Shown here: positions 1 through 64,000 of the stretch, piece after piece
Layout of the letters: each line of letters starts with the position of its first letter
Position numbering within the stretch: position 1 is the stretch's first letter
Assembly: GCA_031254105.1 (NCBI GenBank)
Contig: JAIRVB010000021.1
Span: 124,001-188,000 of the forward strand
Length of the DNA stretch: 64,000 nucleotides
Origin: Chitinispirillales bacterium
GTDB lineage: Bacteria > Fibrobacterota > Chitinivibrionia > Chitinivibrionales > Chitinispirillaceae
Direction of reading: 5' to 3'
Position numbers and translations under genes: made by a program
Notes under the pieces: model-generated
Told to the model about the DNA's origin: nothing
What the model saw: the letters and a program-made list of their open reading frames with translations, nothing else
Database searches by the model: none

Positions 1-144
1 TGTAGCGGATGTAGCCACATCTTCAATCTGCGCCTCGGTAACAAACCCCTGCAGGGTCGCTAGTTTACGCAGCCGCAACGTGACTTTGTCAGAAGTCTGA
101 TTTTTTGTTTCTACTTTGGACACGGGTTCTTTTTTTCTGATCAT
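1..144 (-). CDS. rpoD: RNA polymerase primary sigma factor, N-terminal fragment
   Basis: The first 48 codons of a gene that runs off the left edge. The start ATG (complement of 142-144) lies 5 bp after the dnaG stop and has a good ribosome site (AGGAAAT) overlapping the end of dnaG. The visible peptide is a basic stretch followed by LRLRKLATLQGFVTEAQIED, which resembles sigma-70 region 1.1 (a helical segment followed by 'G-x-V-T-x-x-x-I'). The dnaG-rpoD order is the classic macromolecular synthesis operon arrangement, and this is most of the reason for the call. The DNA-binding regions 2-4 lie outside the window, so the identification rests on a short segment plus context. Confidence 0.7.
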   Translation of the reverse strand, partial: MIRKKEPVSKVETKNQTSDKVTLRLRKLATLQGFVTEAQIEDVATSAT

Positions 145-149
145 ATTTC

Positions 150-1928
150 CTACTCGTCCAGCTCTTTGAGTTGTGCCGTACACTCTCTGTGGCGTTGCAG
201 TAACTGTAATTTTTCCGCTTCGCCGCTTTCTGCGTCAAGTTTTTCCCGAAGCTGCCGCAGCTCAGCCATTAAAGACTTGCGGCGCAGCAGTATTATCTTC
301 TGTTCAAGCTCTGCGTTGATGTTTTCCTTAAGCGCTGGCTTGACTGTTAACATGGAAATTATGCGCTTAATTTCCGAATTGTCAGGCAACGCTCCGGACA
401 ATCCATCAAGATTGCCTGATGCGTCAAAAGTCTCTACTATAATTGAATATATATTCGCGGACAAGCTGTCCGTAAGTGTTTGAGGAGAAACATAACGTTT
501 TGCTAATGAAATCAGTTCAGGAGAGGTTAAAAGAATTCGCAAAAAACTCTCCTCAAGCTTTCCGAGTTTTTCTTTTATGTTCAGGTTGAGCTGCTGTATG
601 TTGATTGGCTGCGCGTTCCTGCTGCAGCTGTTTTCGTTAGAAAAGCGGTTAAACACATGGCGTGAGTCAACGCGCAGTTTGGAAGCGAGTTTTATGAGAA
701 AATCATCACGCACTATCGGATCTTTAATAGACTGAACGTAAGGAGCAAGCTCTTCAATAATGTTGCGTTTTGCCTGAGGCGAATCGCCCTGTTCGGAGAT
801 AAGCTTATCAATTAAAAAAACGGTTGAGTTTTTTGCGGATTTAATCATTTCTAAAAAAATTTCCGCGCCCTCCCTTTTTACAAAGGAGTCCGGATCATCC
901 TCTCCCGGAAGTACCAGAACGGAAACCTGCAGATTAAAAGGCGCAAGAACAAAGACCGCTTTTTGAGCGGCCGCAAGCCCTGCGCGGTCTCCGTCAAAAA
1001 CCAGTGTGACTTTTGGGGCCAAACGCTGTATCAGGGAGGCGTGTTCTGATGTAAACGCAGTTCCTGAAGTTGCGGCAACGTTACGAATTCCCGCCTGGTA
1101 AAGCGTCAGGTGATCCATGTAGCCTTCCACAATAAGCAGCAGCCCCTGATCGCGGATGCTCTGACGCGATTTATGTATTCCGTAAAGCAAGCCGCTTTTT
1201 TGATACAGGGCGGTTTCAGGAGAGTTGAGATATTTTGGCTGTGTTTCTTTATTTAATCCACGTCCCGCGAAAGCTATGATACGGCCGCTTTGGTTATATA
1301 GAGGAAACATCACCCTGTTTCTGAAGCGGTCATATAACCCGCCGCTCTCTTTTTTAATAACAAGCCCGCATTCGGCAAGTTTGTCTGCGCCGATGTTCTT
1401 GCTTTGCATATAATCGATTAAAGCGGACCATCCGGACGGAGCATATCCAAGGCAGAACTCTTTTACGGTCTCCGCTTTCAGCCCTCTTGACTTAAAATAC
1501 TGCACTGCGTCAGGGGTATTTTTTACAAGATTATAGTAAAATTGAGCGGCTATAGCGTGTATCTCAATAAGCTCTGTTTTGGAGGTATTTTTAAATGTGA
1601 TTAACGAAGGGGTATTTTGTTGTCTGCGGGGAGGTTCAAGAGCTACTCCGGTTTCATCAGCGAGCATTCTAAGCGCTTCAGGAAAATCGACTTTTTCTAT
1701 CTCCTGCAAGAAACTAAATACATCTCCACCCTTATTGCAGCCATAACAGTAATAAAAGCCTCTGTCCGCGTTTATGTGAAAAGAAGGAGTTTTCTCTTTA
1801 TGAAAGGGACACAGTCCTTTGAGCGTCTGTCCCGAACCTTTAAGATTGACATAGCGGCCTACAACCGAAGCAATATCTGCTCTCATGCGAATCTGTTCTT
1901 TTACACTGTCATCAAACCGCTCATTCAT
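150..1928 (-). CDS. dnaG: DNA primase
   Basis: Synthesises the RNA primers for lagging-strand replication and acts with the DnaB helicase. At 592 residues it is of normal length. The N-terminal CHC2 zinc-binding domain is intact, with ligands C40, H43, C61 and C64 (CPFH ... CYGC). The Toprim catalytic core follows, with the LLIVEGYMD motif near residue 265 and LVFDGDRAG near 310 supplying the acidic metal-binding residues. The last 150 residues are the variable helicase-interacting part and are weakly conserved. The gene is co-transcribed with the sigma factor start 5 bp downstream. The roughly 230 bp upstream of its start is AT-rich and presumably holds the promoters for this operon and for the divergent PTS-IIA-like gene. 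Confidence 0.97.
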   Translation of the reverse strand: MNERFDDSVKEQIRMRADIASVVGRYVNLKGSGQTLKGLCPFHKEKTPSFHINADRGFYYCYGCNKGGDVFSFLQEIEKVDFPEALRMLADETGVALEPPRRQQNTPSLITFKNTSKTELIEIHAIAAQFYYNLVKNTPDAVQYFKSRGLKAETVKEFCLGYAPSGWSALIDYMQSKNIGADKLAECGLVIKKESGGLYDRFRNRVMFPLYNQSGRIIAFAGRGLNKETQPKYLNSPETALYQKSGLLYGIHKSRQSIRDQGLLLIVEGYMDHLTLYQAGIRNVAATSGTAFTSEHASLIQRLAPKVTLVFDGDRAGLAAAQKAVFVLAPFNLQVSVLVLPGEDDPDSFVKREGAEIFLEMIKSAKNSTVFLIDKLISEQGDSPQAKRNIIEELAPYVQSIKDPIVRDDFLIKLASKLRVDSRHVFNRFSNENSCSRNAQPINIQQLNLNIKEKLGKLEESFLRILLTSPELISLAKRYVSPQTLTDSLSANIYSIIVETFDASGNLDGLSGALPDNSEIKRIISMLTVKPALKENINAELEQKIILLRRKSLMAELRQLREKLDAESGEAEKLQLLQRHRECTAQLKELDE

Positions 1929-2155
1929 GTGAATACCGTGAGATAGAAAGTTTGTTCCAAAATAAAATCACTACTCTTCAAAAATATGACAGTATCATGC
2001 GAGTTTCAAATTATTTTTAGAAGCAGATAAAAAAATTGATTGAATGACGGATTTATAAGGAGTTCACAAATTTATAGATATTAACATGATTAAATCCGCT
2101 AAATCACGGCCATTTGCAGTATCACAGTGCCTATAATGCTTAAAAAAGGAAAAAC

Positions 2156-2635
2156 ATGGATAACATTTCAGATATTTTAGATCCAAGCTGCATAGACCTT
2201 GATCTTAAAACGCGCAAAAAGGAAGATATCATAAGAGAGCTTGTACAGCTTTTGGCGGATTCAGGTAAAATTAAAAATGTACAGCAGTGTGTCACGGAGG
2301 TTTTGGAAAGAGAAAAAATTTCTACGACAGGTATAGGTCACGGCATCGCTATCCCTCACAGGCTGATCGCAGACGTGAGCGATATTTTTATGGCTGTGGG
2401 CCGCAATGCCAAAGGCGTCAACTTTGATTCCATAGACCGCAAGCCGGCACATCTGATATTTTTGATCATCGGTCCCAAGGGCAGACACAATGATTATATT
2501 AAAGTTCTAAGCAAACTCTCAAGGCTTTTGAGTGATAGAACATTTTTCGAAGCGTTAATGAGAGTGGGGAACATTCAGGAAATGCTTGATTTTATTAAGG
2601 AGAGAGAAGAAGGAACTTCAATAAATAATAATTGA
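2156..2635 (+). CDS. PTS EIIA type-2 (PtsN-like) domain protein
   Basis: A stand-alone 159-residue EIIA(Fru/Ntr)-type phosphocarrier domain. The phosphorylatable histidine is H68 in the family motif GHGIAIPHR. The domain covers essentially the whole protein; the last 15 residues are a polar tail. Proteins of this kind accept phosphate from HPr/NPr-like proteins and usually regulate rather than transport. No HPr, EI or sugar permease gene is nearby, which favours a regulatory PtsN-like role. The start ATG follows an A-rich ribosome site (AAAAAAGGA). A second EIIA domain is fused to a diadenylate cyclase at 23.4-24.8 kb, so the genome uses this module more than once. The precise target cannot be read from sequence. 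Confidence 0.85.
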   Translation: MDNISDILDPSCIDLDLKTRKKEDIIRELVQLLADSGKIKNVQQCVTEVLEREKISTTGIGHGIAIPHRLIADVSDIFMAVGRNAKGVNFDSIDRKPAHLIFLIIGPKGRHNDYIKVLSKLSRLLSDRTFFEALMRVGNIQEMLDFIKEREEGTSINNN

Positions 2636-2689
2636 TAATACAGAAATAGAACAATAAAAGTACAAACAGGGCATGTCCTGTCCTCCCGT

Positions 2690-2724
2690 TTTATTTCTGC
2701 ATTCTGAATTCTGCATTATAATTT
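2690..2724. repeat. Tandem 7-bp repeats (TTCTGCA/TTCTGAA type)
   Basis: Four consecutive, slightly varied heptamers (TTCTGCA, TTCTGAA, TTCTGCA, TTATAAT) lie just upstream of floA. This is one of several heptamer tracts in the window, listed separately. Confidence 0.75.
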
Positions 2725-2745
2725 AACAAAAGAGGGGGTTACGTT

Positions 2746-3747
2746 ATGGTTTCGGGGATACTGCCATTTTTGATTATCATTATAGTAGTAGGTGTACTGG
2801 TAGTTCTGTTTTTTATCGGATCTGCAGTTCAGCTGTGGATGCAGGCGATTTTCTCCGGTTCGAGGGTAGGGCTTCTAAGCATTGTATTTATGCGTTTTAG
2901 AAAAGTTCCGCCAAAACTTATCGTAGAATCCAAAATAACCGCTGTAAAGGCGGGAATAAATTTGTCAACAGATGAACTTGAGTCCCATTACCTGGCCGGC
3001 GGTAATGTTCTGCGTGTAGTGCAGGCTCTTATCGCTGCCGACAAGGCAAATATACCTCTTACCTTTAAACGCGCCGCTGCGATTGACCTGGCGGGCCGTC
3101 ACGTCCTTGAAGCTGTGCAGATGAGCGTGAATCCCAAGGTTATCGAAACGCCGGAGGTATCCGCCGTTGCTAAGGATGGAATTCAGCTCATGGCCGTAAC
3201 ACGGGTAACAGTACGCGCGAATATTGACAGATTAGTTGGAGGAGCGGGTGAGGAAACGGTTCTGGCGCGCGTAGGGGAGGGTATCGTAACAACCATCGGT
3301 TCGGCGCTGTCACATAAACACGTGCTTGAAAATCCCGATTCAATTTCAAAGAAGGTGCTTGAGAGAGGACTTGACGCAGGAACCGCTTTTGAAATTTTAT
3401 CAATTGACATAGCAGATGTTGATGTAGGTAAAAACATAGGAGCGGAGCTTGAAACGGATCGCGCTGAGGCGGATAAAAAAATCGCTCAAGCCAAAGCGGA
3501 AGAGCGCCGCGCTATGGCTATAGCCACAGAACAGGAGATGAAAGCCAAAGTACAGGAGATGAGAGCTAAAGTGGTTGAAGCCGAGGCACAGGTGCCTCAG
3601 GCTATGGCTGAAGCCTTCAAAAACGGCAACCTTGGCATAATGGATTACTACAAAATGAAAAACGTGGCCGCTGATACGCAGATGAGAGAAGCGATAGGAG
3701 GCCATGGTCAGAATCAGCAAAAGCAGGATGACATAGACAAGCAGTAG
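2746..3747 (+). CDS. floA: Flotillin-like membrane scaffold protein FloA
   Basis: A 333-residue SPFH-family protein that organises functional membrane microdomains. The N-terminus is a strongly hydrophobic hairpin (about residues 5-28). The conserved segment starting [15 protein letters not shown] and continuing through [20 protein letters not shown] matches the FloA/YqfA family closely. The SPFH domain occupies roughly residues 60-240. The C-terminus (about 230-310) is an Ala/Glu/Lys-rich coiled coil, as in other FloA proteins. The ATG has a purine-rich ribosome site (AGAGGGGG). No NfeD partner is visible next to it. The following gene is a small hypothetical protein separated by a hairpin, so coupling to it is uncertain. 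Confidence 0.92.
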
Positions 3748-3822
3748 TTTGATGTAAGGGTGATTTGTGGTCACTCATATATTATGTGTCTTTGTCTCAT
3801 GTACGGACGCGTCATGTTGTAA

Positions 3823-3843
3823 GGGCAGCCCTTGCGGCTGCCC
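3823..3843. terminator. GC-rich hairpin after floA
   Basis: GGGCAGCC-CTTGC-GGCTGCCC forms a perfect 8-bp stem about 80 bp after floA. There is only a weak T-run afterwards, so it may be a member of a dispersed palindromic repeat family rather than a dedicated terminator. Confidence 0.5.
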
Positions 3844-3880
3844 CCTATTTACACCGGCACATAGGAGCTATCTTAAAGAT

Positions 3881-4378
3881 ATGGACATCATAAACGTCTT
3901 CGAAAAAAGCGAAGCTTTGCTTCCCATATTGATTTTTGTCATATGGGTAATTATCTCTGTTTTAGGCGCGGCAAACAAGGGGAAGAAGAGATCGCCTCAG
4001 CCTGCTCCTTCATCGGGAGGAAGCGACTCTGGCAGCGAATCCACAGGTATTTCCGATGAGCTGCGCCGTACTCTTGATGTGATTTTTGGTACATCCACTG
4101 AGAGCTCTAAGCCCAGAGGAACGCAAAATGAAAATATTCGCAAAACACCTGCGCACAATATTAACGAAAAGAAAATTCCTCAAAAGACGCTGGAAAAAAG
4201 ACTTGAAGAGACCATGCCTAAAAATGCGAAACGAACTGTTTTGGCTGCTGCGATGATAGCGGAACATCGGGAGAGATCACCGCTGGTAAGTAATATTTCG
4301 GCAGACGAAGCTGCTAAGGGAGTGGTTTGGTCTGAGATTCTGCAGCCGCCTGTGTCAATACGTTCTTTCAGGTGGTGA
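3881..4378 (+). CDS. Single-pass membrane protein of unknown function
   Basis: I do not recognise this gene. From the ATG at 3881 it encodes about 165 residues: a short N-terminus, one hydrophobic helix (LLPILIFVIWVIISVLGAA, about residues 12-30), then a low-complexity Ser/Pro/Gly-rich and Lys-rich soluble part. A compact C-terminal segment contains EEAAKGVVWSE-like text, usual for small proteins with a membrane anchor and a cytoplasmic tail. An in-frame ATG lies upstream at 3767, but that extension would be translated straight through the GC hairpin at 3823-3843. The AGGAG at 3863 also fits the later start. Gene order after floA suggests, but does not prove, a membrane-related role. Confidence 0.6.
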   Translation: MDIINVFEKSEALLPILIFVIWVIISVLGAANKGKKRSPQPAPSSGGSDSGSESTGISDELRRTLDVIFGTSTESSKPRGTQNENIRKTPAHNINEKKIPQKTLEKRLEETMPKNAKRTVLAAAMIAEHRERSPLVSNISADEAAKGVVWSEILQPPVSIRSFRW

Positions 4379-4405
4379 GTAACTATCCCATATCTCACCC
4401 CAAAA

Positions 4406-4894
4406 CTACTCAACAAAAAATATTGATGAACTAAGCACAGCTCCCGATGCCTGATCGACAGCTTCTACTCTCCACTCGCCCACGACATTGTCTGTACTTA
4501 GCAGAGTTCGTTTGCTATGGGTTCGCCAACTTGCGGATTTGACCGGAAGTACAGTTGTTTGTATATTTTCACCCTTATGATACCAACGATGTTCAATCTT
4601 GATAGGAAGATTTTTTGCGTTTGTAATATGGGTAAAATAGAATATCTCTTTTAAGTCTTTTGAGAATTTGTCTGATACGCCGACAGGTTCCAATTTTTCA
4701 ATCGAAGAACATGCGGCGGATCTTTTAGCTTTTGGCAGGTCCTTAGACGCTTCTATTTTTTGCTGCAGCTCAGCTTTGGTTCCCGGTACAGTTACAGTTT
4801 TGATCTCCTCACTCTGTGAAGTCCCGTTTTGGGCAAAGACAGCAGAGCTAATTAACATCGCAAAAAATGCAACTGCCAAAAAGGATAAACGCAT
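4406..4894 (-). CDS. Exported DUF2914-domain protein
   Basis: About 163 residues from the preferred ATG at 4894, which has AAGGAGT 9 nt upstream and opens directly into a signal peptide (MRLSFLAVAFFAMLISSAVF, then AQ). The C-terminal 80 residues carry the DUF2914 pattern: a FYFTHI strand, H-x-W-Y-H-K-G near the middle, and W-R-x-H/W-x-V-E-A-V near the end. This is a small beta-sandwich of unknown function in exported or membrane proteins. The open frame extends further upstream to 4978, but that part lacks a ribosome site and would bury the signal peptide. It is convergent with the gene at 3881-4378, with only about 27 bp between them. Confidence 0.75.
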   Translation of the reverse strand: MRLSFLAVAFFAMLISSAVFAQNGTSQSEEIKTVTVPGTKAELQQKIEASKDLPKAKRSAACSSIEKLEPVGVSDKFSKDLKEIFYFTHITNAKNLPIKIEHRWYHKGENIQTTVLPVKSASWRTHSKRTLLSTDNVVGEWRVEAVDQASGAVLSSSIFFVE

Positions 4895-4997
4895 GGGACT
4901 CTTACTCCTTAACTTCATGTGATTTGTTAAAACAAAAAGAACAATGCTCTTCGCCTCTGTGGGGATGAGGGATAACACAATATATCATTACCAAAAA

Positions 4998-5729
4998 CTA
5001 CCTTCCTTCAGCGAGCCTGTTTATTAAAAAATCGGGCATTTTGATTTTTTTCATCTTGGACTGAGTTTTGGCGAAATCGTAAGAGACGCGCTGTATGCTG
5101 AAGCTTTCTTCTATTGTATCAAAAATGATATAGGAGCTTCTCGAATCGCGATCGCGGGGTTGGCCTACGCTGCCGGTGTTAATTAATAGACGTGTCATAT
5201 TTTTATCTTTAATGCTGACCTGCTTTTCCTGATGCGTGCAGATCTCCTCCCCTTCAAGCGAAATGATCATTGGTATATGAGTGTGACCGACCATGCAGAC
5301 ACGGGTATTAAAAAATTGAAAATTAAAAGCTGCCTCTTCAAGCGATGTTATGTAGTACCACATATTCGGTTCATAGGGAGTTGCGTGAACAAGGGTCAGT
5401 GAGTTAAGCGTCTTTTTAGTCGGTAAAGCGGAGAGGAAAGATTTATTTGCGGCGCTGAGCGTCTGTGAAGTCCACTCAATGGCAATCCGCGCGTGAATGT
5501 TAAAGTTATGAGTGTTGGCCAAGTTGACAGCAGCAATATCATGATTACCAAGCAGGGTTATGGAACAGCGTTTTGTAACAAGTTCAATGCATTCGTTGGG
5601 GTTAGCTCCATAGCCTACAATATCTCCAAGGCAGATAACCTCATCAATCTTGTTCTTACCAATATCCTCAAAAACCGATTCGAGCGCTTCAAGGTTAGCG
5701 TGGATATCGGATATAAATGCAAATCTCAT
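4998..5729 (-). CDS. Calcineurin-like metallophosphoesterase
   Basis: A 243-residue dinuclear-metal phosphoesterase. All family motifs are visible in order: D-x-H in FISDIHANLEAL (residues 5-15), GDIVGYGANP (about 36-45), LLGNHD (about 59-64), an internal H in LVHATPYEP, and VGHTHIP near residue 150. The C-terminus has INTGSVGQPRDRD. This is the YfcE/PrpE-like subclass that hydrolyses phosphodiesters or phosphomonoesters of unknown identity. It starts 6 bp after the upstream FHA gene (5736-6467), so the two are probably translated from one message. A link with phospho-signalling through the FHA protein is possible but not demonstrated. Confidence 0.88.
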   Translation of the reverse strand: MRFAFISDIHANLEALESVFEDIGKNKIDEVICLGDIVGYGANPNECIELVTKRCSITLLGNHDIAAVNLANTHNFNIHARIAIEWTSQTLSAANKSFLSALPTKKTLNSLTLVHATPYEPNMWYYITSLEEAAFNFQFFNTRVCMVGHTHIPMIISLEGEEICTHQEKQVSIKDKNMTRLLINTGSVGQPRDRDSRSSYIIFDTIEESFSIQRVSYDFAKTQSKMKKIKMPDFLINRLAEGR

Positions 5730-5735
5730 TGGAAA

Positions 5736-6467
5736 TTACCCGTTTTCCATGAAGCGGAACGTGTTTGATCCGATCTCAATCCTGTCCCTGTGCTCCAATC
5801 GGTGCTTTTTAATTGCTTTACCGTTTACTTTGATTTTTGACATGAGCTTTTGAGCGCTGATGTAAAAATTCCCGTCAATCTTTTCGATTACCGCAAAAGA
5901 TTTACTCACCATGAAACCATCGGTGAAGATGTCATCTTCATCATCGGAGCCAATGGTGAGGTAATCGTGGTCAAGTTTGTAGACAATATGGCGTGAAGTT
6001 TCAATAAAAACCGCACAGCTCTGTACCTCAAATTCACTCTCATCGGGTGCGTACTTATCGGTTATAGTCGGTTGGGTTACTGTGTTTTTCATCATACCGC
6101 CGGCTGGAACTGCTGTGCCGGCTATGGTTTCAGGCGTTACTTCCTGAGTTTGAGGCGGCTGTTTAAGCAGGCCTCCGCGGTCATCTTCGTAAATAATAAT
6201 GTATTTGCCTATAGCTATTTTATCGCCGTGACGCAAAATAGCTTTCTTTACTTTCTCACCATTTATTGTTGTGCCATTGAGTGAGTTAAGATCAGATAAT
6301 ATGTATGTATAATCTACATCCAGCTCGATTTTAACGTGCCGCCTCGATATCCCCATATTGGAGATAGGGATAGTATTCTCCGGAAGACGGCCAATAAAAA
6401 TAACCGGCTCATCCAGCTCGTAAATTTTTACCAATTCACCATCATAGTATACGGAATATCTTGTCAT
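5736..6467 (-). CDS. Protein with two FHA domains
   Basis: A 243-residue protein. The first FHA domain (residues about 22-95) has the full phosphothreonine-binding signature: IGR, S-R-R-H in ISRRHVKIE, and N-S-L-N-G-T. A proline/threonine-rich linker (about 100-145) follows. A second, more degenerate FHA-like domain (about 150-243) ends in VNGKAIKKHRLEHRDRIEIG, where the S-R-x-H core is replaced by SKSF, so phosphothreonine binding by that copy is doubtful. FHA proteins read out Ser/Thr kinase activity, and a eukaryotic-type kinase is encoded at 34.8-37.7 kb. It forms an operon with the phosphoesterase downstream. Confidence 0.9.
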   Translation of the reverse strand: MTRYSVYYDGELVKIYELDEPVIFIGRLPENTIPISNMGISRRHVKIELDVDYTYILSDLNSLNGTTINGEKVKKAILRHGDKIAIGKYIIIYEDDRGGLLKQPPQTQEVTPETIAGTAVPAGGMMKNTVTQPTITDKYAPDESEFEVQSCAVFIETSRHIVYKLDHDYLTIGSDDEDDIFTDGFMVSKSFAVIEKIDGNFYISAQKLMSKIKVNGKAIKKHRLEHRDRIEIGSNTFRFMENG

Positions 6468-6764
6468 ATTATAACCTTTTTATATAGTATACTCAGATAA
6501 AAATATACTACCGCGCCATTTGCAGAGCAATAGCTATTATGATGAATATTCTCCGCCCCCAAAACCCGGTTTGCAAACAATTTTGTTCACGATGTATCTT
6601 TTATTAGTGATTACAGGTGCGCGGGGCGTATAAATATCCTTTTTGGGCAGTGATTATTGGGATGCAGGGTGTTTGGGCGCAATTAATCGCGCCTGTACAG
6701 CTGTATACATGAGTTCATCGTTCGCCCGCCGGCAAGGAACATTGTTCCGGATTTATTTATTAAT
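6468..6764. other. Intergenic region, divergent promoters likely
   Basis: About 297 bp without a convincing gene between two divergently transcribed genes. The part next to the FHA gene is AT-rich (TATATAGTATACT), which suits a promoter. I see no conserved RNA or repeat here. Confidence 0.5.
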
Positions 6765-7679
6765 ATGATCAAAAGCCACAAAATATTTCTGTTATTGCTG
6801 CTACCCTCTCTTCTGCTGAATGCCTTTGAGGTGTGTGCCAGCGTAGAGAGCGATACTGAACAGCGTCTTGAGCTGCGCCACCGTCTTGATTCTCTTGAAG
6901 TTGAGAAGCAAACCCTCAAGCGTCAGGGCAAGCCTCTCTCTGAGCTTGAGACAATGGCTGCCCAACTGCGTGATACTCTCTCTACTCTGCGCGCTATTCC
7001 TGAAAGTGTACATCAGGAGGCGCAAGCTTCTAAAAGTTTTCCATTTTTTTCATCACTTCCGTTTTCGTTCCCGCAATGGGTTTTGTCCTTTCATCCCCGC
7101 AGTTTTTTTGACTGGATCATTGTAGCTACCGGCCTTGTTGCGCTACTTTCAGGTTTTTTGCTCATAATAGGCATAATTCATACTTTAAGAGCTAAAAAAC
7201 GCAATGCTAAGCCTAAGATGGTCGGACGCCGTATAAACTTGGCGGCTTCATCGGACAGAGAATCTGCTATAACGGCGCCTGAGATCCCCAAAATCGATCC
7301 CAATGTTCAGCCGCCATCCGGTTTTTCCGGTTATGATTTTGCCGGCCGCCGTCCAGATCAGGTAAAAAGCAGAGTGCAAAATAAAACACCGCTTGCTGAT
7401 GATAACCCCATCGATCGATTGCGGGAACGTATACGTAACGCGGAACCATCTGAACAGCAAACTGCCGCAGCGCCTCTCTTTGCCAGTGCGCCTCCCGAAT
7501 CACCGCAATTACCAAAACTGCCGCATCAGCTAAAACAACAGTATAGTGCTTCCGGCTTGAGTACACAGGAACTTGTGATGGCCGCGTCACAGGAGGGCCT
7601 GAACGCTCAGGAGATCTCCCGGCGCTGCCAGATAAGTATAGATCAGGTGAATTTGATTTTACGGATGGCGAAGAAGTGA
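6765..7679 (+). CDS. Exported/membrane protein with C-terminal helix-turn-helix
   Basis: A 304-residue protein with four visible parts. There is a signal peptide or signal anchor (about residues 5-25, KIFLLLLLPSLLLNAFEVCA). A charged coiled coil (about 30-85, with repeated L-x-x-L-E-x-E-K-Q) follows. A transmembrane helix comes next (about 117-142, FDWIIVATGLVALLSGFLLIIG). A long disordered Pro/Ala-rich linker then leads to a small C-terminal helix-turn-helix (last 35 residues, ELVMAASQEGLNAQEISRRC). The C-terminal motif is like the DUF2802/DUF6115 endings of proteins often found near motility genes. No motility gene is adjacent; a FliK-like gene is far away at 60-63 kb. Function is unknown. 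Confidence 0.7.
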   Translation: MIKSHKIFLLLLLPSLLLNAFEVCASVESDTEQRLELRHRLDSLEVEKQTLKRQGKPLSELETMAAQLRDTLSTLRAIPESVHQEAQASKSFPFFSSLPFSFPQWVLSFHPRSFFDWIIVATGLVALLSGFLLIIGIIHTLRAKKRNAKPKMVGRRINLAASSDRESAITAPEIPKIDPNVQPPSGFSGYDFAGRRPDQVKSRVQNKTPLADDNPIDRLRERIRNAEPSEQQTAAAPLFASAPPESPQLPKLPHQLKQQYSASGLSTQELVMAASQEGLNAQEISRRCQISIDQVNLILRMAKK

Positions 7680-7786
7680 AGGCAGTGTACAAGTTACTAT
7701 GTATAAATTACAAATAAAGTCAATATCGAAATCAGAATAAAAACTAAAAACATCGTATCCTGAGAATTATATTCTGTAAACTAAAA

Positions 7787-8602
7787 ATGACCCACGATGC
7801 ACCGTGTCTTACTATTACCGATAAACTGCTTCTGAAGCGCTTCTTAGATAAGTTTGGGATTGATTCGCGTGCGGGAGCCGATATGCTTATTACACAGGTG
7901 GCATCGGCTTTTTCACACTTGCCTTATGAAAATCTCACCAAAATAATTAAGACAAGTGCTCTTGTAAACCCCAAATCAGCTATGCGTTATCCCGGTGAAT
8001 TGATTGGTGATTATTTGCGTTTTGGGACGGGCGGCACTTGTTTTTCGTTGACAGCGGCTACTGTAGCTGTTTACGATGCTCTTGGTATAAACGCGCATCC
8101 GGTTCTGGCGGATCGTCACTATGGGGTAGATACTCACTGCGGACTTATTATATTTCGCGGAAAACAGCTTTTTTTGCTGGATCCCGGTTATCTGCTCTTC
8201 GTACCCGTTCCTCTTCACAGTGACAGGTCTTCATCCGTTGATACAGGTACAAACAATATCGAACTGAAACCTTTGCGGAACGGGCAAAAGTTTGAACTTT
8301 ACACAACGTATAAAAATAACCGTAAGTTGCGTCTTGTTTATAAAATAGCGCCTGTTGACGCGTCTCAGTTTGCCAAAGCCTGGGAGAGCTCTTTTGCCTG
8401 GGAGATGATGAATTATCCGGTGCTTACAAGACGAGCCGCAGGAGCACAGCATTATTTACAGGGTGATAAATTTGCTGTTTACACAACAGAAGGCAGTAAA
8501 CGGTTTGTTCTTGATGATGATAACACTAAAGCAGGACTTATCGCCTCCTCGTTTGGGATTGATCCGCAAGTCATCAAAAAAGCGCTGGAGATAATCAGGT
8601 AA
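7787..8602 (+). CDS. Arylamine N-acetyltransferase-like protein
   Basis: A 271-residue protein with the Cys-His-Asp layout of the NAT/transglutaminase-like fold. C85 lies in GTGGTCFSLTA (NAT consensus RGGxCFE), H117 in DTHCGL and D132 in LLDPGY. The FSHLPYENLTKI segment near residue 45 matches the NAT 'iPFENl' motif. Canonical enzymes transfer acetyl from acetyl-CoA to arylamines through the Cys. Here the consensus glutamate after CF is a serine, so the substrate may differ. Its stop codon shares a base with the ATG of the DUF4416 gene, so the two are translationally coupled and probably act together. Confidence 0.72.
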   Translation: MTHDAPCLTITDKLLLKRFLDKFGIDSRAGADMLITQVASAFSHLPYENLTKIIKTSALVNPKSAMRYPGELIGDYLRFGTGGTCFSLTAATVAVYDALGINAHPVLADRHYGVDTHCGLIIFRGKQLFLLDPGYLLFVPVPLHSDRSSSVDTGTNNIELKPLRNGQKFELYTTYKNNRKLRLVYKIAPVDASQFAKAWESSFAWEMMNYPVLTRRAAGAQHYLQGDKFAVYTTEGSKRFVLDDDNTKAGLIASSFGIDPQVIKKALEIIR

Positions 8603-9147
8603 TGGCTGAAATAAAATCAGTTGCTCCGGTAAAGTATTTTGCCGCTATACTCTACAAAGAAAAAACGTATCTTGAGCAAGGTCTAGCCTCTCTTGAAAAG
8701 AGGTGGGGGAGTATTGACATCTATGGAGCGGATCATTTGTTTGATGTAACCGATTACTATGAGGCGGAGATGGGAACGCCGTTGTTTAGAAGACTCGTAT
8801 CATTTGAAAAACTCCTTTGCCCTTCGCTTGTGGCTGATATGAAACTTGGCTGCAACGAGGTAGAAACCCTTTTATCGGTTGATGGGAAGAGAACGATAAA
8901 CATTGACGCCGGATATCTTGATCACAACAAGGTGCTGCTTGCTTCGGCAAAGGAAGCGGGACAAAAAATATACTTAGGGAAAGGAATATACGCCGATCTT
9001 GCCGGACGCTATAAAGCAGGCAGTTATCGGCCCTTTGAGTGGTCTTTTCCTGATTTTAGAGATGGCAGGTATGATAAGGAGCTGCTTTGCATACGTGATG
9101 TTTATCTTAAGCAATGTAAATGTAGAAACAAGGCGGTATCTTTCTGA
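8602..9147 (+). CDS. DUF4416 family protein
   Basis: A 181-residue member of the DUF4416 family, of unknown function, common in Thermodesulfobacteria, Deltaproteobacteria-like and Fibrobacter-type genomes. Recognisable features are the N-terminal P-V-K-Y-F-A-A-I-L-Y start, the DVTDYYEAEMG motif near residue 48, INIDAGYLD near residue 100, and the late R-P-F-E-W-S-F-P-D-F segment. No catalytic residues are established for the family. It is coupled to the NAT-like gene by a one-base stop/start overlap. Confidence 0.85.
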   Translation: MAEIKSVAPVKYFAAILYKEKTYLEQGLASLEKRWGSIDIYGADHLFDVTDYYEAEMGTPLFRRLVSFEKLLCPSLVADMKLGCNEVETLLSVDGKRTINIDAGYLDHNKVLLASAKEAGQKIYLGKGIYADLAGRYKAGSYRPFEWSFPDFRDGRYDKELLCIRDVYLKQCKCRNKAVSF

Positions 9148-9241
9148 CCGCTTAAGTCAGCTGACAAATTATGCAAGTATCTATATAAACAAGGACGATA
9201 CTCTCAACCAATATAATTTATTGATAGTCAACAATAGAATA

Positions 9242-10075
9242 TTATCCTATAAGCTTATTCTTTAACGCCTTCTTCTCATCGCTTTTCAATTTACGTTCAA
9301 TTTTTTTTATATCTTCTGCCGGAGGCAGATTTTCAGGAATAATGCCGCGGTTCAGTAACATCCTCCTCACAGCTGTGTTATTATCAACATGTTCGGTTTC
9401 TATGGGCTTTAGTCCATGTAAATCTTTTGCCTGCACGTTAACAGATGTCATTTCAGCCGCAAGGTCTTTTGCTTTTATACTAATAGTTGGTAAGAAATCC
9501 GCAACAGGGCGACTTTCGGGAACGCCGAATTTTTTCTTTAGCGTTATTGTATTCAGTCTGAATAAAGCTTGATCACCCTTAGAGCGAATAATGGCGAAAT
9601 CTTTATCATTCACACCTCTTTCATATAGGGTTTCTGATAATATTTTTTCTGTTTTAGCTAATTTTGCACGAGCCTTTACACGCTCATAGTTTAAGATGCG
9701 CTGTTCGATGATTTCGGCACGTCTGGTTTGAACGGCAAAATAATTTTGCGCAAAAGCAATTTGTTCTTTCTTGCTGTCACCGTTCTGAGCAATAAGGTAA
9801 CATGCATACCGGGTGAGAAGAATATCCGCAACTTCAATTTGAGCGCCCTTCCCCGCTTCGATCACCTTGCTGATGTCAGCAAAATGATAATTGTGATTTT
9901 CACCTGCATTTTTACACGCATCTTTTGCTTTATTAATAGCATTCTCAAAATTACGCCATTGAGTGTAGCCCAATAGTTCCTGCAGTTCTCTTGCGCTCCA
10001 GCATTCTACACCTTCATATTCAGCAACGGCATTCTCGAACTGCGCAAACAATTCTTTAATTTCTTCCGTTTTCAT
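9242..10075 (-). CDS. DNA damage-inducible protein D-like (DinD family)
   Basis: A 277-residue protein of the DinD type. The N-terminal half is BRO-N/KilA-like ([20 protein letters not shown] near residue 25). The family block [14 protein letters not shown] and [20 protein letters not shown] follows at residues about 85-120, and a conserved C-terminal domain ends in a Lys-rich tail. In E. coli the SOS-induced DinD inhibits RecA filament function; orthologues elsewhere are often on mobile DNA. No LexA box could be assigned. Instead, the upstream region holds two copies of a hairpin that copies part of this gene (see 10107-10194). Confidence 0.87.
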
Positions 10076-10106
10076 ATATCCCTCGTTTACGATTTGTTAC
10101 TATCTA

Positions 10107-10194
10107 TTTCTCTTTAGTCTATCATCTTGCTGATGTCAGCAAGATGATCCTGTTTCTCTTTAGTCTATCATCTTGCTGATGTCAGCAAGATGAT
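10107..10194. repeat. Tandem 42-bp repeat with hairpin, upstream of dinD-like gene
   Basis: Two identical 42-bp copies (10107-10148 and 10153-10194) are separated by 4 bp. Each ends in a 13-bp perfect inverted repeat, ATCATCTTGCTGA-TG-TCAGCAAGATGAT. The same 28-bp hairpin occurs with two mismatches inside the dinD-like coding region at 9861-9888, where it encodes the ADISKV segment. The rest of the gap to 10422 is AT-rich and shows nothing else. Confidence 0.85.
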
Positions 10195-10422
10195 AGTTAT
10201 ACATTTTTTCACAATTGCTCAACAGTCACGGAAAAATGTGTGTAAGTATAAATTGGGGAATTGCAAATGAAAGTTTCTATTTAAGAATATCAGTGAGCGC
10301 TAACTACTTCTACTCACGAGAGTTTTACCGTCACGACTCTATAAAATTACATTTTGCCTCTATAAACAAGTAATTTTTTCAACAGGTAAGGGGTATTAAA
10401 CAGCTGTTGACAGCCACAATCA

Positions 10423-11430
10423 TTAATTTCTCTCTTTTTTGCTTGTTATTCTATATTTGTCAAGTTCATGTTCATCTGCCGCTCCAACATTAAAAATGCT
10501 GCTTTTCCCATCTTTATCAATTATCACCGTTGCCTGATCCTGATTTCTTGCTCTTGAGAACCGCATTACTGCCGAGGCGCTGAATATAAGCTCCGCTTCA
10601 TCAGGTTTCCCAAGCCCTAGTGCCAAAGGGCCTGGAGTGTCACGCAAAGATATTCGCAGTATCCCCGGCCTGTAAAGTTTCTCAAGTACATTGTTTTCTT
10701 CTTCGTCACGCGATATTATCACGCGATAGTGCGGCGATGTCCTAAAATGCCGTCCATAAGCGAGCAGTTTAAAGTCAACGAGAGAAAACTGAGGACTATA
10801 GGATACAAGATCATTAAAACGCGCTCCGGTTTCTATATTTGTCAAAAGGCATCCGCCTGCCGGAGAGCTGTGAGAGAGACCATAGCGTTTGGCATATGCC
10901 AGTTGAACAGTGCGGGTTCTGCCGGATATTCCAAGTAATTTTTCTCTGTCAACAATTCCCGAAAGCTCAATTTCCGTAGGTTCAAGAAGTTTGGCGCTGA
11001 GAGGGCGCAGAAGCTTACCTTTTAAACCGGACAAATTTTCTACTTTATAGAGGCAGCTCATTTTTTGGGACATGGGCCGCTGCCCAACAACTTCTCCTGT
11101 TGCAAGGCAAGCAGCACCCATCTCTTCCATAATCTGCCCAGCTTTAATAAGACGATTGATACGGCAATCTACACATGGATTGGCATTTTTTCCAAATCCA
11201 AATTTCGGATTGCGTATCATATCTAAAAATTCCTCACCTTCTTCCTCTATACGCAACGGAACACCCAAGTCGAGAGCATAGCTTTCTATCTGGTAAAAGT
11301 TTTTGCCAACCTTTGAGTAAAAAGGAAGCACGAAATGTAAGGCTGTAACGTCAAGTCCCTGCTCTTTTAGCAAGTGAACCGCAATTACACTGTCAAGTCC
11401 GCCGCTAAACATTACTATAGCTTTTTTCAT
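10423..11430 (-). CDS. ThiI/MnmA-like tRNA sulfurtransferase-type ATPase
   Basis: About 335 residues from the ATG at 11430. The N-terminus has a PP-loop ATP pyrophosphatase motif (IVMFSGGLDSVIAVHLLKEQ), as in MnmA and ThiI. Cys residues that could carry sulfur follow: NPCVDCR near residue 98 and the later GGCLLT. The second half contains the VDFKLLAYGRHFR segment and a C-terminal NFACT-R/DUF814-like part seen in 'tRNA 4-thiouridine(8) synthase-like' proteins of anaerobes. Activation of a tRNA uridine for thiolation is the likely reaction; the exact nucleotide is not known. The open frame extends 10 codons upstream, but those codons are made of the heptamer repeat, so ATG 11430 is preferred although no ribosome site is visible. 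Confidence 0.75.
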   Translation of the reverse strand: MKKAIVMFSGGLDSVIAVHLLKEQGLDVTALHFVLPFYSKVGKNFYQIESYALDLGVPLRIEEEGEEFLDMIRNPKFGFGKNANPCVDCRINRLIKAGQIMEEMGAACLATGEVVGQRPMSQKMSCLYKVENLSGLKGKLLRPLSAKLLEPTEIELSGIVDREKLLGISGRTRTVQLAYAKRYGLSHSSPAGGCLLTNIETGARFNDLVSYSPQFSLVDFKLLAYGRHFRTSPHYRVIISRDEEENNVLEKLYRPGILRISLRDTPGPLALGLGKPDEAELIFSASAVMRFSRARNQDQATVIIDKDGKSSIFNVGAADEHELDKYRITSKKERN

Positions 11431-11440
11431 AAGATATAAA

Positions 11441-11480
11441 ATACAAATTACAATGTACAATGTACAATGTACAAATAAAA
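11441..11480. repeat. Tandem 7-bp repeats (TACAATG type)
   Basis: Five or so heptamers (TACAAAT, TACAATG, TACAATG, TACAATG, TACAAAT) end 10 bp before the start codon of the thiouridylase-like gene. On that gene's strand they read TGTACAT/TGTAATT. Confidence 0.85.
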
Positions 11481-11553
11481 CTGTATATCCAATATAAATT
11501 TTTGAATTTTGTACATTTTTACCTTACATAACTGGTGACAGTGTTATTTTATA

Positions 11554-11720
11554 TTAAAGGGCGCCTCCAAAAACCTGACACGGCAATCAGTCGGCCCTTT
11601 TTCTGCCATCCTGCGTTTGATTTTTTGCTATACTTTCACGTATTTGTTGCAAAATCAGCCTTGATTGACGAAAAATGTCCCAGCATCTCACCACGCCAGG
11701 TTTTTGGAGGCGTCCTTTAA
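11554..11720. mobile_element. 167-bp MITE-like element with 30-bp inverted repeats
   Basis: The ends 11554-11583 and 11691-11720 are inverted repeats matching at 26 of 30 positions (core AGG(G/A)CGCCTCCAAAAACCTG). The interior has no intact transposase. On the minus strand a frame through it gives peptide text (FRQSRLILQQI) that could be the tail of a transposase, so this may be an internally deleted insertion sequence. No clear target duplication was identified. The right end supplies the only ATG for the acyltransferase gene downstream. Confidence 0.7.
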
Positions 11721-12666
11721 GATTATCCATGAACACTGTCTTAAAATATTTGTAACTTATAAATTGCTGTTTAGGGGGATTATAATCAATACACCAAAAA
11801 TAGGGCACTATTTTGAGTATACGGCTCTGCGTTTTGCCGAGACTGTTATAAATTTCATTCCCCGCTTCTTAGCTCTCAGGCTGGGAGCTTTTGTAGGGCA
11901 AATTATCTGTTTTTGTGGTGTTTATAGGAAGATTGTTCAAAAAAACTTTGATCATGTGGGCATTTGGAATCACAATCAGACTAAGCGGATTATTCCGGAA
12001 TTATACCGTAATATAGGACGTTACGCTACCGATTTTCTAAGAAATGGCGCGCTACCGCCATGGCGGGTACATGATTTCCACTTGGTGGATGAAGCTTCCG
12101 CGCGCGGCAAAGGTACTGTTGTTGTTCTGGCTCACTTTGGAAACTGGGAACTTTTAGCCGCTATTTTTGGCAGTAAGGTCAACAATCTCAATGTGATAGC
12201 CAAACCGATGCAAAATCCGTTAGTGGAAAGATGGCTTTATAAGAAACGAACAGGTTCTTCTGTAAAAACCATCTACACTAAGAACGCATTGCGGGGAATG
12301 CTCGATGCACTCAGAAAAAATGGTATAACCGCTATCCTTATTGATCAGCATATGCGCGCTATGGGAACACCAGTTCTATTTTTAGGCAAAACAGCTTCAA
12401 CAGTACGGACAGTCGCGGGATTGGTACGCAAAACCGGTTCAACAGTGATGCCTGTTTATGCGCTGCTTGATGAAAATGGCTCATATGATATTTGCATCTC
12501 CGTGGCTGAATCGCCAATTTCTGAGGGCAGCGATGAAGAGAACATTATCAATATGATACAAATTCAACACAACGATATCATCTCACAGTGGATCAAAGAA
12601 CATCCCGCGCACTGGTTTGGATGGTTTCACAAACGGTTCAAAGGATACGTGGACTACAATCTTTAG
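11665..12666 (+). CDS. Lipid A/lysophospholipid acyltransferase (LpxL/HtrB family)
   Basis: Transfers an acyl chain to a lipid A-type or related glycolipid at the inner membrane. The catalytic H-x4-E motif is seen in VLAHFGNWELLAAIF near residue 155. The family's L-I-D-Q-H motif (AILIDQHMRAMGTPVLFLG) is near 225, and the last 40 residues contain HPAHWFGWFHKRFK, typical of LpxL proteins. The start is uncertain. The only in-frame ATG (11665) lies inside a MITE-like element, and family similarity begins near GHYFEYTALRF (about 11800). A ribosome-site-like AGGGGG at about 11771-11776 is followed by ATT ATA ATC rather than ATG. The original start may have been destroyed by the insertion. The stop is 7 bp before the rmuC start. 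Confidence 0.82.
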   Translation: MTKNVPASHHARFLEASFKIIHEHCLKIFVTYKLLFRGIIINTPKIGHYFEYTALRFAETVINFIPRFLALRLGAFVGQIICFCGVYRKIVQKNFDHVGIWNHNQTKRIIPELYRNIGRYATDFLRNGALPPWRVHDFHLVDEASARGKGTVVVLAHFGNWELLAAIFGSKVNNLNVIAKPMQNPLVERWLYKKRTGSSVKTIYTKNALRGMLDALRKNGITAILIDQHMRAMGTPVLFLGKTASTVRTVAGLVRKTGSTVMPVYALLDENGSYDICISVAESPISEGSDEENIINMIQIQHNDIISQWIKEHPAHWFGWFHKRFKGYVDYNL

Positions 12667-12673
12667 GAGAAAT

Positions 12674-14104
12674 ATGGAAACAGGTACAATTATCATAATT
12701 GCCGTTTTTATTGCGGCAACTGCTGTTCAAATTATTCTTTTTCGCAAGAAAAGCAGAGGCGATAATTCTATCCTTGCTGATTATGACGAGATGAAACAAA
12801 AAATAAAAGAACTCGAAAACGAAAAGATTGTTCTCATTGAGGATAAAAGCCGCTTCACTACGTTATGTGAAGGTGCTCAAAAGCAAAAAAATGAAGCTGA
12901 TGAAGCAAAGAAGCAGGCGGAAAATCAGGTAAAAGAAAAACAGGAAAAAATAAATGAGTTGGAAAAGGAGATCGCCGGACTATATGCTGATTTAAGAGCG
13001 AGTGGGGAGAAATTAACCACTCAAAAGAAGGAGATTGAATCTCTCCAGGAAAATGCTAAAAATGAGTTTAAAAATATCGCAAATGAAATTTTAACCGCAA
13101 ACACAAAAGCTTTTAATGAAAATAACGCAAATAAGTTAAAAGATATTTTAAAGCCGTTCAGCGATAATTTTGGAGAGTTCAAAAAGAAGGTAGAAGAAAC
13201 TTATGACAAGGAGGCGCGGCAAAGGACTTCTTTAGAACAGCAGGTAAAAGACTTGTTAGCGCAAACTAATAAAGTAAGCGAACAAGCAAATAATTTGGCA
13301 GCAGTTTTAAAAGGGGATAAAAAAAAGCAGGGAATCTGGGGTGAAAAGATTCTGGAAACTATTTTGGAAAAATCCGGCCTTATAAAGAATACCCACTACG
13401 AATTGCAGCCAACAGACTCACATGGAAAAAGGCCGGACGCCGTGGTATATCTGCCCGATAACAGAGCCGTGATAATTGACGCTAAAGTATCCTTGATAAA
13501 CTATACATATTATTCCGAGGCTGATGAAACAGAAGATAAGAAAAACTATCTGAAAGAGTATAAAAATGACGTTTACAGGCAGATAAGCAATCTTAGCTCA
13601 AAAAACTACGACAAGGAGATGAGCGAAAAGTCTCTCGATTTTATGATAATGCTTTTTCCGGTAGAAGCCGCGTATCTTACACTCATTCAAGAGTTTAACG
13701 AATTATGGAATGAGGCGTATGAGAAAAGGATTTTACTTGTTAGTCCTACAAACTTAATTGCGTGCTCAAAACTGATAGAGAGCTTATGGCGACGGGATGA
13801 TATCAGCAAAAACGCGCAGGAGATCGTCAGGGTAGGTACCTCTTTGTATGAGAAATTTGCCGGCTTCGCAAAAGATATTGAAGATATTGGGCGGTTTTTA
13901 GAGAAGAGCAGAGACTCTTATGATGAGGCGGTAAAAAAACTGAGCAGCGGCAAGGGGAATTTAGTCAGGACTGCAGAAAACTTGATAAAGCTGGGGATAA
14001 AACCGAATAAACAGATCCCCAAAAGTCTTTGCGATGACATTGAGGGGTTGGAAGCTTTACCTACAGAGAGTTTTGAACAATACCCCAGCCTCAGGGATGT
14101 GTGA
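12674..14104 (+). CDS. rmuC: RmuC family protein
   Basis: A 476-residue RmuC-type protein, linked genetically to limiting rearrangement at inverted repeats and carrying a degenerate restriction-nuclease fold. It has an N-terminal membrane helix (IIIIAVFIAATAVQIILF, about residues 6-23), then a long coiled coil to about residue 190. The conserved core follows, with KKQGIWGE (about 220), GKRPDAVVYLPDNRAVIIDAKVS-type PD-(D/E)xK strand (about 255-278, written here in part) and FPVEAAYL (about 335). The ATG at 12674 has GGAGA upstream; the open frame further upstream overlaps the acyltransferase and is not needed. It is tightly linked to the upstream gene. Confidence 0.9.
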   Translation: METGTIIIIAVFIAATAVQIILFRKKSRGDNSILADYDEMKQKIKELENEKIVLIEDKSRFTTLCEGAQKQKNEADEAKKQAENQVKEKQEKINELEKEIAGLYADLRASGEKLTTQKKEIESLQENAKNEFKNIANEILTANTKAFNENNANKLKDILKPFSDNFGEFKKKVEETYDKEARQRTSLEQQVKDLLAQTNKVSEQANNLAAVLKGDKKKQGIWGEKILETILEKSGLIKNTHYELQPTDSHGKRPDAVVYLPDNRAVIIDAKVSLINYTYYSEADETEDKKNYLKEYKNDVYRQISNLSSKNYDKEMSEKSLDFMIMLFPVEAAYLTLIQEFNELWNEAYEKRILLVSPTNLIACSKLIESLWRRDDISKNAQEIVRVGTSLYEKFAGFAKDIEDIGRFLEKSRDSYDEAVKKLSSGKGNLVRTAENLIKLGIKPNKQIPKSLCDDIEGLEALPTESFEQYPSLRDV

Positions 14105-14114
14105 CATCTCACAT

Positions 14115-14138
14115 CCGTCCTCCCGCGAAGGCGGGAAC
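14115..14138. repeat. Dispersed hairpin repeat, TCCCGC-GAAG-GCGGGA type
   Basis: A 6-bp stem with GAAG loop inside the context CGTCCTCCCGCGAAGGCGGGAACC. A related copy lies at 24848-24871. It sits between the convergent rmuC and glycosidase genes; a second GC-rich hairpin (CCCGCCC...GGGGG) follows at about 14160-14185. They may act as terminators. Confidence 0.6.
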
Positions 14139-14201
14139 CTGTTTTTAATGCCGGATCGGAACACTAAATCCCGCCCCCGCCCTTTCGGGGGTTACGGACA
14201 A

Positions 14202-17200
14202 TCAGGCCTTATACACATCAATAAACACTTCACCGGTCAATCCGGACGCCCGTCCGTTAAGGCGCAGCACATTATCTACAGTGTTTACAACTTCCACTGA
14301 CAGCTCATTGCGCTGAGAGGTGCAGTATTGTGTAATGTCCATTTCCATAGGGTGCCAGTTGAGCGATCCGACATCTTTATTATTTACTTTTACATATACT
14401 GTACCTGAAACTTGCGAAAAGCGCAGTATAAGCTTGTCAAAATCGTTCGGAACTTCAAATGTCTGATTGTAACAACCGCGGCCGCTGAGGTACGGATAAC
14501 CGTACTTTGTCCAGGAATCGTGCCCGACTATGCCGGAAGGTTTATCAAGTGTCCAGCCGTGAGGCCCCTTTGCGATAGAGAAATTCCCCATGATAAGCGG
14601 AGGATACACGAGCGCCTGAGGTTCTGCCGTGCCTACTGCGGTTCGTATAGAGAGACGGTTCAGACCCTTTACAATTTTCTTGCGGACATCGTAATAGAAT
14701 ATTTTTTCACCGAATAATTTTTCGAGGCAGCAATCGTTCACAAAAGTAGTTTCGTTTTGGTTTTTTTCGAACGGTGTTTGAAGTTTACCGTCGCTGAACT
14801 GCTCTTTGTCGATTTTTGTGCCATTAATGCTTACTTCCTGATCCGCAAATGGCGTAATGCTGTTGGCAAGCCCGCTTAGCATGAACACGCAGTAATCGGG
14901 AATACTTTTTGCTTCAAAAGTAGTCTCGTAAAAGTGGGAAAACTGACCGGTTTCCCGGCTAAGGCCTATTCGTATATTCCAGTTTGACAGCGGTAAAACG
15001 TTCATGCTGAGCGGATCAAATGTCCACTGGTCTTTAAATACAATCCTGTAAGAGCGTGCCGGGAGTGCAAGCGGGTTAAAATCCTGCGGCGCAGGTTGTC
15101 CGTTGCTTTGGGCGGAAGAGAGTTTATTTGCGCTGGAAACAACAAGAAGTGTTTGCAGGGGTGAAAAATAAAAACGTGCCCTTGCCGTTGTTTTGTCCAC
15201 TTCAAGCAGTTCTAAGTCATTTATTTTGCCGTTTTGGCAATTAATAACAGCAAAATATTTGTCGGCAGGCATCTCCGCTATTACCGCCATTTCATCTGCT
15301 TCCGACTGGTTATGAAACAGATAGAACTTGCACCCTTCTCCGTGATAACCTTGCACAGATATATCGGCGCGGTCGCCGTTTTCCCGCAAAAGCGTAATTT
15401 CCTGTTTGACTTTATCAAGAGAGCTGTCTAAATCAGCGGCAGAAGAAACAACAACATTTTTTGCCTTGGAAGTAAGAAGTTTTTGAATACGGGCGGTTAC
15501 TGTGGCGCTTTCCCCATCTTCAAATGTCCCCTTTGGCGCTTCGTCCATAAATACGATTGTAGTCCCTTTTGCCGCGAGCTTCTCGATGAATACAAGAAGG
15601 CTTCTTGTAACTAAAGGTGCGTAAGAAATTACAAGCGCCTGGTAGTTGCCTTTACGGATGCGGTCTGCTGTCGCAAACTCCCCGGTTTGCCGTGGCACGC
15701 AGGCTAAGAGAAGCTCCTCAGTAATAACATCGAATTGCATACCTGAGCTGTAAAGGGCGTCAACTGTTTTCTGAAATTTGGTAAGTCCTTTTGCCGCGGT
15801 TTTTAAGCTGTTCGGCAGATATTCAGATATAATAGATTCGCTGGGGTTTAATAGAGCGATCTCTTTTGGCGCCTGCAATCTTTTCAGCGATTCCTGGTTT
15901 CTTGAGCTGTAGTCGCAGAGGAGCCGCATGTGTTCCCACTCCGGCGAATACCAGGCCGGGCTGCAAGGGGTTTTGTAATAGCCGCGTCTATCGATATTAA
16001 AAAAGAATCCATCGAACAAAATGCGCGATGGTCCCGCAAGCAGACTAAGGTCTATCTCTCTTTTTAAACTTTGAATAGTGTTGCCTATTCCGATACGGTT
16101 ACGGCCTATAACCGTTATTGTCTCGCGGCGGTATTGATTTGTGTTTACATCCGCCATTGCACGCAAAAGCGCGTAATTATCAAGAGAACCATCAAGGTTT
16201 TGCAGCCCAAGCGATCCTATAGTGACATCAGGCAAAACATATCCATCGCGAAGGGCGTTTTCAGGGCGGTACATCCCGGTTTCAGGCCACAGTACCCACT
16301 GTGACAGGCGGTATTTTTTAGCCCACACTTCAATAGGGGAAACAAATCGCTCCGCCATCAGGCTAAAGATAAAAGAGTGTACATGCAACCTGGTCCTTTC
16401 TGCGCCGCTGCTTTCAAAAAACAGATAGGGCAGGAGTCCGATAAGATCCTTTTTATACTTTGATTTGTATTTAACAGCGATATCATCATCCCAGAAAATG
16501 GCGTTGCCTCCGGGACGAAGATTAGGCATTTCAGTAACAAACCCTTCAAAAGTGGCCGGAATATATTTCGAAAAATTTGCTCTGAGCACCTCAAGTGTGT
16601 TCTGTATGTAGAGCGCGACTAATTTCGGATTAATTATATTGGGAACAAAGCCTCCCGCAGGGTCGCTCGTAAATGTTTTTTTATATAAAAGAAGACTCCA
16701 ATCCGCAGCGGGCGCTTTCCAGCTCATGCCGGATTTACCTGTGGGAACGGAGACATTTTTTATATGAGCATTTAAAACCGCATTCCCATTTTTCTTCACA
16801 GCTTGAGCAATATAGCTGCCCTGCGGATCAAGGTTGATTTCGCATTCAAGTGTGGATTGAGCAGGATTTACTTCGCGCTCAAGAACCAGATACTCTGCTC
16901 TCAGTTTGCGGTTCTGGTTTAAAATGCAGTCAAAACTCCCGCTCCAGGAGAGTGAAAAGTCATCGGCAAGCCGCACCCCTATCCCATGCTGCTTGGCTAT
17001 TTCAAGCACAAATCCAAAATTCTCCAAAAATTCCTGCGACATATATGAGGGATACATGTCGCGCCCCGGTCGAATAACTACCCCACCAAATCCCTTGGAA
17101 ATCAAAGCATTAAGCTGCTTCTCAAGTTCTTGTACCGTAATGGAAAGATTCCATATCCACATAGCCCATGGCTGGGACTCACGACTGGGTTTGGCAAGAG

Positions 17201-17219
17201 AATTTTTCAAGTTTTTCAA
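14202..17219 (-). CDS. Large glycosidase-like protein (GH106/GH2-related architecture)
   Basis: About 1,005 residues. The N-terminal part reads W-x-W-N-x-x-I-T, QLNALISKGFGGVVIRPG, then GIGVRLADDFSLSWSG, the TIM-barrel pattern of GH106-type and related 'glycosyl hydrolase' proteins. A central domain with EALLLACVPR-like and PLVTRSLLVFIEKLA text resembles the Rossmann-like beta-galactosidase trimerisation insert. The C-terminus (last 130 residues) is a galactose-binding jelly roll with VKVNNKDVGSLNWHPMEMDI. No signal peptide is clear. I prefer the TTG at 17219, which has GGGAG six bases upstream; the open frame reaches 17303. Substrate is unknown; plant or host polysaccharide side chains are plausible. 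Catalytic residues were not assigned. Confidence 0.7.
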   Translation of the reverse strand: MKNLKNSLAKPSRESQPWAMWIWNLSITVQELEKQLNALISKGFGGVVIRPGRDMYPSYMSQEFLENFGFVLEIAKQHGIGVRLADDFSLSWSGSFDCILNQNRKLRAEYLVLEREVNPAQSTLECEINLDPQGSYIAQAVKKNGNAVLNAHIKNVSVPTGKSGMSWKAPAADWSLLLYKKTFTSDPAGGFVPNIINPKLVALYIQNTLEVLRANFSKYIPATFEGFVTEMPNLRPGGNAIFWDDDIAVKYKSKYKKDLIGLLPYLFFESSGAERTRLHVHSFIFSLMAERFVSPIEVWAKKYRLSQWVLWPETGMYRPENALRDGYVLPDVTIGSLGLQNLDGSLDNYALLRAMADVNTNQYRRETITVIGRNRIGIGNTIQSLKREIDLSLLAGPSRILFDGFFFNIDRRGYYKTPCSPAWYSPEWEHMRLLCDYSSRNQESLKRLQAPKEIALLNPSESIISEYLPNSLKTAAKGLTKFQKTVDALYSSGMQFDVITEELLLACVPRQTGEFATADRIRKGNYQALVISYAPLVTRSLLVFIEKLAAKGTTIVFMDEAPKGTFEDGESATVTARIQKLLTSKAKNVVVSSAADLDSSLDKVKQEITLLRENGDRADISVQGYHGEGCKFYLFHNQSEADEMAVIAEMPADKYFAVINCQNGKINDLELLEVDKTTARARFYFSPLQTLLVVSSANKLSSAQSNGQPAPQDFNPLALPARSYRIVFKDQWTFDPLSMNVLPLSNWNIRIGLSRETGQFSHFYETTFEAKSIPDYCVFMLSGLANSITPFADQEVSINGTKIDKEQFSDGKLQTPFEKNQNETTFVNDCCLEKLFGEKIFYYDVRKKIVKGLNRLSIRTAVGTAEPQALVYPPLIMGNFSIAKGPHGWTLDKPSGIVGHDSWTKYGYPYLSGRGCYNQTFEVPNDFDKLILRFSQVSGTVYVKVNNKDVGSLNWHPMEMDITQYCTSQRNELSVEVVNTVDNVLRLNGRASGLTGEVFIDVYKA

Positions 17220-17675
17220 ACCATACTCCCATGTACTGAGGGTATTATTACAAAATACACTCAATAGTAATTTAAGGATTAAATCGGACGGGGAAACCGC
17301 CAATATACAACTCTATTATCATTAATTTAGTTCGGGATAATGGGAAAGTCAATTAGTTTCTACCGTGTGGTAATGAGTATGAGGCTATAAGTTATTGATT
17401 TTATTTGAACTACGAGAATGTAAAAAATTAATGGAGATTTTAAGATTAAAGTTTAGATAAGGGTAGAGGCGCGTTAATATTTACCTGATCAGGTAAATAT
17501 TAACGCGCTGGGCAAAAACAGCAAAAATAGTTTATAACGCGCTTTATGATAACCGCTTCCTAAATGTATTTTTCCGATCTGTTACCGCCCGGATACCACT
17601 AATTTAAGGAACGTCCGGGATATTGTACGGTGTATATCAGATCGTCAATTGTAGGAATTGGGGGAAAAGAAGCTG
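17220..17675. other. Intergenic region upstream of glycosidase gene
   Basis: About 370-455 bp without a gene. Its one notable feature is the 40-bp palindrome listed next. The rest is AT-rich and presumably holds the glycosidase promoter. Confidence 0.6.
17469..17508. promoter_or_regulatory. Perfect 40-bp palindrome
   Basis: The left half GCGCGTTAATATTTACCTGA is followed immediately by its exact reverse complement, with no spacer. It lies about 250 bp upstream of the glycosidase start and 170 bp downstream of the small gene at 17676-18053. It could be a large operator, or a hairpin ending the upstream transcript; there is no T-run directly after it on the minus strand. Confidence 0.9.
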
Positions 17676-18053
17676 CTATTCATCAAAGAACATGACAACT
17701 ACTTTATAGCTAACTTTACCCGCTTCAATTAATTCAGGAATTGAAGTGGTATAAACACTTAAATCTATGATAATACGACCTTTTTCCACTGTAGTTGTAG
17801 TATAATACCATTCATCATTAGTATTATCTACTCCTGTGATGCCGTTGTATAGTACGACAACCATGCCGCTATCAAAATTATCATTAAGAATATTTGTTCT
17901 ATAAGTGATGGGATAGGCGAAAAATGTCTCTATCCATGCATCCTCAGTAACCGATCCCGTATATGTAACAATATTGTACTTAGAAGGCGGCCCTTGCTCC
18001 CCTCCAGAGCGCGGATCAAGGGTATCGATTGTTCGACAGTAATGAATTACCAA
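17676..18053 (-). CDS. Small exported-type protein, N-terminus apparently lost
   Basis: A 125-residue frame opening at a TTG without a visible ribosome site. The body resembles the C-terminal beta-rich domain of small lipoproteins (TGSVTEDAWIETFFAYPI, NILNDN, YKVVVMFFDE near the end). Just before it is GGEQGPPSKY, which looks like the last piece of a collagen-like G-x-x repeat. Relatives normally begin with a lipoprotein signal peptide, absent here. It is therefore probably a truncated gene, although a genuine short gene cannot be excluded. It lies 37 bp downstream of the GH8 gene on the same strand. Confidence 0.45.
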   Translation of the reverse strand: MVIHYCRTIDTLDPRSGGEQGPPSKYNIVTYTGSVTEDAWIETFFAYPITYRTNILNDNFDSGMVVVLYNGITGVDNTNDEWYYTTTTVEKGRIIIDLSVYTTSIPELIEAGKVSYKVVVMFFDE

Positions 18054-18090
18054 TGGTAAATTTGGGTCTGAGTTCTTAGCTTAAATCCTC

Positions 18091-20601
18091 CTACCTCACA
18101 TTCCCCAGCGGAGCGCGCAGACTCCCCATTCCCGCTTTTTTGACCTCGACAAAATAGATTCCCGCGGCGAGCCCTTTTGCGGATATCTGAATTTTGCCGT
18201 TTTGAGGTACTTTTGCGCCTCTGACCACAGCGCCTTTTATGTTTATAATCCGCGCGTCCCCTCCGGCCATGCTTTTTGGCACTGTGAGGTGTACAAACGC
18301 GCCGCTCTTTCTGACCGAAAACTTCTGTGCCTGAGCGGCTTTGCGGTTTACAACGCGTATTGGGCCTGTGGGCGCGATGTAATCGGGAGGAGGTTCGAAG
18401 CTGTACAGTTTTGACAATGTAGAGTCGGCTCCGGTAATGTAGATGCTTTCAAGCATAATTGTGTTTTCGCTTCCTTTTGGGTACTGAACCTGAAAGCGGA
18501 TGCCGGTCATTGTTGACAGCGTAGTGTTCAGGTTTTTACCGCTGCCGCCCAAACGCTGCCTGAAATTGGAGATAAACAGAGTGCATGTTTTCTGTGCGGG
18601 GCCGAGGCGAACGGAATCCTCAAAAAACTGGTATTCCGAGGGGTTGAAATCACTTGAGATAAGCTGCGCCGAGAGATCGATATTGCCGCTTGCGCGGGCT
18701 GTGAAGATGATTGCGTCTATACCGCGCAAGTCGAGGTTTCCGCAGTTCCATTCCAAAGCGCCGTAGGGGTCAAATCCGAGACCGTTTTCGTCTAACCGGT
18801 AGTTCCAGTGCAGCCATTTGTTGGCTTTGTTGGTACTGTCAATGGAGAGCTGTCCGGTTGAAAGGCCGACATTGGGCCGTTCGTGAGCGTCAAGAAAACT
18901 TGTCCATTCTCTTCCGATATAAGGAGTAAAGGAGCCGTGAGCGAAGTCGTCAATTAACAGACGGCTGCCGTCTCTGAGATTGGGCCTGTTGGCGTAAGGC
19001 CGGCCAAGCCAGATTTTTTCCGGCCAGTGGCTGAGCCCGCCCGCGCTTATTGTGACTGTGTACATGCCCTGAGGCATATAGGCGCCGCTTTCCGAGAGGC
19101 CGTACCATGAAAGATCAATTGTTTCGGAGACTGCGCCCAGTGTTACCGACCGTCCGGTGGAATCGTGCGTGAACGTAACTGTCCAGCGAACCGAACGGTT
19201 GAACGCGGCGCTTATGCGCAAAGGTTCAACACTTGCGTCTATGTCACGGCTCTCGGGAGTGAACACGGGCGTTCTTACCCAGCTTGGAGGCCCCTGCGGT
19301 ACGCCGTCCTTGAGGTCTTCCCACACATTGGTGAAATTTCCCGCGAGTATCGACGCGCCGAACCATGCTAAGAACTGCTCAAAGTACATTTCGTTATGAA
19401 GGGTGTCCTCTTTTCCGCTTGTCGGGTCTACAGCGTATCCCCAATAATCGGTTCCGTTTTGGTAAAATTTAAGCAGCTCGCCGCTGTAGCTTTCGGCAAG
19501 CGCCGGGCCGCCGGAACCCATTGCCGCAGCCGCCCACATCCCCATAGTGAGAGGGCTGTGCTCTCGCCGGGTGCGCTCAATATTATACTTGCCCTCACCT
19601 AATATTTCGGTATCGTCAGCCGGAAGAAGATTTCCGTTCATATCAAAAAAGTTAGCTTTTGAGGGGCCGCCAAAGTCTGTCAGGAACGCAATAGCTTTGT
19701 CAAGGAAGGCTTTTGCTCTCGGTTCGCCGTACCACAGGTAATCGGTGGCAAGACGCCAGTATACGCGTATAGCGTCTCTGTAAAGAGCGTCTCCGTCAAA
19801 ATAGGCGTTGTAGCCCGCTCCGCCCGTACTTCCCCCTTCAAAAGTACACCAATCGGGAAGAAGCCCGCGCCCGTATCCCGGAGATCTGGCGATAAGTTCA
19901 TAAGAACCTGCAATAAGCGCGTCCCAGACCGCCCCGTACTGCGGTTCAAACTCCGCGAAAACACGGTAAAAAGCGGGCGCGAAATAGCCGGGATTTATGG
20001 TACCCGGTTCCTCACCGCCCCACATACCGGGCATCAGGTATTTATTACGGGCGATCATCATCTCCCTTATGGCAGGCAGAATGGAGCGGGCGCGCTGCTC
20101 ATAAGTCGCTCCCTTCATGCTGGTATAAGGGGTCCATACCCCTTTTTTTACTAACTCATTCGCAAAAATGAGAAGCAGGGCGATATCCTGATCCGCGTCG
20201 GAGGCGGAACCGTTATTAAACGCTCCCATCGCCGGATTGTTGTTGCCCTGAGAATCTCTGCGCCAGTCGTAATAACCCCCCGCGTTCCACATATATCTTT
20301 CACCGGCGTTCCAGATACTGTTAAAGTATGCCTGGTCGTTTACATACAGAGCCAGAAACATCCCGTAACTTATCCCTTCGCTGACAGCGTCGTCAGGAAA
20401 ATTAGATTTTGGCCGGTGCACCATTCCTGTCGAATAGGCATCAACATTGCGCTTCTTTATTCCCTGCCATGTTTTAGATAAAACGGAATCGTATGAAGCG
20501 GATACTTTAGGCATGGAACTTGGATAAAGAAACTGAGAATAAGCGGCAGCCGCGATGATTACAATCAGCGCGGAGGCGGATTTAAGCGTTTTTGCAAGCA
20601 T
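18091..20601 (-). CDS. Secreted GH8 endoglucanase-type enzyme with C-terminal sorting-type domain
   Basis: About 836 residues from ATG 20601, which has GTGGGGG upstream and opens with a signal peptide (MLAKTLKSASALIVIIAAAA, then YSQ). The GH8 (alpha/alpha)6 domain covers residues about 25-430. The catalytic acid glutamate is in DAVSEGISYGMF (about E75) and the family aspartates are in SASDADQDIALLL (about 135-137). GH8 enzymes cleave beta-1,4 glucan, xylan or chitosan. A beta-sandwich module follows (about 450-540), then a carbohydrate-binding-like domain (about 550-730). The last 80 residues have ARIINIKGAVVRG and end in AAGIYFVEVK, the pattern of C-terminal secretion/sorting domains of Fibrobacter- and Bacteroidetes-type enzymes. 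Export and action on extracellular polysaccharide are likely. Confidence 0.88.
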   Translation of the reverse strand: MLAKTLKSASALIVIIAAAAYSQFLYPSSMPKVSASYDSVLSKTWQGIKKRNVDAYSTGMVHRPKSNFPDDAVSEGISYGMFLALYVNDQAYFNSIWNAGERYMWNAGGYYDWRRDSQGNNNPAMGAFNNGSASDADQDIALLLIFANELVKKGVWTPYTSMKGATYEQRARSILPAIREMMIARNKYLMPGMWGGEEPGTINPGYFAPAFYRVFAEFEPQYGAVWDALIAGSYELIARSPGYGRGLLPDWCTFEGGSTGGAGYNAYFDGDALYRDAIRVYWRLATDYLWYGEPRAKAFLDKAIAFLTDFGGPSKANFFDMNGNLLPADDTEILGEGKYNIERTRREHSPLTMGMWAAAAMGSGGPALAESYSGELLKFYQNGTDYWGYAVDPTSGKEDTLHNEMYFEQFLAWFGASILAGNFTNVWEDLKDGVPQGPPSWVRTPVFTPESRDIDASVEPLRISAAFNRSVRWTVTFTHDSTGRSVTLGAVSETIDLSWYGLSESGAYMPQGMYTVTISAGGLSHWPEKIWLGRPYANRPNLRDGSRLLIDDFAHGSFTPYIGREWTSFLDAHERPNVGLSTGQLSIDSTNKANKWLHWNYRLDENGLGFDPYGALEWNCGNLDLRGIDAIIFTARASGNIDLSAQLISSDFNPSEYQFFEDSVRLGPAQKTCTLFISNFRQRLGGSGKNLNTTLSTMTGIRFQVQYPKGSENTIMLESIYITGADSTLSKLYSFEPPPDYIAPTGPIRVVNRKAAQAQKFSVRKSGAFVHLTVPKSMAGGDARIINIKGAVVRGAKVPQNGKIQISAKGLAAGIYFVEVKKAGMGSLRAPLGNVR

Positions 20602-20798
20602 ACGTTTTAATACCCCCACTTCGGTTATTTTGATATAAGTTATGATATCTGAAGTAATATATATTAGTGTTTTGTAGTATAGTTAATCTTCTTTCCGATA
20701 AATAAGCTATGAGCCGGAACTGCCGACAATCGAGGCGGCTTAAAAAGCGGAGGCGCGCGGCAAAAACGCGCCAATGAGTATATTTAATCAACCGGCTA

Positions 20799-21842
20799 TT
20801 GAAAGGAACAGATCTGAAACATTCAAGCTGCCATATTGCGCTTTCTCCCGCTGTTCTGGCTCTTCTGGCCTGCGCGTTTTCTCTTTGCGCTCAGGGAGAC
20901 CCCATACACGCCAGCCAGCAGTTAATGGTTCGTCAAAAATACGCTGAGGCGGCGGCGAAGGTTAAAGAGGTGCTGCGGCAAGACCCTGATAATCTTGACG
21001 CTCTTTATACTCTTGTTACGATAGAACAAACCAGAATTCTGGATTACGAATCCTACACGATTGACGGAAAAGAATTTATAGCGCTTTCGGACAGCGTTCG
21101 CAAAGTTCTTGATGCCAGATTGCGTTTATTAAAGGGAGAGGACTCTCTGCGCTGCCTTTTCTACAGCGCCAATATTTTAGGCGGAGTGGGACTGATACAG
21201 GCAAAATGCGGCGAGTGGTTCAGCGGAGCGAGAAACGCGATGGGATCTGTAAATTTACTAAGGCAGATAAAAAAAATTGATCCCGAAAACTACGGCGCGG
21301 ATCTTGGAATCGGCGCGTTTGATTTCTATTTCGGCAGCAGTTTCAAATGGATACCGTTTGTATCAGGAAACGTTGAAAGAGGTATTGAGGCGGTAGAGCG
21401 TTCGCTCAGAGCTCCGTTTCCATTTAATCACGCGGCAAAAAGCACATACTGCTGGATACTTATTGACCGCAAGGAGTTTAAAAAGGCGGATTCAATAGCC
21501 CGCAGCGTACTCGTTGAATTGCCGGGAAATACAGTATTTTTGCGTATACGGGCTCTCATAGCCTTATGGACGGGATCTTACAAAGACGCGCTTCCTCTTG
21601 GAAAAAAAGTTGTGGAACTCAGCCAAAACCGCACACCTGTCAATTGGTCGGATCTGGTGATGGGCTATTATATCATCGTAAAATGCCATGAACACTTAGG
21701 GCAAAAGAGCGAAGCTTATGCGGCCGCGCAAAAAGCTCTCTCCATACAGATTCCGGCTGAATACAAAAATATCTCTCACGTAAAGGACAATCTGAAATAT
21801 ATCTCCGATACCGGTTCCAAATATAAGGCCGGTAACAAATGA
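20799..21842 (+). CDS. Exported TPR-repeat protein
   Basis: A 347-residue protein with an N-terminal signal peptide (AVLALLACAFSLCAQ). TPR-like helices (QKYAEAAAKVKEVLRQDPDN) start near residue 40, and a second TPR region lies near 230-330 (EFKKADSIARSVLVELPGNT). The start is uncertain: the TTG at 20799 lacks a ribosome site, while AAAGGA at 20802 would point to a CTG at 20814. The gene overlaps the next by 4 bp (ATGA), so the two products probably work together in the cell envelope. Specific function is unknown. Confidence 0.72.
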   Translation: MKGTDLKHSSCHIALSPAVLALLACAFSLCAQGDPIHASQQLMVRQKYAEAAAKVKEVLRQDPDNLDALYTLVTIEQTRILDYESYTIDGKEFIALSDSVRKVLDARLRLLKGEDSLRCLFYSANILGGVGLIQAKCGEWFSGARNAMGSVNLLRQIKKIDPENYGADLGIGAFDFYFGSSFKWIPFVSGNVERGIEAVERSLRAPFPFNHAAKSTYCWILIDRKEFKKADSIARSVLVELPGNTVFLRIRALIALWTGSYKDALPLGKKVVELSQNRTPVNWSDLVMGYYIIVKCHEHLGQKSEAYAAAQKALSIQIPAEYKNISHVKDNLKYISDTGSKYKAGNK

Positions 21843-23449
21843 GAACTTTCAGATTAGCTTTTGCGGCTCTTTTCTGTATGATGATCCATGCCGCCTATGG
21901 CGGTTATGATCCCATGATGCGTCCCGATCCGCAGATAGACCGCTTTGTTCAGCGCATTGAAGCGCGTTACGGCCTGCTGCCCAAAGGGTATCACCGTCAG
22001 CCAATGGGCAGCGAATCATTTTTATTCTATTTAGATTCCGCGGCGAAAAAACCGGTCAGCGCCTCCGAACGCTGCAATCTTGAAAAATTGTCAAGGATTC
22101 TGTCAATTGACAGAGGAATTTACGGTTATTATAATGGGAAAAATGAGACTGGTCTTATCGTAAATTTAGATCTTACAGGGCAGACCTGGGCGCGTACCGG
22201 CAATACAGATACCCGCGCCGGCGGCCGTGGTATAATAAGCCCGATGCTGAGAGGGTATATAGGAAAATTCTCTTTCTATTCCGGCCTCGATGTGTGGACG
22301 GAATATGTTTATGATTCGTTGTTTTCCCCTAGCTCATGGCAGCCGTATGACGGCAACCCGTACACATTTTACGGACGCGGAAATGAGAGCGCCAATATGC
22401 GCGCTTCCGATCTTCCCAGAGCCGGCATAAGTTACGACGCGGGCAGGATCAATTTACAGGCGGGGTTAGATTATATACGTACCGGCCCTGCCGTACACTA
22501 CCCGCTTACCTTTTCCGGCGAGACTCCGCCAATAACATATTTTCGCGGAATTTTTGATCTGTTTCATTTTGAGTATTCTCACACTGTCGGTTTACTGCGT
22601 TCTCAGAAGGACAAATCAAAATATCTATACAGCAACAGGCTTTCCGGAACTTTTTTTAACGGCGCGCTTGTCTGGGGAATCAATGAGGTTATGATTGACG
22701 GCGAGCCTACGGATCAGCAAAATAATGATCCGGCTAACTCAAGGCGGCCCGAAATGGCGGAAGAAAAACATGGATGGGAGTGGGTATATTGTATCCCTTT
22801 TGTACCGATAGTATTTGTCGAACACTATACAGGTGATAAAGGCAACGCCGCTCTCTCTTTTGACGCTTCTTTAAACTGGCCGCAAAACTTCCGCTTCTAC
22901 GGCGAATTCTTTATGGACGATATGCTGGCTCCATGGAAAATTTTCAGCGATGACTGGGGAAATAAGTGGGGGCTGACAGCGGGGATGCAATATTTCGGCA
23001 GCATTTACAATAAAGATATAAGCGCGGGTATCGAATACAGCCGCGTTGAGCCCTGGGTGTACACCCATTTTTACGGCGGCAGCCACCGCTATGATCATTT
23101 TGATAAAAGTCTTGGCTCCGCTCTTGGGCCTAACTCTCAGGCGGTAGTAATCAACGCCGATATGGATGTTATGAAGAAAACCGCTTTGGGTCTTAGACTG
23201 ACAAGTTTGGCAAAAAACAGTGAAACCCGCGGAGGTAAGATAACCGATATATTTCAGGAGGGGGGCGGCAATCCCGATTCCGAAACGAAAAAGTTCTTAG
23301 GTTCAGGAACAGTTCATCATCTGCGTCCAGGTGTTTACGTAAGCCATGATCCTTTCGGTTTTTTCAAATTAAACGCGTCTGTTGATGTTGACGCAGCGGA
23401 AGACAGAGGCGCTGTTCATATGAAGCTTGAGGGCGGGTTCAGGTTTTAA
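21839..23449 (+). CDS. Predicted outer-membrane beta-barrel protein
   Basis: A 536-residue protein with a signal peptide (FAALFCMMIHAAYGG). The body is dominated by alternating hydrophobic/polar strands rich in Tyr, Trp and Gly (e.g. FSFYSGLDVWTEYVY, LTAGMQYFGS, ISAGIEYSRVEPWVY). It ends in an aromatic residue (GGFRF), the usual signal for outer-membrane insertion. Start ATG overlaps the stop of the TPR gene. I recognise no named family; long barrels with this look are often described as capsule-assembly or alginate-export-like proteins. It converges with the diadenylate cyclase gene, the two ends overlapping by 4 bp. Confidence 0.72.
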   Translation: MRTFRLAFAALFCMMIHAAYGGYDPMMRPDPQIDRFVQRIEARYGLLPKGYHRQPMGSESFLFYLDSAAKKPVSASERCNLEKLSRILSIDRGIYGYYNGKNETGLIVNLDLTGQTWARTGNTDTRAGGRGIISPMLRGYIGKFSFYSGLDVWTEYVYDSLFSPSSWQPYDGNPYTFYGRGNESANMRASDLPRAGISYDAGRINLQAGLDYIRTGPAVHYPLTFSGETPPITYFRGIFDLFHFEYSHTVGLLRSQKDKSKYLYSNRLSGTFFNGALVWGINEVMIDGEPTDQQNNDPANSRRPEMAEEKHGWEWVYCIPFVPIVFVEHYTGDKGNAALSFDASLNWPQNFRFYGEFFMDDMLAPWKIFSDDWGNKWGLTAGMQYFGSIYNKDISAGIEYSRVEPWVYTHFYGGSHRYDHFDKSLGSALGPNSQAVVINADMDVMKKTALGLRLTSLAKNSETRGGKITDIFQEGGGNPDSETKKFLGSGTVHHLRPGVYVSHDPFGFFKLNASVDVDAAEDRGAVHMKLEGGFRF

Positions 23450-24762
23450 AAATACATTATCCTCTTCCCGCCCTTAAACACACTCACCCGCCTTGTCGAT
23501 TCGGAAAGCGCGAGAGCGAGCGCGTCTGTGGCGGCGCTTATATTCGCGGCGGCGGTATGACGCGCCCCAAACCCCTTTTGTACTAATTCAGCGCCTCCCT
23601 GAGCCTTGATAAACGCGCCTGATGTAACAATAACGCCGTCGCCCCTGACTATAAACGCTCCGTCAATCTTCGCGAATTCCTTTATTGTAGCCTCAAGACC
23701 GGGATCAAGCACATTTCTGTTCTCCTCCTTGTACCCGCCAAAAGGATTAACCACCATCTGTTGACAGGAGTTCAGCACCTTTTCGTGGTCACCCAATATA
23801 AAGAGCGTCCCGACAGGTTTACCCTCCCTGCCCTCATAGGCAAGTTCGCTTGCGATCTGTATAGCGCGTGAAAACACCTGCTGCTCAAGGTCAAGAGGCT
23901 TGGGTTTGCGGCCAAGTTTGAAAAAAAGTTTGTAGTCGCGGGAGTCGGAAAGTATCACCGTGTCAAGAGCCTCCTTTTCAGGCGCCCCCAGAACGCTTAT
24001 TACTTTTTGATCTTTTCCTATTATCCCCTGCGAAATGAGATATATCAGAGCCAGCTCCACCTGATTCGTGCGGTTAGGAACACGAAACGGCACATGAACG
24101 GTCTCTTTGACACCAGGTATTTTTTGAGAGGTGAGCGTTCTGTCCGTAACAATCATGTAAAGCGGTAAATTTCGTTTGGGCTTGAAATTCAATACGGACA
24201 AAACCGTTGATGCGTGATATATCACGGCGCTGACGCCGAGTTCTTCCGCCAACTCATAGGCGCGGTGAAGAAATTTAGCGGCAGGCACCTCTTTGGGGGT
24301 AACCCTGCGGCGGCGGACAGGCAATTCCTTACCTGTAAGGATAGAGTAAATCTTACGGTGATTGCCGGCTGTCATAACAGCTTTAAGACGCTCTTCATCC
24401 TCAAGCCGCTCCGCAGTCCAGGAAATCGCGCTGAGATGATCATTGCCATCCCCGACAATCAGCACAACAATCTTAACTGGGGTAGTGTCGTGAGTATCAT
24501 ACAAAACACCGCTGCGGCTCACCCCCACAGCGGCCATAGTACCGGGAAATCCGGGAATCCGTGCGTGAGGAATAGCCAAAGCTTCGGTGATCCGTGTTGA
24601 TATAAACGACTCCCTCTCCTTGACATTCTCTAATATAGACTCAAGTGTAACATCAGGCGCAAACTTCACGATTAACCCCGCGAGCTCCTCAAAAATCCGC
24701 TCCTTGGTCTTCCCGTGAAGAATAGCTGTCCGCTTTACATTAAAAAAATCCGCATACGGCAT
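23446..24762 (-). CDS. PTS-IIA / diadenylate cyclase (DisA_N) fusion protein
   Basis: A 438-residue, three-part protein. Residues 1-150 are an EIIA type-2 domain with the phosphorylatable H66 in ALAIPHARI. Residues about 160-280 form an alpha/beta domain (AYELAEELGVSAVIYHA ... YMIVTDR) like that preceding the cyclase in archaeal DacZ-type proteins. Residues about 290-438 are a diadenylate cyclase domain with the DGA motif at 367 (IDGAFIVRGD) and a GARHTAA motif at 399-405 in place of the usual GxRHRAA. It should make c-di-AMP from two ATP. The EIIA part suggests that sugar- or nitrogen-PTS phosphorylation controls synthesis. Replacement of the second Arg by Thr may alter activity. No membrane segment is seen, so the protein is cytoplasmic. 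Confidence 0.82.
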   Translation of the reverse strand: MPYADFFNVKRTAILHGKTKERIFEELAGLIVKFAPDVTLESILENVKERESFISTRITEALAIPHARIPGFPGTMAAVGVSRSGVLYDTHDTTPVKIVVLIVGDGNDHLSAISWTAERLEDEERLKAVMTAGNHRKIYSILTGKELPVRRRRVTPKEVPAAKFLHRAYELAEELGVSAVIYHASTVLSVLNFKPKRNLPLYMIVTDRTLTSQKIPGVKETVHVPFRVPNRTNQVELALIYLISQGIIGKDQKVISVLGAPEKEALDTVILSDSRDYKLFFKLGRKPKPLDLEQQVFSRAIQIASELAYEGREGKPVGTLFILGDHEKVLNSCQQMVVNPFGGYKEENRNVLDPGLEATIKEFAKIDGAFIVRGDGVIVTSGAFIKAQGGAELVQKGFGARHTAAANISAATDALALALSESTRRVSVFKGGKRIMYF

Positions 24763-24845
24763 TTTTAGTTAGATTGCTTCGCTCTCATTAAATATGATTG
24801 GAAATGGATATCATTTTTATCGTGTATTGGCAGGAAGTCTGCCCG

Positions 24846-24975
24846 CACGTCCTCCCGCGATGGCGGAATCCAATGTTCTTATTATCTAAATTTCGTTAAT
24901 GAAAAGAGACAGAAACAATGGTTTCCCGCAAAAACTATCTTGTATATGGCGGAACGATCAATGATCGTTCCCTAC
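24846..24975. repeat. Two dispersed palindromic repeats
   Basis: At 24848-24871 is a variant of the CGTCCTCCCGCGA...GGCGGAATCC hairpin also seen at 14115. At 24951-24971 is a 21-bp palindrome, GGAACGATCA-A-TGATCGTTCC. Both lie between the cyclase start and the ugd stop. Confidence 0.65.
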
Positions 24976-25024
24976 ACGATTCCGTCAACACCGGCGATAA
25001 ACCCGCGCGCCGCAATAATCACTA

Positions 25025-26410
25025 CTAAAAATGTTTGTGAAATGGCTGGCCTAATGGGAAAACGTTAAACCCTAAATCAAAAAGCGCTTTGTGGTCAAGG
25101 ACATTGCGGCCGTCAAAAATGAATGACGGGCGTTCCATATCTGAAAAAATGCGTTTGTAATCAAGGGTTTTGTACTCCTTCCATTCTGTCATTACGGCTA
25201 TGGCATGAGCTCCCTTAGCCGCTTCATACGGATCGGGGATAAATTCCAGTTTGTCCGCATAATCAGCCAGATCGATTTTAGCGTTGTCAAGAGCCTGAGG
25301 ATCGGTAATCACCACTTTTGAGTGCTCCTCAAGAAGCTGCTTCGCTACGGAAATAGCCGGCGATTCTCGCGTGTCGCCGGTGTCCGCTTTAAAGGCGAAT
25401 CCAAACAACGCTATCCGTTTACCCGCAACGGTATTAAACATAACTTTCACCATATTCTGAACAAAACGGCGTTTCTGGTACTCATTCATCGATATTACCT
25501 GTTCCCAGTAATCGGCCACTTCTGTAAGTCCCCAGCTTTGACATATGTATACCAGATTAAGGATATCTTTCTGGAAACAGGAGCCGCCGAAACCAACGCT
25601 TGACGAAAGAAACTTATTCCCGATACGGCTGTCCATACCGATAGCCCGCGACACTTCGGATACATTCGCTTCGGTTTTTTCACACAGCGCGGATATGCTG
25701 TTGATAGATGATATGCGCTGAGCAAGAAAGGCGTTGGCTACAAGCTTTGAAAGCTCCGAACTCCATACGTTGCTTGTGAGAATTCTCTCTTTGGGAATCC
25801 AGTTGGCGTAAATTTCAACCACAGCGTCGCGCGCTTTTATCCCCTCGGCGGTCAGCTGCGATCCGATAAGTACGCGGTCAGGATTTTCAAGATCCGCGAC
25901 AGCTGTACCCTCCGCCAGAAACTCAGGATTTGAAAGCACCTCAAAGCGGATCCCTTTTTCGTTCGCGTTAAGGATTCTGCTCATCGCTTCCGCGGTTCTT
26001 ACAGGCAATGTGCTTTTTTCGATTATGATCTTGTCCGATTGAGACACTCTCACAATGTTACGCGCGGTGAGTTCCCAGTACTGAAGATCAGCGGCTTTGC
26101 CCGCTCCCTCGCCGAAACTTTTAGTAGGGGTGTTCACAGAAACGAAGATAATCTCCGCTTCTCTTATCGCCTCATCCACATCTGTCGAAAAAAACAGATT
26201 GCGGCCGCGCGCCTGTTTTACAACATCAAGCAGCCCCGGCTCATAAATGGGCAGCTTGTCACTGTTCCACGCGTCGATGCGCGCCGCGTTAATGTCAACA
26301 ACAGTCACCTTGTACTGAGGGCATTTTGCCGCTATTACGGCCATAGTCGGTCCGCCAACGTATCCGGCGCCGATACATAAAATTTTCTTTGAGAAATTAG
26401 CGTCTTTCAA
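25025..26410 (-). CDS. ugd: UDP-glucose 6-dehydrogenase
   Basis: Oxidises UDP-glucose to UDP-glucuronate with two NAD+; the product feeds capsule, exopolysaccharide and lipopolysaccharide synthesis. At 461 residues it is longer than typical bacterial Ugd proteins (about 390-440). The N-terminal NAD-binding motif is [14 protein letters not shown] (residues 14-27). The catalytic cysteine is C278 in [16 protein letters not shown]. The sequence features (GGPT after [15 protein letters not shown], the C-terminal [16 protein letters not shown]) match the subfamily that includes the animal and plant enzymes. It stands alone on its strand with about 130 bp of AT-rich sequence on its 5' side. Confidence 0.95.
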
Positions 26411-26541
26411 TTTATAGCTCCTTTCGATACTTGCGGTTTATGGAAAACTGTTTAATATAGTAAATGGGAGCTTCTGTTTGGAACCAAAAGGCGGGTGTTA
26501 GTTAATATTCGCATTTTGGTATTCTGACATATAAAGAAACG

Positions 26542-26859
26542 TTATTTAGCGAAGCGCGACAGATAAATTCTTTTACACCCGCCATCAATTATTTCACGAA
26601 AATACGGTTCAACTCCATTGTAATCTACAACATCAACTCTGAAAACCAAATTAGATTCGCAAAACGCATCTTTAATTTCGCCTAGACGGGCAAGCGTTAA
26701 CTTCGCTCCCTGTGGCAGCGCGAACGCCAAATCTAAATCGGAGTGATCTTTGTGTGTCCGCAAATACCGCGAACCGAACATAAAAACATCGCAATCCGGC
26801 GCGACACGGGAAATTATATCAATGACAGTTTTTTCCTCGGTTTCGCTCAGACCTGTCAT
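26542..26859 (-). CDS. MNT-type minimal nucleotidyltransferase (antitoxin-like)
   Basis: A 105-residue nucleotidyltransferase with the polymerase-beta signature MFGSRYLRTHKDHSDLDLAF (residues about 27-46): G-S-R, then D-x-D as the metal pair. In MntA/HepT and HI0073/HI0074 pairs such proteins modify (AMPylate) or bind the partner HEPN protein. The start overlaps the stop of the upstream HEPN-type gene by 4 bp, the normal arrangement for this toxin-antitoxin-like pair. The active-site residues are intact. Confidence 0.88.
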   Translation of the reverse strand: MTGLSETEEKTVIDIISRVAPDCDVFMFGSRYLRTHKDHSDLDLAFALPQGAKLTLARLGEIKDAFCESNLVFRVDVVDYNGVEPYFREIIDGGCKRIYLSRFAK

Positions 26860-27278
26860 AATTTTTTCTCTAAGTCAGCGGCGAATTTTTGCGCCGGGGC
26901 AAGAAACCCGAACGCGGCTTCCAAAACCTCTTCCGCGGTTGTTACGCTGTAAATATGCGACGTTCTGTTTCTGGCGTTGTGAAAATTCCACCAGTCGTTA
27001 ACGCTTGATATCAAACCATTTTGGTGCGCGATTCTGTAAAACTCTTTACGTGAAACACCTGAGACAATATCGGGGGAAACGTTTGCCTCAAGCCACTTTT
27101 TCATGAATTTCCATCCTAATTCGTAGGCTGTCTCAAAATTTTGTATCACTCCGGAACGCAGCGTATTTTTCAAACCGATATCTTCGCTTGACATATTTGC
27201 TTTAAAAACATCAATGCTTACCGAAAGCGCTTTTATCGAATCTTTTAATGACGTAATGTTAAGCTCTTCGCTATCCAT
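26856..27278 (-). CDS. HI0074-family HEPN-type protein (toxin/substrate-binding partner)
   Basis: A 140-residue all-helical protein of the 'nucleotidyltransferase substrate-binding' family. The family's RNase-type motif R-x4-H is present as R-N-R-T-S-H in NARNRTSHIYS (about residues 99-106), and WKFMKKWLEA near residue 58 is typical. HEPN proteins of this sort are often ribonucleases held in check by the MNT partner encoded next to them. ATG at 27278. The two-gene unit lies in a repeat-rich stretch, as toxin-antitoxin modules often do. Confidence 0.88.
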   Translation of the reverse strand: MDSEELNITSLKDSIKALSVSIDVFKANMSSEDIGLKNTLRSGVIQNFETAYELGWKFMKKWLEANVSPDIVSGVSRKEFYRIAHQNGLISSVNDWWNFHNARNRTSHIYSVTTAEEVLEAAFGFLAPAQKFAADLEKKL

Positions 27279-27641
27279 CTTCTAATTTCCACTGTTAAAT
27301 TAAACAGGTATCATCTCAAAAATCATTACAAATATAATGTATGCAGCGCAAGCGCGCGAAAAACAATCGCTAAAACAGCGCTGCTAAAAGAGATTATTTA
27401 CAGCCTCAACCGCGCACAGCGGCAAATCAACCCATCCGCTTTATTATAATCCGACATTGACGTCCGAATTGACAAACATTGATATTGTAAGCAGATTATT
27501 ACAAAAAATGCAGCGTAAAAATGTGTTCTTCGACAGTTTATGCAACGAGTTTTTTTAATTCAACTACAAAAAATGCGACGAGTTAATATGTTAGGTTAAA
27601 TTCCGTATTTGATTTTTATAAGGATATTTTTGCTTTTGTAA
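27279..27641. other. Intergenic region with short AT-rich repeats
   Basis: About 360 bp without a gene. Two loosely repeated motifs (TACAAAAAATGC-CG) occur at about 27502 and 27567. No RNA gene is evident. Confidence 0.5.
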
Positions 27642-27930
27642 GCCCTGAAAGGGCGCACGCCAGTGAGAGTGTCTTTATAGCCACGGGTTTCAACCCGGGG
27701 CGGGGCGATGAAAAGCGCGTATACGGCGCCTGATCGCGCATGGTACGAACGGATGTTGCATGACGCATGGGTTTACGCGAATAGATACACGGACGGACAC
27801 GGAGAACATTGGTACTCATTATGTACCGGCGAAATAAGGGCGTTTGGGAATGACACATCCCACCCCACGTTAAAACGTGAGGTTATAAAGACACGCCGAA
27901 GATAGCGTGTACGCCCTTTCATTTCAGGGC
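27642..27930. mobile_element. 289-bp MITE-like element with imperfect inverted ends
   Basis: The ends read GCCCTGAAA...AGGGCG-AC going inwards from both sides. Further in they share GTGTCTTTATA-CC and then an internal hairpin of the type ACGGGTTTCAACCCG (left) or ACGTTTTAACGTGGGG (right). The middle 120 bp contain a 65-codon frame with no recognisable product. This pattern fits a non-autonomous mobile element or a dispersed structured repeat; no transposase is present. Confidence 0.65.
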
Positions 27931-28008
27931 GGAAACAGAGCCGCCCACATATCATGCGCCTCAGAGATGTACGATGCATATGAAAAACGGGCGGCTCTGT
28001 TGCCGCCC
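27927..28008. repeat. 20-bp stem hairpin abutting the MITE-like element
   Basis: The arms 27927-27946 and 27989-28008 are complementary at 19 of 20 positions (GGGCGGAAACAGAGCCGCCC and partner), with a 42-nt loop. Each arm itself begins and ends with GGGCGG/CCGCCC, so the structure is doubly palindromic. Confidence 0.75.
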
Positions 28009-28051
28009 CTGCAACATAACAAGACAGGATATCTGTTTGAAGATTCTGGCT

Positions 28052-28510
28052 TCAAGCTACATCTTCAATTGCGTCAATATCCTCCGCATCCCCTTCCGCG
28101 CCTCCGTGTTCAAGCTCAAAGCTCTCGCTCTCGCTCTTCATCTGCTCAATAAGGTCTTCGCGGCCGATGAGTTGGAGATGACGGATACGCTTGTATTCGT
28201 TACGGTGTTCGGGACAGTATTTTGGATAAATGTACTGACGCGGGTAGATTTTAACTTCAAACTGATGCTCGCACCCCTCCAGCGCGCAGTCCATCACCAT
28301 TGTGATAACTTCGGTATAGGTGTGCTTGAAGGTTTGGTTCTTGATGTTAACGTCCTCAGGCTTGGTGCGTTTGCGGATACGGTAGCGGTCCTGCCGGTGC
28401 TCCGGACAATATTTTGAGATGTGGATCCCAAAAAAGATCTTTCCACATCCGGGATACTGGCATTTTTTCTCACGCAGCTTTTGGCGCCGCCTTGACTTAG
28501 GTAACTGCAT
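28052..28510 (-). CDS. Small protein with two CPEH-type zinc-finger-like repeats
   Basis: A 152-residue protein with two similar metal-site-like blocks: C-x4-C...KYCPEHR near residues 17-40 (CQYPGCGKIFFGIHI) and again near 72-105 (CALEGCEHQFEVKI ... KYCPEHR). Between them lie basic residues, and the C-terminus is strongly acidic (Glu/Asp-rich, ending EDIDAIEDVA). I recognise no family. A nucleic-acid-binding or assembly role is possible but not shown. The ATG has GGTGGAGG about 10 nt upstream. It sits alone between the mobile repeats and an AT-rich gap. Confidence 0.65.
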   Translation of the reverse strand: MQLPKSRRRQKLREKKCQYPGCGKIFFGIHISKYCPEHRQDRYRIRKRTKPEDVNIKNQTFKHTYTEVITMVMDCALEGCEHQFEVKIYPRQYIYPKYCPEHRNEYKRIRHLQLIGREDLIEQMKSESESFELEHGGAEGDAEDIDAIEDVA

Positions 28511-29111
28511 AGGTTAGAGTCCTCCACCTTTGAAAGGGAAGAAAGAGATATGCGGCAAAGCAGCCCGCGATAACTCTTCTTGGTTTAATAACAAGTCTAT
28601 AAATATATGGGCAAAAAACGAAAAACGCAATCTTTTTTTTTAACTGAGGTTAAAAAGTTAATATTCTTGAACGGTTTTTGTATGTATAATTCATTGATTT
28701 ACAATGAATTACATGGATATACGCATATGTTTGAAAAAAAGTGACTTTTTGCTGAAAAAGGGGTTTTAAGTGACTGCCTGTTGTCAACAACACTTCAATT
28801 TTTCCTCTCAGAAGCTTGCCAAAAAGTGGCGGACTCTGTTGTCACTTAACTATTTTTATTATAAACGTTTTATACACGTTTTTTATTTCTACCATCGCAG
28901 GCTTAGCGCCTGATTGATTTGCCCCGCTTGGGGATATTTAGACTGCCGACCCTGTCTTTCGGCGCGAAGATTAATTACGGATGACCTGCGGGTGATATTT
29001 ACACCTGAACTGCCGACATCTTTAATTTATAATTTATTATGGGCGAACACGCGGGTTCCCCTTACTTATCCATATATACTTAAAATTGTCGGAAAGCACA
29101 CATCCGAAACA
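28511..29111. other. Long AT-rich intergenic region before mlaE
   Basis: About 600 bp. It contains a small hairpin (ATTCATTG-ATTTA-CAATGAAT near 28690), an inverted pair TTAAGTGAC...GTCACTTAA (about 28767-28850), and a copy of the GGGCGAACACGC hairpin family at 29041-29062. An open frame continues upstream of mlaE through part of this region but is not supported as coding. Confidence 0.55.
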
Positions 29112-30191
29112 ATGCCTTTAAATTTTTCAAATTCTAAAGACCTTACCAAAAAAGTACCCGCGGTTCTTGACCGTGCCTGGATATCCGGCTGTGGTCTCAT
29201 GAGCGGTTCTCACAGCGGACGCCTCGTACTTGACCTTTCCCAAACTGAGAGAATAGATTCCGCGGGCGTCTGCTTTCTTGAACTTTTGAAGGAACTTTGC
29301 CGGGAGCAGGGCGGCTCGCTTGTTCTGCAAGGCGTTCGGGAAGACATCAAAAACCAGCTTAATCTTAAAAAGAGCGCGTCGGCAGCAGTCAAAACGGTTC
29401 CGTTTAAAAAAGAGAACTTTCTTGAACGCGTCGGCGGCGGTACAACCGGAGCGTTGAATACTGCCGGCGAAGCGCTTTCGGTGCTTGTGGAGATGCTTTA
29501 TTGGAGTACAATCGGAGTTTTCAGACGTCAGGATTTCAAAAAAGGCGGACTCTATGAGCAGATGTATCAGCTTGGATTTAAAGCAGTCGGGATAGTTGCG
29601 CTTCTATCGTTTTTAATAGGTGTTGTATTGTCGCTTCAAAGCGCTATGCAGCTGAGAAATTTTGGGATGGGGATTTTTCTCATCCCGCTTATAGGTATTA
29701 CCATGATAAGGCAGATGGGGCCGCTCTTAACCGCCATAATCCTTGCCGGACGCACGGGAAGCGCTACCACCGCGGAAATTGCCACTATGGTTGTAGGCGA
29801 GGAGATAGACGCCCTGCGTACAATGGGAATAAACCCGATGCAATATGTTATGGCTCCTAAATTTTGGGCTATCTCCTTAACAATGCCTTTATTATCAATT
29901 ATAGCCACCGCGGCCGGGATTTTTGGCGGATATGTGATCGCCATACTTTATTTAGATCTGAGCACCTCTCTTTTTTTGAGTGAACTTGCCAAAGTAGTTA
30001 AAGTGGAGCATATACTGGCAGGTTGTTTCAAATCAATGGTTTTCAGCTGGCTTATTATCTGGATAGGATGTTACTTCGGATTCAGGGTAAGAGGCGGCGC
30101 TGAGGCGGTAGGCAGAGAGACCACCTCAAGCGTAGTAGTAGGTATTTTTATTATTATTGTGGCTAACGCGTTGTTCTCGTTCGTAATATAG
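29112..30191 (+). CDS. mlaE: Mla-type lipid ABC transporter permease with N-terminal STAS domain
   Basis: About 359 residues from ATG 29112. An N-terminal STAS domain (about 1-95, VLDLSQTERIDSAGVCFLELL) corresponds to the separate MlaB protein of E. coli. The MlaE permease follows, with five hydrophobic helices and the family signatures LRNFGMGIFLIPLIGITMIRQ-type (residues about 175-195) and GPLLTAIILAGRTGSA plus AEIATMVVGEEIDALRTMG. The system moves phospholipids between the two membranes. It is the first gene of an mlaE-mlaF-mlaD-lipoprotein run; a heptamer-repeat gap of 147 bp separates it from mlaF. Confidence 0.92.
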   Translation: MPLNFSNSKDLTKKVPAVLDRAWISGCGLMSGSHSGRLVLDLSQTERIDSAGVCFLELLKELCREQGGSLVLQGVREDIKNQLNLKKSASAAVKTVPFKKENFLERVGGGTTGALNTAGEALSVLVEMLYWSTIGVFRRQDFKKGGLYEQMYQLGFKAVGIVALLSFLIGVVLSLQSAMQLRNFGMGIFLIPLIGITMIRQMGPLLTAIILAGRTGSATTAEIATMVVGEEIDALRTMGINPMQYVMAPKFWAISLTMPLLSIIATAAGIFGGYVIAILYLDLSTSLFLSELAKVVKVEHILAGCFKSMVFSWLIIWIGCYFGFRVRGGAEAVGRETTSSVVVGIFIIIVANALFSFVI

Positions 30192-30200
30192 GGCAAAAAA

Positions 30201-30312
30201 TTCTGAATTCTGAATTTTGAATTACAAGACTATAATTCAGGGATTGAAATTAAAAAACAGAAAAACAGAGTTTCAAATCTTGGGTTTTAATTCAAAATTC
30301 AGAATTATAAGT
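30201..30312. repeat. Tandem 7-bp repeats (GAATTCT type), two inverted tracts
   Basis: TTCTGAATTCTGAATTTTGA at about 30201-30220 is matched by its inverse, TTCAAAATTCAGAATTATAA, at about 30292-30311. They lie between mlaE and mlaF and could pair in the transcript. Confidence 0.75.
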
Positions 30313-30338
30313 CTTAAGTTCCGAGAGGCATCAGTATT

Positions 30339-31124
30339 ATGACAGATCCAATTTTATCCGTAGAAAATCTTGTTGTCCGGTATGGGGAGAAAACCGTTCT
30401 GGACGGGGTAAATGTATCTGTCAATGCATCGGAAATTCGTGTGATACTTGGTGGCAGCGGATGTGGTAAAACTACACTTTTGCGCTCTATTATAGGACTT
30501 ATCAAACCCTACGCAGGTTGTGTAAAACTGTTCGGTAAAAAACTCACCGATATGGAGAATGAGAGCGACGCAAAGATCTTACGAAAAATGGGTATGCTTT
30601 TTCAGAATGGGGCGCTTCTTGGCTCTTTGACTACCGCTCAAAATGTCGCTTTGCCGCTGCAGATGCATACAGATTTGCCGCCAAAGCTTATAGATGAGAT
30701 TGTGCGCTACAAGCTTGCTCAGGTTGAGCTTCCTCACGCTTATGATCTTTTTCCAGGGGAGCTTTCGGGCGGAATGCGAAAACGGGCCGCGCTTGCAAGG
30801 GCGCTCAGTCTTGATCCCCCGCTTTTGTTTTGCGATGAACCAAGCGCCGGACTTGACCCTGTGACAAGCGCCGGACTTGATACGCTTCTGCTGCGGCTGC
30901 GTGAAACGCTTGGTATAACTGTGGTTGTTGTGACCCATGAATTATTTTCTATTGAAAAGATAGCAGACAAAATACTTTTTTTACATAAGGGCAAACCGCT
31001 TTTTGACGGTTTGTTTACGGACGCGCATGAACTTTCGACGGGGCCGGTAGCGGATTTCTTTTTGCGCCGTGAAACAGCCGTTCCGGACAGATACAGTACC
31101 ATGAGCGTTCGGTGTGAGGTGTAG
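30339..31124 (+). CDS. mlaF: Mla-type lipid ABC transporter ATP-binding protein
   Basis: A 261-residue ABC ATPase with Walker A in LGGSGCGKTTLLRSI (about residue 37), Q-loop MLFQNGALLGSL, signature LSGGMRKRAALARAL (about 140), Walker B LLFCDEPSAGLDP and switch histidine in VVVTHE. The GGMRKR form of the signature is characteristic of MlaF. It energises the STAS-MlaE permease encoded upstream and the MlaD protein encoded 3 bp downstream. Confidence 0.95.
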   Translation: MTDPILSVENLVVRYGEKTVLDGVNVSVNASEIRVILGGSGCGKTTLLRSIIGLIKPYAGCVKLFGKKLTDMENESDAKILRKMGMLFQNGALLGSLTTAQNVALPLQMHTDLPPKLIDEIVRYKLAQVELPHAYDLFPGELSGGMRKRAALARALSLDPPLLFCDEPSAGLDPVTSAGLDTLLLRLRETLGITVVVVTHELFSIEKIADKILFLHKGKPLFDGLFTDAHELSTGPVADFFLRRETAVPDRYSTMSVRCEV

Positions 31125-31127
31125 CGG

Positions 31128-32051
31128 ATGGGTATAACAGCGGCTCAAAAAATGAGGCTTGGTATTTTTGTGGTCATTGGTATGGCCATACTAGCCGCGT
31201 TTATCGCCATACCGCTTGGCATGAAGTTTACTCAGCGGACAAAAACTTTTTATACCCTTTTTCAGGGAGAAACGCTTTACGGACTTGACGTGGGAGCAAA
31301 GGTCAGATATAACGGTATGTCCATAGGAGCAGTAGAAAAAATCTCCTATCTGCCGGAAGATCTTACAAAAATGAAAGTTGAGATAAGCGTTCCCGAAAAC
31401 TTTCCGATAAAAGTTGATATGCATACAACTACAGGTATGGTAGGAATAACAGGTCTTAAGTACATAGAGATTTCAGGCGGCAGTAATGAGTCGCCGCTTC
31501 TTAAACCCGGAGGGGAAATTCCCAACCGGGCGTCAATGTTTTCAAATATCGGAAGCAAGGCGGAAGAGCTGACTGACAAAGTGGATGCGCTGCTCAGTCA
31601 CCTGAATATCATAACCCACCCCGACAGTCTGCGTTCACTTAAGGTAATTATGGATAATGTGGCCGATATAACAGGAGAAGCGAAGAGCGCTTTCGGAGAT
31701 GTGCGCGCTTTCATTCCTACGGCGGGAAAAATCGCGGATACTACTAAAATTATAATCAGTGAGGCCCTCAGGATAACTAAAGATATAAAAGAGATAACGG
31801 GAAGTTTCAGCGAGGGGTTTTCAGGAAACGACGTCGCGGCTATCGTGTCACGGATGGACACAACTGTAATGATGGTCAGAAACCTGACGGAAGACCTGTC
31901 TCTTATGATGATGCAAACACGGGAAGACTTCTCTGTAACAGTTGAGAATTTAAAGGAAACTGCCGAAAACGCCAATCTGCTTATGAGGATGCTTTCCGAG
32001 AATCCGTCTCTTCTTATCAGAGGAGAAAGCAGGGAGAGGGATAGAAGGTAG
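31128..32051 (+). CDS. mlaD: MCE-domain lipid transport protein MlaD
   Basis: A 307-residue protein with one N-terminal membrane helix (LGIFVVIGMAILAAFIAIPL) and a single MCE domain (about 38-120: FYTLFQGETLYGLDVGAKVR, then GITGLKYIEISGG). A long helical C-terminal tail contains repeated V/T/D-rich segments. MCE proteins form hexameric rings that carry lipids across the periplasm. The start is 3 bp after mlaF, so the two are translationally coupled. The protein is longer than E. coli MlaD (183 residues) because of the C-terminal helices, as in other diderm lineages. Confidence 0.9.
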   Translation: MGITAAQKMRLGIFVVIGMAILAAFIAIPLGMKFTQRTKTFYTLFQGETLYGLDVGAKVRYNGMSIGAVEKISYLPEDLTKMKVEISVPENFPIKVDMHTTTGMVGITGLKYIEISGGSNESPLLKPGGEIPNRASMFSNIGSKAEELTDKVDALLSHLNIITHPDSLRSLKVIMDNVADITGEAKSAFGDVRAFIPTAGKIADTTKIIISEALRITKDIKEITGSFSEGFSGNDVAAIVSRMDTTVMMVRNLTEDLSLMMMQTREDFSVTVENLKETAENANLLMRMLSENPSLLIRGESRERDRR

Positions 32052-32116
32052 AACTGAGAGCTCAGAACTCAGATGACAGATAACAAAAGTGTGAGGGCGG
32101 GTCTGCGTGTTCGCCC
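32050..32116. repeat. Heptamer tract and GGGCG...CGCCC hairpin after mlaD
   Basis: At 32050-32085 are heptamers AACTGAG, AGCTCAG, AACTCAG, ATGACAG, ATAACAA. At 32095-32116 is an inverted copy of the GGGCGAACACGC repeat seen at 29041. Confidence 0.6.
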
Positions 32117-32139
32117 AACTAACCAAAAGCGATAAAAAT

Positions 32140-32823
32140 ATGAAGAAAAAAACGATGTTGGCGTATATCCGCTGCGCCGCGGCGCTTGTGCTGCTCGCTT
32201 CCTGCGGCAGACCTCCTTTGAAGCAGTATTATATGCTTAATTACGCCCCATCTCCCCCTCAGGAACGGATGATTGAGAGTCAATATCCATATGTTATACG
32301 GCTCAAAGAATTTTCTATTGAGGAAGCGTATAACCGCTCCCAGATAGTGTACAGATTAAACCCTTACGAACTGCGCTACTATAATTTCCGTCTCTGGGCT
32401 GTCAAGCCAACCAGAATGATCACGGATCTTATGTTCAAGCATCTTAATACCGCAAATCTAACAAGCGCGGTTATACGCCGTTTTGACGAGGGAAGGCGCC
32501 CCGATTTTGAACTCTCCGGCATAATAGAAGCGCTTGAAGAATACGACAGCGAAGATCTGATCTTTGCTCATATTGCCATGCGCGTAAACCTTACGAGGCT
32601 TTCCGATGGGGCTAACGTTTACAGCCGCCATTTTGATTTGCGTAAAAAAATTTACCGCAGAGAACCTGAGCATATAATCAGAGAGATGTCGCTTATAATA
32701 GAATATATCTTTAGCCAGGTTATTAAAGACCTGGATTCCAAACTCGCGGATCAGCTCAGCGGTATGGAAGCGCCCAGGTTTCAATCTGTCAATGATCCTG
32801 TTTTTATCAGTGATACGGAATAG
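32140..32823 (+). CDS. ABC-transport auxiliary lipoprotein (MlaABC-associated, PqiC-like)
   Basis: About 227 residues from ATG 32140. It has a lipoprotein signal peptide ending in the lipobox LLASC (C at about residue 23), followed by the family start Y-x-L-N-Y after the lipid anchor. The central block RPDFELSGIIEALEEYDSED and LIFAHIAMRVNLTRLSDGANVY matches the 'ABC-type transport auxiliary lipoprotein' family. Such lipoproteins sit with MCE operons and are thought to link the ring to the outer membrane. It is the fourth gene of the mla run; a possible earlier GTG start at 32107 would place extra residues before the signal peptide and is rejected. Confidence 0.82.
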   Translation: MKKKTMLAYIRCAAALVLLASCGRPPLKQYYMLNYAPSPPQERMIESQYPYVIRLKEFSIEEAYNRSQIVYRLNPYELRYYNFRLWAVKPTRMITDLMFKHLNTANLTSAVIRRFDEGRRPDFELSGIIEALEEYDSEDLIFAHIAMRVNLTRLSDGANVYSRHFDLRKKIYRREPEHIIREMSLIIEYIFSQVIKDLDSKLADQLSGMEAPRFQSVNDPVFISDTE

Positions 32824-32863
32824 GCCAAGACAAATTTGAGGCGTCCATACAGGCAAAAGATAG

Positions 32864-32933
32864 CAGGGGCAGGGCTTGCCCCTGCCCGTCTATTGACATA
32901 AAGCAATATGGGTGAACGCGTGGATTCACCCAT
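32864..32933. repeat. Two intergenic hairpins after the mla lipoprotein gene
   Basis: CAGGGGC...GCCCCTG (32864-32884) and ATGGGTGAA-CGCGTGGA-TTCACCCAT (32908-32933, 9-bp perfect stem). The second belongs to the GGGCGAAC/GTTCGCCC-like dispersed family. They may stop transcription of the mla operon. Confidence 0.6.
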
Positions 32934-32982
32934 ACGCACCCATTTTTGAAAATGATACGTTTGGCATAAAAGGATTTCATCA

Positions 32983-34749
32983 ATGAAAATAATAGCCGGC
33001 GAATTATCCGTTATCAGACAAACCGTTTTTATGACAGTACTGTGTCTAACAGTTGTTTTCGCAGAATACTATAACTTACCCGGAGAGGAGCTGACTCAGG
33101 AGCACATCGACCGCTCGCTTAGGCGCGTCAGTATTACAAACGCGGAACCGGCGTTGTCAGCGGAGCCTTTGGAAAGGAACAGGTGGCTCGAAGGGGTAAT
33201 GAAAACGTGGAACGCGCAGCCGCTTTCGATGCAGCAGGCTTCTAACCAGACGGTCATTCCTTTTGGTAAAGGCGGGATTTTTGTTCCGAAAATGACTGAG
33301 ATAAACCATGAACCGGATATTGAAATTACCGACAAAAACGGCAATATCATCGCCTCAGGGGAAACAGGGCGTACCTATGTTGCAGAGCCTGGGGAATACA
33401 ATGTAATAGTGGGAAGCGGTTCCCAGCACCAGCGTATGATCAAGCGTATTGAGGTTACTGAAAGTCAAACCTCAACGCTTACTCCTGACTGGTCGGGGCT
33501 TGTTATTGACATTGTGGATGAGCAGGGATCGGTGTTTAAAGGTGAGTATGAACTTGTAAGGATCGATGAGTTTGACCCCTACGGAAGAGGGTATGGAGCA
33601 AGCATAGAGCTGGGAGAAACGGTAAAAGCGTGGATTCTGAAACCTGGAGTTTACAAAATATTGGGATCTGGCTCAGGTTATAACACTCTGACTGATTTTG
33701 TGACGGTAAGACTGCTCCCCGGAGAGCTTACAAATTTTCTTCTTATTCAGGATCCCACCGGTTTTCGTATCAGAGGCGGAGGCACGGTTTATATGACTCC
33801 AACCACAAGGCTTACAGGCAACTGGCATATTGGCGCAAACATTGGAGCAAATGTGCAATTCAACGCCGAAATCGACCATGAGGCCGGGACAGATGAAAAC
33901 ACATTTTCCATGGGTCTGCTTTTTGACACTTGGCTCCTTTACAGAAGAAAACCGGTAGAGTGGAGCACGCGGCTTAGACTTGAAGAAAGCGTCAGTGTCG
34001 AAAACAATGATATGTCAAACATGGTAAATACCCCCGACAGAGTGAACCTCTCGAGCATTTTCATATGGAGGCTTCTTGATTGGGTGGGACCTTACGCGCG
34101 CGCTGAATTTAACACCAAATTTTTTGAAACAAAGCTCAAGCGTCAAAATGAGAGCTGGTTCTGTTTTGTAGATAAAGATTATGTATTTAATGAGGAAGCG
34201 GGCTTCGACACCAGCCGGACATTTATCAGCGAACCTGCTTTCTCTCCGCTGACCTTTGAACTTGGCGCGGGTCTTAACGCTGATATTGCTACTATGCGCT
34301 CCTTTGAGTCCAAGTTACGTCTGGGGATAGGGAGTTCATATTCAAGATACCTTGACAGGCACAGGATAATAGAATCTTCCAGAGTCAAATACCTGTCTGA
34401 CGATTCCCTTACGCAAAAAGTTAATGCCGCGAACAGTATTATACTTTATCCTGAAGAAAAAATTGACATTTTTGAGGTTGGTCCGCAAACTGCCCTCAGC
34501 ATGATGGTCAGGCTCGGAGCGCACGCAAGCGTTGACGGTGAAATAAGATTGTTTATCCCCGTGCTGCCGGAACAGCGTATTGATAAGCCAGACCTTGACT
34601 TTCACGGAACATTTTCCTGGCGTCTCAGCAGCGTGCTGAATCTGGATTATACTTACAGACGGTCTCTGAAGCAGCCTGCCGAACTTGAGGTTCCGGTACA
34701 TACATCTTCGCATGGAATCTGGCTGCGGCTGCATTTTTCCAGCAGGTAG
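32983..34749 (+). CDS. Predicted outer-membrane protein with N-terminal periplasmic domains
   Basis: A 588-residue protein with a signal-like N-terminus (TVFMTVLCLTVVFA). Small beta domains (about residues 100-260) follow, where PDIEITDKNGNIIASGETG and VYKILGSGSGYN resemble PEGA-like or carboxypeptidase-regulatory-like modules. The C-terminal half (about 265-588) is rich in alternating strands (e.g. GRTYVAEPGEY earlier; YARAEFNTKFFETKLK, FSWRLSSVLNLDYTY) and ends GIWLRLHFSSR. Position after the mla operon suggests envelope work, but no family name can be given. Confidence 0.65.
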   Translation: MKIIAGELSVIRQTVFMTVLCLTVVFAEYYNLPGEELTQEHIDRSLRRVSITNAEPALSAEPLERNRWLEGVMKTWNAQPLSMQQASNQTVIPFGKGGIFVPKMTEINHEPDIEITDKNGNIIASGETGRTYVAEPGEYNVIVGSGSQHQRMIKRIEVTESQTSTLTPDWSGLVIDIVDEQGSVFKGEYELVRIDEFDPYGRGYGASIELGETVKAWILKPGVYKILGSGSGYNTLTDFVTVRLLPGELTNFLLIQDPTGFRIRGGGTVYMTPTTRLTGNWHIGANIGANVQFNAEIDHEAGTDENTFSMGLLFDTWLLYRRKPVEWSTRLRLEESVSVENNDMSNMVNTPDRVNLSSIFIWRLLDWVGPYARAEFNTKFFETKLKRQNESWFCFVDKDYVFNEEAGFDTSRTFISEPAFSPLTFELGAGLNADIATMRSFESKLRLGIGSSYSRYLDRHRIIESSRVKYLSDDSLTQKVNAANSIILYPEEKIDIFEVGPQTALSMMVRLGAHASVDGEIRLFIPVLPEQRIDKPDLDFHGTFSWRLSSVLNLDYTYRRSLKQPAELEVPVHTSSHGIWLRLHFSSR

Positions 34750-34825
34750 CGGATCTTAATTGTTTGTTTATTCCAAAATGGACAATTTTATTTTTAACGC
34801 GGCTGCTGAATTGACATGAAGCACA

Positions 34826-37672
34826 TCACTTCCATCCCTGCGGCGTCCGTTGAATTTTAAGAACCTGGAGTGTACGCCATGAATTTTGGGGAAGTTGTCT
34901 CCGCAGACTGCCCAGTGTAATGAGCGCCTGTTCTCTGTTTCCCTGTAAAAGCTGTTTTCGGGCGGTGTAGTACTGGTGCCAGGGGTCAGCGGGGTAAAGA
35001 AAGCTGTAACTCTTCCTGAACGCTTTCTCATCAACCCTGTCTAAATAGTAGTTTGCGATTAATCTTGGAAGAGGAAAAGGGTGATCGCCGTTTACTATTT
35101 CGTGCAAAAGCGGTACTACCGCCGCGGGCGTTTCGTCATTAATATTATACTCGGCGCATTTAAGCGCCGCCATCCAGAAAATTTCGGAAGTTGGCGGACA
35201 CTCTTTCCATATTTTAAGATAGAGTGACAGCGCGTGATTGTAATCAAAATCATACTCATAAATTTGCGCCAGCTTAAACCATGCTTCCCAGATGTTATCC
35301 GATGTATTAAAAGTATGTATACTCTGGTTAAACATCTCTGACGCCTTACTCACCTGTCCCGCGTTAAGATACGCCTTGCCCATAAGCGTTTTGGCCCGTG
35401 CCGGTATCTCGCTGTTTTGGCGGTAAATTGCCGATATTTCATTTGACAGCGTAAGCGCTTGTTCAACATCTCCCTGCTGCGCCAAAATGGCAAGAAGCCG
35501 CAAATGGAGGCTGCCCCACTTGGCGGAAAATTTAGGGTAGAGAGCGGCGTATTTTTTAATATCAGCTTGCGCGCCCCGCAAGTCGCCTGCATCTATTTTC
35601 TGGACGCAATTAATAATTTTGCTTGACATGACATAATAATTAACAGCGGCGGATTCATGGTTCTCAGCCATTAACTTGGAAACACTGTCGGCTTTTTCCG
35701 TGTTACCAGATTTTTGGTATGCCACAATATTAAGAAGCTTTGAGCGCACCCTGAGTTCCCCGCCGCTCTGCAGCCGGCTGCTTTGGGCAAGAGTCGTTAA
35801 CGCCTCATCGTAATGGCCCAACCGTATCTGGCAATCAGCGATTTTGAGATGAAGATCCTTGGCGTAGATTAGAGCTGACCGATCTATCATAAGTCCTTTG
35901 TACTCATTAATCGCCTCTTCAAAGTAGCCCTTCTCCCAAAACCGGTCCGCAATAAGCGTGGGGCTTGGAGTCATGGGAGTCGTGGGACGGTATATCTTCA
36001 GGTTTGAAAAATTCACATTGCTTCCGTTTACAAAGAAACCTATTTTTTCATGATCTTTATCTATTAACGGAAAAAAATCGTAGACTTTCGATATCAAAAC
36101 CCCATTGATGCTGAGGGAGATGGTGTTGCGGGCCCGTTCAATAACAACTCTGTTTTTTGCGCGCCATGGAACTTTGCCGCTCTCAATGTCCTGGAACAAA
36201 AAATCGCTTCCGGGAAACGTTATTCCGCTCTCCCCGCTTCCGCCGCGGTTAATGTGGATGCAGTAAGCGTTTTGGGGGTTGTTGCCAAAAAGAAAAATAC
36301 CGGCGTTGAAAATATCGCGCACTGAACCCTGTATATCAACCTCAATGAGTACATCGCGGTTAAACCTCCACTCAAGTCTCGCATAGGAAAAACCTTCTGA
36401 ATACCCCCAGAGAAACCGGTCTGTTCTTTGCCATCCGCCCTCTTTTTGTTTAGATGGGAGTTGCAGGGATGAAGGTTTTGGAAACGGGATTTGCTGAGAC
36501 AGAACATTCTCTGTGTCTACTTTTCCCGCGTCCGGACCAAATACCCATTCTTCAGGGCTTGCCGGAAATTTCGAATGTACAAGCTGCCAGTGCCAGCTCC
36601 CCTTCTTGCTTTGAATGTAGTGATTTGCGGCAAAAATTCCGCAAATTATCATTATAAGAGCAGATATTGCAATTGTCGCCCATTTTTTACGCATAAAGCG
36701 AGTGGTACGCTTTGAAAACGAAGGAGGCCTCGCTAAAACCGTGTCGCCTTTCTGGTAGCGTCTTATGTCAGCCTGGAACTCCTCCATAGATTGGTAGCGG
36801 GCGGCTGGATCTTTGGCCATCGCTTTAAGCGTTACCGCCTCAATTTCATCAGGCAGCCATGGGATCAGTTTTTTAGGAGGAACCGGATTCGCCTCCATAA
36901 CGTTGAGCGTTGTCTGATGGAGGTTACGTTGATCGAGGTAGGGATTTTTAAAGGTAAGCATCTCATAGAGCATGATCCCGAGTGAGCAGATATCGCTTCT
37001 GTGATCCATGTTTGAGCCTAAAAGTCTCTCCGGAGCCATATAAGCGGGAGAGCCCATAATTTCGCCGGTTCTTGTTATCCCGCCGTCTGCGTCCTCCATC
37101 GCTTTGGCAAGTCCAAAGTCAATAAGCACCGGAAGCAGAGGCTCTTTCATTATCACATTGTTGAGCTTGAGATCTCTGTGGATGATTTTTTGGCTATGAG
37201 CGTAAAAGAGCGCTTCTGCGAGTTTTGACACTATCTCCAACACATCCACAAGTTTTGGTTTATATTCATGGAGGTGATGATAGAGATTTTTACCTTTGAT
37301 CAGCTCCATGGCAAGGTAGTAAGCGCTGTCTTGAGCCGCCACTTCGTAAATGTTTACTATATACGGATGACTAAGCTTTGCCACGGAGTGAGCTTCACTC
37401 AAAAACCGCTCAACAAAACGGTAATTTATGGTAATATTAGCGGGCATCACTTTTAAGGCAACCTCCCGCTCAAGATCCATCTGCAAGGCTTTATATACTA
37501 CAGCCATGCCGCCCCTGTCAATTTCATGTATAATGCGGTATTTACCTACAACCGCACCCGCGTCAAAAAACGTGCGCTTCACGGAGGAGAGCATATTGTG
37601 AATACGAAAACCGCCGGGAGCGTTTCCATTAGGTGAGGAAAGGTTTTTAGGGTCGAAGGGATGGATGTTCAT
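34826..37672 (-). CDS. Eukaryotic-type Ser/Thr protein kinase with C-terminal TPR region
   Basis: A 948-residue membrane kinase. The kinase domain (about 43-305) is complete: G-loop IDRGGMAVVYKA, Lys in EVALKVM, catalytic IIHRDLKLNNVIM, metal-binding IDFGLAKAM and GSPAYMAPERLLG, so it should be active. A transmembrane helix follows at about 333-350 (AISALIMIICGIFAA). The extracytoplasmic part has a concanavalin/LamG-like beta domain (about 365-570) and then TPR-type helices (about 580-900). It presumably senses an envelope signal and phosphorylates cytoplasmic targets; the FHA protein at 5.7-6.5 kb is one candidate reader. Its start codon directly follows a heptamer-repeat tract (TGTAATTTGTATTT) and has no visible ribosome site. 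Confidence 0.93.
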   Translation of the reverse strand: MNIHPFDPKNLSSPNGNAPGGFRIHNMLSSVKRTFFDAGAVVGKYRIIHEIDRGGMAVVYKALQMDLEREVALKVMPANITINYRFVERFLSEAHSVAKLSHPYIVNIYEVAAQDSAYYLAMELIKGKNLYHHLHEYKPKLVDVLEIVSKLAEALFYAHSQKIIHRDLKLNNVIMKEPLLPVLIDFGLAKAMEDADGGITRTGEIMGSPAYMAPERLLGSNMDHRSDICSLGIMLYEMLTFKNPYLDQRNLHQTTLNVMEANPVPPKKLIPWLPDEIEAVTLKAMAKDPAARYQSMEEFQADIRRYQKGDTVLARPPSFSKRTTRFMRKKWATIAISALIMIICGIFAANHYIQSKKGSWHWQLVHSKFPASPEEWVFGPDAGKVDTENVLSQQIPFPKPSSLQLPSKQKEGGWQRTDRFLWGYSEGFSYARLEWRFNRDVLIEVDIQGSVRDIFNAGIFLFGNNPQNAYCIHINRGGSGESGITFPGSDFLFQDIESGKVPWRAKNRVVIERARNTISLSINGVLISKVYDFFPLIDKDHEKIGFFVNGSNVNFSNLKIYRPTTPMTPSPTLIADRFWEKGYFEEAINEYKGLMIDRSALIYAKDLHLKIADCQIRLGHYDEALTTLAQSSRLQSGGELRVRSKLLNIVAYQKSGNTEKADSVSKLMAENHESAAVNYYVMSSKIINCVQKIDAGDLRGAQADIKKYAALYPKFSAKWGSLHLRLLAILAQQGDVEQALTLSNEISAIYRQNSEIPARAKTLMGKAYLNAGQVSKASEMFNQSIHTFNTSDNIWEAWFKLAQIYEYDFDYNHALSLYLKIWKECPPTSEIFWMAALKCAEYNINDETPAAVVPLLHEIVNGDHPFPLPRLIANYYLDRVDEKAFRKSYSFLYPADPWHQYYTARKQLLQGNREQALITLGSLRRQLPQNSWRTLQVLKIQRTPQGWK

Positions 37673-38158
37673 AAATACAAATTACAATGTACAATGTACA
37701 AATTACAAATAAAAGCGGGAAACCGCTGCCTGTTAGAATTAAAAACCATTCCGGAATACGGTCTTGATCTGTAATTTACCTTAAAAAGGTCTCCCATAAA
37801 AAATGAACCGCCCCGAAGCAAGCTTCGAGGTATCTGGTGGATCTGAACCTTTTATAGCGAAGCAAAGCTTCAGGGAATTAGACCCGGTTGAGATTAAAAA
37901 AACGTCATACGGTCTTTATTTTTACATTGTGCATTGTAATTTGCTTTGCTTTAAACTGGTATGTTCTTTGCAAATTATAAACAAAAGCACAAAATAGTGA
38001 GATTTAAGATACACTCCGGAATACGGTCTTTATTTGTAATTTGTACATTGTACATTGTAATTTGCCTTAAAAATGTCTCTATGAAAATTAAAAAAGAAAA
38101 CGTCATACAGTCTTTATTTGTACATTATACATTATACATTGTAATTTGTAATTTGCGC
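37673..38158. repeat. Heptamer-repeat cluster and higher-order repeats between kinase and HAD genes
   Basis: Four tracts of TGTAATT/TGTACAT-type heptamers (about 37673-37714, 37912-37950, 38029-38068, 38112-38158) are interleaved with two longer repeated motifs. TCCGGAATACGGTCTT occurs near 37751 and near 38013, and AACGTCATAC-GTCTTTATTT occurs near 37901 and near 38099. No gene is present. The outer tracts lie flush against the two divergent start codons. Confidence 0.8.
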
Positions 38159-38159
38159 T

Positions 38160-39716
38160 ATGCGTAATCTTGCGAGAATCGGCGCGGTGGTTCTGGACTT
38201 GGATGGAGTGCTTACAAGCACAGCCATACTTCACGCGCGGGCCTGGAAGAGAATGTTCGATGGATTTCTTAAAAATTACTCGGAGCGTACAGGTACGTCT
38301 TTTGTGCCTCTTGATGAAAAGGCTGATTACAGGGAGTTTATTGATGGCCGCCCCCGCAGCGAAGGAGCCTCCGGTTTTCTTCGATCAAGGGGCATAAATT
38401 TGACTTTCGGAGAGGAGAGCGACCCGCCGGATAAAGAAACAGTATGCGGACTGGGTAATCTCAAAGATCATATATTTTTGTCGCTGCTTCGGGAACACAA
38501 GGCAAGCGTTTACGAAGACGCTTTGCGGATGGTACAATTATGGCGTTCCGCAGGTTTGCGCCTTGCGGTTGTAAGCGCGTCAAAGAACGCCCGTGAAGTG
38601 CTCAATAGTTTAGGTATTGAACCTTTTTTTGATGTGATAGTTGATGGTAATGACGCGCTGTTAAATAAGCTCAAGGGGAAACCGGAGCCCGACACATTTC
38701 TTTTTGCGGCAAAGCTTCTTGGGATCACGCCTTCACGCTGCGCCGTTATAGAAGACGCTTTTGCCGGCGTTAAGGCCGGCAGTCTGGGAGGGTTCTCTCT
38801 TGTAACAGGAGTGTCAAGAGACGGCGGCCGAAGCGAACTATTTATCGCGAACGGAGCGAATCTGGTTGTTACATCACTTGACCAAATCCCTCCTTTAGGA
38901 ATATTACTGAAACAATCCGCGGATAAAATTCCCTCAGCTGTCATTTTTTTTAAAAGCCTGTCAAAAAACCTGAGTCCCGAAAATATTTTAGTGTGCCTTG
39001 ACTATGACGGCACTCTAACTCCGATAGTTCAAAGACCGCAGGACGCCCGGCTCTCTTTGCGGATGCGCAACATCATTTCCGTTCTCTCTGAAAGCGCAAA
39101 AGTGGCGGTGATAAGCGGACGGGATATGGAAGATTTACGTCACCTTGTAAACATCGATAACATCTTCTATTCCGGCAGCCATGGTTTTGAGATAGCAGGC
39201 CCCGGAGGGATAAAAATGGAATTTGAAGAAGCTATGGCAAGCAAAAGTTCACTGCGGCGTGCAGGAGAAGACCTTCAAAACCTGCTCTCCGAAATTAATG
39301 GCGTATTTATCGAGCGCAAAAAATTCGGGTTGGCCGTCCATTACCGTCTTGCGGATCAGCAAAATATCAGCAAGATTAAAGATACTGTACAGGACGTAGC
39401 GGCCGCCTATTCCGAATTAAGAATCACTCATGGTAAAATGGTAATTGATCTGCGCCCTGCGCTATCCTGGGATAAAGGTATGGCTGTCCGGTGGATCACA
39501 AAAAAACTGTTTGGCGTCAATCAAAACAAAGCTTATCCTCTGTATATCGGCGATGACATTACCGATGAAGACGCTTTTGGCGAAGTGAAAGATTGGGGTA
39601 CGGGAATTTTAGTTGGTAATCACAACGAGCCCAGCTTTGCCGACTACTCGCTTGAGTCGCCTGATCAGGTACAAATTTTTTTAGAAATGTTGAACGCGGA
39701 ATTAAAAACAAAATAA
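38160..39716 (+). CDS. Fused beta-phosphoglucomutase-type HAD phosphatase / trehalose-6-phosphatase
   Basis: A 518-residue two-domain protein. The first half (about 1-240) is a beta-phosphoglucomutase-like HAD domain: nucleophile motif VVLDLDGVLTST at residue 10, K in KGKPEPDTFLFA (about 180), and acidic motif VIEDAFAGVKAG. This type converts beta-glucose-1-phosphate to glucose-6-phosphate after trehalose or kojibiose phosphorolysis. The second half (about 270-518) is OtsB-type: VCLDYDGTLTPI, AVISGRD, GSHGFE, and the late IGDDITDEDAF. The fusion joins a breakdown step and the last synthesis step of trehalose. Start ATG follows the heptamer repeat TGTAATTTGTAATTTGCGCT and lacks a clear ribosome site. 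Confidence 0.9.
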   Translation: MRNLARIGAVVLDLDGVLTSTAILHARAWKRMFDGFLKNYSERTGTSFVPLDEKADYREFIDGRPRSEGASGFLRSRGINLTFGEESDPPDKETVCGLGNLKDHIFLSLLREHKASVYEDALRMVQLWRSAGLRLAVVSASKNAREVLNSLGIEPFFDVIVDGNDALLNKLKGKPEPDTFLFAAKLLGITPSRCAVIEDAFAGVKAGSLGGFSLVTGVSRDGGRSELFIANGANLVVTSLDQIPPLGILLKQSADKIPSAVIFFKSLSKNLSPENILVCLDYDGTLTPIVQRPQDARLSLRMRNIISVLSESAKVAVISGRDMEDLRHLVNIDNIFYSGSHGFEIAGPGGIKMEFEEAMASKSSLRRAGEDLQNLLSEINGVFIERKKFGLAVHYRLADQQNISKIKDTVQDVAAAYSELRITHGKMVIDLRPALSWDKGMAVRWITKKLFGVNQNKAYPLYIGDDITDEDAFGEVKDWGTGILVGNHNEPSFADYSLESPDQVQIFLEMLNAELKTK

Positions 39717-39848
39717 TTTGAATCTATAAAAACACAATGGAAAAGCGAAAATTTTCCCCTCGCACATACGTTACTCCTTAAAGTTCAACTGTTAGATCCT
39801 TTTCCCTTCGTTTTATTTGTAATCTGTAATTTGTCAAAGGAGTTATTG

Positions 39849-40358
39849 ATGTCAGCTTTCAGAAAAAAAATTCACCTGTCCGCGTTTATTACCGGCGGTC
39901 TAATTGTTTTAATGCTTGTACTTTCCGTAACAGGATCAATCCCAGGCCTTGGGGGCCAATCTGCTGTAAACTTGAGCGATGAGGAGATCGCAAGCTTTGT
40001 TCAGGTTAATCACCGTATGATTAACATACAAAGCGAACTTGAGGAACGGATGATAAAAATAATTGAGGAGCAGGGCCTTACAGTTGACCGGTATGTAGAG
40101 ATATTAATGACCCGGGAAAACCCTGAACTCGCGTCATCGGTCACAGATAAAGAGATGGAGAAAATAAACAAGGCAAACGAAAAAATAGAGGGACTTAACC
40201 AGGAACTCCACGAGAAAAGCCTTGCGGTGATCGCGGAAGAGGGGCTCTCTATTGAACGTTATGAGGAGATCGCCAACGCTATGCAGAACTCAACTTCATC
40301 ACAGAAACGTTACAATGAGATGATGGAAGAGCTTCGCGGCCAGAGCGCTCAGGGCTAG
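39849..40358 (+). CDS. DUF4168 family exported protein
   Basis: About 169 residues from ATG 39849, chosen because AAGGAG lies 8 nt upstream. It has an N-terminal hydrophobic helix (AFITGGLIVLMLVLSVTGSI) followed by the DUF4168 helical domain, in which the motif L-S-D-E-E-I-A-S-F-V-Q-V (about residue 45) and SIERYEEIANAMQNS near the end are characteristic. The fold is a helical hairpin rich in Glu/Lys. Function unknown; members are often periplasmic. A heptamer tract lies just before the ribosome site. Confidence 0.8.
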   Translation: MSAFRKKIHLSAFITGGLIVLMLVLSVTGSIPGLGGQSAVNLSDEEIASFVQVNHRMINIQSELEERMIKIIEEQGLTVDRYVEILMTRENPELASSVTDKEMEKINKANEKIEGLNQELHEKSLAVIAEEGLSIERYEEIANAMQNSTSSQKRYNEMMEELRGQSAQG

Positions 40359-40361
40359 ATC

Positions 40362-40715
40362 CTAACGCGGATTCCACGTTTGCGATGTTCCGAGGATGAT
40401 GGCTACAAACACCATCATTCCTATCGCAAGCTGCGACTGTCTTTTAAAATTGTGCTCACGCCGTACAACCGCGAGTTTGCTATGAGAATGCGTTTCGGCA
40501 ATGTCAAGAGTATCGGCGTGAGTGTGATTTGTTCTTTCCTCAGCTAATTCTCCGCTGATAACAGCGGCGGAATCCTGATTTTGGATTGCCTCCCGTACAA
40601 TACCGGAATGCTGAGAACCGTTCACGGCATCAGTTTCGTCAACATGAGCTTCTTCACCATATATAACCGGTACACAAATTAAAACCATTATGACTGATAA
40701 AAAAATATTTCTCAC
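40362..40715 (-). CDS. Small exported/membrane protein of unknown function
   Basis: A 117-residue protein with a signal peptide (FLSVIMVLICVPVIYGEE), a polar His/Asp-rich middle (NHTHADTLDIAETHSHS, a possible metal-binding stretch), and a C-terminal hydrophobic helix (LAIGMMVFVAIILGTSQTW). The layout, with signal peptide, His-rich loop and anchor, is seen here but I do not recognise the family. It begins 10 bp after the gatB stop on the same strand, so it is probably transcribed with gatB. It converges with the DUF4168 gene with only 3 bp between stops. Confidence 0.6.
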   Translation of the reverse strand: MRNIFLSVIMVLICVPVIYGEEAHVDETDAVNGSQHSGIVREAIQNQDSAAVISGELAEERTNHTHADTLDIAETHSHSKLAVVRREHNFKRQSQLAIGMMVFVAIILGTSQTWNPR

Positions 40716-40725
40716 CTGACTATAC

Positions 40726-42153
40726 TCATCCCAAAAAACGGTTTAAAATGGCGTTGACTTCCTTAGGATTAGCCGTACCCTTCGAAGCTTTCATGATTTG
40801 CCCCATGAAAAATCCGGTGAGTTTTTTATCGCCATCTTTGTAGCGTTGAACTTCGCCCGGATGAGCGCCAACCACCTCTTTGACAATTGTTTCAAGGGCT
40901 CCGCTATCGGATACCTGTTCGAGTCCTTGCTGGCTAACGACAGTTTTAGCGTCTTTATCTTCACTCTCCATTAAATCAAGGACCTTTTTGGCCGCTTTTG
41001 CGGAAACGCCGCCGCCATTTATCAACAGTATAAGCTCCCCCAACTTTTCAGGATTTACTTTCAACTCAAAAGGGCTTTCAAGCTTGCTGTCGTTCATCAT
41101 CCGCATGATGTCGGTCATAATCCAGTTAGAGGCTGATTTTGCATCCTTACAAATTGATACACATTGCTCAAAATAGTCGGCTATACAGCGTGTTGAGGTA
41201 AGAACTTCAACCGCGTTAGACGGTAATCCGTAATCCCTCTCAAAACGGCCGCGGCGCTCCCGCGGCAGCTCAGGCAGCGTACTCCTGACTTTTTCGATAA
41301 ACTCACTCTCAACGACAACGGGCATAAGGTTGGGATCCGGAAAATAACGGTAATCGTCCGCGCTCTCCTTTGTACGCATCGGTATCGAACAGTTTTTGTT
41401 AGGATCCCATAGAAACGTCTGCTGCAAAATTTTTCCGCCGCTGCGTAAAACATCTTCCTGGCGCCTCGCCTCATATTCCAGGGCCTTCTCCAGATGCTTA
41501 AAGCTGTTCATGTTCTTGGTTTCTGTTTTTGTGCCAAGCTTTTGCTCTCCTTTAGGGCGCAGCGAGATGTTGGCGTCACAGCGTAAACTGCCCTCTTCCA
41601 TGTTGCAGTCGCAAACATTAAGATACTCAAGAATTTCTTTAATTCCGGCTAAATAAGCGCGGGCTTCGGCGGGGCTTCGCATATCGGGCTTTGATACAAT
41701 TTCTATAAGCGCGCTTCCGCCGCGGTTTGCGTCAAAAAGAGAGTCCGCGTCCTGATCATGAACGAGTTTGCCCGCGTCCTCTTCTATATGGATATGATTG
41801 ACCCCTATTACCCTTTCTTCGCCATTTACAGTTACAGTAAGTTTGCCATCTTCACAAATCGGCGGATTATGCTGAGATATCTGATATCCCGCAGGTAAAT
41901 CAGGATAAAAATAGTGTTTGCGGTTGAAAATTGACTTATGATTGATACGGCAGCCGATAGCGAGACCCATAGCCACCGCCATCTCTACAGCCGCCCTGTT
42001 AGTCACCGGAAGGGTTCCCGGCATTCCGAGACACCCCGGACAAACATGAGTGTTGGGAGGATCGCCAAAAGGGGTGGTACAACCGCAAAAAAGTTTTGTT
42101 TTGGTAAGCAGCTGCGCATGCACTTCAAGTCCTATTACCATCTCAAATTCCAA
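40726..42153 (-). CDS. gatB: Asp-tRNA(Asn)/Glu-tRNA(Gln) amidotransferase subunit B
   Basis: The tRNA-binding and kinase subunit of GatCAB, which turns Glu-tRNA(Gln) or Asp-tRNA(Asn) into the cognate amide. At 475 residues it is of standard length. The N-terminus has VIGLEVHAQLLTKTKLFC, and the family blocks PDLPAGYQISQ, EDAGKLVHD and SLRCDANISLRP follow. The C-terminal YqeY-type domain (about 330-475) ends in GFFMGQIMKASKGTANPKE. Neither gatA nor gatC is adjacent. The genome presumably relies on indirect amidation for Gln and/or Asn. Confidence 0.97.
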   Translation of the reverse strand: MEFEMVIGLEVHAQLLTKTKLFCGCTTPFGDPPNTHVCPGCLGMPGTLPVTNRAAVEMAVAMGLAIGCRINHKSIFNRKHYFYPDLPAGYQISQHNPPICEDGKLTVTVNGEERVIGVNHIHIEEDAGKLVHDQDADSLFDANRGGSALIEIVSKPDMRSPAEARAYLAGIKEILEYLNVCDCNMEEGSLRCDANISLRPKGEQKLGTKTETKNMNSFKHLEKALEYEARRQEDVLRSGGKILQQTFLWDPNKNCSIPMRTKESADDYRYFPDPNLMPVVVESEFIEKVRSTLPELPRERRGRFERDYGLPSNAVEVLTSTRCIADYFEQCVSICKDAKSASNWIMTDIMRMMNDSKLESPFELKVNPEKLGELILLINGGGVSAKAAKKVLDLMESEDKDAKTVVSQQGLEQVSDSGALETIVKEVVGAHPGEVQRYKDGDKKLTGFFMGQIMKASKGTANPKEVNAILNRFLG

Positions 42154-42163
42154 AGTATCTCTC

Positions 42164-43168
42164 CTACCTTTCCATAACTCTTGGCGACATGCCGGTTTCA
42201 GACAGCTTTTTCGCTACTAACTCCGCCTCTTCCCTGCTCTCAAACGCCCCGACTCTTACCCTGTAAAGCACAGGGCCTCCGATATTAGGGGACATTATTG
42301 TGACATCGCTATAGGACACGGAGAGTTTTTTTACCAGATTCTCGGCGTTTTCTTTTGACCCAAACGCCCCAACCTGTATAGTAAAAATAGTTTTCTGCTT
42401 CTTAGGATCAGAATTTTTTGTGGTTAGGTTGACATCTTTGTCAGAGTTTGCATCTGCAGCAGGCGCTGTATTACTGTTTTTATTTATGACAGGCGTCGGC
42501 GCGGGTGTTTGCTCATTGTTTTTTTGGGAACCGGTAACTGGAGACTGGAAACTCATATCCGCCTTAGGAACATCCTGCCTCTTTACAGTACTTCCGGGAC
42601 TGAAACTATTGCTCCCGCTCTCTTCAAGAATACTTCCTTCAATAACAGAGAGCTGTTTCTCATGAAAAGAAACTCTTTCGCTGCGGCCCAGCTGCCTTGA
42701 GCATTCAAGCATCTCCCAGACAAACGGTACATAGAGCGGTGAAGCGGTATCAGCGGGAGCCGATGCCTGTAAAATAGAGTATGCGGACACCCAGTTTGAC
42801 TTCTGCATCTCAAGATAAGCAAGGTGAAGCGCGGCAGCCGAGCAGAATTCGTCACTGAGGTCTTCCGCAATATCATTCCAGATCTCCATAGCCACACCGG
42901 TTTGACCGTTATGAGCGGCGCTGAGCGCGTGAAGGTGGCGATAGACTGATGATGACCTGTCGAGCCGTGAAGCCTGTTCGTAAAATTCAGCGGCTTTTTT
43001 GTAATCCTCTTTTACAAAAGCGCGATCGCCCGAAAGCCGCAGGCCCCGCGCTTCGGCAGCCGCGGCAATCTCAGGAACCGGTGAAGAAAGAAGTGGAACA
43101 ACACCAAGAAACAGCGCTGTCAAAGCCATAAACAACTTGGACTTAGATCCATGTATAATTATCCGCAA
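42164..43168 (-). CDS. Exported TPR and SPOR-domain protein
   Basis: A 334-residue protein with a signal peptide (LFMALTALFLGVVPLLSSP). Two or three TPR-like helices (FVKEDYKKAAEFYEQASRLD) cover residues about 45-165. A low-complexity linker (about 205-260) follows, then a C-terminal SPOR domain (about 262-334, FTIQVGAFGSKENAENLVKK ... YRVRVGAFESREEAE). SPOR domains bind denuded peptidoglycan, so the protein probably acts at the cell wall. The linker contains codons derived from a 7-bp repeat (42528-42556), a tract otherwise found only between genes. Stop is 10 bp before gatB. Confidence 0.88.
   Translation of the reverse strand: MRIIIHGSKSKLFMALTALFLGVVPLLSSPVPEIAAAAEARGLRLSGDRAFVKEDYKKAAEFYEQASRLDRSSSVYRHLHALSAAHNGQTGVAMEIWNDIAEDLSDEFCSAAALHLAYLEMQKSNWVSAYSILQASAPADTASPLYVPFVWEMLECSRQLGRSERVSFHEKQLSVIEGSILEESGSNSFSPGSTVKRQDVPKADMSFQSPVTGSQKNNEQTPAPTPVINKNSNTAPAADANSDKDVNLTTKNSDPKKQKTIFTIQVGAFGSKENAENLVKKLSVSYSDVTIMSPNIGGPVLYRVRVGAFESREEAELVAKKLSETGMSPRVMER
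42527..42556. repeat. Heptamer repeat inside the SPOR-protein coding region
   Basis: GGTAACT, GGAGACT, GGAAACT run in tandem within the linker-coding part of the gene at 42164-43168, keeping the frame open. Confidence 0.7.
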
Positions 43169-43261
43169 ACCACTTCCCCTTTACTAAAATAGCGGTTAGT
43201 TAAAATTAAAACATTAAGAAACAACTCTAATCCATCTTTTTTAACTAATCACCAACAACTT

Positions 43262-43624
43262 TCATTCAGACCCACTCTTTGGATCTTTACCCCGTTCCCG
43301 TTTTGCGGCGGCGCGGTACTGGTCGCGTTCCGCTTCGATTACTGAGATGGTGTCCGTGAGTTTTTTAATCTCTTTTTTCTTATGCCGTATACCCGCTTGT
43401 CCGGAAAAATAGTAGTATCCGGCGGCGATAAATCCGATAAAAAGTCCTATGCCCAGAGCCGCCGCAATAAAAATATAGATAGGAAATTCCGCGGTCACGT
43501 ATCCAAAAATTCTTATCGGAGCGCTTGCGCTGAACTGCGGCTGAGTAAAAGTAAATATGAAAATCCACGCTACCGCAAAAGCAATCGCAAACACTAAACA
43601 CCATTTGAGTATCCGCATAATCAC
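43262..43624 (-). CDS. Small LapA-type membrane protein
   Basis: A 120-residue protein with two hydrophobic helices (residues 4-30, WCLVFAIAFAVAWIFIFTF; about 50-75, YIFIAAALGIGLFIGFIAAG) and a C-terminal coiled-coil/charged tail (KKKEIKKLTDTISVIEAERD). This matches the lipopolysaccharide assembly protein A (LapA/DUF1049) layout. Its ATG overlaps the miaB stop by 4 bp, so the two are co-translated. Confidence 0.75.
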   Translation of the reverse strand: MIMRILKWCLVFAIAFAVAWIFIFTFTQPQFSASAPIRIFGYVTAEFPIYIFIAAALGIGLFIGFIAAGYYYFSGQAGIRHKKKEIKKLTDTISVIEAERDQYRAAAKRERGKDPKSGSE

Positions 43625-44883
43625 AGTATCCTTTCGGCTAAAAGTGTCATTCCGCTGCTCTCAACTGCCCTCACCTTTAAAATCATTCCTGCTTCAACCG
43701 AGGTGCAACTTAGAAGTACCCGTTTGCAGCCCCTATCCTGTCCCATCCACGCCGCTGTGCGTTTCTCCTGTCTTCCGCTTATCAGAATCTCAAGCTCTTC
43801 CCCTACAGATTCTTTGTAAATTGAGCGGGTAATCCCGGTCTGAACGGCAATCAGCTCCGCGAGCCTCTCCTGTTTCTGTTCGCCTGAAATCTCCTCTGTC
43901 ATTGACGCGGCGGTTGTACCTTCGCGCGGAGAATAAGCGAACATAAACGCTGTAGTAAACCGCACATCTCTTACAAGACTGAGAGTCTCTTTAAACTCCT
44001 TGTCACTCTCAGTCGGAAAACCCACAAGAATATCGCTTGTAATATCCGCCTTAGGGATATGTTTTCTAATCATTTCAATAAGCCCGCGGTAGCGGGCGGA
44101 TGTGTACCCGCGGTTCATCAAGGTTAATACACGGTCAGACCCCGCCTGAACCGGCAAATGAATATGGCTTGCGAACTTGTTTGATGATGAGACCGCCTCA
44201 ATAAGTTTTTCGGTACAGTCTTTAGGATGACTTGTCGTAAACCTGATCCGCTCAAGTCCGTCAATAGCGGAAAGCCTCAGAAGCAAGTCCGGGAAATCGA
44301 TTCCTTCGTTATTATAAGAGTTTACATTTTGTCCAAGGAATGTTATTTCCTTAACACCGCGTGAGATTTTCTCCTTTACATCAGCTTCAATAAGCTCATA
44401 TGGAACCGACTGTTCGCGCCCCCGCACATAAGGCACTATACAGTAGGCGCAATAGTTATCGCATCCCCTCATTACAGGAACAAAATCCGTTACAGGGCTC
44501 TTGCCGAAAACAGCGGGACTGCTCTCATTTTGAGGAAGTACGGAATCAATCACCTCCCCTATGCGCTCCATCTGCTTTGCCCCTATAACCAGATCAACAC
44601 CCTTTATCAGCTCCTTAAGCCTGCCGCCAAGCCTCTCCGCCATACATCCTGTCACCCAAAGCTGCTGATTGCGTCCCTTCTTTTTATTCGCAAACTCAGT
44701 AATGCGGCTCTTTGCCCTCTTCTCCGCGGCTTCACGTACACTGCATGTGTTGACAACTACCAAATCACTGCTATCCGGGCAATCGCTGATAACAAACCCG
44801 CGCTGAGAAAGAAGCTGGTATATCGTGTCGGAATCGGCCACATTCATCTGGCAGCCGAATGTCTGGAAATAAACTGACGGCAT
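43621..44883 (-). CDS. miaB: tRNA-2-methylthio-N6-dimethylallyladenosine synthase
   Basis: A radical SAM methylthiotransferase that converts i6A37 to ms2i6A37 in tRNAs. At 420 residues it is close to the usual length. The UPF0004 domain carries C11, C47 and C80 for the auxiliary 4Fe-4S cluster (FGCQMN, VNTCSVR, VTGCMAE). The radical SAM cluster cysteines are C141, C145 and C148 (RGCDNYCAYCIVPYVRG). A TRAM-type RNA-binding domain ends the protein. Position next to general housekeeping genes and full motif set make MiaB more likely than the related MtaB or RimO. Confidence 0.93.
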   Translation of the reverse strand: MPSVYFQTFGCQMNVADSDTIYQLLSQRGFVISDCPDSSDLVVVNTCSVREAAEKRAKSRITEFANKKKGRNQQLWVTGCMAERLGGRLKELIKGVDLVIGAKQMERIGEVIDSVLPQNESSPAVFGKSPVTDFVPVMRGCDNYCAYCIVPYVRGREQSVPYELIEADVKEKISRGVKEITFLGQNVNSYNNEGIDFPDLLLRLSAIDGLERIRFTTSHPKDCTEKLIEAVSSSNKFASHIHLPVQAGSDRVLTLMNRGYTSARYRGLIEMIRKHIPKADITSDILVGFPTESDKEFKETLSLVRDVRFTTAFMFAYSPREGTTAASMTEEISGEQKQERLAELIAVQTGITRSIYKESVGEELEILISGRQEKRTAAWMGQDRGCKRVLLSCTSVEAGMILKVRAVESSGMTLLAERIL

Positions 44884-44983
44884 GGACTCTGTTTCGATTA
44901 AGGATGCTTTTATCTACAGAGTCTAAAAATAATATAATGCGAAGTACAGAAGAATACCATCCGTTACATTCGTTTCTTCAAAA

Positions 44984-45130
44984 ATGGAACCGTTTACCAA
45001 AGATGAATTTGAGTACCTGAACTTGAAGCCGCAATTTGCAACCCAAATTTATAATAATGATGAAAATGAACCCGCAACCCTGAACTTGAAGTCACAAATT
45101 GTGACCTTGAAGGGATTTAATTTTCCGTAG
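44984..45130 (+). pseudogene. ORF6N-domain gene remnant (left side of island)
   Basis: A 48-codon fragment beginning MEPFTKDEFEYLNLK and containing two copies of the family-type strand (LKPQFATQ and LKSQIVTLKG). It matches the middle of ORF6N phage-type proteins ('F-x-L-T-K-E-E-F-x-x-L-x-S-Q-x-x-T'). The N-terminus and the rest of the domain are missing. It contains the 19-bp direct repeat at 45087-45105. Confidence 0.6.
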
Positions 45131-45268
45131 CGGTATGTAAATAAAAAGGTTGCTAACTTATTGATTTTTAAAAGCTTTGTACCTTTTTAGTTTTTTTCCG
45201 CTTTGATTACATGTTTTTTTTAATCCACTACAAAATTGCCATATACTACGCTTATACATTTTTCTACT

Positions 45269-45472
45269 CTATGTTACTATATAATAACCAGTACTCATTT
45301 GAGCGGCGTATCTCTGCGCCTCAAATGTTTCGAGGTCGCTTTGGCGTATACGGTAGTTACGTTTTGTAAGTTTTAGTGCAGGCAGATAACCTTTTCTTAT
45401 CCAATTCCACACGGCATGTTTTCCTACGCCATAGCGCATGGCTATTTCTCCGCATGTTAACATTTTTTCCAT
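45269..45472 (-). CDS. Excisionase-type helix-turn-helix protein
   Basis: A 67-residue MerR/Xis-like DNA-binding protein. MLTCGEIAMRYGVGKHAVWNW (starting at residue 4) is the helix-turn-helix of the 'helix-turn-helix domain, excisionase family' group, followed by the wing K-G-Y-L-P-A-L-K-L-T-K-R-N-Y-R-I. Such proteins assist excision of mobile DNA or act as small regulators. It is divergent from the RiPP gene, so regulation of that cluster is a second possibility. No recombinase is nearby. Confidence 0.8.
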   Translation of the reverse strand: MEKMLTCGEIAMRYGVGKHAVWNWIRKGYLPALKLTKRNYRIRQSDLETFEAQRYAAQMSTGYYIVT

Positions 45473-45778
45473 CTCACTTTCCCCTTTTAAGTATCATTTG
45501 TATGTGTGAAAATGGCGCTTAAAAAGCGTCAACTTTAACAAAAGTAACAGTAATATACAGTTACAAATTATCTTGATTCAATGGGGGTTTAACTCATATA
45601 AACTCATATAAACTGTTATTAATTTCTTTAACTAAACAGTGGTGGCTGTATTTATTTGGGGAATTTAGCATTACAGGTATGTATGTTTTGTGCGGCATAA
45701 ACAATCAGGTTTTAACTTAACGTATACCCTCCCAAAAAACGGCTATGCGTTGAGAAGTAAACACCGATACGATCTTAC
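45473..45778. other. Upstream region of the RiPP cluster
   Basis: About 300 bp without a gene. It holds a direct repeat AACTCATATAA (twice, at about 45593 and 45604), a candidate regulator site between the divergent excisionase-like and RiPP genes. Confidence 0.5.
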
Positions 45779-45807
45779 TTGCATTGTTTAAGCGGTTATT
45801 TTATATT
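45779..45807 (+). promoter_or_regulatory. Candidate sigma-70-type promoter for the RiPP precursor
   Basis: TTGCAT (45779-45784) and TATATT (45802-45807) are separated by exactly 17 bp. The start of transcription would be near 45814, about 33 bp before the ATG. The ribosome site AAAGGGG lies at about 45832. Confidence 0.5.
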
Positions 45808-45846
45808 ATTGCTGCACAACACATTCTTTACTAAAGGGGTAAGATT

Positions 45847-46164
45847 ATGAAAATGAAGTACCGTAAGCCGGAACTTGTTGTTCATGGTGAAAGAGACGTT
45901 GCTGAATGGGCAACTCCCCAAAAGGAAATTACACATCATTTCCCAGCAGTTGCCTGTAAGTGTACAATGGGACAATCAAAAGCAATGGCTCCGCAGTTAG
46001 ATAAGCTGCGGCCTTCTGCTTGTCACTGTACAATGGGGCAAGCTCGCGCCATGACTCCTCCGGTAGATAAGTTACGTCCTGTTGCCTGTCATTGTGCAAA
46101 CGGTGGTTCGCGTGTGACTTATAAAGTTCAAGCGTCACCCGTACAGGATGCAAAAGCAGCGTAA
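45847..46164 (+). CDS. RiPP precursor peptide with three CxC repeats
   Basis: A 105-residue peptide. The N-terminal leader starts MKMKYRKPELVVHGE, a 'Y-x-K-P-E-L-x-x-x-G' pattern common in leaders bound by PqqD-like recognition domains. The core holds three copies of a 22-residue unit beginning A-C-(K/H)-C: C37/C39 (ACKCTMGQSKAMAPQLDKLR), C59/C61 (ACHCTMGQARAMTPPVDKLR) and C81/C83 (ACHCANGG). All six Cys are in these pairs, exactly 22 residues apart. A maturase and a PqqD-like protein follow on the same strand. I infer radical-SAM modification at or near the CxC pairs, perhaps as thioethers, followed by cleavage at the repeated KLRP segment. No known RiPP class matches by eye. Confidence 0.82.
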   Translation: MKMKYRKPELVVHGERDVAEWATPQKEITHHFPAVACKCTMGQSKAMAPQLDKLRPSACHCTMGQARAMTPPVDKLRPVACHCANGGSRVTYKVQASPVQDAKAA

Positions 46165-46269
46165 TATCTTTGGTATTTTAGATGTCGCGAAGGAGCCGTG
46201 GGTAAACCATGCGCTTCTTTTGTTGTTTCTATTACATGTTATCGGAAAGTATCTCGGAGTGTAGCACTC

Positions 46270-47619
46270 ATGTTCTCTGTAGGCCAATACATTTACGATC
46301 CAGAACGACTCATTTTTTATCAAAATGGGTATGGTTCGCATACCATTCAAAAGATACACTCATGTATCGAACCAAACGATAATTATGAGAGCCTGCATGA
46401 AAAGCTCAACGCCTATAATGCCGATGAAATCCAAATCAAACCAGGCGCGTTGAACAGAGCCGGAATCTGTTTGACAAATAATTGCAATTTTCGTTGTAAT
46501 TATTGCAGCGCGTCTTCTGTGGAAGGTCATAAGGAATCGCTTACCATAGAAGATGTAATGGCGTTTGTAACTGATGTAATGAAGCGGTACACTATCAACA
46601 AACTTCTTGGAAACGCAGAAGAACCGTTAAGCCTGTATTTTACAGGCGGCGGGGAACCTGCCTACGATTGGGATTTGTTTACAAATTCTGTCGTTCAAAT
46701 CCGGCAAAAAAGCAGTGACAACAATATCCCGCTTATTTTGGGTATCACAACAAATGGTTTGTTAGACGAATCACAGCGGGTTTTTATCGCGGATAATTTT
46801 GATTCTGTAATGGTATCCTACGATGGGATGCCGGAAATTCAGGATAGAAACCGAAAGAGCGTACACGATTCTCGTCATTCGGAATCTGTTGAAGAGAGTA
46901 TCCGTTTTTTCTCAAAAGCGCAGATACATCTGTCTATTAGAACAACGGTATGGCAAAGCGACTTTTGCCGTTTAAAAGAGATGGCTGATTATATCTTTGG
47001 AAACTTTGGTATTGGTATGGAATGGAGTATTCTGCCGGTAATCCCTACAGGCCGCGCCATGAATCGTGTACAAAAGGAACATGAGAAATTGCGGGAATCT
47101 GATTTTCTTGCGCCTTATCTTGATACTGTTGAATACGCAAAAAGTAAATATGGGGCGGTTAATATCGGCACACCTGTTTTTCAGGATATTGTAAACGCTT
47201 TCTATTGCGGAGCAATATCAATCTATTGTACTTGCCCGTGGCTTATGCCGGACAGAACGATTATCACTTGTATTGAATCTTGCGATGTGAAAACCGTTAT
47301 CGGAAAAGTTGAGGGTAATGAGGTCGTTTATTTTGAGAAATGTCCCGATCCTCTTTTCAAGGTATATCAAAAGCAGTTTGATGAATGCCGGAAATGTATA
47401 GCTTACCGATTTTGTAAAGGCGGCTGTCCCGTTCGTCAGTTGATGAACGGAAATGTTAAAACTATGATGGATGATTGGGAATGTGTTATGATTCAAAACT
47501 ACTGGATGAACATTTTTCAGAATGTTTTGGATGGTAAAGAATATCTTGGTTGGCGCGGTTCGTCTGTTGAAATAGATGGCTTGGAAGATGTTGAAGTATT
47601 AAAATTAACGAAAGTATAA
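46270..47619 (+). CDS. Radical SAM/SPASM peptide maturase
   Basis: About 449 residues from ATG 46270, which has CGGAGTG upstream; a GTG at 46198 is in frame but its ribosome site is too close. The SAM-binding cluster motif C-x3-C-x2-C is C72, C76, C79 in LTNNCNFRCNYCSAS, followed by the glycine motif TGGGEPAYDW (about 135). The C-terminus has a Cys-rich SPASM region: CTCPWLMP, TCIESCD, then CRKCIAYRFCKGGCPVRQ and a last WECVM. SPASM enzymes carry extra 4Fe-4S clusters and modify peptides. Its substrate is most likely the CxC peptide encoded just upstream. Sulfatase maturation is less likely because no sulfatase is nearby. Confidence 0.9.
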   Translation: MFSVGQYIYDPERLIFYQNGYGSHTIQKIHSCIEPNDNYESLHEKLNAYNADEIQIKPGALNRAGICLTNNCNFRCNYCSASSVEGHKESLTIEDVMAFVTDVMKRYTINKLLGNAEEPLSLYFTGGGEPAYDWDLFTNSVVQIRQKSSDNNIPLILGITTNGLLDESQRVFIADNFDSVMVSYDGMPEIQDRNRKSVHDSRHSESVEESIRFFSKAQIHLSIRTTVWQSDFCRLKEMADYIFGNFGIGMEWSILPVIPTGRAMNRVQKEHEKLRESDFLAPYLDTVEYAKSKYGAVNIGTPVFQDIVNAFYCGAISIYCTCPWLMPDRTIITCIESCDVKTVIGKVEGNEVVYFEKCPDPLFKVYQKQFDECRKCIAYRFCKGGCPVRQLMNGNVKTMMDDWECVMIQNYWMNIFQNVLDGKEYLGWRGSSVEIDGLEDVEVLKLTKV

Positions 47620-47626
47620 TGTCTCC

Positions 47627-47995
47627 ATGAAACTAAACGGTATTGAGGTGAATATCCAACAAGTAAACATGGAGCAGGTAGACGGGGTATTCATAATTCA
47701 TGACAGCGTTTCAAAAAAAGTTATTCAGCTTAATGAGACTTCGTCTTTTGTTTGGAAAATGATACTTGAGCATGAGAGAATTAGTGATGATTTAGATTTA
47801 GTTACTTCTCATATTGTTAGTAAAGTATTGGAAGTGTATGAGGTGCCGGAAGATGAAAAACGGGATGTTTTTTCGGATGTCGAAAAGATACTTAAAGATT
47901 TTCTTGATACCGGATTACTTTTGGTTAAATCTATGGAAAAAAGTTGTCTAAAACTTGAAAAAGGAGGAGGAATAGAATGGCGTTTAAATTTTTGA
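47627..47995 (+). CDS. PqqD-like RiPP recognition protein
   Basis: A 122-residue protein with a PqqD/RRE-type fold. The N-terminal beta part reads VFIIHDSVSKKVIQLNETSSFVWK, matching the PqqD core 'g-x-x-x-x-d-x-x-x-x-x-x-x-L-N-e-t-a-x-x-i-W', and helices follow (VEKILKDFLDTGLLLV). Such proteins bind the precursor leader and present it to the maturase. It starts 7 bp after the maturase gene, in keeping with co-production. The last 19 bp overlap the start of the small zinc-ribbon gene. Confidence 0.85.
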   Translation: MKLNGIEVNIQQVNMEQVDGVFIIHDSVSKKVIQLNETSSFVWKMILEHERISDDLDLVTSHIVSKVLEVYEVPEDEKRDVFSDVEKILKDFLDTGLLLVKSMEKSCLKLEKGGGIEWRLNF

Positions 47996-48105
47996 TATGT
48001 GCGGCAGTTGAAGATAAGGGCAGGCCGTGTCCTCGGTGTAACAGCACTAATACCGATAAACAAGGTAATATTTGGTATTGTTACGATTGTCAAAAGGAAT
48101 TTTAA
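47977..48105 (+). CDS. 42-residue zinc-ribbon protein
   Basis: A very short gene starting inside the end of the PqqD-like gene. Its ribosome site is unusually strong (AAAGGAGGAGG, 47959-47969). The peptide has two CxxC knuckles: C18-P-R-C21 and C35-Y-D-C38, separated by 13 residues and ending QKEF. This is a treble- or ribbon-type zinc site, as in very small transposon or transcription proteins ('CPRCNST ... WYCYDC'). Its role next to the RiPP genes is unknown. It could chaperone the peptide or metal, or be a DNA-binding regulator. Confidence 0.75.
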   Translation: MAFKFLICAAVEDKGRPCPRCNSTNTDKQGNIWYCYDCQKEF

Positions 48106-48254
48106 TTTGATTTGCTAATGTCATATATTGTGGTTTTGGGGGTTGATTGAAATTGAATAATAGTTATTGAGGTTATCGTTATAGCATAATTCACGTAAAC
48201 ACTGCGCCACCCCAAACAATAGGGCGCGAACACCTAATTAAAAGGAGAAAAATC
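48106..48254. other. Gap between the RiPP genes and the vWA gene
   Basis: About 150 bp, AT-rich, ending in a good ribosome site (AAAGGAG, 48241-48247). It may hold a separate promoter for the vWA gene. Confidence 0.4.
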
Positions 48255-49013
48255 ATGGCTAATGAACGGCTTGGACCGGACGCAGACGGGTATGTCCACA
48301 TGTTTATTCTCATTGATACATCAGGATCAATGAGCGGAGCGATTGAAAAAATCAATATGGCAATGTCTGGTGATATCAAAACAAAATTACTTGAAATCGC
48401 TGATGATAAAAACCTGAAAATTCTTATGCATGTTCTGCGTTTTGATGAAGGACAGCCTCGTTATGTCGTAGGTACAGAAAATGGTGGTGTAGAGCTTACT
48501 GATGGGTTTATTTGGACAAATCTACCTGCAGATGGTAATAGGACATATACAGGAGAGGCTATTGAGCAAGTCTATAAAGACATGAAAGTTGAATTTATTG
48601 GGCTTAAGGCACTAAATCCGATAGTTATTCTAATTACGGATGGTTATGCAAATGGTCAAATATTGGTAAAAGACGCAGCACAAAAACTTAAAACAAAGTT
48701 TATGAAAAAAGATAAATCTGGAGATCTTGTTGTAGGACAGATTGAAAAACTCATTCGAGTTGGTATTGGTGTCAAAACACCAAATGGCGACTACCAAAGA
48801 AATGAGTTGGAGGATTTCGCAACGATTGGAACTCTAAATGAGGTAGAAAATCAGCCGTTTGTTTTTGAGGTGGAAAAATTGGATAATCTTGGGGACATTT
48901 TTACAAACATCGTTGTTGCAAGTCTGTATGCATCATCATTAGCTTCTCAGGAAGATGACCCTGCGGTTACTCCAAAAATGGTTACTACTGATCCAGATGA
49001 AGAGATAATTTAA
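48255..49013 (+). CDS. TerY-like von Willebrand factor A domain protein
   Basis: A 252-residue cytoplasmic vWA domain protein. The metal-ion-dependent adhesion site is complete: D21-T-S-G-S25 in FILIDTSGSMSGA, a Thr in NRTYTGEAI, and the Asp in VILITDGYANG. This resembles the TerY proteins of Ter-type stress systems. In known 'TerY-P' triads a vWA protein, a PP2C phosphatase and a kinase are encoded together, and this is the gene order here. The protein probably acts as a metal-dependent scaffold. A strong hairpin separates it from the phosphatase gene. Confidence 0.85.
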   Translation: MANERLGPDADGYVHMFILIDTSGSMSGAIEKINMAMSGDIKTKLLEIADDKNLKILMHVLRFDEGQPRYVVGTENGGVELTDGFIWTNLPADGNRTYTGEAIEQVYKDMKVEFIGLKALNPIVILITDGYANGQILVKDAAQKLKTKFMKKDKSGDLVVGQIEKLIRVGIGVKTPNGDYQRNELEDFATIGTLNEVENQPFVFEVEKLDNLGDIFTNIVVASLYASSLASQEDDPAVTPKMVTTDPDEEII

Positions 49014-49060
49014 CATCGGGTTTAATCCTCGAGGCATTGTTATAAAATATTTTGATTCAC

Positions 49061-49092
49061 AAACTACCCCGCAGCTTGCTGCGGGGTAGTTT
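49061..49092 (+). terminator. Strong hairpin between vWA and phosphatase genes
   Basis: AAACTACCCCGCAG-CTTG-CTGCGGGGTAGTTT: a perfect 14-bp stem with a 4-base loop, followed by TATT. It looks like an intrinsic (bidirectional-type) terminator, or a partial stop that lowers expression of the downstream genes. Confidence 0.8.
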
Positions 49093-49135
49093 ATTGAGAA
49101 TAGAAAATTTCTTTTGTGGTGAAGAAAGCGATAAT

Positions 49136-50884
49136 ATGCAAAATTATATTATGTTGTCCGAATATAAAGAAGGCTCCAACCACAAAAAATTCAATATTGG
49201 ATGCCAAGATTTTGCAGATTCAAAACAATTTCAGATAAAAGGAACAACAATATGGATGGGATGTCTTTCAGATGGACATACAAATATGCCAGACGGCAGT
49301 CCATGTCCTTATCCCGAAGTTGGAGCAAAAAAAGCTTGTGAAGAGTTTTTTAAATGTGCTGAGAATTATATATCTAAAAGTGGGTTGCAGGTACTTGATG
49401 GACTTGATTTTAAAAAGTCTTTCATTGATGCATGGAAACAGTCTGTTACAGATGATTTTCTCAATGTACGAACGCAATCCAACAATAATACAAATCGCAC
49501 TACGGTTTCTGGTACCAGCGCTGAATATGACAATAAAGAAATATTAAGAAAATACGGTTGTACGTTTATATTTGTTGTTTCTGATGGAAAAGAAATTGTT
49601 GTAGGGCAACTTGGCGATGGTGGGATTGTTTTATTTAATGATGATTATGATTTCATAGTTTTTAAGTATTTCACTCAAAAAAATAGTGGTGGTGTCGACT
49701 CGCTTTGTGGTTCAAATGCGGAATATAAGTTTTTTACAGGCATATATAGTACAAATGACTTTGCTAATGTTTTTATTGCATCGGACGGAGTTTTTGATGC
49801 GGCTGCTTGTATCCCGCCAAAGAATACGATATTGAACCAAAAAATAAAATTTGCGATGTATGCAACTGAACTTCAGGAATACTACAAACAAAATGGCGAA
49901 GAACTTACCAAAAAGAAGTTGAATAATTTTGAGTTTTACGCAGAAAGAAATAGGCGAACAAACTTGCCGAGAAGTTTAACAGATATTAGTCCATTTGATG
50001 ATTGTTCCGGAGTATTATTTGTTACGGCAGACTCACCCCAATCATTTCCATTGGAGAAAAATGGATTGGACGAAGTGGTGAACAAGAATAAAAATGCGAT
50101 TGTACTCAGAAATGGAAAAAATTACGCCACGGCTTTTGAAGTGCAAGTAGGTAAAACCCGTAATTTATTACACCCTGAATTGCCGTATTATGCTGCTCGT
50201 TCAAAATTGATTTCTGAGGGGATAAAAAAAATTGACAATAGGACATTTTATTTCACTGAAATCGAATCGCTGTCAAGTATTGATGAACGAGTGATTGATA
50301 GATACCAACCTATTGAATTTTACTACCATACAAAAACGCTCTCTGCAAAAAACTTATTGTCATTTTCGGTACGGCTTAGTAATTTAATAAATGAAATGAA
50401 AATTTTAAAATTCTATATACAGCGTGGTTTTTTTGAAACATTGGGTGTGCGGTTTGATGCTGATGGAAGTTGTTTTTTTCAAATTCATCCGCAAACCATA
50501 TCGAGAAAAAAAAGCGACTATAATTTCGACAAGGAATTCAATGATCTATTAAAACATCTTAATGTAGAAAGCGGGCCGGTGATCTATGATTCCGTTAAAA
50601 AACACCCGAGCCGTTTTAAATTGTATTATACAACGTTTTACGGGATAGAAAAAATTATTGACAATGCTCCGATCTATGATCGCTCGTGTTTACCACCATT
50701 TGCACTCATTAAGTCAAGCACAAACAGTGGTGGTTATGCAATGCTGAATCTTGGACGGGAATCTTGGGAATATGAAAATGCGGATAAGGTACATTCTCGT
50801 GTATTGCATGGACGCCGGTGTCGTGTCGGTAGAAATTGTTCAATTAAGCATGGAACGACAACAATAAAAGTATGGAGCGAATAG
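49136..50884 (+). CDS. PP2C-like phosphatase of a TerY-P-type triad
   Basis: About 582 residues from ATG 49136. The PP2C core motifs can be traced in order: C-Q-D-F (IGCQDFAD), MGCLSDGHT with the metal aspartate, PYPEVGAKKACEEFF, GQLGDGGIVLF (about 155), FIASDGVFDA (about 210) and SPFDDCSGVLFV (about 280). The second half (about 300-582) is a large extra region with no recognised family. It probably opposes the kinase encoded directly downstream (stop and start are adjacent). The open frame extends upstream to 49052, but that would run through the terminator hairpin and is rejected. Confidence 0.78.
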   Translation: MQNYIMLSEYKEGSNHKKFNIGCQDFADSKQFQIKGTTIWMGCLSDGHTNMPDGSPCPYPEVGAKKACEEFFKCAENYISKSGLQVLDGLDFKKSFIDAWKQSVTDDFLNVRTQSNNNTNRTTVSGTSAEYDNKEILRKYGCTFIFVVSDGKEIVVGQLGDGGIVLFNDDYDFIVFKYFTQKNSGGVDSLCGSNAEYKFFTGIYSTNDFANVFIASDGVFDAAACIPPKNTILNQKIKFAMYATELQEYYKQNGEELTKKKLNNFEFYAERNRRTNLPRSLTDISPFDDCSGVLFVTADSPQSFPLEKNGLDEVVNKNKNAIVLRNGKNYATAFEVQVGKTRNLLHPELPYYAARSKLISEGIKKIDNRTFYFTEIESLSSIDERVIDRYQPIEFYYHTKTLSAKNLLSFSVRLSNLINEMKILKFYIQRGFFETLGVRFDADGSCFFQIHPQTISRKKSDYNFDKEFNDLLKHLNVESGPVIYDSVKKHPSRFKLYYTTFYGIEKIIDNAPIYDRSCLPPFALIKSSTNSGGYAMLNLGRESWEYENADKVHSRVLHGRRCRVGRNCSIKHGTTTIKVWSE

Positions 50885-52345
50885 ATGGATGACATTATTT
50901 GGATTGATAACGGCGGTACAAAATATAAACTTGAAAAAGAACCAAATGGCAGATTAAAATCCCTTGGTCAGGGTGGTCAGGCGAAAGTTTATTTGGCGAC
51001 AGTATTGGGTGGAAAAAGGCAGGTGGCTATTAAACGATATACATCTGACGTTGATAACACAAAAAAACAGCATATTGCACGGCTTTGCAGTATAAACCCA
51101 ATAATGAAACCTAACGGCACTATTGATGATAGATATGTACTGCCGGAAACGATCATCCAGGATTTTAGAGAAGGTTTTGCATATGTAATGCAGTATGTAC
51201 CATTAAAAAAACACGGATTTCTTACGGTAAAAAACAAACATTTGTTTTCAAAATTAAACACTTCTCCAGCGGCGTTGTTGAGGGTGTTGATAAATATTTC
51301 AGAAGTATTTAATATTTTACATTGGGGTAAACACAAACAGAGCGGTGTTCTTGCGTATAAGGATTTAAACGAGGAGAATGTTTTTGTTAATCCAAATACA
51401 GGAGATATCAGGTTAATCGACAATGACAACCTTGGAGCAGCTAATCAGGGTAACATTAAAGGAACTTTCGGATACATGGCACCGGAAATTATTGACGGTA
51501 AAAAACCTGATATTTGGAGTGATCAATTTTCTCTTGCGGTTTTATTGTTCAAAGGCTTGCTTGTTGGTACTCATCCTTTTTATGGCGCAAATGCCGAGGA
51601 ACTTTGTAAAACTGGTATCAAGGAAAATGGGCTGGATGTTTATGCAAATAGATATGAAAAATCTGCACTTAACAAATGGATGCTATCCGATCCCGTTTTC
51701 ATTTTTCATCCAAAAGATTTGCGAAATAGACTTGAAAAATGTAGAGACAGCGAGTTGCGTTCAAATGCTAATACACGCAAAACCTATTGGGAGTTGCTGC
51801 CTGACGAGGTAAAAAATGCATTTATTAAAACATTCACCCAAGGTTTAGAACAAAAAACTACACGTACTCAGACAAGTGCATGGGTGAAAATTTTTAACCA
51901 ATGGTATGCAGAATTAATTCCTTGTAAATGTAACGAACTAAACTTCGCTAATACATGCTGCTATAAATGCGGCAAAACAATTGAAAAAAAAACGATACCG
52001 AAATTACATACATCGCAAAAAAAAATCGCAACACTTGCAACCACTATAGTTAATGGAATTCAGTGTAATGCGCTTACTTCAAAGAAAATTGATCTTGTAA
52101 ATGGGCAAACTATTTCAGGTAGTGATTTTGGAAATGAATTTAAGAAGTATGATATAAAAGCTATGGTTGTTTACAAAGATACAAAAAAATGTTTTTGCCT
52201 TAAAAACATTGGTACTCAAAGTTGGTATGTTCGTGATATAAACAAAAATGTGATTGAATTGACCACTGGTAAACTATTTAACTTATCTATTGTAGGGAGA
52301 AATGTTGCTTTTGTTAAAGGGATTCTTCAAGTGAAAGTACTTTGA
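50885..52345 (+). CDS. TerY-P-type protein kinase with C-terminal zinc ribbon
   Basis: A 486-residue kinase-fold protein. G-loop GQGGQAKVYLA (about 28-38) and Lys K50 (VAIKRYT) are present. The catalytic loop is atypical: AYKDLNEENVFV, with D160 and N165 kept but HRD reduced to YKD. The metal motif is IDNDN (D179-N182) instead of DFG, followed by GTFGYMAPEI. These are the forms seen in TerY-P kinases, so it is probably active. The C-terminus (about 346-363, CKCNELNFANTCCYKCGK) is a four-Cys zinc ribbon, another trait of that family. The remaining 100 residues are beta-rich and unassigned. It starts directly after the phosphatase stop. Confidence 0.87.
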   Translation: MDDIIWIDNGGTKYKLEKEPNGRLKSLGQGGQAKVYLATVLGGKRQVAIKRYTSDVDNTKKQHIARLCSINPIMKPNGTIDDRYVLPETIIQDFREGFAYVMQYVPLKKHGFLTVKNKHLFSKLNTSPAALLRVLINISEVFNILHWGKHKQSGVLAYKDLNEENVFVNPNTGDIRLIDNDNLGAANQGNIKGTFGYMAPEIIDGKKPDIWSDQFSLAVLLFKGLLVGTHPFYGANAEELCKTGIKENGLDVYANRYEKSALNKWMLSDPVFIFHPKDLRNRLEKCRDSELRSNANTRKTYWELLPDEVKNAFIKTFTQGLEQKTTRTQTSAWVKIFNQWYAELIPCKCNELNFANTCCYKCGKTIEKKTIPKLHTSQKKIATLATTIVNGIQCNALTSKKIDLVNGQTISGSDFGNEFKKYDIKAMVVYKDTKKCFCLKNIGTQSWYVRDINKNVIELTTGKLFNLSIVGRNVAFVKGILQVKVL

Positions 52346-52374
52346 TATAACAGAATATTTTGAAGGGTGATAAC

Positions 52375-53289
52375 ATGCTTTTCAAAGAAAAATTAAAATT
52401 GATTTATAATAAAGAAATTAAATCAAATCCTCACTCTCGCATACAAGACACAAAGTGGGTTAAAGGTGTTGTAGCAGACAGTTGTTGTGATGAATATCAG
52501 GATGAACGTAAAGACTTTTTTTCTGTTATAGATAATATAAACCTTTTTGAATGTTTTTCAAGTTGCACAGATGTAAATGCCGAGATAAGTAGAGTTTGGG
52601 CAAACAAACCAAAATTTGTTGATGGGGGTTACTATCTCAATATTATTGAGACGATACTTTATGTTTTAGGAAACAAATTTGATTCAAGCGATTTGGGTTC
52701 CCATCAGCAACGCTCATACTATCAACCGACAAATAATAACGACAATACTTTTGAAGACCTAAAATTTCAAAGTTTAGAATTGGAAAAATTAATATTTGCT
52801 TATATACAACAACTTAAAGAACAACACTTTTACACAGATTATGCTAAATTCAAAAATAAAACGGTTTCATCACAAAATGCGAAACAAACAAACAGATGTT
52901 CAAGGCAAAAGAGTATTACTGACGTGTATGCAAATACTCTGATTGAACTGGCAAAAAAAGAAGATGAAATATTGATTGCGTTGCGAATTGGACAGTATGA
53001 AACAGAATTGAGCGCACAGGTATTGGCTAATCTCCAGAAATTAACGATTTTTGCTCAGATACTAATGAAAGGGATGATTGCTGATTTTGAAATTAGTAGG
53101 AAAACATTTGGAGAAGCAAGAAAAAGACAAATGGCAGAAGCAGAGAATCATAAGTATGATAACTACTATTATAATAAGTTAAAACAAAATTTAAACAAAG
53201 AAAACGATATCTTTTGGGACTCTATTGAAGAACAACTAAATCGGTTCAGAGAATTTCTTTCGGAAAAGTTGGATACTGTTGCTAAATAG
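52375..53289 (+). CDS. Coiled-coil protein of unknown function, paralogue A
   Basis: About 304 residues from ATG 52375, which has GAAGGG upstream. The N-terminal half (about 1-165) has no recognised domain. The C-terminal half (about 185-304) is helical and contains ISRKTFGEARKRQMAEAE and YYNKLKQNLNKENDIFWDSI. The same pattern recurs in the next gene. I do not recognise the family. Tight placement between the kinase and DUF4407 genes suggests a substrate or adaptor for the kinase module. Confidence 0.7.
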   Translation: MLFKEKLKLIYNKEIKSNPHSRIQDTKWVKGVVADSCCDEYQDERKDFFSVIDNINLFECFSSCTDVNAEISRVWANKPKFVDGGYYLNIIETILYVLGNKFDSSDLGSHQQRSYYQPTNNNDNTFEDLKFQSLELEKLIFAYIQQLKEQHFYTDYAKFKNKTVSSQNAKQTNRCSRQKSITDVYANTLIELAKKEDEILIALRIGQYETELSAQVLANLQKLTIFAQILMKGMIADFEISRKTFGEARKRQMAEAENHKYDNYYYNKLKQNLNKENDIFWDSIEEQLNRFREFLSEKLDTVAK

Positions 53290-53306
53290 CAATAACTGGA
53301 GGTCGT

Positions 53307-53684
53307 ATGGACATAACGCAACTAACAAATCTTGATACGGCTATAACATTTAAACTACGAATGGAACATTATAAGAAAATATTGAATGCCGAAGCAATGG
53401 ATATTGATAAAAAATTAACTACGCATTCTCAGACACTAATAAACGATATGGTTTTACTTTTTGAAGAAAGCAGGGTTTCTTTTGGACAACGGCGTAAAAA
53501 GCTAATGGGAGCTATTGAAAAATGCCAGGCTGATGAGAATTGTTATAAACAATTAAAACAAACTTTGGATAAAGAATGTGAAGTCTTTTTTGATACTATT
53601 GATGAATTGCTAAACAGTTTCAACATGGCTCGCAAAAGAAGATCGGATATTGCACAAGAAGAAATTGCTAAAATATTAAGTTAA
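53307..53684 (+). CDS. Coiled-coil protein of unknown function, paralogue B
   Basis: A 125-residue protein that aligns along its length with the C-terminal half of the preceding gene product: L-R-(I/M)-x-x-Y-x-x-x-L near the start, ESRVSFGQRRKKLMGAIEK versus ISRKTFGEARKRQMAEAE, and YKQLKQTLDKECEVFFDTI versus YNKLKQNLNKENDIFWDSI. It therefore probably arose by tandem duplication of one domain. The ribosome site GGAGG lies 7 bp before the ATG. Its small, purely helical make-up suggests hetero-oligomer formation with paralogue A. Confidence 0.72.
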   Translation: MDITQLTNLDTAITFKLRMEHYKKILNAEAMDIDKKLTTHSQTLINDMVLLFEESRVSFGQRRKKLMGAIEKCQADENCYKQLKQTLDKECEVFFDTIDELLNSFNMARKRRSDIAQEEIAKILS

Positions 53685-53730
53685 TAGAATATAGTAAGTA
53701 AATAAGAACAATTAACAGAATTCGATATAA

Positions 53731-55320
53731 ATGAAAGTGCTTTCTGAATTGCGAGAAATAATTTGCCGTATCGGTGGAGCAGATCTAAAAATTTTAGAAA
53801 AATGCCCCAGCGAAGACAACAAGTTTATTGCTGTAGGAATAGGCATATTAAATACCGTTTTGTTGTCTATGATAACGATGTTTTTTGCCATACATTCGAT
53901 AGGAAATGGAATATCGTATGTTTTAATCGCTCCCATTTCTATTCTTTGGGGTTTTATAATCTTTGGTATCGACTGGGGATTAGTCACTACAATCCATAAG
54001 AAACAAAAAGCCAACGTTGTTGAAAAAATAATGGCATTCTTTGGATTTGTCTTTCGAGTGGCGGTTGCTGTTGTTATATCATTTACGGTTTCAAAACCAT
54101 TGGAAGTACTCGTTTTCAAAGACTATCTTCCTACTGCAAGACACCTGATGAAAGTGGAATATAATGAAAAATTAGATGCACCTAATGAAAAAAAAATACA
54201 AGAGTATAACGAAAAAACCTCTGATAATATAAATCAAATTGAAAAATTAGAGATTGAAAAGCAGGAAGCCCTTAAAAATGATATTGTACTTCAAGGTTTA
54301 AAAGAAAATTGGGATCGTTTACAAAAAGAGTCTGAAGAGTTTGAATCGGCAAGAGCTCAAGCGCAAAGGAACATAAATAGACTGACAGAAGAAAATAAAA
54401 ATTACAAAGATAATTTCCCAAATTGGGAAGCATACAAAAATAAAATAAATGATAATGACATTGAAGTCAGCCGACAAACTATTATTAGAAATGAAGCGCG
54501 TAGTTCAAGAGATGATCGAAGAAATAGGTTAGAGATAGCAAAGGTTGATTATAAAAAAAGAGATTCCACGATTACTGCTGATTACAAAAATCGAATTGGT
54601 AAGTATGAGGGCCAAAACCAACTATTAGGTGAATATAGAGAGCATATCTCAGAGAAGCAAATCGTTGATCGTAGAGAAAATGAGTCCATATCAATTGTAT
54701 TTGATCGTGATAATCTCATAACCAATATAATTGCTATAGGATCTCTTGAAAAATATAAAAGTGATTCTACTGCTTCACCTTTAGAACGGAAAATTGCGGA
54801 AAATGTGTTTTTTGTTCGATTGTTATTGATGATTTTGATAATGATTGTTGATATGGCACCTATTGTGATAAAATCTTTAACTAAACGCGGCCCTTATGAA
54901 GTAGAAAAAGAAAACATTGAAAAAACGAGAAATGCTGAAAGCCTTGCTGCATCAGAGAAAAGAGAAGCTGAATGTCGCGCTGAATCGGATAAGAGAAAAA
55001 CCGAGTGTCACGCTGAATCAGAAGCATATAAAAGTGTATGTTCTAAAATGACATTAATGAATGAAATGTATAAAGCAGCAATAAAAGAGCAGGTAGTTTT
55101 GGGAAAGACAACGATTGTTTTTTATAAAAATATCAATACTGTGACAAAAGAAGCATTTAATGAAATAAGAAAAATAATAAAAGAACAGGCCAATTATAGT
55201 AGTCAAGAAACGAAAGTTGATTTTAATGAAATTAATACAAAATTGGAAAAAGCATTAATCGCTTCGAAGAAGAAAATGTTAGATATGTATAATGACTTTA
55301 TTGCTGAGACAAAATCTTGA
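53731..55320 (+). CDS. DUF4407 membrane protein with long coiled coil
   Basis: A 529-residue protein. The N-terminus has the DUF4407 signature: GGADLKILEKCPSEDNKF, a membrane helix (about 33-52), then ISILWGFIIFGIDWGLV and AVAVVISFTVSKPLEVLVFK, giving three helices. A long coiled coil (about 140-345) carries high Glu/Lys content. A further helix (about 358-378, LLLMILIMIVDMAPIVI) and another charged tail with repeated (R/A)EAECRAESDKRK text follow. DUF4407 proteins are of unknown function and common near secreted or conflict-type systems in Bacteroidota. Here it is the last gene of the co-directional run and probably the membrane effector or sensor of the kinase module. Confidence 0.85.
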   Translation: MKVLSELREIICRIGGADLKILEKCPSEDNKFIAVGIGILNTVLLSMITMFFAIHSIGNGISYVLIAPISILWGFIIFGIDWGLVTTIHKKQKANVVEKIMAFFGFVFRVAVAVVISFTVSKPLEVLVFKDYLPTARHLMKVEYNEKLDAPNEKKIQEYNEKTSDNINQIEKLEIEKQEALKNDIVLQGLKENWDRLQKESEEFESARAQAQRNINRLTEENKNYKDNFPNWEAYKNKINDNDIEVSRQTIIRNEARSSRDDRRNRLEIAKVDYKKRDSTITADYKNRIGKYEGQNQLLGEYREHISEKQIVDRRENESISIVFDRDNLITNIIAIGSLEKYKSDSTASPLERKIAENVFFVRLLLMILIMIVDMAPIVIKSLTKRGPYEVEKENIEKTRNAESLAASEKREAECRAESDKRKTECHAESEAYKSVCSKMTLMNEMYKAAIKEQVVLGKTTIVFYKNINTVTKEAFNEIRKIIKEQANYSSQETKVDFNEINTKLEKALIASKKKMLDMYNDFIAETKS

Positions 55321-55438
55321 TTGTCCTCATCATCCGCAATAAGCGGCCCCTTGCCTTACCAAACATATCACGAATTACTCAAAAACATTCATCATCACTG
55401 AGACATAATATATATTAAAACTAAAATTGGAGTATATT

Positions 55439-56059
55439 TTGTCTCAACAAAAACCTGTTATTAATCGCCGCCAAAACGCGATAAATTTGATAAAAGCTCA
55501 TAATGGCTGGATTCGTATGTCTGATGCGATAAAAGCCGGTATAAATCGCCGGACGCTGTATTCGCTCAGGGATGATGGCGTTATTGAACCGGTTTCGCGA
55601 GGTACATATCGTCTTTGCGGCCAGCATTCGCTTTCAGAGCCTGACAAGGCGGCTGTGGCTCTGCGGGTACCACATGCTGTGATATGCTTGGTATCTGCGC
55701 TCTCATTTCACGAGATTACCACACAGATTCCAGGCGCGGTTGATATTGCTGTTCCTTTTGGGGCAGCGGCTCCACGCATCTCTTATCCGCCTGTGAAAGT
55801 GTACAAGCTGCGTGAGCCGTCATTTAGCGCAGGGATTACCGAGCATCTGATTGACGGCGTAAAGGTAAAAATTTACGATATGGAAAAAACCATTTGTGAC
55901 TGTTTCAAATTCCGGCGGTATCTTGGAATGGATGTTGTTTTGGAAGCGCTCAAACTCTATCGCGAGCGTAAACCGCTAAGAGTCAGTAAGCTTATAGAGT
56001 ACGCCCGTATTTGTCGGGTGGAGAAGATAATTCGTCCTTATCTTGAGGCGATATTATAA
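55439..56059 (+). CDS. AbiEi-type antitoxin / transcriptional regulator
   Basis: About 206 residues from a TTG start at 55439 with GGAG six bases upstream. The N-terminal winged helix-turn-helix (AINLIKAHNGWIRMSDAIKA, GINRRTLYSLRDDGVIEPVSR) and the following AbiEi domain (VALRVPHAVICLVSALSFHE; KIYDMEKTICDCFKFRRYLG near the end) match the type IV AbiE antitoxin family. The family normally represses its own operon and neutralises the AbiEii nucleotidyltransferase toxin encoded downstream. No AbiEii gene follows here, so this is an orphan antitoxin or a stand-alone regulator. Confidence 0.82.
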   Translation: MSQQKPVINRRQNAINLIKAHNGWIRMSDAIKAGINRRTLYSLRDDGVIEPVSRGTYRLCGQHSLSEPDKAAVALRVPHAVICLVSALSFHEITTQIPGAVDIAVPFGAAAPRISYPPVKVYKLREPSFSAGITEHLIDGVKVKIYDMEKTICDCFKFRRYLGMDVVLEALKLYRERKPLRVSKLIEYARICRVEKIIRPYLEAIL

Positions 56060-56137
56060 CAGTCTTGTTCCGGTACAGTTTAAACTGCCGCAATTTATAT
56101 TAATTATTGAAGCTGCCTGCACCAATAAAAGGATAAT

Positions 56138-57472
56138 TTGACTTTGGAAAATCAAACAACAGAGTGGAAAGAAAACTGGCATGATGAATATATGCGTACA
56201 ATTTGCGCATTTGCAAACACTTCCGGCGGCGTACTGGAGATTGGGCGGCGCGATGACGGCAAAATCACAGGCGTTGCCAATATTGCAAAACTATTGGAAG
56301 ATTTACCAAATAAAATAAAAAACGCGATGGCTATAATAGTTGATATTGATGTGCGTGAGCAAGAGGGCATAAAATATGTTGTTGTAAATGTGGGAACATA
56401 TCCGTTTCCGATCAGTTATCATGGGGTTTATTATATACGTTCCGGCAGTACCACTCAGGAATTAACAGGCAGCGCGCTTGATGAGTTTATTCTCAGAAAA
56501 CAGGGTAAAACATGGGATGGCATTCCGGTACCTTATGTGAAAGTTGATGATTTCGAGAGCGATGCGTTTAAAACGTTTCGTAAAAAAGCTATCGAAAGCA
56601 CTCGTCTTACAAAACAGGATTTGGAAATAACAGACGAGATACTTTTGAAAAATCTGAGGCTTACGGATGGCAATTACCTGACCAAAGCGGCGCTTCTGTT
56701 ATTTCATCAAGACCCTGAAAACTGGGTGCCTGGAGCGTATGTTAAGATCGGTATGTTTGAAAATGAGGCGGATTTAATTTACCAGCACGAGGTTCACTGC
56801 CCGTTAATTATGATGCCCGACAGGGTTATGGAGATAGTATATCTGAATTACTTTAAGGGTATTATCAGTTATGAGGGTATACAGAGGGTAGAAACTTATC
56901 CGGTTCCGCATTCAGCGTTTCGCGAAGCGATAATAAACGCCATTGTTCACAGGGATTACAGTACCGGCAATCCGATTCATATTCACGTTTACCCTGATAA
57001 AGTGTTAATTTACAATGACGGCAGATTACCCCAAAACTGGACTGTTGAGGATTTATTCAGCCAGCATACATCAAGACCGTATAATCCGCTGATAGCCGGC
57101 GCGTTTTTCCGCTCAGGTCAAATTGAGGCATGGGGACGGGGCATCGCAAAGATTACTGAGGCTTGTGAGTCTTGGGGTAAACAGGAGCCATTTTACCGTA
57201 TACGCCCGAATGAGGTAATGATCGGATTTTACACCGAACCGAAGTTCGGTGAAAAGTTCGGTGAAAAGTTCGGTGAAAAGTTCGGTGAAAATGAAACGCA
57301 AGCGAAAATTTTAGAAATAATGCGCCAAAATCCTGCTATCAGCGCAAAAGCCATAGGTGAAGAGATCGGTATTACTACGCGCGGAGTAGAAAAAAGTATA
57401 CGTGAATTGAAAACTGCCGGTAAAATAGAGCGTATAGGCGCGGCAAAGGGCGGTCATTGGGTTATAAAATAA
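56138..57472 (+). CDS. AlbA_2/Schlafen-type DNA-binding and ATP-binding protein
   Basis: A 444-residue protein of the 'ATP-binding protein, putative transcriptional regulator' family. The N-terminal AlbA_2 domain (residues about 5-120) has EWKENWHDEYMRTICAFANT and YYIRSGSTTQEL. A GHKL/HATPase-like domain is near 255-330 (HSAFREAIINAIVHRDYS, VLIYNDGRLP, ARPYNPLIAGAFF-like). A C-terminal winged helix (ISAKAIGEEIGITTRGVEKS) ends the protein. A run of four 12-bp repeats encodes K-F-G-E four times before it. Start is a TTG after AAAGGA. Such genes are frequent on mobile DNA and in defence regions; target unknown. Confidence 0.85.
   Translation: MTLENQTTEWKENWHDEYMRTICAFANTSGGVLEIGRRDDGKITGVANIAKLLEDLPNKIKNAMAIIVDIDVREQEGIKYVVVNVGTYPFPISYHGVYYIRSGSTTQELTGSALDEFILRKQGKTWDGIPVPYVKVDDFESDAFKTFRKKAIESTRLTKQDLEITDEILLKNLRLTDGNYLTKAALLLFHQDPENWVPGAYVKIGMFENEADLIYQHEVHCPLIMMPDRVMEIVYLNYFKGIISYEGIQRVETYPVPHSAFREAIINAIVHRDYSTGNPIHIHVYPDKVLIYNDGRLPQNWTVEDLFSQHTSRPYNPLIAGAFFRSGQIEAWGRGIAKITEACESWGKQEPFYRIRPNEVMIGFYTEPKFGEKFGEKFGEKFGENETQAKILEIMRQNPAISAKAIGEEIGITTRGVEKSIRELKTAGKIERIGAAKGGHWVIK
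57242..57289. repeat. Four exact 12-bp tandem repeats within the AlbA_2 gene
   Basis: AAGTTCGGTGAA occurs four times without interruption and encodes K-F-G-E repeats in the linker before the C-terminal winged helix. Copy number could vary between strains without breaking the frame. Confidence 0.92.
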
Positions 57473-57809
57473 TAGCACCTACCCCCGAAAACACATAAAA
57501 AGGCAGGCGCTATCTACCTTTTTATTTTTGCAGGTTATTCGCTCTGATAAATCAGTTACTTTACAAACCGTTTCCTTATCATAAGTCAAATTCCGATAAT
57601 TGCTCAAAAGTTTCATACTCCTTCCCGTCCCTTTACGCCTGTTTAAACCCGTTTATGCCCCTTTACACCCTCTTTTGACCTTATAAAACCGTATACGCCT
57701 CTTTACAACCGCATACGCCCTCATTCAACATAGACAGTAAAAAAATATCCATTTTTCCTATTGACCGGCCACTTGTTTAATGATTTGTTTTGATAAAAAG
57801 GAGCAGAAA
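57473..57809. other. Intergenic region with degenerate pyrimidine-rich repeats
   Basis: About 337 bp. Between about 57621 and 57724 a loose 10-14-base unit (TTTACGCC, TTTATGCCCC, TTTACACCC, TATACGCC, CATACGCCC) recurs on the + strand. No gene is visible. Confidence 0.5.
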
Positions 57810-58770
57810 ATGTCGGTGAATGTCGGTATGCCGGAATATAGGGAAGATTGCGAAACGGGTATTGTCGAACACTGCCTGACCGAAAGACAGAAGCGTTTTG
57901 TTGATTTGTTTATTCGTACTGGCAGCGCGATTAAGTCTGCGCTTGAAGCTGGGTATAGACAGCGTCTTCACGCTTCTCTTCAATAATGAAGAGCGTATGA
58001 TCGAACTCTACAACGCTCTTTTTAACACACACTACGGCCCTGATACCCCAATAGAGATAACAACGCTTGAAGAAGCAATATACAGGAATGTAAAAAATGA
58101 TGTTTCGTTCGTAATTGACGGTAAAGTTGTTATCCTTATAGAGCATCAATCCACAATAAACGAGAACATCCCTTTGCGGATGGTCTCTTACGCGGCGAGG
58201 GTTTACGAAAAACTGTACGGCGGCAAAGATAAATACCGCAAGGAACGGATGCAGATTCCGCACTGTGAGTTTATCGTTTTATACAACGGGGCAGAGGATA
58301 TTCCCGATGATCACACATTCAGCTTGTCGGATATGTATATTAAGAGCAGCAAGAAAAACCCGATGGGAAAACTTGAGCTTGAGGTTAAAGTTTTAAATAT
58401 CAATAAAGGGCGCAATGTTGAGATAGCGAAGAGGAGCAAAACGCTTTCAGATTACGAAACGTTCATAGCTGTTATTCGTAAGCATCAAAAGAAAACAGAT
58501 AATTTAGACGAAGCGGTAAAACTTGCAGTAAAAGAGTGTATTAAACGTAGTATCTTAAAAGGATTCTTACAAACCCACGCGACGGAGATTGAGGATATGA
58601 TTTTTGGAGAATGGGATAGCGCAGAAGAGTTGAAGGTAGCCAAAGAAGAGGGCAAGAAAGAGGGAGTCATTGAGCTTGCCAGACTCATTCAAAAAGGCGT
58701 TCCCTTACCGGAAGCCATGAAAAAACTTGGCATAAAACCCGTGAGAAAAAATAGTAAAAAAGAAAGCTAA
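57810..58770 (+). pseudogene. Frameshifted Rpn-type nuclease with terminase-small-subunit-like N-terminus
   Basis: The first part (57810-57986, AAGGAG before the ATG) reads ...GIVEHCLTERQKRFVDLFI then GSAIKSALEAGY, which resembles the N-terminal helix-turn-helix of phage terminase small subunits. At about 57945-57960 the message shifts frame. The rest, to 58770, is an Rpn/PD-(D/E)XK 'transposase-like' nuclease: DSVFTLLFNNEERMIELYNA, NDVSFVIDGKVVILIEHQST (the D-x-n-E-x-H/Q core), HCEFIVLYNGAED and the usual C-terminal EEGKKEGVIELARLIQKG. Rpn proteins promote RecA-independent recombination. The shift would stop normal translation, so this is a pseudogene unless programmed frameshifting occurs. 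Confidence 0.72.
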
Positions 58771-59019
58771 TTCTCAGACCAAACCTGTTATCTACATACC
58801 GGCACAAGGACAGTCTACGCAGCGCACAGAGGATACAGTTTAAGAGACCGGAATCACCCAAAGGCCACGTTGACAAATCAGCCACTACAAATCCACTACA
58901 GTTGCATAGTATTGTGTAGTATTTTAGGGTAGTGGCAGTTGAATAAGTAAAGGAAACAAGAGAGCTTTGCATTTCTGTATATCTTTATTTATCAATGTGT
59001 TACTAACCTTAATCGTGGT
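58771..59019. other. Intergenic region before the right ORF6N remnant
   Basis: About 250 bp with no gene or repeat that I can support. Confidence 0.4.
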
Positions 59020-59233
59020 CTGAGCTTAAAAAATGTAAAATCCTGGTGAAGTCACAAATTGTGACTTCAAGTGGACACGGTGGTATAAGAAAAATGCCAT
59101 GCGCATTTACAGAGCAGGTGTCTCTATGCTTTCCGCTGTTTTGCGGAGTGACGCTGCCGTAAAAAGTAACCTTACGGCTATGCGCGTTCGACCACGCAAA
59201 ACCAGTCTTGACAAACTGTTATCTTTAAATTAG
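59020..59233 (+). pseudogene. ORF6N-domain gene remnant (right side of island)
   Basis: The frame reads ELKKCKILVKSQIVTSSGHG, then GGIRKMPCAFTEQ. This is the 'L-K-S-Q-I-V-T-S-x-x-G-G-x-R-K-x-P-x-A-F-T-E-Q-G-V' core of ORF6N proteins. After TEQ one base is missing; in the next frame it continues VSMLSAVLRSDAAVKSNLTA, matching the rest of the domain, and ends at 59233. The N-terminal part is absent. It includes the 19-bp direct repeat at 59047-59065. Confidence 0.75.
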
Positions 59234-59243
59234 AATATACAAA

Positions 59244-59804
59244 ATGCAAGCGACTCGAAGATCAAATTTACCAAAGAGGAAACAATTCAATCCAACGACA
59301 TGCGGGAATATTGTATTTCTTGGGTCGATGGCAATAGGCGGTATTTTAGGATTTTTCATTGGGGGAAAATATGCGGAAAACCTTTTAGAAAGGCAGATAA
59401 AATATGCGTTAGTACAATATATAGAAACAAGCGAAGCAAAAGAAAAATTTTACAAAGAAGAGAGTGTTAATTATAATGACGACGCTATCGCCAACCCAGG
59501 TTCGGTACAGCTTTACGAACAAAAGGTTTTGTTGTTCGAATTAATTAAAAGCTTACGAAAAAGCTCACACGCGGATAAAAAACTAAAAGAGTTCAACGGA
59601 AAAATTCCGTGTGCCAAGACGCAGCAAATCCGCGAAGATTGCGAAAAAGAGGTAAACGCGAAGAGATTTTTTATTGTCGTTTTGTTTGGAATGGGAGGCG
59701 TTTTTTTGGGTCTTATTGTCGGACGCAGAATATCGGAAACCGTTGCGGGTACAATTTACAACCACAACCTTAACTCGGAGCAGAGAGACGGATTTTTCAG
59801 ATGA
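59244..59804 (+). CDS. Two-helix membrane protein of unknown function
   Basis: A 186-residue protein with two Gly-rich hydrophobic helices: residues about 22-48 (NIVFLGSMAIGGILGFFIGG) and about 144-165 (FIVVLFGMGGVFLGLIVG). A charged soluble loop of about 90 residues lies between them. Both helices are followed by similar K/R-containing text (GGKYAE, GRRISE), so an internal duplication is possible. No family recognised. Its stop lies 13 bp from the stop of the convergent FliK-like gene. It abuts the right end of the accessory block. Confidence 0.6.
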   Translation: MQATRRSNLPKRKQFNPTTCGNIVFLGSMAIGGILGFFIGGKYAENLLERQIKYALVQYIETSEAKEKFYKEESVNYNDDAIANPGSVQLYEQKVLLFELIKSLRKSSHADKKLKEFNGKIPCAKTQQIREDCEKEVNAKRFFIVVLFGMGGVFLGLIVGRRISETVAGTIYNHNLNSEQRDGFFR

Positions 59805-59816
59805 CGCGCGAAACTG

Positions 59817-62800
59817 CTACGCCTCAAAATCAATCTTCCCATCCTTACTCCGCCCATGCCCTTTACCCTTACCGCTTTCCGCAGTAAGAACCACATCATC
59901 CGCCGTCTGCTGCGCCCGCTTACTCCTGAACTCCAAAACCGCTCCCGGCAGCCCAACTTCCGCAAGCGCTTCACGTATATTCGCGGACTGATTCATAAAC
60001 CATTTTTTGGTATTGGTTCTCTCAAATTGGAATGAAAGCTTCAAATTTGCGGGAGGATGGAAATCAAGATGCGCTCCAACCTCACCAAGAGCAGAGGGCG
60101 CTACGTTTAAATACACAGAAACATGGCCGGTATTACTTCTTTTTTTTGCGCCGCTCCTGTCTTTTAGAAATTTAACATGTACCTCTGTCCACTCCTGACC
60201 GATTTTTACCGGAAGCGCTACAATTTGCTGCTGAATATCGCCGCCGCGCGTCTGAGCGGCCAGGAGCTGCAGAGTCTCAAGACCTCTGGCGGCAGATTGA
60301 ATCGCGGTTTTAATGCTGTCGCCAAAAATAGATTGAGGGTTGTTTTGCTGCGGCTGTTCAGAATTTTGAACGCTTCCGGGTTTGATGTTCGCGCTACTCT
60401 GCTGCGCCTGCTGTTGTATCGTTCTCGCGTTTTCCGCCTGCAAATGGGTAAGTTCCTTAAGAACGTTTTTGAGCTTTGCGGTAAGTTCTTCGCTGCTTTG
60501 GCGCGTCTGCTGTTCGAGTGTCTCCGCGACAGCCCGTAAAATTTTTTCAACGCCAGGCAGCATCCGCAAATTGTCCGTAAGCTGAGAAGCGGCGGTACAG
60601 AGCTCTTTAACAGAAGAAAATACATCCTGCAGCGCTTTTGATACATTCATCATAAGATCTAAGCGCAAACTCTCGATACTCTGAGCTGTGGTAAGAAATG
60701 GGCTCTGCCCGCTTGATGATGTTGATCCAAGCGAGCTGAGACGGCTTTGCAAATCCAATGAGAAAAACGCTTCCTGAAAACCGCTGCGCAGCTTTTCAAT
60801 TTCACCCCACATCCTGTTTGCCAGATTTAAAACCTCTTTAGCGCCCGTTTTGTCATCAAGAGCGCCCGCGTCCCTAATTAACTGTTGAATTAATTCCTGC
60901 GCCGCGGTGATACGTGAAAAAACAGCATTTGCTTCCTCAACGCCGCTTTGCAGTTTTGGCATGGAAATCAAGCGGTTATAAAAATTTTCCGAAACAGGGT
61001 ATGTTTGCGTTTCAGAGCGAAGCATCTCATGGGCGGAAGCGACGGCGGTTTGAACAATACTCATAAGTCTTGCTTTTTGCCCGGAGTCAAGTTCCTCTCT
61101 ATAATGCCCGCTTAAAATGGATGAGGCTGTTTTTTCCAGATTATCCGCTATTTTCATCAGGAAATCCGCTCTTATTAAAACATCCGGCGGAGTGGTTTTA
61201 TTTTGAGTTGCAATGAGCCTATTTTCGGGACTATCTGGTTTATTGAGCGTGTGCGTATCCGCTTTAATTTCAATCGGATTGACCTGTTTATTTTGAATTG
61301 AATTCAGTACGTTTCCGGGATTATTTGATTTATTAAGCAGATCTGTTCTGATTTCACTTTGAATAATTTGTTGTGCAGATTTCAGATCATTGCCGGCAGC
61401 ATTGGCTGCATTTAAAACATTCGCTTTAATCTCATTAAAAACAGCTTTTTGCGGAATATCAGCCCTGACTTTACCACTAAGAGCCTCCGGTGACTGAGCC
61501 TGACCGATGATCTCCCTGAGCAGAGCTGTTTTTGCGTTTATTACCGCAGCCGTCTCTTTTGAGTTTCCATCAAGAAGCGCCTTGATTGCCGCTTCCGCAA
61601 GTTCAGTGAAAGCGGTTCTTATCATGGTTACCGCTGCGGTCTGTTTGGGTGATTCCTGCCTCGGCGGAATATCCGCGTCAAGTGTTTTTGGTGAAAAGAG
61701 TTTAGAATCATGCACGATCTCAAGCTCTTTATAGGCAAGAGTCGGAAACTTGTTCAAAAATTCATTGAGAAGCTGACGCGCTTCGCCGGGGGGCAGCTGC
61801 GGATTTGGTGATGATACCGGAGAATCTAATTTTCCCAAAATATCAAGAAGCTTTAACGGCACGCCTGAGAACGCTGACGTGCATAAGTTTTCAATCAGAG
61901 CGCTCCTGCTCAAATTATCAGCGAAAAGTTTATCTTCGGTGAGGAAAAACGTTTCTGCTGTCAGCGGCTGCCCCTGTCCGCTCATTTCAGGCGGAAAGCC
62001 CGCGCTCATCCTGCCTAAGAGTTCAATCTGCCGTATTAAATCCTGCGTTCCGGCGGCAGGAACGCGTTGCGCAAGTTTCTCCATAAGTTGGGGATTATCA
62101 AGAATAAGACGGATCCACTGGTTGAGCTTTTCTAATTGAATTTGTGAAGCTGCGTCTACAGGTATGTTACGGTTTTGAAGCAGAGAATCAAGCGCCTTCA
62201 AGACGTCAAGATTTATCTCTCCCCGTTCTGTAAAAAGTTGTTCAAGGATAGCCGGCGGCAGGGAGCGCATGAAATTACCTGTAAATCCATTATGTATCTC
62301 TTCGATAACTTTTTGCAAATTTTCACGTGTAACAGCGGTCACAACCTGTTGTTCATTGGATGAACTAAGCCGCACGGCAACATAATCTTTCACTTCACCT
62401 GAAAGTTCCCGCAACACTTTATCCGCGAGTTCCGTATTTTTCGCCGTGTTGACCGCGTAAAGCCCGTCCGCGAAAATTTTCTCCGGTGAAACAACGAAAT
62501 AAGCGCTTTTTTGGCCATTTTGATTAACAGTTTCTTTTGCGCCATCTTTATCTTGAGATGGCTGCCCGCTTGGGCTAAAAAGATCTGATGAGGGAAGCAG
62601 TTTTAGTAATTGGGCATCTCGGGGCGTTATGTTGTCAGGAATAAGAACAATTTTGCCTTCAGAAGGACTGATCAAAACATTTTGCCCTACGCTCAGCCCC
62701 GCGTTTGCTTCTGTCTTAACAGAAAACTCCCGCCCGTTTTCCGTTCTAAGCACAAAAGAGTTCCCCTGATCAAGCTCACGCACAACAACAGCGCGCGTCA

Positions 62801-62858
62801 GACCGCTTGCCTGTCCGGCGTTAGTAAATAATGGGCTTGAATTGATCTCTTTTATCAT
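59817..62858 (-). CDS. FliK-like hook-length control domain protein
   Basis: A 1,013-residue protein. The N-terminal 90 residues form a small beta domain (TRAVVVRELDQGNSFVLRTE). The middle 700 residues are Ser/Asn/Gln-rich helices and low complexity with many internal repeats (e.g. NPGNVLNSIQNKQV and similar). The last 150 residues include WTEVHVKFLKDRSGAKKRSN, then VYLNVAPSALGEVGAHLDFH and a long amphipathic end. This is the C-terminal Flg_hook domain layout of FliK: measured beta strands ending in L-G-x-V-x-x-x-L. Such proteins set flagellar hook length and switch export specificity. No other flagellar gene is in the window, so the role is an inference from domain and length. Confidence 0.65.
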   Translation of the reverse strand: MIKEINSSPLFTNAGQASGLTRAVVVRELDQGNSFVLRTENGREFSVKTEANAGLSVGQNVLISPSEGKIVLIPDNITPRDAQLLKLLPSSDLFSPSGQPSQDKDGAKETVNQNGQKSAYFVVSPEKIFADGLYAVNTAKNTELADKVLRELSGEVKDYVAVRLSSSNEQQVVTAVTRENLQKVIEEIHNGFTGNFMRSLPPAILEQLFTERGEINLDVLKALDSLLQNRNIPVDAASQIQLEKLNQWIRLILDNPQLMEKLAQRVPAAGTQDLIRQIELLGRMSAGFPPEMSGQGQPLTAETFFLTEDKLFADNLSRSALIENLCTSAFSGVPLKLLDILGKLDSPVSSPNPQLPPGEARQLLNEFLNKFPTLAYKELEIVHDSKLFSPKTLDADIPPRQESPKQTAAVTMIRTAFTELAEAAIKALLDGNSKETAAVINAKTALLREIIGQAQSPEALSGKVRADIPQKAVFNEIKANVLNAANAAGNDLKSAQQIIQSEIRTDLLNKSNNPGNVLNSIQNKQVNPIEIKADTHTLNKPDSPENRLIATQNKTTPPDVLIRADFLMKIADNLEKTASSILSGHYREELDSGQKARLMSIVQTAVASAHEMLRSETQTYPVSENFYNRLISMPKLQSGVEEANAVFSRITAAQELIQQLIRDAGALDDKTGAKEVLNLANRMWGEIEKLRSGFQEAFFSLDLQSRLSSLGSTSSSGQSPFLTTAQSIESLRLDLMMNVSKALQDVFSSVKELCTAASQLTDNLRMLPGVEKILRAVAETLEQQTRQSSEELTAKLKNVLKELTHLQAENARTIQQQAQQSSANIKPGSVQNSEQPQQNNPQSIFGDSIKTAIQSAARGLETLQLLAAQTRGGDIQQQIVALPVKIGQEWTEVHVKFLKDRSGAKKRSNTGHVSVYLNVAPSALGEVGAHLDFHPPANLKLSFQFERTNTKKWFMNQSANIREALAEVGLPGAVLEFRSKRAQQTADDVVLTAESGKGKGHGRSKDGKIDFEA

Positions 62859-63056
62859 CGGGTTTATGCTTTTCTACAAAATAATAATACGGAAACAAAA
62901 GGTATATGAGACAGCAATACGAAAGTGTTTTTGATCTATTTCTGAATCCGGATATTTTATTTCCGCGTTTTCCTTTGGATACTTTGGATAACTGAAATAT
63001 AAATATCCACATATATTATTGTATATCGGCATGGATGAAATATAAATTAGTATCTT
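62859..63056. other. Divergent promoter region
   Basis: About 200 AT-rich bases between the FliK-like gene and the divergent glycerophosphotransferase-like gene. No repeat or RNA seen. Confidence 0.4.
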
Positions 63057-64000
63057 ATGGTATTTTCTTACTATATTAACCGCCCCATCTACGCGGCAGC
63101 CTGGTATTTTCTGCGAATTTTCCGCGGAAAGAAGAGATGCGTTCTTTATTGCGAGGATGCTTTCGATATTTTACTTTTTAAAAATGTGGGGCGGCATCTT
63201 GGAAATGTTGAGATAGTTGCCAAAAACAAATCCGTGCGAAGTAATCTGAAAAAATTAGGTTACGAACATGTTTCTACAATGCCCTCTTTTCCCGACGCGG
63301 TAATTATGTTCAGAAACATGGCCTGGAAATTCCCCTGTAAAAAAATCGTTAAAATCGGATTCAAACATGGAGCTTATAATTTTAAGGCACACTCAAAAGC
63401 TCAGTACTATAACATGTTTAATCTGTTCTTTCTTACTTCTAACAATGAAGCCGAAAGGGTAAAAAAGTCGGGAGTCACTGCGGAACTGGCAGCCGCGTAT
63501 CCAAAGATAGATTCTATCTTTGACGGATCAATTACCGCGGATCATCTAAAAGAGCTGTCTGAAAAAATTGGCCTTGATCCTGATAAAAAAACGCTTTTAT
63601 TCTCATCGACATGGGATGGAAGCGGAATGTCCGCAATTGATAAATGGTATGACAAAATCAGCTCTTTAAAAAGCAGGTTTAACCTGCTTGTGACAGTACA
63701 TGACTGGATGAGCGGTAGTTATAAAAACGCTCTGAGGGAAAACAGGGATATCTTTTTCATTGAGGAATTGGACCGCATAAAGTATATCATGCTGGCGGAT
63801 GTTTGTGTAAATGACACAAGTTCGCTTATAGCTGAATGTTGTCTGTTAAACAAGCCGTTGGTTACATTTAAGACAGCTCAAACTTCCCGTACATTGCCTG
63901 ACGTCATAGAGCTGATCGAAAAAATATCGCTCAGAATAGACCGGTTTGACGAACTTGAGGGCGCTGTTGATCTGCTTTTAAAAAACGGTGGATTGTTTGC
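63057..64000 (+). CDS. CDP-glycerol glycerophosphotransferase-like protein, 5' part
   Basis: The first 314 codons of a gene cut by the right edge. After an N-terminal stretch (YYINRPIYAAWYFLRIFR) the protein shows the GT-B-like pattern of the CDP-glycerol/ribitol phosphotransferase family: IGFKHGAYNF near residue 103, LFSSTWDGSG near 183, and ADVCVNDTSSLIAECCLLNK (nucleotide-site motif) near 252, followed by P-L-V-T-F. Members polymerise or transfer glycerol-phosphate-type units in teichoic-acid-like or lipopolysaccharide-linked polymers. In this organism it may make a phosphate-containing surface glycan. C-terminus not seen. Confidence 0.7.
   Translation, partial: MVFSYYINRPIYAAAWYFLRIFRGKKRCVLYCEDAFDILLFKNVGRHLGNVEIVAKNKSVRSNLKKLGYEHVSTMPSFPDAVIMFRNMAWKFPCKKIVKIGFKHGAYNFKAHSKAQYYNMFNLFFLTSNNEAERVKKSGVTAELAAAYPKIDSIFDGSITADHLKELSEKIGLDPDKKTLLFSSTWDGSGMSAIDKWYDKISSLKSRFNLLVTVHDWMSGSYKNALRENRDIFFIEELDRIKYIMLADVCVNDTSSLIAECCLLNKPLVTFKTAQTSRTLPDVIELIEKISLRIDRFDELEGAVDLLLKNGGLF

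Follow-up and report, generated by a model that had tools for sequence, protein, structure and literature searches.

The open reading frame at positions 45847 to 46164 of the window, the 64,000-nucleotide stretch of Chitinispirillales DNA analysed here, is strongly supported as the precursor gene of a radical SAM RiPP. With the two genes that follow it, it appears to form a horizontally moving, three-gene, RRE-dependent radical SAM RiPP cassette, in which a short Cys-containing unit probably receives Cys thioethers; we put the probability of this reading as a whole at about 0.6. At the level of sequence it draws support from the gene order, the conservation of leader and unit, the catalytic residues, the enzyme clade, and the RRE-like fold. 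RRE-dependent radical SAM RiPPs are well known as a general kind, although many families are still unstudied, and their usual features are present: a linked small precursor gene, the RS and SPASM Cys residues, and a protein of the PqqD fold. The cassette fits no named peptide family, and it is best read as an unnamed family of this kind. Its features, all on the forward strand, are as follows.

45847..46164 (+), precursor peptide gene, with homologues that precede the orthologous enzyme gene in L040, L041, and L130
45853..45951 (+), leader region with Y-R-K-P-E-L-V-V-H-G, a putative RRE-binding motif; the leader/core boundary is a predicted one
45952..46017 (+), unit 1 from repeat analysis, ACKCTMGQSKAMAPQLDKLRPS
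46018..46083 (+), unit 2 from repeat analysis, ACHCTMGQARAMTPPVDKLRPV
46084..46149 (+), unit 3 from repeat analysis, ACHCANGGSRVTYKVQASPVQD
46187..46223 (+), terminator-like hairpin (putative function) between the precursor and enzyme genes
46270..47619 (+), radical SAM/SPASM enzyme, 449 aa, PF04055
47627..47995 (+), PqqD-type protein, putative discrete RRE, PF05402 (E 1.2e-7)

Such a cassette is a minimal, experimentally tractable three-gene system whose natural substrates carry one or three units, and it offers a clean route to ask how a radical SAM enzyme acts on a Cys-X-Cys unit and how cores multiply in evolution.

The precursor and its single-unit relatives

The product of the precursor gene, MKMKYRKPELVVHGERDVAEWATPQKEITHHFPAVACKCTMGQSKAMAPQLDKLRPSACHCTMGQARAMTPPVDKLRPVACHCANGGSRVTYKVQASPVQDAKAA, has 105 residues, with Cys at 37/39, 59/61, and 81/83 and nowhere else, forming three Cys-pair units at a spacing of exactly 22 residues, precisely as the preliminary description had reported. 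The self-match at lag 22 comprised 23 identities, whereas no lag from 8 to 45 gave more than 19 in any of 20,000 residue shuffles, and random placement of six Cys gave three equally spaced CxC pairs in 0 of 5 x 10^5 trials. Units 1 and 2 are identical at 15 of 22 positions. The tail that the full units had been said to share, D-K-L-R-P, is indeed common to these two but not to unit 3, which retains A-C-H-C-x-x-G and then diverges, with 5 to 6 identities in 22 to units 1 and 2, mainly in A-C-x-C and G. Because unit 3 (CHCANGGSRVTY) most closely resembles the single core of a clostridial relative (CHCTSSGSRVSY in L041), the sequences suggest that units 1 and 2 were later additions in front of an ancestral single core. 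The gene has a GC content of 0.48, and a Shine-Dalgarno-like AAAGGGG lies at 45833-45839; the second ATG (45853) may be the true start, since the two closest precursors begin at the residue that matches Met3.

The preliminary description had read the gene as a RiPP precursor and linked it to a radical SAM/SPASM enzyme with a PqqD-like partner. That linkage is kept elsewhere: the order precursor, radical SAM/SPASM enzyme, PqqD-like protein was found in four genomes, namely that of the window, those of two planctomycetes, and one clostridial MAG. Two orthologues came from scanning about 85,000 species genomes with a degenerate motif, one in a Planctomycetaceae MAG (L040, a short contig; enzyme 76% identical to that of the window) and one in a Clostridia MAG (L041; about 40% identical). 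The third, in a planctomycete (L130, also a short contig; 38% identical), came from a search of the planctomycete order. These genome scans, which were pattern limited or sampled, brought the close members to four in total, the window cassette included. In each of the three relatives a small ORF lies just 5' of the enzyme gene and a PqqD-like ORF just 3' of it. The small ORFs encode precursors of 37 to 56 aa (MTYVKPKIVVHGEGDAAEWAVPQKPISQEAVFQTRHVAMSVCTGSSCKCMSGQAKV in L040, MKYEKPIVIIYDEEVMKELEAMASSKCHCTSSGSRVSYDE in L041, and MGKYVKPSVTIVTASQFVGAASMCSGHCGNGSNSKVY in L130), each with one unit where the window has three, so that unit number, whose variation among homologues the preliminary description had left to be seen, does vary.

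The window units and the L040 and L041 cores form a gap-free alignment, C[KH]C-xx-[GS]-[QG]-[SA]-[KR]-[AV], whereas in the L130 core Cx3C precedes a similar G/S/K-V-Y tail. Every cassette core contains at least two Cys, the L040 precursor carries an additional Cys42, and no homologue lacking both was found in the cassette clade. The Cys-x-Cys pair itself, on which the preliminary description had centred, fared less uniformly: it is kept in L040 and L041, replaced by Cx3C in the close homologue L130, and absent from a more distant sister, L135. Given this variation in Cys spacing, CxC itself may not be the feature that is recognised. The sister cassette (L135:4790-9427, minus strand) encodes a precursor with a YITP leader and nine Cys spaced 6 to 10 residues apart; its enzyme has a long N-terminal extension, with a stop codon ahead of the C-terminal end of the match, and it is accompanied by a PqqD-sized ORF and an ABC transporter.

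Metal-binding proteins often contain repeated CxC motifs, and the ORF could in principle encode a small metal-binding or redox protein, itself unmodified, whose gene merely sits beside that of a radical SAM enzyme. We regard this as very improbable. The gene pair, the PqqD partner, and the leader motif are conserved across phyla, and the short single-unit relatives carry too few Cys for a metallothionein-like cluster.

In a maximum-likelihood tree the four cassette enzymes formed one clade (100/99), with the L135 enzyme as its sister (99/100). Since the members of the clade belong to different phyla, the tree indicates that the cassette has moved by horizontal transfer. An enzyme orthologue was present in none of 168 genomes of the host phylum. 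Scans of genome contigs and of viral sequences with the enzyme alone gave no relatives, nor did a viral scan with an alignment of three orthologues; with a loose alignment, the viral scan picked up distant SPASM enzymes only, as did the search of plasmids (20 to 26% identity), where the precursor had no match. A transposase-like ORF, recognised by eye, lies just 5' of the planctomycete cassette (L040:6933-8084) and is consistent with mobility. The Clostridia precursor gene is flanked by a perfect 12-bp inverted repeat (L041:9767-9778 and 9960-9971; AGGGAATGATCT / AGATCATTCCCT).

The radical SAM/SPASM enzyme and the PqqD-type protein

The RS-cluster motif CX3CX2C of the enzyme (Cys 72/76/79) is invariant in seven aligned enzymes, the four orthologues and three more distant ones, and so is a SPASM set of seven further Cys (313, 334, 373, 376, 382, 386, and 405). 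The best NCBIfam models were those of PapB (NF047865; 78 bits against a cut-off of 340) and the SCIFF maturases (TIGR03974; 61.7 bits against 425), and the enzyme reaches the cut-off of no NCBIfam maturase model, so that family-based annotation would miss the system. PapB was the best-scoring model for L041 (99.5 bits) and L130 (75.6 bits) as well. No maturase or precursor model in NCBIfam was matched above cut-off by the cassette. Accordingly PapB, SCIFF, CcpM, Nif11-type, CefB, and other families were rejected for the enzyme, their scores being far under the curated cut-offs. A PADLOC match to viperin (38.8 bits) was put down to generic radical SAM similarity. An AlphaFold model of the enzyme had low confidence (mean pLDDT 49) and is taken as a hint only; its best PDB fold matches were CteB at the top, SuiB, and SkfB, and CteB (5wgg) was also a match by sequence.

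The PapB family of ranthipeptide maturases (freyrasin type) resembles the cassette in having a radical SAM/SPASM enzyme and a multi-Cys precursor built of repeated motifs. PapB joins Cys to Asp or Glu in Cys-X3-Asp/Glu motifs (PMC9413430). Such motifs are missing from the cassette precursors: no Cys-Xn-Asp/Glu with n from 0 to 6 occurs in any of the four, so the PapB acceptor rule fails. The resemblance to SCIFF maturases lies in the fold and sequence match to CteB; in contrast, the precursors fit no SCIFF model, and their CxC units vary in number. The judgement by eye that the cores are of neither the SCIFF nor the freyrasin (Cx3D) type is thus upheld by both the scores and the precursors.

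The leader of the window precursor, Y5-R-K-P8-E-L10-V-V-H-G14, fits [Y/W]xxPx[L/V/I/F/A], the motif bound by discrete lasso RREs and related LPP RREs (PMC13381572; also PMC12710340), and Y-x-K-P is present in all four cassette precursors. The PqqD-type protein was modelled with moderate confidence (mean pLDDT 58) as three strands followed by three helices (beta-beta-beta-alpha-alpha-alpha), and its top PDB matches were TbiB1 structures with bound lasso leaders (5V1U/5V1V; probability 1.00, best E 5e-3). At that model confidence the match supports a lasso-type RRE role, short of proof.

The cassette would thus combine the recognition scheme of lasso peptides, a YxxPx[L/V] leader and a discrete RRE modelled like leader-bound TbiB1, with radical SAM chemistry. 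Lasso peptide clusters differ in that they encode a B2 peptidase and a macrolactam synthetase where the cassette has a radical SAM enzyme; neither of those two proteins had a Pfam match among the window genes scanned (45.3-58.8 kb); no leader peptidase or transporter lies beside the window cassette. The LPP family of Bacillota also has a Y-x-x-P leader and a discrete RRE, and the L041 cassette further includes genes for an HprK-like protein and an MsbA-like transporter. LPP clusters are, however, defined by an SpI-type peptidase, an HprK-like kinase, and an NTP transferase, with a radical SAM enzyme unmentioned (PMC13381572).

Proposed modification of the unit

We propose that the PqqD-type protein binds the Y-x-K-P leader in the fashion of a lasso-peptide RRE and then hands the precursor to the radical SAM/SPASM enzyme, which would generate a 5'-deoxyadenosyl radical. 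The enzyme would oxidise the short unit C-[K/H]-C-x-x-[G/S]-[Q/G]-[S/A]-[K/R]-[A/V] and form thioethers between the Cys sulfurs and residues close by. Each unit would be modified once, which makes three times in the window peptide and once in each of its relatives. A protease encoded elsewhere would finally cut off the leader. The Cys residues are presumably the modified site, and the product may be exported and have an antimicrobial or signalling function.

If the peptide is a radical SAM RiPP, a Cys thioether is the bond we favour, by a modest degree, because all cores contain Cys and the models closest to the enzyme are those of the thioether-forming PapB and SCIFF maturases, the nearest solved enzymes including CteB. 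Candidate acceptors are small residues and a basic residue 3 to 7 positions past the second Cys. Units 1 and 2 and the CKC core of L040 contain no Trp, Tyr, or Phe, and His is present in some units only; the cassette thereby differs from cyclophane-forming radical SAM RiPPs, whose conserved aromatic is missing from the core units. With neither Cys-Xn-Asp/Glu in the precursors nor an aromatic residue in units 1 and 2, neither an Asp/Glu acceptor nor cyclophane chemistry explains the unit.

Radical SAM/SPASM enzymes catalyse a broad range of reactions, and the enzyme might instead carry out other chemistry on the unit: it could form C-C or C-N crosslinks, epimerise a residue, or alter Gly, Lys, or Arg, with the Cys serving as thiols, disulfides, or metal ligands. 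In favour of this, the unit holds no established thioether acceptor, and the CxC cores always have Lys or His after the first Cys and a basic residue at +6. We nevertheless consider this unlikely, though far from negligible: the models closest to the enzyme are thioether synthases, apart from Cys, no residue type with a reactive sulfur recurs in all the cores, and the aromatic residues needed for known cyclophane chemistry are lacking in units 1 and 2.

Precursors full of CxC motifs also occur beside distant SPASM enzymes (L044, L045, L046, L047, L049, L052, L053, L055, L056, L071:9579-9746, L073:9286-9690, and L006, where the precursor is downstream of the enzyme). The motifs include CTC, CSC, and CAC, the organisms are mostly Coriobacteria, and there is no NCBIfam match; this looks like a larger, uncharacterised group. 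It shares with the cassette the pairing of a SPASM enzyme with a CxC-full precursor, but the L044 and L006 enzymes are only 18 to 22% identical to the four cassette enzymes and fall outside their clade, and the precursors are long, with many CTC or CSC motifs and in some cases Tat-type signals; no YxxP leader was seen in L044-L056.

The literature searched, whose coverage mostly excluded subscription journals, held no description of a CxC core of this type or of CxC-type radical SAM precursors. A bolder reading, less likely than not, is that evolution has coupled a radical SAM enzyme to a lasso-type RRE and leader, and that this enzyme makes a compact two-sulfur Cys-X-Cys crosslink, a ring pattern outside the named RiPP classes. 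The three-module precursor would then have arisen from a one-ring peptide by unit duplication, and the Coriobacteria enzymes would be a second, larger CxC-directed branch.

Genomic setting of the cassette

The cassette lies near the start of an AT-rich island at about 44.9-55.3 kb. The enzyme gene and the later island genes have a GC content of 0.31-0.40, whereas the miaB and FliK-like genes on the flanks have 0.46-0.49. The hairpin between the precursor and enzyme genes (z -3.4) is conserved in the DNA alignment, L040 has a matching hairpin at the same place (z -3.8), and in both the 3' arm is U rich. This arrangement would fit a leaky terminator that leaves more precursor mRNA than enzyme mRNA. 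Rfam gave no match in the window.

Beyond the cassette the island continues with VWA, PP2C, and Ser/Thr kinase genes, two ORFs that have no Pfam match, and a gene for a DUF4407 protein, and an AbiEi-like regulator follows it. The VWA protein, PP2C phosphatase, and Ser/Thr kinase lie in a row (48255-52345), an arrangement that resembles the TerY-P triad of the literature, and a Cys cluster at the C terminus of the kinase looks zinc ribbon-like. Elsewhere in the host phylum, the search gave no good-quality orthologue of the VWA protein. These genes are on the same strand as the cassette, begin 0.26 kb from the PqqD gene, and belong to the same AT-rich island, and the two could accordingly make up one larger system, with the cassette as its peptide arm. 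This seems quite doubtful, since no such genes lie downstream of the cassette within the 2.4 kb visible in L040 or the roughly 10 kb visible in L041; L130 is readable for 0.4 kb only. We therefore rejected the three neighbours as members of the cassette.

The stretch from 52360 to 57472, with the two Pfam-less ORFs, the DUF4407 protein, the AbiEi-like regulator, and a Schlafen/AlbA_2 protein, has the look of a defence-like island beside the cassette; no AbiEii partner for the regulator was seen among the listed ORFs. On the 5' side, an AT-rich non-coding stretch carries a 28-nt imperfect direct repeat (45016-45106; 82%), CCTGAACTTGAAG(C/T)C..., and an HTH_17 (excisionase-like) ORF on the opposite strand (45269-45472, minus) is possibly the remnant of a mobile element.
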